Assembly (NCBI GenBank): GCA_007117035.1 | Contig: SKHG01000029.1 | Coordinates: 1 to 34,346 of the forward strand | Direction: 5' to 3' | Source of the DNA: Candidatus Campbelliibacteriota bacterium | GTDB taxonomy: Bacteria; Patescibacteriota; Minisyncoccia; Phycocordibacterales; CSBR16-193 | DNA: 34,346 bases | Shown here: piece by piece, positions 1-34,346 of the stretch | Layout of the letters: each line of letters opens with the position of its first letter | Position numbering within the stretch: the stretch's first letter is position 1 | Translations under genes and position numbers: made by a program | Notes under the pieces: generated by a model | Told to the model about the DNA's origin: nothing | Databases searched by the model: none | The model's input: only the letters and a program-made list of their open reading frames with translations

Positions 1-190
1 TCCCTCCTATCACCCAAAAAAAGAAATAAACACAAAGTGTTTAGTGACTAAGTTTTTTGGTGTGATAGGGGATTTGAACCGAGAGTGCGCGTAGCCCGGC
101 AAGGCCGGAGCACTCGAGTGGAGGTCGAGGGAGTGAGATATTTTAGAGTAGTAGATTTTTGTGCGACAAGAGATTTGAACCTAGGGTAGG
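1..190. repeat. GC-rich structured intergenic segment with tRNA T-arm-like pieces
   Basis: No gene is visible before position 302. The minus strand carries GGTTCAAATCCCC (complement of 68-80) and GGTTCAAATCTCT (complement of 170-182), both resembling tRNA T-loops followed by an acceptor 3' strand. Neither is preceded by a foldable D arm and anticodon arm, and the T-stems do not pair well. Segments 5-22 and 52-71 are imperfect inverted copies (CTATCAC plus an A-run, against a T-run plus GTGATAG), enclosing two small hairpins. GAGTGC (83-88) pairs with GCACTC (110-115) around CCGGC/GCCGG (96-100/104-108). CACTCGAGTG (111-120) is a perfect palindrome. GC content is clearly above the surroundings. 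It could be a tRNA-derived intergenic repeat or the remains of a tRNA gene. Confidence 0.5.
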
Positions 191-220
191 TAATGCAGTT
201 CGAAGAGTAATATATTAAAG

Positions 221-249
221 TTGACAGAAAAAAAAATTAAAAGTATATT
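221..249 (+). promoter_or_regulatory. sigma-70-type promoter for the 302-799 gene
   Basis: TTGACA at 221-226 and TATATT at 244-249 are separated by exactly 17 nt. Transcription would start near 256, about 45 nt before the gene. Confidence 0.7.
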
Positions 250-301
250 TGTTCGGGATTTCGAATTACCGAAATAAAAACAAAAAAAGAAAGGAATAGT
301 T

Positions 302-799
302 GTGTTGATAACAGAAGAAAATAATACAGATGAAGAAGAGTCATTAGTCCGGTCAAAACTTTTAAGCGAGTTCTGTGACTGGGATATTGATCCAAAAATA
401 CTTGAATCTAACTTTATCAATAAAGTTAGATTGTTTTCTAAAAGACAACAAATAACCGATAAAGTAAATTTTGAGGTTGTGGAAAGTATTGACGAGAGCA
501 AAGTTAATAACCTTATTTCCTTAAATGAGGTTTATGGTTTTGCAGAAAAAAATAAATTAATACTTTGTCCACAAAGTATTTTGTTGTTTCTTCCAGAAGT
601 AATTGATGGTATAAAATTACCCACTTATCCAAAGCATCTGCATATCGCTACGATAACTTTTGCTTTCGGTTCTGGGTGTGCAAGATTTGTCCTAACAGTT
701 AGCTGTTCGCACTCTAGAAAAAAACGAATCTCCCTGGTTTCAGCAGATCGGAGCTTCGAGTCTAACAACTCGTGGCTCTTTAGAAAAACTGTTGTTTAA
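302..799 (+). CDS. hypothetical protein, 165 aa
   Basis: No family was recognised. The start is GTG at 302 or TTG at 305, 6-9 nt after an AAAGGA-like ribosome site and about 45 nt downstream of a good promoter; a strong terminator follows the stop. These three signals are the main reason to believe the gene. The N-terminal third is acidic and polar (several Glu/Asp, residues 5-14), and the middle (around residues 85-105) is hydrophobic with a single Cys. The C-terminal 45 residues are rich in Ser, Arg and Lys and contain two Cys, a different composition from the rest, so a frameshift near codon 120 cannot be excluded. There is no signal peptide or clear transmembrane helix. It stands alone next to the T-arm-like repeat region. 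Confidence 0.6.
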   Translation: MLITEENNTDEEESLVRSKLLSEFCDWDIDPKILESNFINKVRLFSKRQQITDKVNFEVVESIDESKVNNLISLNEVYGFAEKNKLILCPQSILLFLPEVIDGIKLPTYPKHLHIATITFAFGSGCARFVLTVSCSHSRKKRISLVSADRSFESNNSWLFRKTVV

Positions 800-805
800 A
801 TACAC

Positions 806-843
806 CCCCCTGATTATTTAACGGTAATCAGGGGGTTTTTACT
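806..843 (+). terminator. strong intrinsic terminator
   Basis: CCCCCTGATTA (806-816) pairs perfectly with TAATCAGGGGG (825-835), followed by a T-run from 836. It closes the hypothetical gene ending at 799. Confidence 0.92.
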
Positions 844-858
844 TAATTTTTTGAATCA

Positions 859-867
859 TGTTATAAT
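859..867 (+). promoter_or_regulatory. extended -10 promoter with a 5' leader
   Basis: TGTTATAAT is a perfect extended -10 box. Transcription would give a leader of about 65-70 nt before the ATG at 942. The leader contains AACCT/AGGTT (a short hairpin) and no Shine-Dalgarno site. Confidence 0.6.
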
Positions 868-941
868 CATTATTGATTAATTCGTAACCTGTTTAGCTTA
901 GGTTGCGAGGTAATATTTATTAGTAATATAAATAAATAACT

Positions 942-1628
942 ATGAATGAACAAAACACTACGGAAGTGAGTACTTTTATGGAAGCACTGGAGAAGTCTTT
1001 CGTGGAGGTTGGTACGCAGATTTCCGCTATCTTGCCCCAAATATTATTAGCTTTACTGGTCTTTATAATTGGTTTGATTGTTGCTCCCGTTCTTGGCAAT
1101 ATTGCTAGGAAGTTGGTAGCTATGGCTCAGATTGATAAACTTTCAGACCGAGTTGGTCTTTCAGAGACCTTACGAAATATTGGTTTCTCTTTTTCTTTTT
1201 CCAAGGTTATTGGAATTTTAGTTAAATGGTTCTTTATTATTGTCTTTCTTCTGGCCACAGTTGAGATATTGGGTTGGACAACTTTAACTGGTTTGATCTA
1301 TGACATTGTGTTGTATATTCCAAATGTAATTGTTGCGGTTATTATAATTGCTTTTGGTTTGATCGCTGGTAGTTTGGTTGAACAGTTAATTCTTAAAAAG
1401 ATTGAAGTAACAAAAGTACCAATCAAAAGTCCACAGATTCTTGGTAAGATTGCTCGTTGGGGAATAGTTGTGTTTGCTTCTCTAGCAGCTCTTTCACAGT
1501 TGCAGGTGGCTCAAGAATTGGTCCAAATTTTGTTTGCTGGTACTGTACTAGCTCTAGCTCTAGCTTTTGGTTTAGGAGGTCGTGAAAAAGCTGCTAAGCT
1601 TTTGGACAACCTAGACGGTTCTAACTAA
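942..1628 (+). CDS. CmpX/MscS-like small membrane channel protein
   Basis: A 228-aa integral membrane protein with hydrophobic segments around residues 31-53, 88-110, 122-147, 170-185 and 190-212. The C-terminal segment has the small-residue pattern LALALAFGLGGREKA (about 203-217), typical of the conserved TM-helix repeat family related to MscS pore helices (CmpX-like). A full MscS beta domain is absent, so ion conduction is inferred from family resemblance only. It has its own extended -10 promoter and a terminator directly downstream, so it appears monocistronic. A role in osmotic or membrane-tension response is likely, and mscL lies 4.7 kb away. Confidence 0.75.
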   Translation: MNEQNTTEVSTFMEALEKSFVEVGTQISAILPQILLALLVFIIGLIVAPVLGNIARKLVAMAQIDKLSDRVGLSETLRNIGFSFSFSKVIGILVKWFFIIVFLLATVEILGWTTLTGLIYDIVLYIPNVIVAVIIIAFGLIAGSLVEQLILKKIEVTKVPIKSPQILGKIARWGIVVFASLAALSQLQVAQELVQILFAGTVLALALAFGLGGREKAAKLLDNLDGSN

Positions 1629-1650
1629 GTCTCTAAAAATAGAGAACCTT

Positions 1651-1677
1651 AAAAACAACCCCTAAGGGGTTGTTTTT
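1651..1677. terminator. bidirectional intrinsic terminator
   Basis: AAAAACAACCCC (1651-1662), loop TAA, GGGGTTGTTTTT (1666-1677). It lies between the convergent ends of the CmpX-like gene and cbiB and has A- and T-runs on both sides, so it can serve both strands. Confidence 0.85.
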
Positions 1678-1725
1678 AATTAACTTAATAGAATTTATAA
1701 ACAAAACTTAATTATGTTTATGTGT

Positions 1726-2718
1726 TTAGAAAATAAAATAATTGGAGATATTTGTCGGCAAATACGCTAAAAATAAAATAGCTAGAACAAAAGCGATTAA
1801 AGCTGACAGATAAACATACTTCAAGGTTGCTTTGAGTTCGGATTCGTTGTAGTTAATTTTATTTCCTCCAACAAAAGGAATCTCTATCTGGCTACCTTCA
1901 AATGTAAAACACGGTCCACCTAATTTTATATCTCTCGCACCAGCATAAGTTGTTATAGGTATGCCACCGTTTGGTGAAGGACCTAACTGACTATCTCTGT
2001 ACCAAGCAATAACAGAACCTCGAACACTATCTCCTAGAATAAGTGCAATAAAAATAAGTATGAGGCCAGTTATTCTGGCAGGGACGTAATTTAATATGTC
2101 ATCCATTCGAGCAGAAGCCCAACCAAAATCTACGTATTTTAAATTACGGTACCCAACCATTGAGTCAAGAGTGTTTACTGTCTTGTAAAACACCATCAAG
2201 ACGGGTCCACCTAAGGTGTAGTAAAAGATTGGAGCAACTATTCCGTCAGAAATATTTTCAGTTGCAGTTTCTATTACAGCTCGGATAACCCCTGTTTTAT
2301 TTTCTTTGGATAGGTCGCGACTAACCATACCTTGAGCTCTTATTTTTGCTTTGGATAGGTTTCCGGATTTTATAAATTTTAATACAGAATATATTTCATG
2401 GGTCAGTGAGCCGACAGCCAAGAGGGAATAAACCAAATAGATTGTAAATATGTATAACAATATTTGGCTATGTAGATAAAAAATATTTAGAATAAAGACT
2501 GTGATTCCTGTCCACAAAACCACTTGCAGTATTAAAAAAACAACACCAGCTATTTTTAGATGACTTACAAAAAGTAATCTAGTATATTTTTCCAAAACAA
2601 TAACAGAGTATCCAATTGCCTGAACTGGATGGTATAGCCATCTAGGATCTCTAAATAACAGGTCTAGCAAAAAACCTGCTACTAGTATGATGTCTATAAG
2701 ATAAGTTGTTTCAAACAT
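1726..2718 (-). CDS. cbiB: adenosylcobinamide-phosphate synthase CbiB/CobD
   Basis: A 330-aa polytopic membrane enzyme that amidates adenosylcobyric acid with aminopropanol or its phosphate to give adenosylcobinamide (phosphate). Family signatures are in order: DLLFRDPRWLYHPVQAIG (19-36), TATENISDG (151-159), the VNTLDSMVGY stretch (181-190), PSPNGG (248-252) and LGGP (267-269). Hydrophobic helices lie near residues 55-80, 85-105, 214-230 and 303-322. Length is normal for CbiB. It is transcribed away from the cobalamin riboswitch-cbiZ unit, sharing the roughly 240-bp intergenic region. A corrinoid enzyme is unusual in this type of reduced genome. No other cobalamin synthesis or uptake gene is visible in the window, which points to salvage rather than full synthesis. 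Confidence 0.92.
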   Translation of the reverse strand: MFETTYLIDIILVAGFLLDLLFRDPRWLYHPVQAIGYSVIVLEKYTRLLFVSHLKIAGVVFLILQVVLWTGITVFILNIFYLHSQILLYIFTIYLVYSLLAVGSLTHEIYSVLKFIKSGNLSKAKIRAQGMVSRDLSKENKTGVIRAVIETATENISDGIVAPIFYYTLGGPVLMVFYKTVNTLDSMVGYRNLKYVDFGWASARMDDILNYVPARITGLILIFIALILGDSVRGSVIAWYRDSQLGPSPNGGIPITTYAGARDIKLGGPCFTFEGSQIEIPFVGGNKINYNESELKATLKYVYLSALIAFVLAILFLAYLPTNISNYFIF

Positions 2719-2772
2719 AATTTTGATTTTTGTTTTGTTTTTATGGTACCATTCTTTCTAGACTAATATAAC

Positions 2773-2884
2773 AAGAGGTGAAGTGAGGTATATTCCTCCA
2801 CTGTCGCGCAACGGTGTTTATCTACTTTTTAAGTAGATGCAAGTCCGAACCCTCTTATATATAAATACCAGCTCGCGTCAAGCT
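2773..2884 (+). promoter_or_regulatory. cobalamin riboswitch aptamer with kissing hairpin
   Basis: The conserved B12-riboswitch core is visible: GAGGTGAAG near the 5' end, ATTCC (2792-2796), CACTGTCGCGCAACGGTG (2799-2816) and AAGTCCGAACCC in the B12-box position (2841-2852). The outer helix AAGAGG (2773-2778) pairs with CCTCTT (2851-2856). GAGG/CCTC (2785-2788/2795-2798), CACTG/CGGTG and the perfect ATCTACTT/AAGTAGAT hairpin (2820-2838) form the internal stems. Just 3', AGCT-CGCGTCA-AGCT (2870-2884) exposes CGCG, which can pair with the CGCG (2805-2808) of the core loop, matching the L5-L13 kissing contact of this family. The cbiZ gene follows. Confidence 0.87.
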
Positions 2885-2898
2885 ACTCTCATTTATTA

Positions 2899-2928
2899 AA
2901 AAGAGTGTGGCCTAGACCACGCTCTTTT
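2899..2928 (+). terminator. regulated terminator (riboswitch expression platform)
   Basis: AAAAGAGTGTGG (2899-2910) pairs with CCACGCTCTTTT (2917-2928), 12 bp with one G-U pair, ending in a T-run. It lies between the aptamer and the cbiZ ribosome site. ACTCT (2885-2889) can pair alternatively with AGAGT (2902-2906), giving a plausible antiterminator. Ligand binding would favour the terminator and shut off cbiZ. Confidence 0.65.
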
Positions 2929-2950
2929 AAAAACAAAAAATCAAAAACAC

Positions 2951-2956
2951 AGGAGG
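2951..2956 (+). promoter_or_regulatory. consensus Shine-Dalgarno site of cbiZ
   Basis: AGGAGG lies 5 nt before the ATG at 2962. It is by far the best Shine-Dalgarno match in the window and fixes the cbiZ start. An upstream in-frame ATG at 2905 lies inside the terminator stem and is not credible. Confidence 0.85.
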
Positions 2957-2961
2957 TAAAA

Positions 2962-3621
2962 ATGTATAAAGTTGAAACCGAATTTGAAACTACGGTTATT
3001 AAATTCTCTAGACCGATGAGATGTATAAGCTCTGCAATCTTTGGTGGAGGTATTCGTACTATAAAATCAATAGTCAACTACACCTTACAAGAAGGTGAGT
3101 GCCCCGACATTTCAGAGATGAAAATGTTTTGTCACCAGATACTTATAAATTTTGGTCTGGACCCCAACTTTGGAGTGGTTCTCTTAACAACCGTTCCACA
3201 GTGTTCTGGAGTTTGGTCAAAGGATTGTTTAGTAACTGCTGGCTTGGGTAATGCTGTGCCGATAGAATCTGAACCAGTCTGGGACGAAGAAAAATCTGAA
3301 TATGTATATAACCCGGGAACCATTAACTGTATTCATATTGTTTCGCAAAACCTCTCTGATCAAGCGCTGGTTGAGGCCAACGCTATGGTAAGAATGTCGA
3401 TTGCGATGCAGATGATTGAATGGAGTTCTGTTTATTCCAACCAAGTCTGTGTTGGAACACCGACGGACTGTACAGCTGTCATCTCACCAATCGAGGGGCC
3501 TTCTTTACAGTTTGCTGGGTTAGCTACTAAAGTTGGTTTTGATTTGGTCAGAAATACTAGGTTGGCTTTTAAACGAGCTTTGGCTCACAAATATCCAATC
3601 AAACAACAACCGGTCGCCTGA
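2962..3621 (+). CDS. cbiZ: adenosylcobinamide amidohydrolase CbiZ
   Basis: A 219-aa protein of the CbiZ family, which cleaves the aminopropanol arm of adenosylcobinamide (or of pseudo-B12 type corrinoids) to give adenosylcobyric acid. Visible signatures: a conserved SSAIFGGGI turn (23-31), VTAGLGNAVP (91-100), GTINCIHIV (119-127) followed by the LSDQALVEA helix, and VGTPTDCTAV (164-173), which corresponds to the family's G(T/x)xTD motif. The start follows a perfect Shine-Dalgarno site. Expression should fall when cobalamin is plentiful, through the riboswitch and its terminator. The stop codon TGA is itself the 3-nt loop of the downstream terminator. With divergent cbiB it forms a minimal corrinoid remodelling pair. 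The strong ribosome site, unlike its neighbours, hints at acquisition by transfer. Confidence 0.9.
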   Translation: MYKVETEFETTVIKFSRPMRCISSAIFGGGIRTIKSIVNYTLQEGECPDISEMKMFCHQILINFGLDPNFGVVLLTTVPQCSGVWSKDCLVTAGLGNAVPIESEPVWDEEKSEYVYNPGTINCIHIVSQNLSDQALVEANAMVRMSIAMQMIEWSSVYSNQVCVGTPTDCTAVISPIEGPSLQFAGLATKVGFDLVRNTRLAFKRALAHKYPIKQQPVA

Positions 3622-3637
3622 GGCGACCGGTTTTTTT
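3608..3637 (+). terminator. intrinsic terminator whose loop is the cbiZ stop codon
   Basis: AACCGGTCGCC (3608-3618) and GGCGACCGGTT (3622-3632) form an 11-bp stem around TGA (3619-3621), the cbiZ stop, followed by a T-run. The stem core ACCGGTCGC is the same as in the rplK terminator at 10341. Confidence 0.92.
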
Positions 3638-4442
3638 ATTTCTTTATCAACAGTGATGATAAAAAGACAGCTAGAAGAATTAAGACGATAGCACCACCAG
3701 ACGGTATATCTAAAAAATATGAAAGTAAAATACCACCATAAACTGATATCAATGACAGAACTATGGAGAGTAGGATAGTCATTTTAAAGTTTAGCTTAGC
3801 TTGCATGGACGCTATCACTGGAATAACTATAAGGGCACCAAGAAGTAAAATACCAACAATCTTCATAGCTAATGCGATAACTGTGGCCGTCAAAAAAAGT
3901 AAGACAAAAGTCAGTCTTTTGGTCGGTAGACCACTAGCTGAGGCGAGATCTTCATCAAAAGATATTAAGAAAAGTTCTTTGTATAAAGCTACAATTGAGA
4001 CGACAGTCACTACTCCCAATATTAAGATAACCCAGACATCAGTAGTTGTTATGGTGGAGATACTTCCAAACAAAAATCCTAGAGCAGTGGTGTCTAGGTT
4101 CTGCCCAAGACTTAAGGCTATAGTTGCTATAGCCAAACTACCCGACAGGAATATAGCCAATGCAGCCTCACTAAAAATACCCGTTCTTTTTCTGAGTGCT
4201 TCAATACTTATAGTCGATAGAACTGCTACAGTTAGTGCAGTTAAAATTGGGTTCCATGCAAAAAGTAATCCTAAGGCAACACCAGCAAATGAGACATGGG
4301 CTAGGGTATCTGGCATCATGGCATAACGTTTCATTATTAAAAAAACACCAACCAGAGGAGAAACTATTGCAATCACTGTTCCAGCAATAAATGCTCGTTG
4401 CATAAAACCGTATTGAAAAATTTCAGGTATAAGATCAAGCAT
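3636..4442 (-). CDS. znuB: ZnuB-like ABC transporter permease (zinc/manganese family)
   Basis: A 268-aa ABC-3 family permease for divalent metal import with the ZnuC-like ATPase and ZnuA-like binding protein. It has about eight hydrophobic helices and family signatures such as an early FMQRAFIAG segment, the MMPDTLAHVSFAGVALG stretch (around 44-60) and VGILLLGALIVIPV near the C-terminus. The chosen ATG at 4442 overlaps the end of the ATPase gene by 8 nt (ATGCTTGA), a typical translationally coupled junction. A longer form starting at TTG 4487 is possible but adds a Lys-rich tail not expected in the family. It is the last gene of the three-gene operon. Which metal is carried cannot be settled from the permease. 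Confidence 0.9.
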   Translation of the reverse strand: MLDLIPEIFQYGFMQRAFIAGTVIAIVSPLVGVFLIMKRYAMMPDTLAHVSFAGVALGLLFAWNPILTALTVAVLSTISIEALRKRTGIFSEAALAIFLSGSLAIATIALSLGQNLDTTALGFLFGSISTITTTDVWVILILGVVTVVSIVALYKELFLISFDEDLASASGLPTKRLTFVLLFLTATVIALAMKIVGILLLGALIVIPVIASMQAKLNFKMTILLSIVLSLISVYGGILLSYFLDIPSGGAIVLILLAVFLSSLLIKK

Positions 4443-5205
4443 GTTGGTGTATTTTTTGTTCAGTAAAATCTTTAGTGTGTCCGTCAAAAAGAATTTGATT
4501 ATCTAGATAGATAATTCTTTCAGCCTGTCCTGCTACAGTTTCGATGTCATGAGAGACCAAAATGACAGTTAGGTTCAGATCCCGGTTTAAACCCTTCAGA
4601 AGTTTATAAAACTCTTCTCTTGAGTTGGAATCTATGTCTGTTGTTGGTTCATCTAGAATCAGGATTGTTGGTTGACCTGCCAGAGCTCTGGCAATAAAAA
4701 CTTTCTGTCTTTCACCACCTGATAAGTCGGTTATCAGTCGGTTTGTGTAAGTAGAAAGACCAACTACTCGTAAGGCGTCCAAAGAGGCTTGCTTATCTTC
4801 TTGACCTAGAGGTTTAAACAATCCTCTACGAACGACCCTGCCGGAAAGTACCACCTCAAGAACTGTAGCCGGAAAGGATCTGTGCGAACTTCCGCTTGAT
4901 TGTGGAACATATCCGATGTGAGCTCTGGCAGAATGTTCGTCTGAGCAACAAAGCTCTATTGATCCACTGTCTGGTTTAACAAGACCTGTTATAGCTTTTA
5001 GGAGAGTTGTTTTACCTCCACCGTTTGGCCCTAGTAGAGCAACATATTCTCCGGAGCCTATGGTTAGAGAAATCTTCTCAAGGGTGTTTCTTTCTGCTGA
5101 TGGGTAGCGGAAAGACAGATCATTAATAGTCACACAAGGAGAATGCGAGACAGATTTATGTTCTTTGGATCTGATGCGCGATGTTATGTCTTCCAGAGCA
5201 TTCAT
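4435..5205 (-). CDS. znuC: ZnuC-like ABC transporter ATPase (zinc/manganese family)
   Basis: A 256-aa ATPase subunit that powers metal import. Walker A GPNGGGKTT (59-67), a Q-loop at PQSSGSS (101-107), the signature LSGGERQK (161-168), Walker B ILILDEP (181-187) and the switch His in VSHD (217-220) are all intact. The first 23 residues precede the usual ATPase start and are polar, so the true start may be slightly downstream, but no better-placed start is obvious. It lies 32 nt after the binding-protein gene and overlaps the permease gene by 8 nt, so all three should be on one transcript. Confidence 0.92.
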   Translation of the reverse strand: MNALEDITSRIRSKEHKSVSHSPCVTINDLSFRYPSAERNTLEKISLTIGSGEYVALLGPNGGGKTTLLKAITGLVKPDSGSIELCCSDEHSARAHIGYVPQSSGSSHRSFPATVLEVVLSGRVVRRGLFKPLGQEDKQASLDALRVVGLSTYTNRLITDLSGGERQKVFIARALAGQPTILILDEPTTDIDSNSREEFYKLLKGLNRDLNLTVILVSHDIETVAGQAERIIYLDNQILFDGHTKDFTEQKIHQHA

Positions 5206-5237
5206 ATTTTAATTATCCTGATTGTATCAGAAAAAAA

Positions 5238-6284
5238 CTAATTACAACGAAGTGCAGTTTTTAGGTTCTTCAGATTGTTCTCCATCACAGTTAGGTAGTT
5301 TTCTCCGGAGTTAAGTTCTGCTCGAGTAAGACCCTCGATTGGATTTAAAACAAGTGTCCCAGCTCCAACTTCATTAGCAATAGATTCTGCAACTTTAGGT
5401 GAAGTTAGTGTTTCAAAAAAGATATATCTGATATCGTACCCTTTAGTTTTCTCAGTTATTTCCCTCATCTTGTTTAAAGATGGTTCAGTCCCTGTTGATA
5501 GTCCAGCGATAGCAACCATCTCCAGATTATATCTTTGGGTTAGATAATGAAAAGCTGCGTGAGAAACTACTATAGTTCGTATTTCACACTGAGCTAAACT
5601 TTGCTCGTATTCACTGTGAAGCATCTCTAGCTCCTGGATATATTCTTCAGCGTTTCTGATATATGTTTCAGTGTTTTCTGGATCAATAGAAATTATCGCA
5701 TCTCGTATTATCTCAACCTGTCTGATTGCCATCAAAGGGTCTAACCAGATGTGTGGGTCGTATTCATGACTGTGGTCGTGTGAGTGGTGATGCTCGTGAT
5801 CGTCATCATGTCCATGACCATCTTCATTATGGTGATCACTTTCGTGCTTATGATCGCTGTGACCGTGATCGTCATCATGTCCGTGACCGTGCTCATCGTG
5901 GTGGTCGTGGTCATGTTCAAATTCGTCTAATTCAAAGTTTTTAGTCATTTCGATAACCAAAACACCGTTTTTTCTGGCTTCATCTGCAATTCGCTCAGCC
6001 CATGTATCTATTCCAGCTCCGTAGTAGATAAATATGTCTGAATTTAAAATTCTAGTAATGTCCCTAGGTGTTGGTTCAAAACTGTGTGGGTCGGATCCAG
6101 GTGGGTTTATGTTCACAACAGAAAGTAACTCTCCTCCAATAACCTGAGCAAAATCAGCTGGCGGGTAAAAGCTAGTGGTGACAGTCAGTCCTTTATTTTC
6201 ATCTGTTTTTATAAAATATGTAGAAACTATTAAAACAACAATCACTAAAATGGCTATGTATATAATTTTTTTATTTTTCATCAT
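5238..6284 (-). CDS. znuA: ZnuA-like metal-binding lipoprotein-type receptor with His-rich loop
   Basis: A 348-aa solute-binding protein of the ZnuA/AdcA cluster (SBP family A-1). An N-terminal hydrophobic segment (7-24) acts as signal or membrane anchor; no lipobox Cys is visible. Metal ligands expected for the family are in place: His67 (DPHSFE), His178 (DPHIW), His242 (VSHAAFH) and Glu291 (FFETLTSP). Between the first and second ligands lies a His/Asp-rich loop (about 124-173) with more than 20 His, the hallmark of zinc rather than manganese receptors. The loop contains an in-frame duplication. It is the first gene of the operon, and a 17-bp palindrome lies just upstream of its -10 region, suggesting metal-dependent repression. 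Confidence 0.93.
   Translation of the reverse strand: MMKNKKIIYIAILVIVVLIVSTYFIKTDENKGLTVTTSFYPPADFAQVIGGELLSVVNINPPGSDPHSFEPTPRDITRILNSDIFIYYGAGIDTWAERIADEARKNGVLVIEMTKNFELDEFEHDHDHHDEHGHGHDDDHGHSDHKHESDHHNEDGHGHDDDHEHHHSHDHSHEYDPHIWLDPLMAIRQVEIIRDAIISIDPENTETYIRNAEEYIQELEMLHSEYEQSLAQCEIRTIVVSHAAFHYLTQRYNLEMVAIAGLSTGTEPSLNKMREITEKTKGYDIRYIFFETLTSPKVAESIANEVGAGTLVLNPIEGLTRAELNSGENYLTVMENNLKNLKTALRCN
5795..5888. repeat. in-frame 69-bp duplication in the His-rich loop of znuA
   Basis: CGTGATCGTCATCATGTCC occurs at 5795-5813 and again at 5864-5882, an offset of 69 nt (23 codons). Both encode the same Gly-His/Asp-rich block on the minus strand. This suggests the metal-binding loop grew by duplication. 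Confidence 0.75.
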
Positions 6285-6294
6285 GGGTTAGTTA

Positions 6295-6318
6295 ATGATA
6301 AATGCAAGTAAGTTGCAT
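6295..6318 (-). promoter_or_regulatory. znuA -10 box with adjacent palindrome (candidate metal-repressor operator)
   Basis: ATGCAA-GTAAG-TTGCAT (6302-6318) is a perfect 6-bp inverted repeat with a 5-bp spacer. It lies directly upstream of TATCAT on the minus strand (6295-6300), which is 10 nt from the znuA ATG. This is the classic position for a repressor site over a promoter spacer. It does not match a Zur or Fur box that I know well, so the regulator is unknown. Confidence 0.5.
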
Positions 6319-6355
6319 ATTTGTATATTACAGAATTAAAATAAACTGTCAAACG

Positions 6356-6364
6356 TGATATTAT
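6356..6364 (+). promoter_or_regulatory. extended -10 promoter of mscL, leaderless geometry
   Basis: TGATATTAT ends 7 nt before the mscL ATG at 6372, so the transcript should begin at or next to the start codon. It is divergent from the znuA promoter. Confidence 0.65.
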
Positions 6365-6371
6365 TTAGATC

Positions 6372-6833
6372 ATGAAAAATATCTTAAAAGAGTTTAAGAC
6401 GTTTGCCCTCAGGGGTAGTGTAATTGATCTGGCTGTTGGTATTATCATTGGTGCAGCCTTCAATAGTATCGTTCAGTCTTTAGTTAATGATGTAATAATG
6501 CCACCGATTGGTTACTTTACTGGTAATGTTGATTTCAGTAATTTGTATATTAATTTGAGCAACGAAAGTTTCGAAAGCCTCTCAGCCGCCAAAGAAGCTG
6601 GGGTCGCTACTATAAATTATGGTCTTTTTATTAACAGTGTTATAAGTTTTGTTATTGTAGCTTCTGTGGTTTTCTTTTTAGTCAGATCAATAAATCGTCT
6701 TCGAGAAAAACAAGAGCAGTCACCTCAAAAGACCAAAACCACAAGACCATGCCCATACTGCCTGCAAGATGTTTCTAGAAAAGCTACTCGTTGTCAGTTC
6801 TGTACGTCTTCGATTTCGTCCGACTCCAAATAA
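6372..6833 (+). CDS. mscL: large-conductance mechanosensitive channel MscL with C-terminal zinc ribbon
   Basis: A 153-aa channel that opens under extreme membrane tension to release solutes. The N-terminal amphipathic helix and TM1 are clear (FKTFALRGSVIDLAVGIIIGAAF, in two parts 8-17 and 18-30), with DVIMPPIGYFTG (40-51) after TM1 and TM2 at about 84-105. The usual C-terminal helical bundle is followed by a compact CPYC...CQFC zinc-ribbon motif (Cys127, 130, 141, 144). The tail may bind metal, which is notable because the gene sits back to back with a zinc importer. It is likely leaderless, and no Shine-Dalgarno site is visible. Confidence 0.94.
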   Translation: MKNILKEFKTFALRGSVIDLAVGIIIGAAFNSIVQSLVNDVIMPPIGYFTGNVDFSNLYINLSNESFESLSAAKEAGVATINYGLFINSVISFVIVASVVFFLVRSINRLREKQEQSPQKTKTTRPCPYCLQDVSRKATRCQFCTSSISSDSK

Positions 6834-6922
6834 TTTATATACAAAAATTCTAAAAACAAAGATACAAAAATCTAAACTGTTTGAGGCTTGTACTGTTTTG
6901 TATTTACAGTATTATTGACTAC

Positions 6923-7762
6923 ATGATACTAGATGGAAAAAAAGCGAGAGAATCCTTGTCTCAGCGTTTAGAGAAACGTTTAGAGAATTTAGGATTTAAA
7001 CCTAAGTTAGTTATTTTCCAAATTGGAAATGATGAGCAATCTTCTTTGTATATTGAAAAGAAGAAGCAGTTTGCTAAAAAGATTGGGGTTGAGGTGGAAT
7101 GTAATAGATTAGCAAATGATATTTCAACCGAGGAAGTTATTTCCGAGATTAAAAAAGCAAACATCGATCAAAGCACTCAAGGGATTATTGTTCAACTACC
7201 TGTACCAAAACACCTAGATACCACTGATGTAATCGAGGCTATATCTCCACAAAAAGATGCAGACGGATTAACTTCTCATAATTTGAAACTTCTCTGGGAG
7301 GGATCGAGCAAAGCAATAGTACCAGCGACCGCGTTGGGGATTTTTACCCTACTTGATTTTTACGGGATTGATGTTAGTGGTAAACATGTAGGTGTTATTG
7401 GACGTTCTAGTTTGGTTGGTAAGCCGACTGCTCTTTTGGCTTTGAAAAAAAACGCAACAGTAACTGTCTGTCACAGTAAAACCAAAGATCTAGATTCTTT
7501 GTTACCAACTTTTGATATATTAATCTCAGCTACTGGCTACCCTGGTTTAGTCACAGTTAAATCTGTTCGAAAAGGTCAGACTGTTATAGATGTTGGTATT
7601 TCAGTTGACTATCAAAACGGTGAAAGGGCAGTCAGTGGCGATGTTGATTTTTCTGTAGTTCAGCCGATTGTCGAGAATATATCTCCAGTACCTGGGGGAG
7701 TTGGTCCGATGACAGTCTACTCACTGTTTGAGAACTTGATCAACCTAAGCGAAGATTCTTAG
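6923..7762 (+). CDS. folD: methylenetetrahydrofolate dehydrogenase/cyclohydrolase FolD
   Basis: A 279-aa bifunctional folate enzyme interconverting methylene-, methenyl- and 10-formyl-tetrahydrofolate with NAD(P). Catalytic Tyr43 and Lys47 (SLYIEKKKQF), GIIVQLPVP with Gln91 (87-95), KDADGL (111-116), the nucleotide-binding GRSSLVGKP (160-168) and the C-terminal PVPGGVGPMT are present. The usual PCTPxG motif reads PATALG, so Cys and the second Pro are replaced. ATG 6923 is preferred over a TTG at 6881 because the extra 14 residues are hydrophobic and not family-like. It supplies one-carbon units and pairs functionally with glyA and folA elsewhere in the window. Confidence 0.95.
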   Translation: MILDGKKARESLSQRLEKRLENLGFKPKLVIFQIGNDEQSSLYIEKKKQFAKKIGVEVECNRLANDISTEEVISEIKKANIDQSTQGIIVQLPVPKHLDTTDVIEAISPQKDADGLTSHNLKLLWEGSSKAIVPATALGIFTLLDFYGIDVSGKHVGVIGRSSLVGKPTALLALKKNATVTVCHSKTKDLDSLLPTFDILISATGYPGLVTVKSVRKGQTVIDVGISVDYQNGERAVSGDVDFSVVQPIVENISPVPGGVGPMTVYSLFENLINLSEDS

Positions 7763-7787
7763 AATTATAAAAAATAAATCGTAAGGG

Positions 7788-7796
7788 TGATATAAT
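7788..7796 (+). promoter_or_regulatory. extended -10 promoter of the SIMPL gene
   Basis: TGATATAAT is a perfect extended -10 box, with 21 nt between it and the ATG at 7818. The leader would be only about 14 nt and has no Shine-Dalgarno site. Confidence 0.65.
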
Positions 7797-7817
7797 TAGT
7801 ACCATAATAAAAATAAT

Positions 7818-8627
7818 ATGAATGATCAAAAACAAAGTCTTCCGTTGGAGTTTCGTCGCTTGATAATAGTTTCAGTTGTTGTGCTTTTAGTTTTAGCACT
7901 CTTTTTGATAATGATGTTCTTTAATGCAGCCAAAGAGAACCGTTATATCGGTAGAGATGTGGCTCCACAAACAACCCTAACTTTTCAAGGGCAGGGGGAA
8001 GTGGTTGTTGTTCCTGATGCGTCTGAGTTTAGTTTCTCTGTTCAGTTCGAAAGTTTAGAGGTTTCAGAGGCCCAAGACGAAGTCGCTAGTCTGGTTAATG
8101 AGATAATCGAATATCTTAAACAATCTGGTGTGTCTGAAGAAAAGATAAAAACAGTTAGCTACTCTGTTTTTCCTCGGTATGAAAACCGACCTGTTTCAGC
8201 TATTTATGATGAAAGAATCATTTGGCCAAACAGTGAGCGTGTTTTAGTGGGATACGAAGTTGTCCATACTACCAGAGTAGTGGTTGATGAACTGGAGCGT
8301 TCCGGAGAATTAGTTGGTGGAGTTGGAGAACGTGGCGCAACCAACATCAGCGGTATTATTTTCACTGTTTCTGACGAAAAAGAGATTAAAAATGTAGCCA
8401 GACGTCTAGCTATAGAAGAAGCTAAGCGCGAGGCTGAGGTTGTGGCCAAAGACCTAGGAGTTAAACTTGTTAGAGTTGTCAGTTTTAGTGAAAACCAACC
8501 TGGATTCTTTACAAGAATGGAGATGTCTAAAGACTCAATGCAAGATTATTCAGTTGATCAACCTGTTTTCTCACCAGGTGAAGAAAAAATAATTTCTACT
8601 GTGATTATAACTTACGAGATTAAATAG
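7818..8627 (+). CDS. SIMPL (DUF541) domain protein, membrane anchored
   Basis: A 269-aa protein with one N-terminal transmembrane helix (about 14-35) followed by an extracytoplasmic SIMPL/DUF541 domain. The family opening TLTFQGQGEVVVVPDASEF is seen at about 53-71, then the characteristic helix with a SGVSEEKIKTVSYSVFP segment (about 97-113), a GYEVVHTTRV strand and AIEEAKREAEVVAKDLGV near 198-215. SIMPL proteins form ring assemblies in some bacteria and are linked to envelope stress, but a biochemical role is not established. It is a single-gene unit. Confidence 0.88.
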   Translation: MNDQKQSLPLEFRRLIIVSVVVLLVLALFLIMMFFNAAKENRYIGRDVAPQTTLTFQGQGEVVVVPDASEFSFSVQFESLEVSEAQDEVASLVNEIIEYLKQSGVSEEKIKTVSYSVFPRYENRPVSAIYDERIIWPNSERVLVGYEVVHTTRVVVDELERSGELVGGVGERGATNISGIIFTVSDEKEIKNVARRLAIEEAKREAEVVAKDLGVKLVRVVSFSENQPGFFTRMEMSKDSMQDYSVDQPVFSPGEEKIISTVIITYEIK

Positions 8628-8658
8628 TTACCCCTATTAAACACAGAAAGTGTAAAAC

Positions 8659-8686
8659 TTGACATTTATTTTAATAGATGTATTAT
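8659..8686 (+). promoter_or_regulatory. strong promoter of the structured RNA/tRNA unit
   Basis: TTGACA (8659-8664) and TATTAT (8681-8686) with a 16-nt spacer; a TTATAT reading at 8683 gives 18 nt. Start is expected near 8691-8694. Confidence 0.75.
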
Positions 8687-8690
8687 ATTC

Positions 8691-8920
8691 GGAGCATTGT
8701 TTACTAATCCGCAGTAAACACACAGGCGTTGATGTGTTTAATTAGTATATAACCGTACAATGTTAGAGTCGTGAAGGTATAGCAAGTCCTTCGTCTTCGT
8801 ATATTTCCTTAATTTTTAAAGGAAAATAAGGAAAACCCTAGCGAAGTAACTCCCCTCGTTATCTTCTAGCGTTCCAAATATCGTGAACAGGAAGAGAGAG
8901 GGTGCTTGGTTTTGTTCCTC
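8691..8920 (+). ncRNA. unidentified structured RNA upstream of the tRNA
   Basis: No open reading frame of note occupies this 230-nt stretch, yet it follows a strong promoter and is full of complementary segments. GTTTACT/AGTAAAC (8699-8705/8713-8719), an alternative AAACACA/TGTGTTT (8716-8722/8733-8739), a closing CATT/AATG, GAAGG/CCTTC (8773-8777/8788-8792), CTTCG/CGAAG (8795-8799/8842-8846) enclosing TTTCCTT/AAGGAAA (8804-8810/8819-8825), and GAAGTAAC/GTTA-CTTC (8843-8850/8858-8866). I do not recognise RNase P RNA, tmRNA, SRP RNA or a T-box; their conserved blocks are missing. It may be a free small RNA or the leader of the tRNA transcript. Confidence 0.5.
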
Positions 8921-8921
8921 A

Positions 8922-8992
8922 TAACTCGTAGTTCAATAGGTAGAACACTCATCTCAGGATGAAAGATTCGGGTTCAATTCCCGACGAGTTAG
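8922..8992 (+). tRNA. tRNA gene with 6-nt anticodon loop, probably tRNA-Trp by context
   Basis: A clean cloverleaf: acceptor TAACTCG/CGAGTTA (8922-8928/8985-8991, 7 bp), D arm GTTC-AATAGGTA-GAAC, T arm TCGGG-TTCAATT-CCCGA (8968-8984), discriminator G at 8992 and no encoded CCA. The anticodon stem CTCAT/ATGAA (8948-8952/8959-8963) pairs at four of five positions and leaves a loop of only six bases, CTCAGG, instead of seven. Tryptophan is suggested by G73, by the position upstream of secE-nusG-rplK where tRNA-Trp commonly lies, and because inserting one C gives CTCCAGG with anticodon CCA. Read literally, the bases after U33 are CAG. It could be a real variant, a pseudogene or a sequencing error. 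Confidence 0.7.
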
Positions 8993-8996
8993 CTCC

Positions 8997-9034
8997 CCAC
9001 CCAATGTTTTGTCTAAAACATTGGGTGGTTTTTT
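8997..9034 (+). terminator. strong intrinsic terminator after the tRNA
   Basis: CCACCCAATGTTTT (8997-9010) and AAAACATTGGGTGG (9015-9028) form a perfect 14-bp stem with loop GTCT and a T-run at 9029-9034. Confidence 0.93.
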
Positions 9035-9035
9035 G

Positions 9036-9098
9036 TTGACAACTTTATTTAAAAGGAGTAATGTAATGAAATAAGAGAGCCCCGGGAAGGGGTTTTTT
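9036..9098 (+). promoter_or_regulatory. secE leader: promoter-like box, mini-ORF and attenuator-like hairpin
   Basis: TTGACA (9036-9041) follows the terminator; the best -10 at a 17-nt spacing is only TAATGT (9059-9064). AAAAGGAG (9051-9058) precedes ATGTAA (a start followed at once by a stop, 9061-9066) and ATGAAATAA (9066-9074). A hairpin follows: CCCC/GGGG (9080-9083/9089-9092), extendable by A-U and G-U pairs, with a T-run (9093-9098), 12 nt before the secE ATG. The arrangement resembles an attenuator, but the order of promoter and mini-ORF is uncertain. Confidence 0.4.
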
Positions 9099-9110
9099 AA
9101 TAAAAAAATT

Positions 9111-9296
9111 ATGAATAGATTAAAAAAATATCTAAAGGCTACCAAAGGGGAGATGGAGCATGTTAGTTGGCCTTCTCGTAAGCAGGCTATCATCTTTACT
9201 CTACTTGTCATTGCTGTTTCTATAGTAGCAGCACTCTTTTTGGGATTTTTTGACTTCATTTTTTCTGAAGTGATAGTTGAAAATATTTTTCTTTAA
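9111..9296 (+). CDS. secE: preprotein translocase subunit SecE
   Basis: A 61-aa single-span SecE. It has the conserved cytoplasmic helix ending in HVSWPSRKQ (17-25), where WPS is the family hallmark, and one transmembrane helix at about 26-48. It clamps SecY in the protein export channel. It is first in the secE-nusG-rplK run, with 13 nt to nusG. No Shine-Dalgarno site precedes the ATG; a hairpin with a T-run lies just upstream. Confidence 0.95.
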   Translation: MNRLKKYLKATKGEMEHVSWPSRKQAIIFTLLVIAVSIVAALFLGFFDFIFSEVIVENIFL

Positions 9297-9309
9297 TTAA
9301 TAAACAAAC

Positions 9310-9876
9310 ATGACTGAAGAACAACTAAAACAGCAAAAACAAAGAATACAAGAAGGTCGTAATTGGTATGTTATCCATACCTATTCTGGTTATGAAGAAA
9401 CAGTTCGTAAAAACCTAAAGCAACGTATTGAGTCTTTAGGTATGCAGGACAAAATATTTGATGTAATCGTTCCAACTCAAAAAAAGATCAAGATTAGAGG
9501 AGGAAAAAGAATTGAAGATTCTGAGAAAATTTATCCTGGTTATATTTTAGTTAACATGGTCGTGACCGACGATTCTTGGTTTGTGGTTCGAAACACTCCA
9601 CGAGTAACTGGTTTTGTCGGGACCGGAGTTTACCCTGTTCCAATTCCTCAAAAGGAAGTTGATGAATTAATCGGTCGAATGGAGAGTGATACACCAACAC
9701 ACAAGATAGATTTGTTGGTTGGAGATCATGTTGTCATTACAGATGGTCCGTTTAAGGAGTTGGAGGGTAAGGTTAATGAAGTTGATGAGAATCACGGAAA
9801 AGTTCAGGTTTTGGTGGCTATGTTCGGACGAGAAACTCCAGTAGAGCTAGATTTCTTGCAAATCAGAAAGTTATAG
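9310..9876 (+). CDS. nusG: transcription termination/antitermination factor NusG
   Basis: A 188-aa NusG that binds RNA polymerase across the clamp and couples transcription to termination or translation. The NGN domain opens with RNWYVIHTYSGYEETV (about 17-32), includes the YPGYILVNMV strand and RNTPRVTGFVG (about 97-107), and is followed by a C-terminal KOW domain starting around residue 137 with VGDHVVITDGPFKELEGKV. Length is normal. It lies between secE and rplK as in most bacteria, with 29 nt to rplK. Confidence 0.97.
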   Translation: MTEEQLKQQKQRIQEGRNWYVIHTYSGYEETVRKNLKQRIESLGMQDKIFDVIVPTQKKIKIRGGKRIEDSEKIYPGYILVNMVVTDDSWFVVRNTPRVTGFVGTGVYPVPIPQKEVDELIGRMESDTPTHKIDLLVGDHVVITDGPFKELEGKVNEVDENHGKVQVLVAMFGRETPVELDFLQIRKL

Positions 9877-9905
9877 GTTAATCTTACAAATCACTACTAT
9901 ATATT

Positions 9906-10328
9906 ATGGCAAAACAAGCAGAAAAAAAATTAAAACTTCAAATTCCAGGTGGCGCAGCTAATCCAGCTCCTCCGGTTGGTCCAGCACTAGGACAAGCTGG
10001 AATTAATATTGGTGAGTTCGTGACTCGATTTAACGAGGCTACTAAAGATATGCGGGGTGATATAATTCCGGTTGTGATATCTGTCTATAAGGATCGAAGC
10101 TTCGATTTCGTTTTAAAGACCCCACCAGCTTCTCGTCTAATCCTAAAAGCAATTGGTAAGGATAAGGGTTCTGGTAAGAATTTGGTCAGTAAGGCTGGTA
10201 CTATAACCAAGGCGCAGATTAAAGAAATTGCTGAGAGAAAAATGCAAGATCTTAACGCCAACGATATTGAGTCCGCTTCTAAGATAATCGAGGGAACCTG
10301 TCGCTCAATGGGTGTAGAGGTTAAATAA
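9906..10328 (+). CDS. rplK: 50S ribosomal protein L11
   Basis: A 140-aa L11 of the GTPase-associated centre. The N-terminal [20 protein letters not shown] stretch (about 14-33), with the conserved prolines, and the C-terminal RNA-binding domain with [19 protein letters not shown] are complete. In most bacteria rplA (L1) follows directly. Here a terminator begins 12 nt after the stop and the next gene is on the other strand, so rplA is not in this operon. Confidence 0.97.
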
Positions 10329-10340
10329 ATAATATAAATT

Positions 10341-10371
10341 AAAACCGGTCGCATAAAGCGACCGGTTTTTT
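10341..10371 (+). terminator. intrinsic terminator of the secE-nusG-rplK operon
   Basis: AAAACCGGTCGC (10341-10352) pairs with GCGACCGGTTTT (10358-10369) around ATAAA, followed by further T. The stem ACCGGTCGC matches that of the cbiZ terminator. Confidence 0.93.
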
Positions 10372-10462
10372 GTTTAAGTAGAAATCTTTTTTCAGACAGA
10401 GTTTAGGAGAAATATATAAATAAGGTTTGTGTTTTAATATTATGTTTATCTGGCCTGTTCTT

Positions 10463-10951
10463 TTATCCTCTCTCCAAAGTAAGAAATGTATATCTAAAAC
10501 CGTTAGATTCTTTATCCTCTCTATAAATTTCTTTTTTAAACTCACTATATTCTGGAAAAGAAGTGTCTGTCTCTAGATTAGCATCAATTATTGTAAGGTA
10601 TAGTCTGTCGGTGTGGGGAAGAGCTTGTTTATATATTTCTCCTCCTCCTATTATAAAAATCTCCTCACCACCTTCTAAATTTTTTGCAGTATCAATTGCC
10701 TGTTCAATTGATTCCCCTGTCTTAGCACCTGAAGCACTGTAATCAGTGTTTCTGCTTATTATTATATTTTCTCTGTTCGGTAAAGGTCTGAATTTTTCCG
10801 GTATCGACTCCCATGTTTTTCTACCCATTATTACAGGGTGTCCTGTTGTTAAATCCTTAAACCTTTTTAGGTCTTCTGGAATATCCCAAGGAATAGAGTT
10901 GTTTTTACCAATCCCTAGGTTTTTATCCACCGCAACGATAATAGATATCAT
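10463..10951 (-). CDS. folA: dihydrofolate reductase
   Basis: A 162-aa DHFR that reduces dihydrofolate to tetrahydrofolate with NADPH. Key elements are GIGKNNSIPWDIPEDLKRFK (13-32, with the active-site acid in the PED turn), GRKTWESIP (43-51), IIISRN and IIGGGEIYKQAL (98-109). It is the last gene of the thyA-like, dcd-like, folA run, starting 1 nt after the dcd-like stop. Its presence fits a ThyA-type enzyme that oxidises tetrahydrofolate and argues against a ThyX-only system. Confidence 0.95.
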   Translation of the reverse strand: MISIIVAVDKNLGIGKNNSIPWDIPEDLKRFKDLTTGHPVIMGRKTWESIPEKFRPLPNRENIIISRNTDYSASGAKTGESIEQAIDTAKNLEGGEEIFIIGGGEIYKQALPHTDRLYLTIIDANLETDTSFPEYSEFKKEIYREDKESNGFRYTFLTLERG

Positions 10952-10952
10952 T

Positions 10953-11600
10953 TTATACTTTAAATTTTTCTTTTAACTCTTCGATTTCACCTTTTTGAAT
11001 CATTTCTATCTCAACCTCGTCGTGTTTTTTCTCAGATTTTGATCTAATAAAACCTTCTACTATATCCTTTTTGTGGTATCTACTTTTTTCTATATCTACC
11101 ACTTCATCTAGTCGGTCAAAGACAACCTGCGCAAAACGTTCCCCTGGGTACATTCTAATTGTCTGACCACTTGTGTTGTTTCTAACTGGAATTGCTAACT
11201 GTCCTTCATAACCCGAATCAATTATTCCAGTTAAGTCTACTGACAGACCCCTTCGATTGGTTGATGATCGCGGATAGAGAACAGCCATTAAATCATTTGG
11301 TACTTTTATACTTTCCAAGGTCGAAACCAAAACATATTCTTGTGGTAGAAGATCAAAGTGTTGACCTTTTTCAAGTTCTAAAACATCAAAATATTGTTGG
11401 TTTTTTTTGTCGAAGTGATCTATGTGTAGAGCCTCTCTCCCGTTTTCTGTTAGATGCCAGTGTTTAGGAATTATAAAAGTGTAACCCAGTCTTAGGTCAA
11501 CTGCGTGAGACTGCATTTGAAACTGGTCTAACTCAGGTTTAAACTCGACATCACCTTTTTTGATTCTATCTATGATTTGGTTTTTTGTTAGAATGGCCAT
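10953..11600 (-). CDS. dCTP deaminase/dUTPase-family protein lacking the deaminase Glu
   Basis: A 215-aa member of the Dcd/DCD-DUT family (trimeric dUTPase fold). Family features are SHAVDLRLG (31-39), PRSSTNRRGLSVDLTGIIDSG (in two parts, about 110-119 and 120-130) and a GYEGQLAIPVRNN strand. In E. coli Dcd and in the archaeal bifunctional enzyme, the equivalent of the underlined AIPV position carries the catalytic Glu (LEFYN or LEIV). Here it is Pro. The Asp in IIDSG and the Arg-Ser-Ser motif needed for nucleotide binding are kept. It may be a diphosphatase only, or have another substrate. A 40-residue charged C-terminal tail, lysine and glutamate rich, is extra. It lies between thyA-like and folA in one operon. 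Confidence 0.78.
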   Translation of the reverse strand: MAILTKNQIIDRIKKGDVEFKPELDQFQMQSHAVDLRLGYTFIIPKHWHLTENGREALHIDHFDKKNQQYFDVLELEKGQHFDLLPQEYVLVSTLESIKVPNDLMAVLYPRSSTNRRGLSVDLTGIIDSGYEGQLAIPVRNNTSGQTIRMYPGERFAQVVFDRLDEVVDIEKSRYHKKDIVEGFIRSKSEKKHDEVEIEMIQKGEIEELKEKFKV

Positions 11601-11604
11601 TTTT

Positions 11605-12441
11605 TTATAAAGCTATTTTTAAATTTTTAATTGCAGGAAGTGGAGAATACTGTTTTTCTAAGTCTTCTATTATTTTATCAACTGTTTTTTTGTCTTTTTT
11701 CTCCATCTTATCAAAAGCGTTTTTGGGTAGATTTAATTTTATCTTTTTATGTTTAACTTTCCTTTTCATAATCTCTTTTGCTCCTGTGTAATGGTTTTCG
11801 TAAATATGAGCGTTGGATATTGATTGAGAATATATACCAGGACTTACGTTGAGTTTCTGAGCAAGAACACATTGAAGTAGGGCAAAGCCCGCAACGTCAT
11901 GAGGAAATCCCAAAATCATATCATTTGATCTGACAATACTGTGCATATGCAGTTTTCCGTTTATTATGTTTACTGTAAATGTAAAAGGGCAGGGCACGTT
12001 TTTCTTTTTAACAAGACTTAGTCCATCTGTAGCTGGATCCCAAGCCATAACCACACCATGCCTACTCGAAGGCTCTTTCTTTAGAAGGTCCACCAAACAT
12101 TTTATCTGATCTCTTCCAAAGTGTTTTCTCCACCTATAACCATAAGCTACAGTAACTACATCGTTTGGATTGGTAAAGTAGTCCCAGATTTTTGTGTAGT
12201 CTCGCAAAAAGTCTTCAGGTTTTCTGGATCCAGCCAGAAACCATGCTTGTTCGGCAACAAAAATCTTAATCGGTATTTTTCTTAAAGTTAGGAGTGGAAA
12301 ACCATCTTTTTCTATGTCTATCGAGAAGTGCATTCCAGGAACTGCTGAAGTTTCAAGACCTGTCCTTTCAGACTTTTCTCTGAGACCTTTTTTCATAATC
12401 TCAGATATCATATCTTTATATATTTGGTCAAATTTTGCCAT
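11605..12441 (-). CDS. thyA: thymidylate synthase-superfamily enzyme with Asp at the dUMP/dCMP selector position
   Basis: A 278-aa ThyA-fold protein. Seen: RTGLET (26-31, phosphate loop Arg), the catalytic Cys151 in VPCPF, SRHGVVMAW (126-134), RSNDMILGFPHDVAGFALL (171-189) and AHIYENH (211-217). The region aligns with E. coli RSCDVFLGLPFNIASYALL, so Asn177, which reads the uracil ring, is Asp182 here. Asp at this site is typical of dCMP hydroxymethylases and of engineered dCMP methylases. The second Arg of the SRR motif is His, and the residue after the catalytic Cys is Pro rather than His. Clustering with folA, glyA and tmk fits a folate-dependent methyl transfer to a pyrimidine nucleotide; whether dUMP or dCMP is the substrate is open. 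Confidence 0.85.
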   Translation of the reverse strand: MAKFDQIYKDMISEIMKKGLREKSERTGLETSAVPGMHFSIDIEKDGFPLLTLRKIPIKIFVAEQAWFLAGSRKPEDFLRDYTKIWDYFTNPNDVVTVAYGYRWRKHFGRDQIKCLVDLLKKEPSSRHGVVMAWDPATDGLSLVKKKNVPCPFTFTVNIINGKLHMHSIVRSNDMILGFPHDVAGFALLQCVLAQKLNVSPGIYSQSISNAHIYENHYTGAKEIMKRKVKHKKIKLNLPKNAFDKMEKKDKKTVDKIIEDLEKQYSPLPAIKNLKIAL

Positions 12442-12447
12442 TTAGGT

Positions 12448-12453
12448 ATTATA
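12448..12453 (-). promoter_or_regulatory. -10 box of the thyA-like operon, leaderless geometry
   Basis: TATAAT on the minus strand (complement of 12448-12453) lies 6 nt upstream of the ATG at 12441. There is no room for a Shine-Dalgarno site. Confidence 0.6.
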
Positions 12454-12498
12454 TTATCTTTTTTAATAAAAAACCAATTATTATTTTTTGTAGTATTT

Positions 12499-12507
12499 TG
12501 CTATTAT
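12499..12507 (+). promoter_or_regulatory. extended -10 promoter of the dCMP deaminase-like gene
   Basis: TGCTATTAT ends 6 nt before the ATG at 12514. It is divergent from the thyA-like promoter within a 72-bp gap. Confidence 0.62.
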
Positions 12508-12513
12508 TACTTA

Positions 12514-13002
12514 ATGGAAAAAATTAATTATCCATATATTCCTGCGGGTCGGGAAATAAAGTTTGTTCCTTTGGAAAATTCATTTATGCGAGAGGCAAAA
12601 GATTTTGCTAAAAAGTATTCACTGGATAAAACAATGCCAAACGCTGTGGTTATTGTTAAAGAAAATGAAATTATATCTCGAGGTGCTAACGGTAGTGACT
12701 ATCACAATCACCACGAATGTGAACGTGTAAAACAAAACGTTCCTTCAGGAGAAGGTTATGAACTCTGTGAAGGTTGTCATCCTAAAAATCATGGAGAGCA
12801 ACAGGCAATCAGAGATGCTGTAGATAACAAAAAAGAAACTACTGGAGCAGATGTATATCTTTGGGGTCATTGGTGGTGTTGCGAGTCATGTTGGAACGCT
12901 ATGATGAAAGCCGGAATTCGTGATGTTTACCTATTAGAAGGTAGTGAAATATTTTTCAACAAAAACCACTCGGATAATGTTGTTGGAAGGCAGTTCGAAT
13001 AA
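12514..13002 (+). CDS. dCMP/cytidine deaminase-like zinc enzyme
   Basis: A 162-aa member of the cytidine/deoxycytidylate deaminase superfamily. The zinc motif HGEQQAI (about 85-91) holds the His ligand and the proton-shuttling Glu. The second part reads WWCCESCWNAMM, giving CxxC ligands but with Cys instead of the usual Pro before the first Cys. An additional cluster HNHHEC...CEGCH (about 61-83) could bind a second zinc, as in some phage dCMP deaminases. ATG 12514 is chosen over an upstream start at 12424 because of the -10 box at 12502 and because the extra 30 residues are hydrophobic and not part of the fold. It stands divergent from the thyA-like operon. Deaminating dCMP to dUMP, or 5-methyl-dCMP to dTMP, are both reasonable. 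Confidence 0.8.
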   Translation: MEKINYPYIPAGREIKFVPLENSFMREAKDFAKKYSLDKTMPNAVVIVKENEIISRGANGSDYHNHHECERVKQNVPSGEGYELCEGCHPKNHGEQQAIRDAVDNKKETTGADVYLWGHWWCCESCWNAMMKAGIRDVYLLEGSEIFFNKNHSDNVVGRQFE

Positions 13003-13007
13003 TTTTG

Positions 13008-13041
13008 AAACGCAAGAAGGTTAAATCTCTTGCGTTTTTTT
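13008..13041 (+). terminator. intrinsic terminator
   Basis: AAACGCAAGA (13008-13017) pairs with TCTTGCGTTT (13028-13037), followed by T. It separates the deaminase-like gene from glyA. Confidence 0.9.
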
Positions 13042-13066
13042 ATATCTCGCCGTCTTTATTTTTTTT

Positions 13067-13075
13067 TGCTACAAT
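13067..13075 (+). promoter_or_regulatory. extended -10 promoter of glyA
   Basis: TGCTACAAT ends 10 nt before the glyA ATG at 13086, leaving a leader of a few nucleotides at most. Confidence 0.62.
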
Positions 13076-13085
13076 TGGAAGTATT

Positions 13086-14252
13086 ATGAATGATCCAGAA
13101 ATAAACAAACTTATAGCCGAAGAAAAAAAACGTCAAAAGAAAGTTATAAATTTAATTGCCTCAGAAAACTATGTTTCGAAAGATGTTCTAAAGGCTCTGG
13201 GTTCAGAGTTGACCAATAAATATGCAGAAGGGTACCCAGGTAAACGATACTATGGCGGAAATGAAATAGTGGATAAGATAGAGAGATTGGCGCAGAAAAG
13301 AGCTAGGGAGGTTTTTAAACTTTCTCCAAAAAAATGGCATGTTAACGTCCAAGCTCTTTCTGGATCACCAGCCAATCTTTCGGTCTATACTGCTTTGATA
13401 CCACAAGGAGGAAAGATAATGGGAATGAGTCTGGATCATGGGGGACATCTGACTCACGGACACAAGGTCTCAGCGACTGGTAAGTTTTGGAAGCAAGTTC
13501 CGTACGGAGTAGATAGAAAGACCGAAAGACTAGACTATGAGGTTTTAATGAAAATAGCAAAGAAAGAAAAACCCAACATTATTGTTGCTGGTTTTACAGC
13601 CTACCCAAGAAAAATAGAATGGAAAAAGTTTAGAGAGATTGCGGATTCTTGTGGCGCATATTTAATGGTAGATATGTCACACATTGCAGGTCTGGTTGCG
13701 GGTGGGGTTCATTCATCACCTTTTAAGTATGCAGATGTTGTAACTACTACAGTTCACAAGACTCTTCGAGGACCAAGAAGCGCAATAATTTTCTCAAAAG
13801 ATGATGAGAGAGAGTTGGGTAAAAAGATAGACAAAGCAATTTTTCCAGGGCTTCAGGGAGGGCCACATATAAATCAGATTGCTTCTGTTGCAGTAGCACT
13901 AAAAGAAGCAAAGAGTCCAGAGTTTAAAAAATATGCTAAGCAAATATTAGCTAATGCAAAATCTCTTTCTGATGAACTAAAAAAATTAGGTTGGAGAATA
14001 GTCTCAGGTGGAACAGATAATCATCTTTTACTTGTTGATACATTTAAGAACGGAGTTACCGGAAGTGAAGCGAGTGATAAGCTGGAAAAAGAGGGTATTA
14101 TTGTAAATAAAAATACAATTCCCAACGACCCTCGTTCTCCAATGGATCCGTCTGGTATAAGAATAGGTACAGCAGGCGAAACTACTCGAGGAAAAAAGGA
14201 AAAAGATATGATAAATATCGCTCGGAGAATCGATAATATTTTAAAAAAATAA
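13086..14252 (+). CDS. glyA: serine hydroxymethyltransferase
   Basis: A 388-aa PLP enzyme converting serine and tetrahydrofolate to glycine and 5,10-methylene-tetrahydrofolate, the methyl donor for thymidylate synthesis. Signatures: NLIASENYVS (about 22-31), YPGKRYYGG, NVQALSGSPAN (about 88-98), LDHGGHLTHG and the PLP-lysine motif TTVHKTLRGPRS. Length is slightly below the usual 410-420. ATG 13086 is preferred to an upstream start at 13005 because that extension runs through the preceding terminator. It is first in glyA-tmk-dut, with 2 nt between glyA and tmk. Confidence 0.96.
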   Translation: MNDPEINKLIAEEKKRQKKVINLIASENYVSKDVLKALGSELTNKYAEGYPGKRYYGGNEIVDKIERLAQKRAREVFKLSPKKWHVNVQALSGSPANLSVYTALIPQGGKIMGMSLDHGGHLTHGHKVSATGKFWKQVPYGVDRKTERLDYEVLMKIAKKEKPNIIVAGFTAYPRKIEWKKFREIADSCGAYLMVDMSHIAGLVAGGVHSSPFKYADVVTTTVHKTLRGPRSAIIFSKDDERELGKKIDKAIFPGLQGGPHINQIASVAVALKEAKSPEFKKYAKQILANAKSLSDELKKLGWRIVSGGTDNHLLLVDTFKNGVTGSEASDKLEKEGIIVNKNTIPNDPRSPMDPSGIRIGTAGETTRGKKEKDMINIARRIDNILKK

Positions 14253-14254
14253 AT

Positions 14255-14875
14255 ATGGAACGAGGAAAGTTTATCGTTATTGAAGGAGGAGAGGGTGCAG
14301 GAAAGAGTACACAAATAAATGAACTAAAAAAAATACTTGGAGAAAGTACCATCTTTACTCGTGAGCCAGGAGGTTCTGTTTTGGCTGAGAAGATAAGAGA
14401 GGTTATTTTATCTCCTCAAGCAAAGGAGGCTGACGGAAAAACACAGTTTGCTCTTTTTTGGGCATCACGTGCTGACCATATGAGAGAGACTGTTATTCCA
14501 GCACTGGAAAGAGGAATGAATGTTGTAACAGACAGGTTTGATTCATCAAGTTACACCTATCAAATTTATGGACAAGAAGATTCTTCCTTGAAGGATCTTT
14601 TTTATAGTATGCGTGATATATATTTGGGTGATTTTAAACCAGACCTATATATATTTATGGACATTGATCCAAAAGTCGGACTAGAGAGAAAAGCAGAACA
14701 AAGAGGTGTTCAGTTAAATCATTTTGATGACAGAGATATTGATTTTCACAGCAGAGTACGGAGTGGTCTTGCAGAATTTTTTAAGACAGTACCTGTAATC
14801 ACAGTAGATGCCAATAAAGATTTTGAGTCTGTAAAAAAAGAATTATTAAAAGTGATTGAGAAGGAGATAAAATGA
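14255..14875 (+). CDS. tmk: thymidylate kinase
   Basis: A 206-aa kinase phosphorylating dTMP to dTDP. P-loop EGGEGAGKST (10-19), FTREPGGS (35-42) with the conserved Arg, FALFWASRADH and VTDRFDSSSYTYQ (about 90-102) are seen. A lid Arg region follows near ERKAEQRG. Its stop overlaps the dut start (ATGA), so the two are probably coupled. It is the step directly after thymidylate synthesis, consistent with the cluster. Confidence 0.96.
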   Translation: MERGKFIVIEGGEGAGKSTQINELKKILGESTIFTREPGGSVLAEKIREVILSPQAKEADGKTQFALFWASRADHMRETVIPALERGMNVVTDRFDSSSYTYQIYGQEDSSLKDLFYSMRDIYLGDFKPDLYIFMDIDPKVGLERKAEQRGVQLNHFDDRDIDFHSRVRSGLAEFFKTVPVITVDANKDFESVKKELLKVIEKEIK

Positions 14876-15294
14876 AGATAAAGATAAAAAAAATATATCC
14901 CAACACCAAACTTCCTTTTTATGCCAAAGAGGGAGATGTGGCTCTTGATATGTTCTCTCGTGAAGAAGGAGTTATTGATCCAGGAGAGAGGGCAGTTTTT
15001 CATACTGGTTTTGCTTTAGAGTTTCCAAATGGATACGCAGCAGTTGTTAAAGACAAGAGTGGAGTTGCAAAAAATGGAATTGCTACAATAGGTGGTGTTT
15101 TTGATGCAGGGTACAGGGGAGAATATAATGCTCAACTTATAAATTTAAGTGATAAACCATACAAGGTTGAAGTTGGAGATAAGGTGGCACAATTGATGAT
15201 TATTCCAGTTGAAATTGTAGAACTTGAAGAAGTGGATGAGTTAAGTGAAACAGAAAGAGGGGAAGGTAGATTTGGTAGTACAGGACTAAAATAA
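14872..15294 (+). CDS. dut: dUTP diphosphatase (trimeric dUTPase)
   Basis: A 140-aa dUTPase converting dUTP to dUMP and pyrophosphate. All five motifs are present: GDVALDMFS (22-30), KDKSGVAKNGI (about 60-70, with Lys where most enzymes have Arg), GVFDAGYRGEY (around 75-85, catalytic Asp), a GDKVAQLMI strand and the C-terminal P-loop-like RGEGRFGSTG. An AAGGAGAT site inside the end of tmk serves as ribosome site. It gives the cell a clear dUTPase separate from the Dcd-like protein. Confidence 0.95.
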   Translation: MKIKIKKIYPNTKLPFYAKEGDVALDMFSREEGVIDPGERAVFHTGFALEFPNGYAAVVKDKSGVAKNGIATIGGVFDAGYRGEYNAQLINLSDKPYKVEVGDKVAQLMIIPVEIVELEEVDELSETERGEGRFGSTGLK

Positions 15295-15358
15295 ATTTAT
15301 ATTAATATTCAGCATCAAAATTTATTTTGTGAAGTTTTTCTTTTTACTGTCTTTGAGA

Positions 15359-15364
15359 TAAGAT
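15359..15364 (+). promoter_or_regulatory. -10 box of argS, leaderless geometry
   Basis: TAAGAT ends 8 nt before the ATG at 15373. The 78-bp gap after dut is AT-rich and shows no other signal. Confidence 0.5.
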
Positions 15365-15372
15365 AGATAAAT

Positions 15373-17058
15373 ATGGATATTAGACAGATTATTAAAGAAA
15401 CTATAAATAAATCTCTAACGAAACTTTCACTTCGAACAGAGAGTGTTTTGTTAGAACACCCTAATGATATTGATCACGGTGACTACTCAAGTAATGTAGC
15501 TATGGTTTTAGCTAATGATATTTCTGAGAATCCTAGACAGTTAGCAGAAAAGATAGTTTCAGAAATCGAAAAAGATCTACCAAAAGAGATTGAGAAGGTT
15601 GAAATTGCTGGTCCAGGTTTTATTAATTTCTACCTTTCATCTGATTTTTTTCTTGAATCTCTTCAAGAAATTAAAAAGGTTGGAAATAAATATGGACAGA
15701 ACGAGACACTAAAAGGAAAGAAATTGATAATAGAGCACAGCCAACCCAACCCTTTCAAAGAGTTTCATATTGGTCACTTAGTCAACAATATTATTGGTGA
15801 GTCTCTCTCCAGAGTTATTCGTCAGCAGGGTGCAGATCTTAAGGTGGTTTCCTATCATGGTGATGTTGGTTTGCATGTAGCTCAAGCCATCTGGGCCATT
15901 GTTAAAAAAGAACTCCCGTCGGAGACAGTTGTAGATCTAGGAAAGGCCTATGCTTTGGGAGCCAAAGCTTACGCTAACGACGAGCAAGCCAAAAAGGAAA
16001 TAACCGATATAAACAAAAAGATATACACAGAAAGTGACCAAGAGATAAGCAAGATACACAAACTAGGTCGAGAGATTTCTCTCGAGCATTTTGAAGAGAT
16101 ATTTACCCGGTTGGGTAGTAAATTCGATCATCGTTTTTTGGAAAGCCAGTCTGCTTTGGTTGGTAAAAAAATAGTTTTAGATAATGTTGGAAAAGTTTTC
16201 GAGGAAAGCCAGGGGGCTATAATTTTCCCAGAAGCCCACTCCGGACTTCATACTAGAGTCTTTTTAACTTCGGAAGGTATCGCCCCATATGAAGCAAAGG
16301 ATTTAGGATTAATTAAATTAAAGAGGGATTATTTCTTGTTTGATCTTTCTATAAACATCGTTGATGTTGAACAAGGTGAGTATTTCAAAGTTGTGAACTG
16401 TGCAGCCGAACAAGTTTCACCCGACCTTAAAGGAAAACTTCTGCACATTCCTCATGGTCGCCTACGCCTTACAACCGGACGAATGTCCTCGCGAGACGGT
16501 AATATTCTTTCAGGTGAAGATGTTTTGAACCGCCTTACTTCTTTAGCTCTTGAGAGGATGCAGGATCGGGAAATTGATAACCGAGAGGAGGTAGCTGAGA
16601 AAGTAGCAATAGCGGCTATCAAGTATGCTGTGCTACGCCAAACAGCTGGAAAGAATATTGTTTTTGATGAAGACAAATCGCTTTCTTTTGAAGGTGACTC
16701 TGGTCCATATTTGCAGTATTCATTGGTTCGAGCCCGCGCTGTTCTTGCTAAGGCCAAAAAAGAAGATCTTTTGGCTAAACTATCTGAAACACCAGTAAGT
16801 GGAGTTGGTAATCTAGAACGTGAGGTATACAAATTTCCGGAAATAGTTCTGAAGTGTTTGGAAGATTGGTCAACTCACCATATGGTCACTTATCTAACCG
16901 AACTTTCTTCAGTCTTCAATACTTTTTATGCAAACGAAAGGATAGTCGAAAAAAATGACCCAGACTGTCCGTACAGAGTTGCCTTAACAGAGTGTTTTGA
17001 ACAAGTAATGGTAAACGGACTAAATATTCTAGGTATTCCAGACCTAAAAGAGATGTAG
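15373..17058 (+). CDS. argS: arginyl-tRNA synthetase
   Basis: A 561-aa class I synthetase charging tRNA-Arg. The N-terminal additional domain (about 1-110) is followed by HSQPNPFKEFHIGHLVN, with HIGH at 132-135. The KMSKS equivalent is degenerate (GRMSSRDGN, about 367-375), as is usual in ArgS. A DALR-type helical anticodon-binding domain ends with LNILGIPDLKEM, the familiar ArgS C-terminus. It faces the hypothetical gene at 17081-17557 tail to tail. Confidence 0.96.
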   Translation: MDIRQIIKETINKSLTKLSLRTESVLLEHPNDIDHGDYSSNVAMVLANDISENPRQLAEKIVSEIEKDLPKEIEKVEIAGPGFINFYLSSDFFLESLQEIKKVGNKYGQNETLKGKKLIIEHSQPNPFKEFHIGHLVNNIIGESLSRVIRQQGADLKVVSYHGDVGLHVAQAIWAIVKKELPSETVVDLGKAYALGAKAYANDEQAKKEITDINKKIYTESDQEISKIHKLGREISLEHFEEIFTRLGSKFDHRFLESQSALVGKKIVLDNVGKVFEESQGAIIFPEAHSGLHTRVFLTSEGIAPYEAKDLGLIKLKRDYFLFDLSINIVDVEQGEYFKVVNCAAEQVSPDLKGKLLHIPHGRLRLTTGRMSSRDGNILSGEDVLNRLTSLALERMQDREIDNREEVAEKVAIAAIKYAVLRQTAGKNIVFDEDKSLSFEGDSGPYLQYSLVRARAVLAKAKKEDLLAKLSETPVSGVGNLEREVYKFPEIVLKCLEDWSTHHMVTYLTELSSVFNTFYANERIVEKNDPDCPYRVALTECFEQVMVNGLNILGIPDLKEM

Positions 17059-17080
17059 TTTAAAAGTTTTCAGTACTAAA

Positions 17081-17557
17081 CTATTTAGAAGCTTTCTGAC
17101 TTCCAATATTTTTTAGAGACTTCTCAACCTCTTTTAGAAAAAGGGAGTGAAAATCTTTTCCTTCTTTAGAAAGACCTAGAACTTTTTCCTCAGAGATAGT
17201 TTCGGCAACACCTTCAATCAGACTCCAGTGAACCAAAGCAGCACCCTCAAAGAAACCGTGCCACTCCATTAATTCTGCTGGATCTTGCCAGTCATCTTCT
17301 TTTATATATATCTCACGCATTGCGCGAAGTTTTTCTCCAGTGGCTTTAGCTTTGGTCTCAACCACATCTAAAACATCATAGCTTTTTGCTAAGCTCTTAA
17401 TATCCTCTCCGTGTTTTTTGTTCTGTGCGACGAAATTTTGTTGGTTCTGTTCACCGACAGCCTCCTTAATCCCAACCTCACCTTTTTCTAGACTCTCTAA
17501 TCCCACTTCGGCAAATGCCAAAACTTCCCCTAATTTTTTTGCTGTGTATTCATTCAT
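17081..17557 (-). CDS. hypothetical helical protein, 158 aa
   Basis: Not recognised. The sequence is highly charged and predicted by eye to be almost all helix, with repeated EVGLESLEKGE and KAKATGEKL-type segments and a WHGFFEGAALVHWSLIEG stretch (about 104-121) that is more hydrophobic. There is no signal peptide or transmembrane helix, so it is probably cytoplasmic. The ferritin-like spacing of His and Glu in the WHGFFEGAALVHWSLIEGVAE region is suggestive but not diagnostic. The gene has its own leaderless-type promoter, divergent from ileS. Confidence 0.72.
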   Translation of the reverse strand: MNEYTAKKLGEVLAFAEVGLESLEKGEVGIKEAVGEQNQQNFVAQNKKHGEDIKSLAKSYDVLDVVETKAKATGEKLRAMREIYIKEDDWQDPAELMEWHGFFEGAALVHWSLIEGVAETISEEKVLGLSKEGKDFHSLFLKEVEKSLKNIGSQKASK

Positions 17558-17565
17558 ATTTATTA

Positions 17566-17574
17566 ACTATAACA
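17566..17574 (-). promoter_or_regulatory. extended -10 promoter of the 17081-17557 gene
   Basis: TGTTATAGT on the minus strand ends 8 nt before the ATG at 17557. Confidence 0.65.
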
Positions 17575-17650
17575 AAAATTCATACCTGTTAAAAGATTTT
17601 TAAAGACTCTAAAAAAAAGAGCATAATTTTTTGGATTACTTTAGGAAAAA

Positions 17651-17659
17651 TGGTAAGAT
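17651..17659 (+). promoter_or_regulatory. extended -10 promoter of ileS
   Basis: TGGTAAGAT ends 9 nt before the ileS ATG at 17669, with no Shine-Dalgarno site in between. Confidence 0.58.
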
Positions 17660-17668
17660 ATCGAAATA

Positions 17669-20600
17669 ATGAACAAAAAAGAACGATTAAAAAGTACGGA
17701 GTCTGAGAGCAACAACTCTTCACACTCTGAAAGAGAAACAAAAATTTTGGCTTTTTGGGAGAAGGAAAATATTTTTCAAAAAACATTAGAGAAACCGTCA
17801 CCGAACGGCAACTTTGTTTTTTACGATGGACCACCGTTTGCTACAGGTTTACCACACTATGGTCATGTCTTACCTGGAACAATAAAAGATATAATCCCAA
17901 GATTTGAAACTATGCGCGGAAAATTTGTGCGTCGTGTTTGGGGGTGGGATTGTCATGGTCTACCAGTTGAAAACCTGATTGAAAAAGAGCTTGGCTTGAA
18001 GAGTAAAAAAGATATTGAAGAGTATGGAGTCGAAAAATTTAACCGAGCCGCTAGAGAAAGTGTTTTGCGTTACGACAAAGATTGGAAAGAGATAGTTCCG
18101 CGACTAGGTCGTTGGATTGATATGGAAAAAGCTTATCTGACCATGGATACAAACTACACCGAGTCTGGATGGTGGGCTTTTAAAGAGTTATACAACAAAG
18201 GTTTGGTGTATAAGAGTTTTAAGTCTATGCATATTTGTCCAAGGTGTGAGACAACTCTTTCAAACTTTGAGATAAATCAAGGTTATAAAGATATACAAGA
18301 CATCTCGCTTACAGCTAAGTTTAGGTTAACTGATCCGCAGAAGGTTGTTGAGACCGATAAGGTAGTTTCTTTTTTAGCTTGGACTACTACACCATGGACT
18401 CTTCCAGGTAATGTCGCTTTAGCTGTGGGTAGTGACATCTCTTACAGTGTTTTGGAGTCTGAAGGCGAATGTTTTATTTTGGCTACCGAGTGCTTGGAGA
18501 AAGCAATGAAAGAAAAAGAGTACAAAAAGATAAAAGAACTTAAAGGCCAAGACCTTGTTGGTCTTTCCTACACTCCGATTTTTGATTATTACTTTGATAA
18601 GGTTGAGAATAAAGAGAACGGTTGGCAAGTTTATTCGGCAGATTTTGTGAACACCGAAGATGGAACCGGTATTGTGCATATTGCTCCAGCTTTTGGTTCA
18701 GATGACTTTGATTTACAGGTAAAGCACGAACTACCTTTTGTCCAACATGTTGGGTTCAACGGAAAGTTTAACGACGAAGTATCTGATTTCAAAGGTCTTT
18801 TTGTAAAGCTAAAAGAAAATCATCAAGTAGCTGATATTGAAGTTATAAAAAACCTGGCTGGACGAGAACTACTTTTCTCTAAAGAAAAGATTAGTCACTC
18901 CTACCCACACTGTTGGCGTTGTGATACTCCACTTCTAAACTACGCAACAGACTCTTGGTTTATTGCTGTAACCAAATTCCGAGACACTCTAATCGAAGAA
19001 AACAAAAAAGTTAGTTGGGTGCCAGAGCATGTCGGCCGAAATCGTTTCGGTAAATGGTTAGAAGAGGCTCGAGACTGGTCTATCTCCCGAAGTCGTTTTT
19101 GGGGATCACCAATTCCTGTTTGGCAATGTGATTCATGTGATGATGTTCAGGTTATAGGTTCAGTAAAAGAGATTAGACAAAAAAGTAACAACCAGTATGA
19201 AGTTATGCGACACGGTCAGGCAGAGAACAATGTTTCTATGATTTTGAATTCGGATCCTGAGTTCGAACACCATCTAACTGAGACTGGAATTGAGCAGGTT
19301 AAAAAAACAGCCAAAGAGTATAAACAAAAAAAACCAGATATTATTATCAGTTCAGACTTTGTTAGAACTCGAGAGACTGCAGAATTGTTTGCTTCTGAGA
19401 TTGGATTACCTAAAGAATCTATTTTGTTCGATAAACGGCTTCGAGAGATGGATTTTGGAGAACTTCATCTTCAGTCAGTTGAAAAATATCGAAATTATTT
19501 TCCTAACTGGCAAGATCGATTTGAGAATCCTTTACCTAAAGGTGAAAGCTTTAATGATATAAAAATCCGCATGGGAGATTTGCTTGATGATCTGGAAGAA
19601 AAATATAAAGATAAAAAAATTCTGTTAGTTTCTCACGAGACTCCCATCTGGCTTCTGTATTCGGTTGGGGAGTCTGCTGACAAAAATCGTTGTATAGATA
19701 TTAGGGGAGACAAAGAGGACTTTGTTAAAAATGCTGAGATTTGTGAACTTCCGTTTTATAAATACCCACATAACGAAAAACGCGAATTAGATCTCCATAG
19801 ACCATACATTGATCAGGTTAAGCTTCCTTGTAAGTGTGGGGGAGAGATGAAAAGAATTCCCGAGGTTTTCGACACTTGGTACGATTCTGGCTCGATGCCT
19901 TTTGCTCAAGCTCATTATCCTTTTGAAAACAAAGCTGAGTTTGAAAAAGAGAAAAGCCCGCTATTTCCAGCCAACTTCATTGCCGAAGGTCAGGATCAAA
20001 CACGAGGTTGGTTCTACACACTCCTAACACTTTCATCAGTTCTTTTTGGATGTTCACCATTTAAAACAGTGGTGGTTAACGGAACAATCTTAGCTGAAGA
20101 TGGTCGAAAGATGAGTAAGAGATTGAAAAATTATCCCGAAATAATGGATGTTGTAAATCGTCATGGAGCTGACGCATTGAGGTATACCTTGATGTCTATG
20201 CCGGCAGTTAAGGCTGAGGACGTTGCTTTTTCTGAATCCATGGTCGAAGAGTCAGTTAAGAAGGTTATTGGTCGGGCTTTAAATGTCTTGTCTTTCTTCG
20301 AGATGTATCAAGGTCAAGATGTTGAATCCTCTCGTGAATCAGATAATGTTTTGGACAGATGGATTATTTCAGAAGTCGATCGTCTTGGTCAGGGTGTTAC
20401 CGAAAACATTGAAGGTTATCAGATTGACAAAGCAACTCGTCTTTTTGGTGATTTTGTTGATAACATCTCAACTTGGTATCTTCGTCGTTCTCGTGACCGA
20501 ATCAAGAGTCAGGGAAAAGACAGAGAGCAGTCTCTGGGTACCCTTCGTTATGCACTAAATCGTTTTGCTTTGCTTTCTGCACCGTTTATTCCATTTCTGG

Positions 20601-21190
20601 CGGAGCATATATATCTAAAGGTAAGAAAAGATAACGATCCACAGAGTGTTCATCTAGAAAGTTGGCCAACAGAATTCAATCAAGAGTTGGGTCTTCTTAA
20701 AGACATGGTAGAAGTTCGAACAGCAGTTTCTTTGGGTCTGGAACAAAGATCAAGAAACCGAATAAAAGTTCGACAACCTTTAAAGAGTGCCTCCTTCAAG
20801 AATCTTTCAGAGAGTATTGTTAAAGATAGCGATATGCTTGAATTAATTCGTGACGAACTCAATGTTAAAGAAATCATTGTCAAAAAAGACCTTCTAGAGG
20901 AAGTTGAGCTGGACACAAATATCACAGAAGATCTAAAGCAAGAAGGTTATGTTAGAGAAATTGTTCGTAAACTTCAAGACAGTAGAAAAAATGCTGGTCT
21001 ACAACCAACTCAGAAAGTTATTCTTTCTGTTGAGAGTTCTGATGAAGCTAAACTAATAATGAGTCGAGCTGAAGAAATTCTTAAAGAGAGAGTTGCTGTT
21101 AGTGAGATTAAATTTATAGACGAACTACTAGAGTCTGAAGAGCTCAATCTAGAAAACCTAAACCTAAAACTTCAAATTGATGTTTTGTAA
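17669..21190 (+). CDS. ileS: isoleucyl-tRNA synthetase with inserted histidine-phosphatase domain
   Basis: A 1173-aa class I synthetase, longer than the common 900-1050. Seen in order: GPPFATGLPHYGHVLPG with HYGH (63-66), the editing domain with LAWTTTPWTLPGN, EDGTGIVHIAPAFG, a WSISRSRFWGSPIPVW segment, the insertion, then LDLHRPYID (707-715), FDTWYDSGSMPFAQ, GQDQTRGWFYTLL, KMSKR (814-818) and the anticodon-binding domain. At residues about 506-700 a complete phosphoglycerate-mutase-like histidine phosphatase is embedded between GSVKEI and LDLHRPYID. The synthetase motifs on both sides are intact, so charging should work. recO starts 5 nt after the stop. Confidence 0.95.
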   Translation: MNKKERLKSTESESNNSSHSERETKILAFWEKENIFQKTLEKPSPNGNFVFYDGPPFATGLPHYGHVLPGTIKDIIPRFETMRGKFVRRVWGWDCHGLPVENLIEKELGLKSKKDIEEYGVEKFNRAARESVLRYDKDWKEIVPRLGRWIDMEKAYLTMDTNYTESGWWAFKELYNKGLVYKSFKSMHICPRCETTLSNFEINQGYKDIQDISLTAKFRLTDPQKVVETDKVVSFLAWTTTPWTLPGNVALAVGSDISYSVLESEGECFILATECLEKAMKEKEYKKIKELKGQDLVGLSYTPIFDYYFDKVENKENGWQVYSADFVNTEDGTGIVHIAPAFGSDDFDLQVKHELPFVQHVGFNGKFNDEVSDFKGLFVKLKENHQVADIEVIKNLAGRELLFSKEKISHSYPHCWRCDTPLLNYATDSWFIAVTKFRDTLIEENKKVSWVPEHVGRNRFGKWLEEARDWSISRSRFWGSPIPVWQCDSCDDVQVIGSVKEIRQKSNNQYEVMRHGQAENNVSMILNSDPEFEHHLTETGIEQVKKTAKEYKQKKPDIIISSDFVRTRETAELFASEIGLPKESILFDKRLREMDFGELHLQSVEKYRNYFPNWQDRFENPLPKGESFNDIKIRMGDLLDDLEEKYKDKKILLVSHETPIWLLYSVGESADKNRCIDIRGDKEDFVKNAEICELPFYKYPHNEKRELDLHRPYIDQVKLPCKCGGEMKRIPEVFDTWYDSGSMPFAQAHYPFENKAEFEKEKSPLFPANFIAEGQDQTRGWFYTLLTLSSVLFGCSPFKTVVVNGTILAEDGRKMSKRLKNYPEIMDVVNRHGADALRYTLMSMPAVKAEDVAFSESMVEESVKKVIGRALNVLSFFEMYQGQDVESSRESDNVLDRWIISEVDRLGQGVTENIEGYQIDKATRLFGDFVDNISTWYLRRSRDRIKSQGKDREQSLGTLRYALNRFALLSAPFIPFLAEHIYLKVRKDNDPQSVHLESWPTEFNQELGLLKDMVEVRTAVSLGLEQRSRNRIKVRQPLKSASFKNLSESIVKDSDMLELIRDELNVKEIIVKKDLLEEVELDTNITEDLKQEGYVREIVRKLQDSRKNAGLQPTQKVILSVESSDEAKLIMSRAEEILKERVAVSEIKFIDELLESEELNLENLNLKLQIDVL
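19184..19768 (+). other. histidine-phosphatase domain inserted in IleS
   Basis: Residues about 506-700 of IleS. The catalytic set of branch-1 histidine phosphatases is complete: Arg514-His515-Gly516 in VMRHGQAENN, Arg566 in SDFVRTRETAE, Glu593 in LREMDFGEL and His656 in LLVSHETPIW. The frame is continuous with the synthetase and there is no internal start with a recognisable signal. Substrate is unknown. It replaces the short linker before the LDLHRPYID strand of the catalytic core. Confidence 0.92.
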
Positions 21191-21195
21191 AAAAT

Positions 21196-21792
21196 ATGAG
21201 GTCATATCGACAGTATATTACCGAAGCTGTGGTCCTTCGTTCGTACCAACATCGAGAGTCTGACAGCTCTGTTGTTATCTGGAGTAGGGAACTCGGAAAA
21301 CTAACGGCCACTGCAGGTGGGGTTCGAAAAATAAACTCCAAACTTCGTTTTGGTCTAACACCATACTCTTTGTCACTTATAACTCTACTATACGGCAAAG
21401 GAGGTTGGAGGATAACTAACTCTGTGCCAATTCAAAATCTTTATTTCTCTACTACTGGCCCCAAGAACATTTCGAGAGTAATAGCAAGGGTAATTGCTTT
21501 CTGTGATAAATATCTTGACGAAGGTCTTGGTTACGAAGATGTTTTTGATACGGTTTTTAACGGCCTTGATTATATTTCTAAAAATGTAAAAACCCTTTCA
21601 GAGTGCCGAAGTGCTGAGAGAATAATTGTTCTGCGGGTGATGTATATGCTTGGTTTTTTAGACCAAGAGAGTTTCTTGGAACCATTTTTATCTGAAAAGG
21701 TTATTACGGATCAACATATTTTTAAAATGCAGCCACTTTTGAAAGAAACCACAAAGGTTATTAACCGATCCTTGCATAAAAGTAGTATCTAG
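21196..21792 (+). CDS. recO: DNA repair protein RecO, short form
   Basis: A 198-aa RecO, which helps RecR load RecA on SSB-coated DNA. The N-terminal OB-fold starts with YITEAVVLRSYQHRESDSSVVIWSRELGKLTATAGGVRK in pieces at about 7-45, matching the family pattern of a strand, a conserved D/S turn and the GKL...GARK-like stretch. The helical C-terminal part is shorter than the usual 240-250 aa and the Cys4 zinc site is absent. It lies 5 nt after ileS and is probably co-transcribed. Confidence 0.82.
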   Translation: MRSYRQYITEAVVLRSYQHRESDSSVVIWSRELGKLTATAGGVRKINSKLRFGLTPYSLSLITLLYGKGGWRITNSVPIQNLYFSTTGPKNISRVIARVIAFCDKYLDEGLGYEDVFDTVFNGLDYISKNVKTLSECRSAERIIVLRVMYMLGFLDQESFLEPFLSEKVITDQHIFKMQPLLKETTKVINRSLHKSSI

Positions 21793-21866
21793 TATTTCTT
21801 GTTTTGGTATGTGTATAACCCCTCTAATTTTTTGAAAGTAGTTTATTAAATCTCTTAAGATGTTTG

Positions 21867-21875
21867 TGTTATAAT
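21867..21875 (+). promoter_or_regulatory. perfect extended -10 promoter, leaderless geometry
   Basis: TGTTATAAT ends 7 nt before the ATG at 21883. It is the clearest example in the window. Confidence 0.72.
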
Positions 21876-21882
21876 TTTCAAT

Positions 21883-23634
21883 ATGAATTCAAATAATAAA
21901 GGTAAGAAGATAATCATTGCTGGTTTTATTGTCGCAGTCCTTTTCTTTTTAGGAGCGATTGGTTTTGCAGTGTATACATTCTTAAAAGGGGACATATTTA
22001 TTTCGTCCAGTAACATAGATGTTACTTTTTTAGGACCAGATGAAATCGAGAGTGGGCAGGAGGTTGAGGTGACAGTTCAAATATACAACAACAATAACAC
22101 AACCTTAAAAAATGTTGATCTGATTGTAAACTACCCGGAAGGAGCTCGCGAACTAAATGATCTTTCGAAAAAATTAAACCGTGTTCGCCTAGAGGTGGGT
22201 GATGTGGGTGTTCGTCAGCAAGCAGAAGTTAATCTAAGTTTTATTCTCTTTGGTGATGAGGGTCTAAACCAAAGGTTATTTTTTGAACTCGAGTATGGTG
22301 TTGAAAGGTCTAATGCTCGGTACACTCACCAAAGTGATTACGATATTTTAATTGGTAGTTCTCCAATATCGATCTCTGTTAGTTCATTAAGAGACATCTA
22401 CGCAGGACAAGATGCAGAGTTTTTTGTAAAAATTGATTCGTACAGTTCTGAAGTACTAAAAAATGTGGTTTTGATAGCTGAATATCCTTCAGGTTTTACT
22501 CCTCGTGAGTTTAGTGTAGAACCAGACAGAGACAATAGTGAATGGATATTTACTGACTTTGAAGCAAATGAAAGAAAAGAGATTTCCTTGAAAGGTTTTT
22601 TTGAAGGAGATGCTGGTCAGGAGCGAACAGTTCGTTTTTCTGTTGGCGTTTTAGACGATAACAATAGGCTCATGGCTATCTATTCATCAGATTCGTACTC
22701 AGCCATACTTCGTTCACCACAGTTAGTACTGAAGTCATCTTTGTCTGGACGTACAGGAGATATTACTATTTCTCCGTTGGGTGTAGTTGAGGGTGTGATT
22801 CGAGTTCGGAATGGTCTTTCGGTTGAAATTAAAGATGTTGAGATTCAGATAGATTTGGGTGATAAAATAATTGACCCAGACAGTATCCAAACTCGAAGAG
22901 GTGGTTTCTTCGACCCCAACAACAATCTTTTAATATGGAGTCATATTGACCAGACTCGCCTTGCAGAGATTCCTGCGGGCCGAGAAGAAATTTTTGAGTT
23001 TTCTTTTTCTTTCTTAGATAGTTCTGTTTTAAGGAATCTGCCAGAACCAAGTGAGTTGATAACCACGCGAGTGACAGCGCGTCAGACTCGAGAAGAGGGG
23101 GTTTCTGAAAATCTGCAATCGACAGTTCGACAAAATATCGAACTTTCAACTACAGCTGGTGTTTCTTCCAGAGGTTTGTACAGTATTGGACCTTTTAATA
23201 ACTCTGGACTACTTCCTCCACGAGTTGGTGAGCCAACTACCTATACCGTAGTCTTAGGTTTGACCTCGTCGGTTAATGATTTGCGAGATGTTGAGGTTAC
23301 TGCAACTCTTCCAGATTTTGTTGAATGGATGGGAATGACTGCTCCAGATGGAGTCAACATTAGATACAGTGAATCTAGTCGTCAGATTACTTGGAGACTA
23401 AACCGTCTAGAAGCAGGTCGAGGTTTTGAGCGTTCACCACTAGAAGCTGCTTTCCAGGTTTCTTATGTTCCAAGGATACCGCACCGTGGTTCTTCGAGAT
23501 CTATAGTTGAAAACATTTCTATTAGAGGAATTGACTCATTTACTGAGGAAGTCATAACTGCTAAAGGTTCAAACATCACAACTTTAATAGACTCTGACCC
23601 TGCTTTTACTTTTGGGCAAGAAAGGGTACAATAA
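21883..23634 (+). CDS. membrane-anchored beta-sandwich repeat protein (DUF11/CARDB-like)
   Basis: A 583-aa protein with an N-terminal cytoplasmic Lys-rich tip, one transmembrane helix (about 10-33) and a long extracytoplasmic region. The region holds several Ig-like beta domains of about 120-130 residues. Repeated features are an early ...SGQEVEVTVQIYNNN or AGQDAEFFVKIDSYS strand, then LKNVDLIVNYPEG or LKNVVLIAEYPSG, and RDVEVTATLPDF near residue 470. These match the DUF11/CARDB-type pattern of conserved repeats in bacterial surface proteins. There is no Cys-rich or enzymatic motif. It may act in the cell envelope or attachment. glyS begins 8 nt after its stop. Confidence 0.75.
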   Translation: MNSNNKGKKIIIAGFIVAVLFFLGAIGFAVYTFLKGDIFISSSNIDVTFLGPDEIESGQEVEVTVQIYNNNNTTLKNVDLIVNYPEGARELNDLSKKLNRVRLEVGDVGVRQQAEVNLSFILFGDEGLNQRLFFELEYGVERSNARYTHQSDYDILIGSSPISISVSSLRDIYAGQDAEFFVKIDSYSSEVLKNVVLIAEYPSGFTPREFSVEPDRDNSEWIFTDFEANERKEISLKGFFEGDAGQERTVRFSVGVLDDNNRLMAIYSSDSYSAILRSPQLVLKSSLSGRTGDITISPLGVVEGVIRVRNGLSVEIKDVEIQIDLGDKIIDPDSIQTRRGGFFDPNNNLLIWSHIDQTRLAEIPAGREEIFEFSFSFLDSSVLRNLPEPSELITTRVTARQTREEGVSENLQSTVRQNIELSTTAGVSSRGLYSIGPFNNSGLLPPRVGEPTTYTVVLGLTSSVNDLRDVEVTATLPDFVEWMGMTAPDGVNIRYSESSRQITWRLNRLEAGRGFERSPLEAAFQVSYVPRIPHRGSSRSIVENISIRGIDSFTEEVITAKGSNITTLIDSDPAFTFGQERVQ

Positions 23635-23642
23635 TTTTTTAT

Positions 23643-25001
23643 ATGTCTGAAAAAGCAACAATGGAAAAAATCGTGTCATTAGCCAAAAGGAGAGGTTTTA
23701 TTTTCCCTGGCTCGAATATCTATGGTGGTCTAAGTGGTTTCTGGGATTATGGTCCTTACGGAGTAATGTTGAAAAATAACATCACTCGTCTTTGGTGGAG
23801 AATTTTTGTGGAAGAAAGAGAAGATGTCCATGGTCTAGATTCAGCTATTTTAATGCGACAGGATGTTTGGCAAGCAAGTGGTCATGTTGGTGGTTTTGTT
23901 GATGCTGTCGTCTCGGACACTGTAAACGGTCGACAGTTTAGAGCTGACCATCTTTTGGAGGATCAAGGTTATGATCCAACTGGTATGTCTATTGAGGATA
24001 TCTCAAACCATATTAAAGAGAATAATATAAAAAGTCCTAACGGAAATCCTCTTTCCGAAGTTTCAACTTTCAATATGATGTTTGAGACATGTATTGGTGC
24101 AGGAAAAGGGGAGGAATCCAAGTCTTATCTTAGACCAGAAACCGCTCAAGGAATTTTTGCTAATTTTAAAAACATTATGGACTCTGTTCACCCACAACTA
24201 CCGTTTGGTATTGGACAGATTGGTAAAGCCTTTCGAAATGAGATTGCTCCACGTGATTTTATCTTTCGAGCTCGAGAGTTTGAGCAGATGGAACTAGAAT
24301 ATTTTGTACACCCAGACGAGTGGGAGAAGTGGTTCGATCATTATCGCGAAGAGATTTGGCGTTGGATGGATATGATTGGATTAGATAGGGATTCGATTCA
24401 TGAACTAGAAGTACCTGCCGAAGATCGAGCACACTACTCTAAAAGAACTATTGATTTTGAGTTTGATTATCCTTTTGGCCGTAAAGAACTGTATGGTCTA
24501 GCTTACAGAACTGATTTTGACCTAAAAAGTCACGCCTCAAAAAGTGGTCAGGAATTGAGCTACTTGGATCAAGAAAAAAACGAACGCGTAGTTCCTCATG
24601 TCATTGAACCTTCTTTGGGTGTGGACCGAACCCTTCTGGCTGTTTTGGTTAGCGCCTACAGGGAAGATGAGATGAATGGAGAGAAAAGAGTTTTCTTGTC
24701 TTTGCCGGTTGCAATTGCTCCGGTCCGTGTTGCAGTCTTTCCACTTATGAAGAATAAATCAGACCTTGTTTCTAAAGCGCGAGAAGTATTCGAGATCTTA
24801 AAAAAGGAAATTCCTAGAGTCATCTATGATGAATCTGGTAGTATCGGTAAGCGTTATCGTAGACAAGACGAGATCGGTACACCCCATTGTGTAACCGTTG
24901 ATTTTGATACTCTAGATGATCAGACAGTAACTGTTCGTGATCGAGATAGTGGTGAGCAAAAAAGACTAAAAATAGAAGACCTTTTAGCAGAACTTAAGTA
25001 G
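23643..25001 (+). CDS. glyS: glycyl-tRNA synthetase, dimeric (eukaryote-type) form
   Basis: A 452-aa class II synthetase of the alpha-2 type rather than the alpha-2 beta-2 GlyQ/GlyS type. Motif 1 region GGLSGFWDYGPYGVMLKNN, SGHVGGFVDAV, motif 2 with AFRNEIAPRDFIFRAREFEQMELEYF in parts, and motif 3 with PSLGVDRTLLAVL are clear. The C-terminal anticodon-binding domain starts at about 363 with LPVAIAPVRVAVFPLM. It follows the surface protein gene with an 8-nt gap. A weak hairpin lies downstream. Confidence 0.96.
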   Translation: MSEKATMEKIVSLAKRRGFIFPGSNIYGGLSGFWDYGPYGVMLKNNITRLWWRIFVEEREDVHGLDSAILMRQDVWQASGHVGGFVDAVVSDTVNGRQFRADHLLEDQGYDPTGMSIEDISNHIKENNIKSPNGNPLSEVSTFNMMFETCIGAGKGEESKSYLRPETAQGIFANFKNIMDSVHPQLPFGIGQIGKAFRNEIAPRDFIFRAREFEQMELEYFVHPDEWEKWFDHYREEIWRWMDMIGLDRDSIHELEVPAEDRAHYSKRTIDFEFDYPFGRKELYGLAYRTDFDLKSHASKSGQELSYLDQEKNERVVPHVIEPSLGVDRTLLAVLVSAYREDEMNGEKRVFLSLPVAIAPVRVAVFPLMKNKSDLVSKAREVFEILKKEIPRVIYDESGSIGKRYRRQDEIGTPHCVTVDFDTLDDQTVTVRDRDSGEQKRLKIEDLLAELK

Positions 25002-25020
25002 TTTATTGAGACTCATGTAA

Positions 25021-25043
25021 CAGGTTTAGATTACCTGAATTTT
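25021..25043 (+). terminator. weak hairpin after glyS
   Basis: CAGGT (25021-25025) and ACCTG (25033-25037) form a 5-bp stem followed by AATTTT. It could be a weak terminator. Confidence 0.35.
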
Positions 25044-25064
25044 ACTTATTAATATTTTTTACTG

Positions 25065-25070
25065 TATACT
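25065..25070 (+). promoter_or_regulatory. -10 box of the M16 peptidase gene, leaderless geometry
   Basis: TATACT, directly preceded by TG, ends 8 nt before the ATG at 25079. Confidence 0.55.
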
Positions 25071-25078
25071 GTTTTCTT

Positions 25079-26353
25079 ATGATAAAACACAAAAAAATAA
25101 CAACAAAAAATGGTTTGCGGATAGTCCACATTCCTATGAAAGATAATCCAGCAACCACTGTTTTGGTTCTGTCGGAATCGGGATCAAAGTATGAGAGTAA
25201 GGAACAAAACGGAATCTCTCATTTTTTGGAGCACGTCTGTTTCAAAGGTACTGCCAAAAGACCTGGAGCATTCAAGATAAGTGAAGAGCTCGACAGTATT
25301 GGAGCACAGTACAATGCTTTCACTTCTCATGAATTTACTGGCTACTATGCCAAAGCACCAATTCGTCAGTTCGAAAAAATTTTAGATGTAGTTTCTGATT
25401 TGTATCTAAACCCATCTCTGCCAGCTAAAGAGCTAGAGAAAGAGAAGGGCGTAATTTTAGAAGAAATAAATATGTACGAGGATCTTCCACAGAGAGTTGT
25501 TATGGATATGTTTATGTCTTTGCTTTACGGTGATCAACCAGCAGGCCGAAATATTTTGGGAACCAAAGAAACCGTCTCATCGTTTAGTAGGGAAGATGTT
25601 GTAAACTATCGCTCAAAGCATTATGTCTCGGAAGGAACCTTAGTGTTAGTTTCCGGAAACCTTCCCAGCAAAGAGGTTTTCAAAAAAGTTGAGTCAGCTT
25701 TTGCTGGTATTTCGGAAACCAAAAAGTCTGGTAAAAAAAGAGTTGCACAAAAACAAACAAAACCTGCACAAGTGCATCGACAGCGCAAGGTAGATCAAGC
25801 ACATCTGGTTTTAGGTTTTAGAACCTTTCAAGCTAACCACAAAGACTCAGCAACCCTTCAGATAATTAATGGCGTTTTGGGTGGAGGTATGAGTTCAAGA
25901 CTTTTTCAAAAGCTTAGAGATGAGATGGGAGTCGCTTATTATGTTAGGTCATTCGAGGATCTTTATACCGACCATGGATACATGGCTGTTCGAGCCGGAG
26001 TCACACAAAACCGATTAAAAGAAATTGTCTCTGTAATTTGCGAAGAATTTAAAAAACTAAAAGAAGAAAAAGTTAGTCCTAAAGAGTTAAAAAAAGTTAA
26101 AGAGTATATCACAGGCTCAATGCTTTTGGGTCTGGAAACCTCAGATTCAGTTGCAGAGTTTTATGCAGAACAAGAGATACTGGAAGGCAAGATGCGTGAT
26201 CCTAAATCAATCACTAGGGAGATACAGTCGGTAACAGCAGAAGACGTTCAGCGAGTAGCACGAAAGATATTTTGTAACAAAAATCTAAACCTATCATTTG
26301 TAAACAAAGACAAAAATTCTCCTAACCTCGGATCAGTTTTGTCAGTCGAGTAG
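25079..26353 (+). CDS. M16 family zinc metallopeptidase
   Basis: A 424-aa protein of the pitrilysin/processing-peptidase family. The inverted zinc motif HxxEH is intact as HFLEH (48-52), and the third ligand Glu lies in GVILEEINMYED (124-135). The second, inactive half has the typical HLVLGFRTF opening and GGMSSRLFQKLRDEMGVAY (in two pieces around 272-290). This length corresponds to a single M16 unit of the YmxG type, which usually forms dimers. No signal peptide is present, so it is likely cytoplasmic. It is a single-gene transcript. Confidence 0.93.
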   Translation: MIKHKKITTKNGLRIVHIPMKDNPATTVLVLSESGSKYESKEQNGISHFLEHVCFKGTAKRPGAFKISEELDSIGAQYNAFTSHEFTGYYAKAPIRQFEKILDVVSDLYLNPSLPAKELEKEKGVILEEINMYEDLPQRVVMDMFMSLLYGDQPAGRNILGTKETVSSFSREDVVNYRSKHYVSEGTLVLVSGNLPSKEVFKKVESAFAGISETKKSGKKRVAQKQTKPAQVHRQRKVDQAHLVLGFRTFQANHKDSATLQIINGVLGGGMSSRLFQKLRDEMGVAYYVRSFEDLYTDHGYMAVRAGVTQNRLKEIVSVICEEFKKLKEEKVSPKELKKVKEYITGSMLLGLETSDSVAEFYAEQEILEGKMRDPKSITREIQSVTAEDVQRVARKIFCNKNLNLSFVNKDKNSPNLGSVLSVE

Positions 26354-26447
26354 AGTTATATTTAATTTTTTAAACAAACTCATCTAGAAATTATTTTGTG
26401 TACATAATCTGTATGTATTTTTTGGGTGGATAAGAAATGTTGGATTA

Positions 26448-26456
26448 TGTTAGTAT
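26448..26456 (+). promoter_or_regulatory. extended -10 promoter of the AI-2E-type permease gene
   Basis: TGTTAGTAT ends 9 nt before the ATG at 26466. Confidence 0.55.
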
Positions 26457-26465
26457 GTACCTAAT

Positions 26466-27566
26466 ATGTTAAATAAGAATTCAGGAGATCAAGTTGTTCG
26501 TATCAGCCCTTCGATATTAGTCTGGGCAGTGGTCATTGCGCTTATTTTGACCGGCTTGTTTGTGGTATATGAGCTTGTTTTGGTAGTTATAACCGCAGTT
26601 GTAATCGCAGCAGCTATTGCTCCAATGGCTCGCTGGTTTGTTGATAGAAAATTTCCTAGAGTGGTAGCAGTGGTTATAATTTATTTTGGTATTATCTCAG
26701 TCTTGATAATGATGTTCTATTATTTCCTCCTACCTTTGATGGTTCAGATTGTAAACTTCAGTAACGATCTTCCTCAATACGTTGAAATAATTGAAGACTG
26801 GAATCCTTTAGCAGAAGGTGGTTTATTAGATCGTTATCCAATCCTGCACGACGTAACTTCATCTTTTACAATTCAGGACATTGTTAAAGATATAAATAAA
26901 GCAATCAGTGGTTTGGCTACTGGTTTTATTGGAAGTTTGATGGCTGTCTTCGGTGGTATACTGAACCTTGTTTTGATTATGGTTCTTTCTTTCTATATGG
27001 CAGTCCAAGAAAACGGAGTCCGAAAATTTCTTTCATTGGTTACACCCGATAAAAGTCGAGGTTATGTTTTAGATCTCTGGAAAAGAGCTGAAACCAAGAT
27101 TGGTCTGTGGCTCCAGGGGCAGATAATTCTGGCCGTCATTGTTGCTGTTTTGGTCTATCTTGGTCTAACATTGTTGGGCGTACCACATGCTCTGTTGCTT
27201 GCTGCCTTAGCTGGAGTGATGGAGTTGATTCCTATTTTCGGTCCGATTATTGCCGGTATCCCAGCTGTAATCATTGCTTTTGTGGAAGGGGATTTAACTT
27301 TGGCTTTGTTAGTTTTGGGTCTTTATTTAGTGATTCAACAGTTTGAAAGTCAGTTAATCTATCCATTGGTTGTTCGTAAAGTTGTTGGCCTCTCACCGAT
27401 AATTGTGATTATCGCGCTTATTGCTGGTTATCAACTTGCAGGATTTTTAGGTATCTTGCTTTCAGTTCCACTGGCCGCAGTTCTTCTGGAATTCCTAAAC
27501 GATATTGGTAAGGAACATGAAGAAATAGATACCAATATTTCAGAAGACGAAAACCCAAGTACTTAA
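26466..27566 (+). CDS. AI-2E family transporter
   Basis: A 366-aa polytopic membrane protein of the AI-2E (PerM/YhhQ-like) permease family. About seven to eight hydrophobic segments are seen, with a first pair near residues 15-45, then 62-85, a soluble loop (about 90-150), and a second half with the family features IAGIPAVIIAF and LVIQQFESQLIYPLVV followed by VGLSPIIVIIALIAG. The family exports varied substrates, including Na+/H+ exchange in some members; substrate is not predictable here. metG starts 8 nt after the stop, so the two are probably one transcript. Confidence 0.9.
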   Translation: MLNKNSGDQVVRISPSILVWAVVIALILTGLFVVYELVLVVITAVVIAAAIAPMARWFVDRKFPRVVAVVIIYFGIISVLIMMFYYFLLPLMVQIVNFSNDLPQYVEIIEDWNPLAEGGLLDRYPILHDVTSSFTIQDIVKDINKAISGLATGFIGSLMAVFGGILNLVLIMVLSFYMAVQENGVRKFLSLVTPDKSRGYVLDLWKRAETKIGLWLQGQIILAVIVAVLVYLGLTLLGVPHALLLAALAGVMELIPIFGPIIAGIPAVIIAFVEGDLTLALLVLGLYLVIQQFESQLIYPLVVRKVVGLSPIIVIIALIAGYQLAGFLGILLSVPLAAVLLEFLNDIGKEHEEIDTNISEDENPST

Positions 27567-27574
27567 GTAGTCTT

Positions 27575-29020
27575 ATGTCCGAAAAGAAATTCTATATCAC
27601 AACCACTTTGCCGTATGTTAATGCAAAGGCTCACATGGGCCATGCTATGGAGTTTGTGCGTGCAGATATCATTGCTCGCTTTAAAGAGTGGTTGGGATAC
27701 TCAGTATTTTTTAATACCGGAACAGATGAACATGGCCTAAAGATCTATCGCAAGGCTTTAGAACAAGGCAAAGATCCGCAACAGTATGTCGATGAAGTAT
27801 CCAAGTTGTTTAAAGACTTAACGCAGAAACTTGGAATGAAGTCGGACTTAAATTTTGTTCGGACAACCGACGAAAAGCATATGAGAGCAGCACAGGAGTT
27901 TTGGCGCCGTTGTGAAAAAAACGGTGATATTTATAAAAAGAATTATAAAATTTTGTACTGTGTTGGTTGTGAACTAGAAAAAACCCATAGTGATCTTGTA
28001 GAGGGACGTTGCCCCGAACACTTCGACCGAGAGCTCGAAGAGATTGAAGAGGAAAACTATTTTTTTCGTTTTTCAAAGTATACCCAGAATCTTTTGGAGA
28101 TATACAAAAAAAATCCTAATTTTGTTAGACCCGACTTTCGTCTAAAAGAAATATCCTCTTTTGTTGAACGTGAGCTAGAGGATTTTAGTATCTCTCGCCT
28201 GCGAGAGAAACAACCTTGGGGTATACCGGTTCCAGGTGACGAGGATCACACAATGTATGTTTGGTTTGATGCTTTGGTTAACTATGTTTCAGTCATTGGA
28301 TGGCCCGAGAATATGGATGTTTTCGATAATTGGTGGCCTGTAACGCAGTATGCAGGAAAGGACAATCTTCGACAACAGTCGGCGATGTGGCAAGCGATGC
28401 TACTCTCGGCCGGGTTATCACCATCACGACAGATTATCATAAACGGATTTGTTATAAGTGATGGACAAAAGATGAGTAAATCTATTGGTAATGTTATAGA
28501 TCCTTTGGTGTTGATAGAGGAGTACGGACTTGATGCACTGAGATACTACATTGCTCGAGAGATACATCCTTTTGAAGACAGTGATATGACAGAGGATAAA
28601 TTTAAAAACTGCTATAACGCTAACCTAGCTAACAGTTTGGGAAATACTTTAAGTCGAGTCATCAAAATGTATTCAAGTTATGAAGTTGAGTCTAGGGACT
28701 TTCCGAGTTTACAAGAAATACAAAAAGATAGAGAAGTCGAAGAAAATTTCATCTCTGCCTTAAATGAATTCAATATTCAAAAAGCCACTGACTATATCTG
28801 GAAACGCATTGCTAATATGGAAAGATTTATCCAAGACCAACAGCCTTTTAAAACAATAAAAACCTCTCCCGCCAAAGCCAAAGAAGACGTGGCGTATTTA
28901 ATGCAAGAACTTTGGGTGGTCTCACAACTTTTGCAACCAATAATGCCAAACTCAGCAATACTTATCGAGAAGGCTCTACGCACAGGTCTTTTAGACAGCC
29001 CTTTGTTTTTGAGGAAGTAA
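27575..29020 (+). CDS. metG: methionyl-tRNA synthetase
   Basis: A 481-aa class I synthetase for initiator and elongator tRNA-Met. The HIGH equivalent is HMGH in TTLPYVNAKAHMGHAMEF (about 9-26), followed by GTDEHGLKI, a zinc knuckle CVGC...CPEH (about 129-148), WFDALVNYVSV and the KMSKS motif in DGQKMSKSIGN (about 303-313). No C-terminal tRNA-binding dimerisation domain is attached. The length matches the short, single-zinc-knuckle forms. It follows the AI-2E gene with an 8-nt gap. Confidence 0.96.
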   Translation: MSEKKFYITTTLPYVNAKAHMGHAMEFVRADIIARFKEWLGYSVFFNTGTDEHGLKIYRKALEQGKDPQQYVDEVSKLFKDLTQKLGMKSDLNFVRTTDEKHMRAAQEFWRRCEKNGDIYKKNYKILYCVGCELEKTHSDLVEGRCPEHFDRELEEIEEENYFFRFSKYTQNLLEIYKKNPNFVRPDFRLKEISSFVERELEDFSISRLREKQPWGIPVPGDEDHTMYVWFDALVNYVSVIGWPENMDVFDNWWPVTQYAGKDNLRQQSAMWQAMLLSAGLSPSRQIIINGFVISDGQKMSKSIGNVIDPLVLIEEYGLDALRYYIAREIHPFEDSDMTEDKFKNCYNANLANSLGNTLSRVIKMYSSYEVESRDFPSLQEIQKDREVEENFISALNEFNIQKATDYIWKRIANMERFIQDQQPFKTIKTSPAKAKEDVAYLMQELWVVSQLLQPIMPNSAILIEKALRTGLLDSPLFLRK

Positions 29021-29045
29021 AAAGTTTTAATCTTTTTACTAAACT

Positions 29046-29065
29046 TTACAAAATTTTTTTTGTAA
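29046..29065 (+). terminator. AT-only hairpin after metG
   Basis: TTACAAAA (29046-29053) pairs with TTTTGTAA (29058-29065). AAAGTTT/AAACTTT is nested just upstream. Pure A-T stems make termination uncertain. Confidence 0.35.
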
Positions 29066-29136
29066 CTTCTGAATTTTAATATTACCAGAAGAGGGGATTA
29101 CTCTGTTGGTGAATATTAAAAAATTTTAAAAAGAGA

Positions 29137-29184
29137 TGTTATAATTAACTCATTGTTAGTTATACAAATTCACAATTAACTAAT
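29137..29184 (+). promoter_or_regulatory. extended -10 promoter and leader hairpin of tatD
   Basis: TGTTATAAT (29137-29145) is a perfect extended -10. The roughly 52-nt leader can fold GTTAGTT (29155-29161) with AACTAAT (29178-29184). This is one of the few genes here with a real leader. Confidence 0.55.
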
Positions 29185-29203
29185 TACAAGAAATAAAATT
29201 ACT

Positions 29204-30031
29204 ATGCCTCAATATTTTGATATTCACACACACATGAATTTTTCGGTTTTTAAAGATCGCTACCATGATTTAATAGAGGATAGTCTTAAACAGAGCGTCT
29301 GGATGAACAATGTTGGAACCACCTACGAGACCTCTGCTAGAGCAGTTAAGATTGCCGAAGAGTTTGACGAGGGCGTCTATGCCACAATCGGTCTCCATCC
29401 GATTCATACTAGCCAAGGTGATCGTTTTGACGAAGACAGTGGAAAGACTCTAAAAACAAAAGACCGAGAGTTTTCCGTCGAGGACTTCCGAAGTTTGGCA
29501 TCGTCTGAAAAAGTTGTTGCGATTGGTGAGTGCGGACTAGATTATTTTCATGTCACTGATGAAGATGAAAAAAAGAAAGAACGTGAACAGTTTGCTTTGC
29601 AGATTGATCTGGCTAATGAGTTAGGTAAACCCCTAATGCTTCATATTCGTAATGGTGACGGTGGTAATGCCTATCAGGACGCTATAGAGATATTGGAAGA
29701 AAGCACTACTGTTCCAGGTAATGCTCATTTCTTCTCTGGTACTGTTGATGATGCTCGAAAGTTGTTATCTTTGGGTTTTTCATTGTCTTTTACAGGCGTT
29801 GTAACCTTAACCAAAGACTATGATGAGCTTATAAAGTTTCCGCCACTTGATATGATAATGGCTGAGACAGACGCTCCGTATGTTGCACCAAAATCTATAA
29901 GAGGAAAAGAGAATCTGCCAATTTATGTGAAGGAGGTAGCAGATAAGATTGCTCAGGTTCGGGAAGAGGATAGTGAAGAGGTTCGGCAGGCCCTGGTTGA
30001 TAATGCCAAAAGATTTTTTAACATTAACTAA
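29204..30031 (+). CDS. tatD: TatD family metal-dependent hydrolase
   Basis: A 275-aa TIM-barrel hydrolase of the TatD DNase family (3'-5' exonuclease and D-aminoacyl-tRNA-related activities have been reported for members). The metal-binding HTH in FDIHTHMNFS (5-14), GLHPIH (65-70), GECGLDYF (about 107-114), the LMLHIRNGDG strand, NAHFFSG and the final ETDAPYV motif are all present. Length is standard. It is followed after 11 nt by a methyltransferase. Confidence 0.94.
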   Translation: MPQYFDIHTHMNFSVFKDRYHDLIEDSLKQSVWMNNVGTTYETSARAVKIAEEFDEGVYATIGLHPIHTSQGDRFDEDSGKTLKTKDREFSVEDFRSLASSEKVVAIGECGLDYFHVTDEDEKKKEREQFALQIDLANELGKPLMLHIRNGDGGNAYQDAIEILEESTTVPGNAHFFSGTVDDARKLLSLGFSLSFTGVVTLTKDYDELIKFPPLDMIMAETDAPYVAPKSIRGKENLPIYVKEVADKIAQVREEDSEEVRQALVDNAKRFFNIN

Positions 30032-30042
30032 ACTTACATTTT

Positions 30043-30702
30043 ATGGAAGAGCTTTACTCACGCATTGCTCCTGTTTGGGACGCAACTTTGACCTTTAGTA
30101 GATTTAAAAAAGGTTTGTGTAATTACATAAAGAGGGTAACCAAAGACATTGAAATAAAGGATCCAAAGATTTTGGATGTTGGTTGCGGAACTGGTCTTTT
30201 GAGTTTCTCCTTACTTAAAACTTTTCCAAAATCAAGTATAGTCGCAACTGATCTAAATCGCGATATGCTCTCTCAAGCTAGACGCTTAGCTAGAAAGTCT
30301 AAGATATCAACTAAAAGGTTGGTGTTTGTTAGATCTGATGTAAACTCCGCTAGCTCAATTGAGCTTTATAGTGGTAAAACAATGAAGTTACCAAAAGAAT
30401 CTTTCGATGTGGTAATTGCAAGTGGTGTTTTAGAGTATGCCTCACTAGATTTAGCTGTTCCAGAACTTTTTAACCTTTTAAAACCAGGAGGGTTTTTGAT
30501 TGTAATATCTGTAAAACAGAATACCCCAACCGGTCGTCTGTGGGGTAAAATATACCATTTTAAACCGATTTCAATTAAAAAAATGAAGGATTCCCTTACA
30601 AAGCATGGTTTTGAAGGTATAGACTCAGTTCCTCTCTCTGTTAAGGAGTTTCCAGCTAATCTGACTCGTGTAGGAATGGTTGCGCGAAGGCCTCTTGAGT
30701 AA
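30043..30702 (+). CDS. class I SAM-dependent methyltransferase
   Basis: A 219-aa Rossmann-fold methyltransferase. Motif I ILDVGCGTGLL (about 44-54), an acidic loop at VATDLNRDML (about 66-75), SFDVVIASGVLEYA (about 121-134) and LLKPGGFLIVISV (about 145-157) are seen. This is a general UbiE/COQ5-like pattern, so the substrate cannot be told. It probably shares a transcript with tatD. Confidence 0.88.
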   Translation: MEELYSRIAPVWDATLTFSRFKKGLCNYIKRVTKDIEIKDPKILDVGCGTGLLSFSLLKTFPKSSIVATDLNRDMLSQARRLARKSKISTKRLVFVRSDVNSASSIELYSGKTMKLPKESFDVVIASGVLEYASLDLAVPELFNLLKPGGFLIVISVKQNTPTGRLWGKIYHFKPISIKKMKDSLTKHGFEGIDSVPLSVKEFPANLTRVGMVARRPLE

Positions 30703-30783
30703 AGTTGAGACATTATCCTTTTTGGAGAAAACTCTTCTTTCAGGACTTGCATAACCTTCTTTTTCGTGATAACCTTTCACTTT

Positions 30784-31305
30784 ATGGCTGACGAAAAAAC
30801 AACAGAAGAAATAAATAATGAAGATGAGGTTCGGGTTGTGTACGAAGCTGGTTTTTTGCTTTTACCCAATCTTTCAGATGAAGAGTTGAACGCAAAGATC
30901 GATTCTTTCAAAGCTATTATATCTGAGTCTGATGCAGAGTACATTTCTGAAGGTTCTCCAAAGATGCAACCTTTGGCATATGTAATGGATAATAAAACCA
31001 CTACCTCAAAAGATAAATACGACCACGCCTACTTCGCTTGGATAAAGTTTTGTTCAACAGTTGAGGTGATGGAAAAAATTAAATCTACTCTTACATCCGA
31101 TAACACAGTCATCCGATTTTTACTTATCAAAACATCACGCGAAGACACACTAGCTAAGCCGGTTCGCCGAAGAGCAACTCCTGCTAAAGAAAGTCCAAAG
31201 AAGGATGTTTCTGAACCCAAAAAGAAGGAAGAGAAAGAAGAAGATAATTCTCGTCCACTACCAGATGACATTGATAAAAGTATAGACGAGTTAATAGTCA
31301 CCTAA
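30784..31305 (+). CDS. rpsF: 30S ribosomal protein S6 with extended C-terminal tail
   Basis: A 173-aa S6. The core reads YEAGFLLLPNLSDEEL (about 18-33), PLAYVMDNKTTT, YDHAYFAWIKF and TVIRFLLIKTS, matching the S6 fold of the 30S platform where it pairs with S18. The core ends at about residue 120. The remaining 50 residues are a low-complexity Lys/Glu/Pro tail not found in typical 95-130-aa S6. The start is ATG 30784 (MADEK); a start at 30766 adds only six residues. ssb and rpsR follow downstream as in most bacteria, but the series is interrupted. Confidence 0.9.
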   Translation: MADEKTTEEINNEDEVRVVYEAGFLLLPNLSDEELNAKIDSFKAIISESDAEYISEGSPKMQPLAYVMDNKTTTSKDKYDHAYFAWIKFCSTVEVMEKIKSTLTSDNTVIRFLLIKTSREDTLAKPVRRRATPAKESPKKDVSEPKKKEEKEEDNSRPLPDDIDKSIDELIVT

Positions 31306-31325
31306 TCTAATAATTTTCTTATAAT

Positions 31326-31358
31326 AAAAAAACGCAAACTCGAGAGTTTGCGTTTTTG
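31326..31358. terminator. bidirectional intrinsic terminator
   Basis: AACGCAAACTC (31331-31341) pairs with GAGTTTGCGTT (31344-31354), flanked by an A-run and a T-run. It closes rpsF on the plus strand and the small membrane gene on the minus strand. Confidence 0.9.
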
Positions 31359-31380
31359 TTATTCTAGACTAACTGTCGCC

Positions 31381-31626
31381 TTAATTAGTCCGTCTAACTA
31401 AATGGAGTCGAATATTGTAAGTGATATCACCAGCAATATTTGTTATCTCCGAAAGAGTGTACGACACCCAGTAGGCAACTCTTTTACCCAGTAGCATGGA
31501 CAACACACCAAAGATAATTAGAGGAACAGAGAGGAGTATCGTCAGCACATCTCCGATAAAGACTGTCATTTTGATTAAACCAGTCATTGTTTTATACAGA
31601 ACACTGTTTCCGTTTTCTTTTTTCAT
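31381..31626 (-). CDS. hypothetical small membrane protein, 81 aa
   Basis: Not recognised. One or two hydrophobic segments (about 17-45, with a Pro near 35) are followed by an amphipathic stretch with several Arg and Asn. There is no metal or catalytic motif. It sits in reverse orientation within the rpsF-ssb-rpsR region and shares a bidirectional terminator with rpsF, which supports its reality. Codon use looks like the surrounding genes. Confidence 0.65.
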   Translation of the reverse strand: MKKENGNSVLYKTMTGLIKMTVFIGDVLTILLSVPLIIFGVLSMLLGKRVAYWVSYTLSEITNIAGDITYNIRLHLVRRTN

Positions 31627-31835
31627 TTTATCTCAATGGTTTCATTCAGTCAGAACGAGCTGAATTCTTTTAAAATTTTAATACAGATATTTAATTATGT
31701 CAATAAAAAAAAGACAAAATATCATTTTAAATTAGCCTTGCATATCAACCTTTCGTGCGATAAAGTATTAGGTATAACAGTAACCTTGTAATGGGCGGAA
31801 TATTTTTAGAAATAGTAACGTCTTTTAAAATAAAA

Positions 31836-32291
31836 ATGTATTATAACAAAGCAGTAGTTGTTGGAAATTTAACCAGAGATCCCGAGCTTCGTTCACTACC
31901 ATCAGGAGCAAAGCTTTGTACTTTTTCTGTTGCTACCAATCGGGTCTGGAAAGACAAGGATGGAGCAAAACAAGAATCTACCGACTATCACAACATTGTT
32001 GTTTTTGGTAGACAGGCTGAGACTAGTGCGCAGTATCTTAAAAAAGGTGCTTCAGTTTTGGTCGAGGGGCGAATGCAGACAAGAAGTTGGGACGATCAAA
32101 GTACTGGTCAGAAGAAATACCGAACCGAGATTGTAGCTGATAGAGTTCAGTTTGGTACTCGATCAGACAATTCTGGTGCTGGACAGAAGCCCGCAGGGGA
32201 CTCATCCAGTTCTTCTGAACAACAATCTGATCAAAATGAGGATATAAACTACCCAGACGAAGAAATCAACCCAGAAGATATACCTTTTTAG
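31836..32291 (+). CDS. ssb: single-stranded DNA-binding protein
   Basis: A 151-aa SSB. The OB-fold starts with MYYNKAVVVGNLTRDPELRSLPSG (in parts, 1-12 and 13-24) and includes VATNRVWKDKDG, TDYHNIVVFGRQAE and GRMQTRSWDD. An acidic low-complexity linker is followed by the protein-interaction tip EDIPF. The start at 31836 is preferred to an upstream ATG at 31791 because the MYYNK start is family-typical. Normally flanked by rpsF and rpsR, it has both as neighbours here, but with its own leader. Confidence 0.95.
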   Translation: MYYNKAVVVGNLTRDPELRSLPSGAKLCTFSVATNRVWKDKDGAKQESTDYHNIVVFGRQAETSAQYLKKGASVLVEGRMQTRSWDDQSTGQKKYRTEIVADRVQFGTRSDNSGAGQKPAGDSSSSSEQQSDQNEDINYPDEEINPEDIPF

Positions 32292-32347
32292 GCACATCTA
32301 CCTCACTGTCTTAATTTTCTAGGTATTTCAATTAACCCAAGTCTCGG

Positions 32348-32376
32348 TTGACCAGATTCCTAAACTCTGCTACTAT
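32348..32376 (+). promoter_or_regulatory. promoter between ssb and rpsR
   Basis: TTGACC (32348-32353), 17-nt spacer, TGC-TACTAT (32368-32376). A second candidate, TATAAT at 32419-32424, lies 13 nt from the rpsR ATG. rpsR may thus be transcribed separately from ssb. Confidence 0.55.
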
Positions 32377-32437
32377 ACTTGAGTCTTTGAGTAGACATTT
32401 TTTAATTTAAATAACGATTATAATCAACAATTAATAT

Positions 32438-32638
32438 ATGGCACAGTGTTACTTCAAACAAAATAACATCAAACACATTGACTATAAGGATGTAGAACTC
32501 CTTAAAAGGTTTTTGAATCCTCATGGTAGAGTGTCTGGAAGAAAGCACACAGGAGTTTCAGCACTAAATCAGCGAAAATTAGCCTTGGCTATTAAAAGAG
32601 CTAGATTTATGGGTCTTTTACCTTACATTTCGTACTAG
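32438..32638 (+). CDS. rpsR: 30S ribosomal protein S18
   Basis: A 66-aa S18 that binds S6 on the 30S platform. The hallmark YKDVELLKRFLNPHGRV (about 16-32) and the C-terminal RKLALAIKRARFMGLLPY (about 46-63) are present. It is slightly shorter than average through a brief N-terminus, with one Cys in the MAQCYF start. A terminator follows within 30 nt. Confidence 0.95.
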   Translation: MAQCYFKQNNIKHIDYKDVELLKRFLNPHGRVSGRKHTGVSALNQRKLALAIKRARFMGLLPYISY

Positions 32639-32662
32639 TCTTTTGAAAAAGATATCCACACA

Positions 32663-32690
32663 AAAAACAACACCACAAGGTGTTGTTTTT
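32663..32690 (+). terminator. intrinsic terminator of rpsR
   Basis: AAAAACAACACC (32663-32674) pairs with GGTGTTGTTTTT (32679-32690) around ACAA. Its T-run abuts the -10 box of the next gene. Confidence 0.9.
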
Positions 32691-32698
32691 GTTATACT
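32690..32698 (+). promoter_or_regulatory. extended -10 promoter overlapping the rpsR terminator tail
   Basis: TGTTATACT ends 8 nt before the ATG at 32707 and begins in the last base of the preceding T-run. Confidence 0.62.
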
Positions 32699-32706
32699 TA
32701 CTTGAT

Positions 32707-33234
32707 ATGGAAAATCAAAATTTTGAGCAAAATAATAATTCTAAACCTCGTTCAGTTTGGCAGTCAGTCGTTTTTATATTTTTAATCATTGCAGTCATAG
32801 TGATTCTTTTTTGGGTTTTTGTTGAAAATTCACAGAACGGTGAAGAAAACCTAGAAGATCAAAACTCTTCCGAAAATTTAGTCAAAAAACTTGATCCATC
32901 CGAGATAGAACCTTCAGAACGACAAGAGATTGTCGATTCAATATTTGAAGTTGGGGAACTATACAGTAGAGGTGATGTTTCCGAGATACGAGAATATCTA
33001 GATTTTATATACACCAAAGGACGACAGGAGTTGTTGACTCAAATTAAAAATCTTACAGATGATGAGATTATGTTGGGGTCTGTGATATATCTTTCTGAAC
33101 TAGAGCTGGTCACACCAGAGTACTTGCTTTCAGATGAAGGGGAGTGGCACTCACTAAACAACCTAATGGAACTCTCTGTTCCTGAGGCTAGTTTTGTATT
33201 AATAAATATAGAGGGTAATTGGTACGCCCTCTAG
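32707..33234 (+). CDS. hypothetical single-span membrane protein, 175 aa
   Basis: Not recognised. A short Asn/Gln-rich cytoplasmic N-terminus is followed by a transmembrane helix (about 20-42) and an acidic extracytoplasmic domain with Glu/Asp-rich helices. The end (LSVPEASFVLINIEGNWYAL) looks like two strands. No Cys or catalytic motif is seen. ATG 32707 is chosen because of the -10 box at 32693; an upstream start at 32680 would lie in the terminator. It may be part of an envelope assembly. It converges on efp. Confidence 0.72.
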   Translation: MENQNFEQNNNSKPRSVWQSVVFIFLIIAVIVILFWVFVENSQNGEENLEDQNSSENLVKKLDPSEIEPSERQEIVDSIFEVGELYSRGDVSEIREYLDFIYTKGRQELLTQIKNLTDDEIMLGSVIYLSELELVTPEYLLSDEGEWHSLNNLMELSVPEASFVLINIEGNWYAL

Positions 33235-33254
33235 ATCTTGTAAAATTAAATAAC

Positions 33255-33824
33255 TTAATTTTTCTCAACCCGTTCTACATATTCGCCGGTCTCTGTGTTT
33301 ACTCGTACAATATCTCCGACATTTATAAACAAAGGGGTTGTAACCGAAGCTCCTGTCTCTAGGATCACTCTTTTGTCTCCACCTTGGGCTGTGTTACCTT
33401 TTGTGGCTGGTGGAGCCTCGGCAACTTCAAGATCGACCTTAATAGGTATACGAAAAGCAATTATTTTTTCATCAAAGATCAAAGCTTCGGTTTCGGAGCC
33501 TTCCTTTAAGAATTGTTTTTTATTTCCAATTACATCTTCGGAGACACTAAATCTCTCCGATCTGTTTCCAGAGGTATGGAACCAGCATTCATTTTGACGA
33601 GAGTAGATAAAGACCACCTTTTTACTGGACAAATCAGCTTCTTCAGCCTTATCTGACTGCTGAAAAGTTCTTTCAACCACCTTACCAGTAATTAGGTTTT
33701 TAAGTTTAGTCTGATTAACTGGTTTCCTCATCTGCTTTCGAAAGATGTGTGAATCCAAAACCTCGTAAGGCTGACCATCTAAGACTATGTGTGTTCTAGG
33801 TGAAATTTTATTGTAATCAATCAT
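33255..33824 (-). CDS. efp: translation elongation factor P with an unusual tip loop
   Basis: A 189-aa EF-P, three domains. It relieves ribosome stalling at polyproline. The C-terminal domain matches the family (VTTPLFINVGDIVRVNTETGEY), as does TKLKNLITGKVVERTF after the tip. The tip loop normally reads PGKGxA with the modified Lys or Arg; here it is RKQMRKPVNQ (29-38). By alignment the modified residue is Met32 or the neighbouring Arg33/Lys34. No modification enzyme is in the window. It stands alone with a leaderless-type promoter. Confidence 0.93.
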   Translation of the reverse strand: MIDYNKISPRTHIVLDGQPYEVLDSHIFRKQMRKPVNQTKLKNLITGKVVERTFQQSDKAEEADLSSKKVVFIYSRQNECWFHTSGNRSERFSVSEDVIGNKKQFLKEGSETEALIFDEKIIAFRIPIKVDLEVAEAPPATKGNTAQGGDKRVILETGASVTTPLFINVGDIVRVNTETGEYVERVEKN

Positions 33825-33834
33825 AACGTGAGTT

Positions 33835-33843
33835 ATTTTAGCA
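33835..33843 (-). promoter_or_regulatory. extended -10 promoter of efp
   Basis: TGCTAAAAT on the minus strand ends 10 nt before the ATG at 33824. Confidence 0.6.
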
Positions 33844-33939
33844 TAATATAAGCCCTTTTTCTATTATTTTGTAATTTTCTGTTAAATTATGATTCGGACA
33901 GACACTTATTTTCTTTTTGCATTTTAGATTCTTGAGGAG

Positions 33940-33945
33940 TACAAT
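33940..33945 (+). promoter_or_regulatory. -10 box of the last gene, leaderless geometry
   Basis: TACAAT ends 9 nt before the ATG at 33955. Confidence 0.5.
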
Positions 33946-33954
33946 AAAGGTATT

Positions 33955-34323
33955 ATGAAAGGTATGGAAAACATCGAAAACTTCTCGTTTGAAGAAAAAG
34001 AAACTCAAGAACAGAGTCCGTTGGATTCTTATCTAGAAAGTATGGACAGCAACAGTCCGCTTGTTGCTCGATTACAAGAAGCTGGTCTTGAGGTAAAGAA
34101 CGCATTGTTTTATATAATTAACGAGCGTGGACTTTCTTTTGGAGCGATAGAAGAAGATGTCGAAGATGAAAGTAATGCCGAAAATATTATTGGTGAACTC
34201 GAAGCCTGGATCGAGAGTGATCCAAACAAAGTCAGTGGTGATCGCGAAATAGCTAGAATGAAAGAAGAGCAGGAGGCAATCGCTGTTCGAATCGAGTTTC
34301 TTTTTTCACAGGATATTTCCTAA
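33955..34323 (+). CDS. hypothetical acidic protein, 122 aa
   Basis: Not recognised. It is strongly acidic (many Glu and Asp, about residues 10-30 and 60-90) and probably helical, with no Cys, signal peptide or transmembrane helix. The motif LQEAGLEVKNALFYIINERGLSFG (in parts, about 40-63) is the most structured part. ATG 33955 and ATG 33964 are both possible; the first is 9 nt after a -10 box. The gene is complete, ending 23 nt before the window edge. Confidence 0.7.
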   Translation: MKGMENIENFSFEEKETQEQSPLDSYLESMDSNSPLVARLQEAGLEVKNALFYIINERGLSFGAIEEDVEDESNAENIIGELEAWIESDPNKVSGDREIARMKEEQEAIAVRIEFLFSQDIS

Positions 34324-34346
34324 CAAACTCTAAAGTGAATTAAAAA

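Follow-up and report, generated by a model that had tools for sequence, protein, structure and literature searches.

The locus and its features

The window, that is, the whole stretch of DNA analyzed here, comprises 34,346 nucleotides of contig SKHG01000029.1 (assembly GCA_007117035.1) from a Candidatus Campbelliibacteriota bacterium. It is contig C40 of the source genome (G000), which has a size of 0.81 Mb in 81 contigs and an estimated contamination of 3.54%. Genome size, introns in the 23S rRNA gene and the relatives point to membership of the candidate phyla radiation (Patescibacteria). A tRNA-shaped element has been identified upstream of the secE leader in this window. The features of the region are as follows:

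8659-8686 (+): promoter-like site of the sigma-70 type (TTGACA-16-TATTAT), 11 of 12 consensus positions
8691-8921 (+): non-coding leader of about 230 nt between the promoter-like site and the tRNA fold, with predicted hairpins
8691-8695 (+): GGAGC, which may form the 5' side of a closing helix (minimum-energy and centroid folds of 8690-9036)
8922-8992 (+): tRNA-shaped element whose acceptor, D and T stems are complete, with U1-A72, G73 and a four-base variable region
8953-8958 (+): six-base anticodon loop CTCAGG, which further pairing can reduce to a UCAG tetraloop
8992-8996 (+): GCTCC, which takes in the discriminator G73 and may form the 3' side of that helix (same folds)
8997-9034 (+): intrinsic terminator directly after the element, 14-bp stem followed by T6
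9036-9098: secE leader, with the hairpin AGCCCC-GGGAA-GGGGTT-TTTT at 9078-9098

The element reads TAACTCG-TA-GTTC-AATAGGTA-GAAC-A-CTCAT-CTCAGG-ATGAA-AGAT-TCGGG-TTCAATT-CCCGA-CGAGTTA-G on the forward strand. The Rfam tRNA model (RF00005) is covered in full with 54.4 bits (gathering score 29), which identifies a cloverleaf fold and ranks 31st among the 34 tRNA matches of the genome. ARAGORN reports a single tRNA at 8922-8993 with two bases, "(ca)", in place of a determined anticodon. The two programs agree on the tRNA fold, and the six-base loop and the G73 discriminator described in the initial annotation are real. The regularity claimed there for the other arms holds for the acceptor (7/7 pairs), D (4/4) and T (5/5) stems but not for the anticodon stem, in which a C27-A43 mismatch leaves four pairs as drawn. 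In the minimum-energy fold computed with ViennaRNA, C32 pairs with G37, giving the stem UCAUC/GAUGA and the four-base loop UCAG. Positions 74-76 do not encode CCA. A decoding adaptor has a seven-base loop with a three-base anticodon; with its loop of six bases, the element probably does not read codons.

With a promoter-like site some 235 bases before it and a terminator immediately after it, the element is predicted from the sequence to belong to a longer transcript. Promoter-like site, leader, tRNA fold and terminator would make up an apparent transcription unit with the element in its 3' part. Since shuffled versions of the region yield approximately 2.4 sites scoring at least 9/12, only the 11/12 score of the promoter-like site is notable. 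Folding of 8690-9036 gives a z-score of -6.96, which is probably owed largely to the tRNA fold and the terminator; the leader by itself gives -2.83. The closing helix is suggestive only, because about 1-2% of random 11-mers would be expected to allow a 5-bp helix like GGAGC/GCTCC. The leader matched no Rfam family. A BLAST search of 8640-9110 against 60 relatives returned only scraps of the promoter and secE leader and short matches at chance level, and neither the tRNA nor the whole unit matched any phage or plasmid searched.

At its start, the secE-nusG operon itself has a promoter-like site; about 1-23 bases further on come a small G+C hairpin and a run of T. This hairpin and T run were found in 27 of 29 leaders examined (L032-L060), with varied stem sequences, and are likely a conserved device for early pausing or attenuation ahead of secE-nusG. 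A tiny ATG-AAA-TAA frame lies upstream of the hairpin in the window.

Identity of the element

The initial annotation assigned the element to tRNA-Trp on the basis of G73 and of its context, a tRNA-Trp before secE-nusG. The assignment fails on both sequence and context. The loop CTCAGG does not contain the anticodon CCA, the nearest canonical tRNAs are mostly tRNA-Arg, and no tRNA lies within 1.5 kb of nusG in any of 29 relatives, to the extent that their contigs cover the region. The further tRNA-Trp that the annotation called for does exist: a regular tRNA-Trp(CCA) with a seven-base loop is encoded at G000:C80:9283.

Trained on the element only, a covariance model scores the element itself at 107 bits; the best score elsewhere among 397 genomes of the order is 59 bits. 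The five new best matches inspected in that search are tRNA-Arg, as are most of the top relatives in a smaller search. An ortholog of the element is therefore absent from the 397 genomes sampled. A20 and C35 are known identity bases of arginine tRNAs, and the element has neither. Its D loop and anticodon loop are AATAGGTA and CTCAGG, compared with AATGGATA and CTCCTAA in tRNA-Arg(CCU), respectively. From the missing identity bases alone, the element is predicted not to be charged.

Other RNA families were also considered. No match to tmRNA (RF00023) or RNase P RNA (RF00010) was found at the element, and both readings were rejected because these genes sit elsewhere in the genome, the tmRNA gene at C66:17445 and a candidate RNase P RNA gene at G000:C1:21689 (98.4 bits, slightly below the 100-bit cut-off). 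Matches to the Rfam families SpF41, Plastid-ycf2 and RUF1 lie below the cut-off, over the tRNA or the terminator, and are attributed to chance or to the shared tRNA shape. A sequence pattern derived from the element retrieved only unrelated tRNAs or tRNA-like matches from viral contigs and 84,980 genomes. The pattern search also turned up a six-base-loop tRNA with CTCAGG in a Bacteroidales genome. Class I tRNAs with the anticodon CAG and a short variable loop occur in scattered bacteria (Granulosicoccaceae, Gemmataceae and Microtetraspora). The loci of these tRNAs and of the Bacteroidales tRNA are L116 (~5034), L118 (~1033), L121 (~4837) and L117 (~1311).

tRNA-shaped elements in 23S-5S spacers

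tRNA genes were surveyed in four genomes of the family. All other tRNA folds with six-base loops lie between the 23S and 5S rRNA genes, three in G001 and two in G003; one of those in G001 surfaces only at a relaxed threshold. The corresponding spacer on contig C24 of the source genome contains one low-scoring tRNA fold, for which a seven-base loop was called in a strained register. In the ARAGORN set, an abnormal loop length was found in 4 of 5 spacer elements versus 1 of 137 tRNA genes elsewhere (Fisher p 1.5e-6, a value that treats the genomes as independent, G001 and G003 being of one genus). The single exception among the 137 is the element at 8922-8992; the other 136 have seven-base loops. 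A spacer element adjoining 5S is common to G001 and G003 and differs in its loop (CTTGTT versus ATTATT).

The same arrangement extends through the order. A tRNA fold was found in the 23S-5S spacer of 18 of the 50 genomes examined, and in 10 of these 18 the anticodon arm is abnormal while the other stems are intact. Several of the other spacer folds resemble ordinary tRNAs. The abnormal arms and the positions of the elements are as follows:

Six-base loop: G001, G003, G017, G021, G034
Eight-base loop: G011, G023
Expanded arm: G028, G029, G054
L207 (G001:C11), 2008-2294 (-): spacer tRNA-shaped elements
L206 (G003:C30), 9031-9211 (-): spacer tRNA-shaped elements
L202 (G000:C24), 1220-1293 (-): spacer tRNA-shaped element
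L209, L211, L233, L236, L244, L249, L252, L257: further spacer elements (across all the loci listed, most have abnormal anticodon arms with the other stems intact)

When 22 spacer elements were aligned to the cloverleaf, at least 6 of 7 acceptor positions were paired, and the D stem (4/4) and T stem (5/5) were each complete in 21, counts that lean towards pairing because the sequences were fitted to the model. The sequences are varied, and the anticodon arms vary in length and pairing. The spacer elements are a stronger and more general finding than the element at 8922-8992, and suggest that the tRNA shape marks cut sites of longer RNAs in these spacers. A literature search, mainly of openly available journal papers, found no account of anticodon loops of six bases or of tRNA-like spacer elements in the phylum.

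Two different 23S-5S regions occur in the small source genome, on contigs C23 and C24 (L214 and L208). C24 has the same neighbor genes as G003 and carries the spacer tRNA fold; the C23 spacer has no tRNA. Either a second operon or contamination, given the estimate for this assembly, would account for the pair. Homing-endonuclease-like frames are present within 23S rRNA introns of the family (L208, 9970-10488 (-); L207, 2813-3451 (-)).

Proposed role and alternative explanations

The best of the explanations weighed, to which slightly less than an even chance is given, is that 8922-8992 is a non-decoding tRNA-shaped module for processing or end protection, located in the 3' part of a non-coding RNA of about 340 nt (~8691-9034). 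This RNA would be transcribed separately. RNase P would cut at 8921/8922, and RNase Z, perhaps with the CCA enzyme, would act after 8992. The cut would set the 3' end of the upstream RNA of about 230 nt, or the tRNA shape would shield that RNA; by analogy, the leader may function as the product so released or protected. It is proposed that the tRNA body was kept because tRNA-handling enzymes recognize it, and that the anticodon loop, released from the ribosome, would have lost its seventh base.

Intact tRNA bodies with free anticodon arms are expected of RNAs that RNase P, RNase Z and the CCA enzyme recognize and the ribosome does not. The complete acceptor, D and T stems beside an abnormal loop, together with the promoter-like site and the strong terminator, were counted in favor of such a module, as was the affinity to the Arg class of a sequence that has neither Arg identity base. 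The same relaxation of the anticodon arm in spacer elements of the family and the order also favors it, a parallel that holds by analogy because the element lies outside an rRNA operon. The absence of an ortholog of the element and its leader, the element being found in one genome alone, was counted against the module, and so was the missing CCA, unlike in the spacer elements of G001 and G003. In the modeled folds, moreover, the closing helix would take in G73 and hide the 3' end.

The initial annotation had offered altered decoding or a pseudogene. Ordinary decoding is indeed unlikely, but retention of the tRNA fold for a non-decoding role was omitted, and this third option is favored because of the spacer elements in the same family. 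A decaying, functionless gene, probably a tRNA-Arg-like copy, either old or acquired, in which the loop has lost a base, is nonetheless a serious rival, if a less probable one. The occurrence of the element in one genome of the 397, its closeness to tRNA-Arg in a genome already provided with Arg tRNAs (UCG, UCU, GCG and CCU), the C27-A43 mismatch and the loss of A20 and C35 are all consistent with decay. Decay would, however, have spared every acceptor, D and T pair in a sequence far from the tRNAs of the genome (best matches of partial identity), and would have left the promoter-like and terminator-like flanks intact. It also does not account for the non-random placement of the other abnormal-loop tRNA folds of the family.

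It is improbable that an assembly or base-calling error at 8953-8958 conceals a seven-base loop and hence an ordinary, if rare, tRNA. A single base would suffice, and the assembly is metagenome-like, with many contigs and some contamination; however, the site is devoid of long homopolymers, and the four family genomes hold no second abnormal loop outside the spacers. An added base gives no clear identity, and CCA in particular conflicts with a body resembling tRNA-Arg and with the presence of a normal tRNA-Trp elsewhere. Still less probable is a larger structured RNA closed by GGAGC/GCTCC, in which the tRNA fold would be an integral domain and no cleavage signal. Base pairing is possible between the 5' end of the predicted transcript and the five bases that start at G73, a match with a chance of about 1-2%, but the helix amounts to five pairs, comparative support is absent and the fold of the leader alone is weak.

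It is very improbable that the element is a functional tRNA that decodes in an altered way, such as by reading CUG (C32 U33 C34 A35 G36) or shifting frame: counted from U33 the loop offers CAG, and neither tRNA-Leu(UAG) nor tRNA-Leu(CAG) was detected in the assembly, but a six-base loop is ill-suited to decoding. LeuRS normally requires A73 and a long variable arm, and the G73 and four-base variable region of the element argue against charging by this enzyme. Reassignment of CUG was judged unlikely. CTA codons occupy Leu positions of NusG and L11 that are invariant in 29 relatives; a tRNA-Leu(UAG) must therefore exist, outside the assembly or interrupted. tRNA-Asn and tRNA-Leu(CAA) were likewise not found in the source genome by RF00005 or ARAGORN, though their codons are used, and assembly gaps or intron-bearing tRNA genes are offered as the explanation for all of these missing tRNAs.

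Significance

A broader proposal, held to be less likely than not, is that these bacteria with reduced genomes generally use non-decoding tRNA folds as processing punctuation, in 23S-5S spacers and, in the source genome, also to form the 3' end of a previously undescribed non-coding RNA of about 230 nt. Bacteria would then possess an equivalent of mitochondrial t-elements, which arose when selection on the anticodon arm was lifted. If this is true, the tRNA annotation of reduced bacterial genomes includes tRNA folds outside decoding, and inferences of tRNA sets and genetic codes are affected. It would also provide a simple RNA-processing route for bacteria with few ribosome-biogenesis factors (PMC12641178).

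Comparison with known systems

The element shares with tRNA-Arg of the order (anticodons CCU, CCG, GCG and UCU) the GTAGTTCAAT D arm, TAGAAC, the GGTTC T arm and a four-base variable region, often AGAT. It differs from them in having U1-A72 and G73 and in lacking A20, C35, a seven-base loop and an Arg anticodon. G73 and a loop beginning with CTC are common to the element and tRNA-Trp, whereas the CCA anticodon is absent from the element, its loop has six bases and its variable region four. Like tmRNA, the unit is longer than a tRNA, has a tRNA-like part and may pair its 5' and 3' ends; however, the element forms a full cloverleaf that includes an acceptor stem of its own.

The 23S-5S spacer elements of the order have the same complete acceptor, D and T stems and abnormal anticodon arms, including six-base loops. 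They are located in rRNA operons and, in G001 and G003, encode CCA, neither of which applies to the element. Several carry the CGGGGTG acceptor typical of tRNA-Pro, whereas the element is Arg-like.

The t-elements of plant mitochondria, the experimentally tested precedent for the proposed module, are tRNA-like sequences at transcript ends that are cleaved by RNase P and RNase Z and CCA-tailed without aminoacylation (PMC11658184). As in these, a tRNA-derived fold without an encoded CCA stands beside another RNA, its anticodon loop is free to diverge, and cleavage by RNase P and RNase Z is presumed. The element, for which cleavage and lack of charging are predictions, differs in being bacterial and in adjoining a putative non-coding RNA that has a promoter-like site and a terminator of its own.
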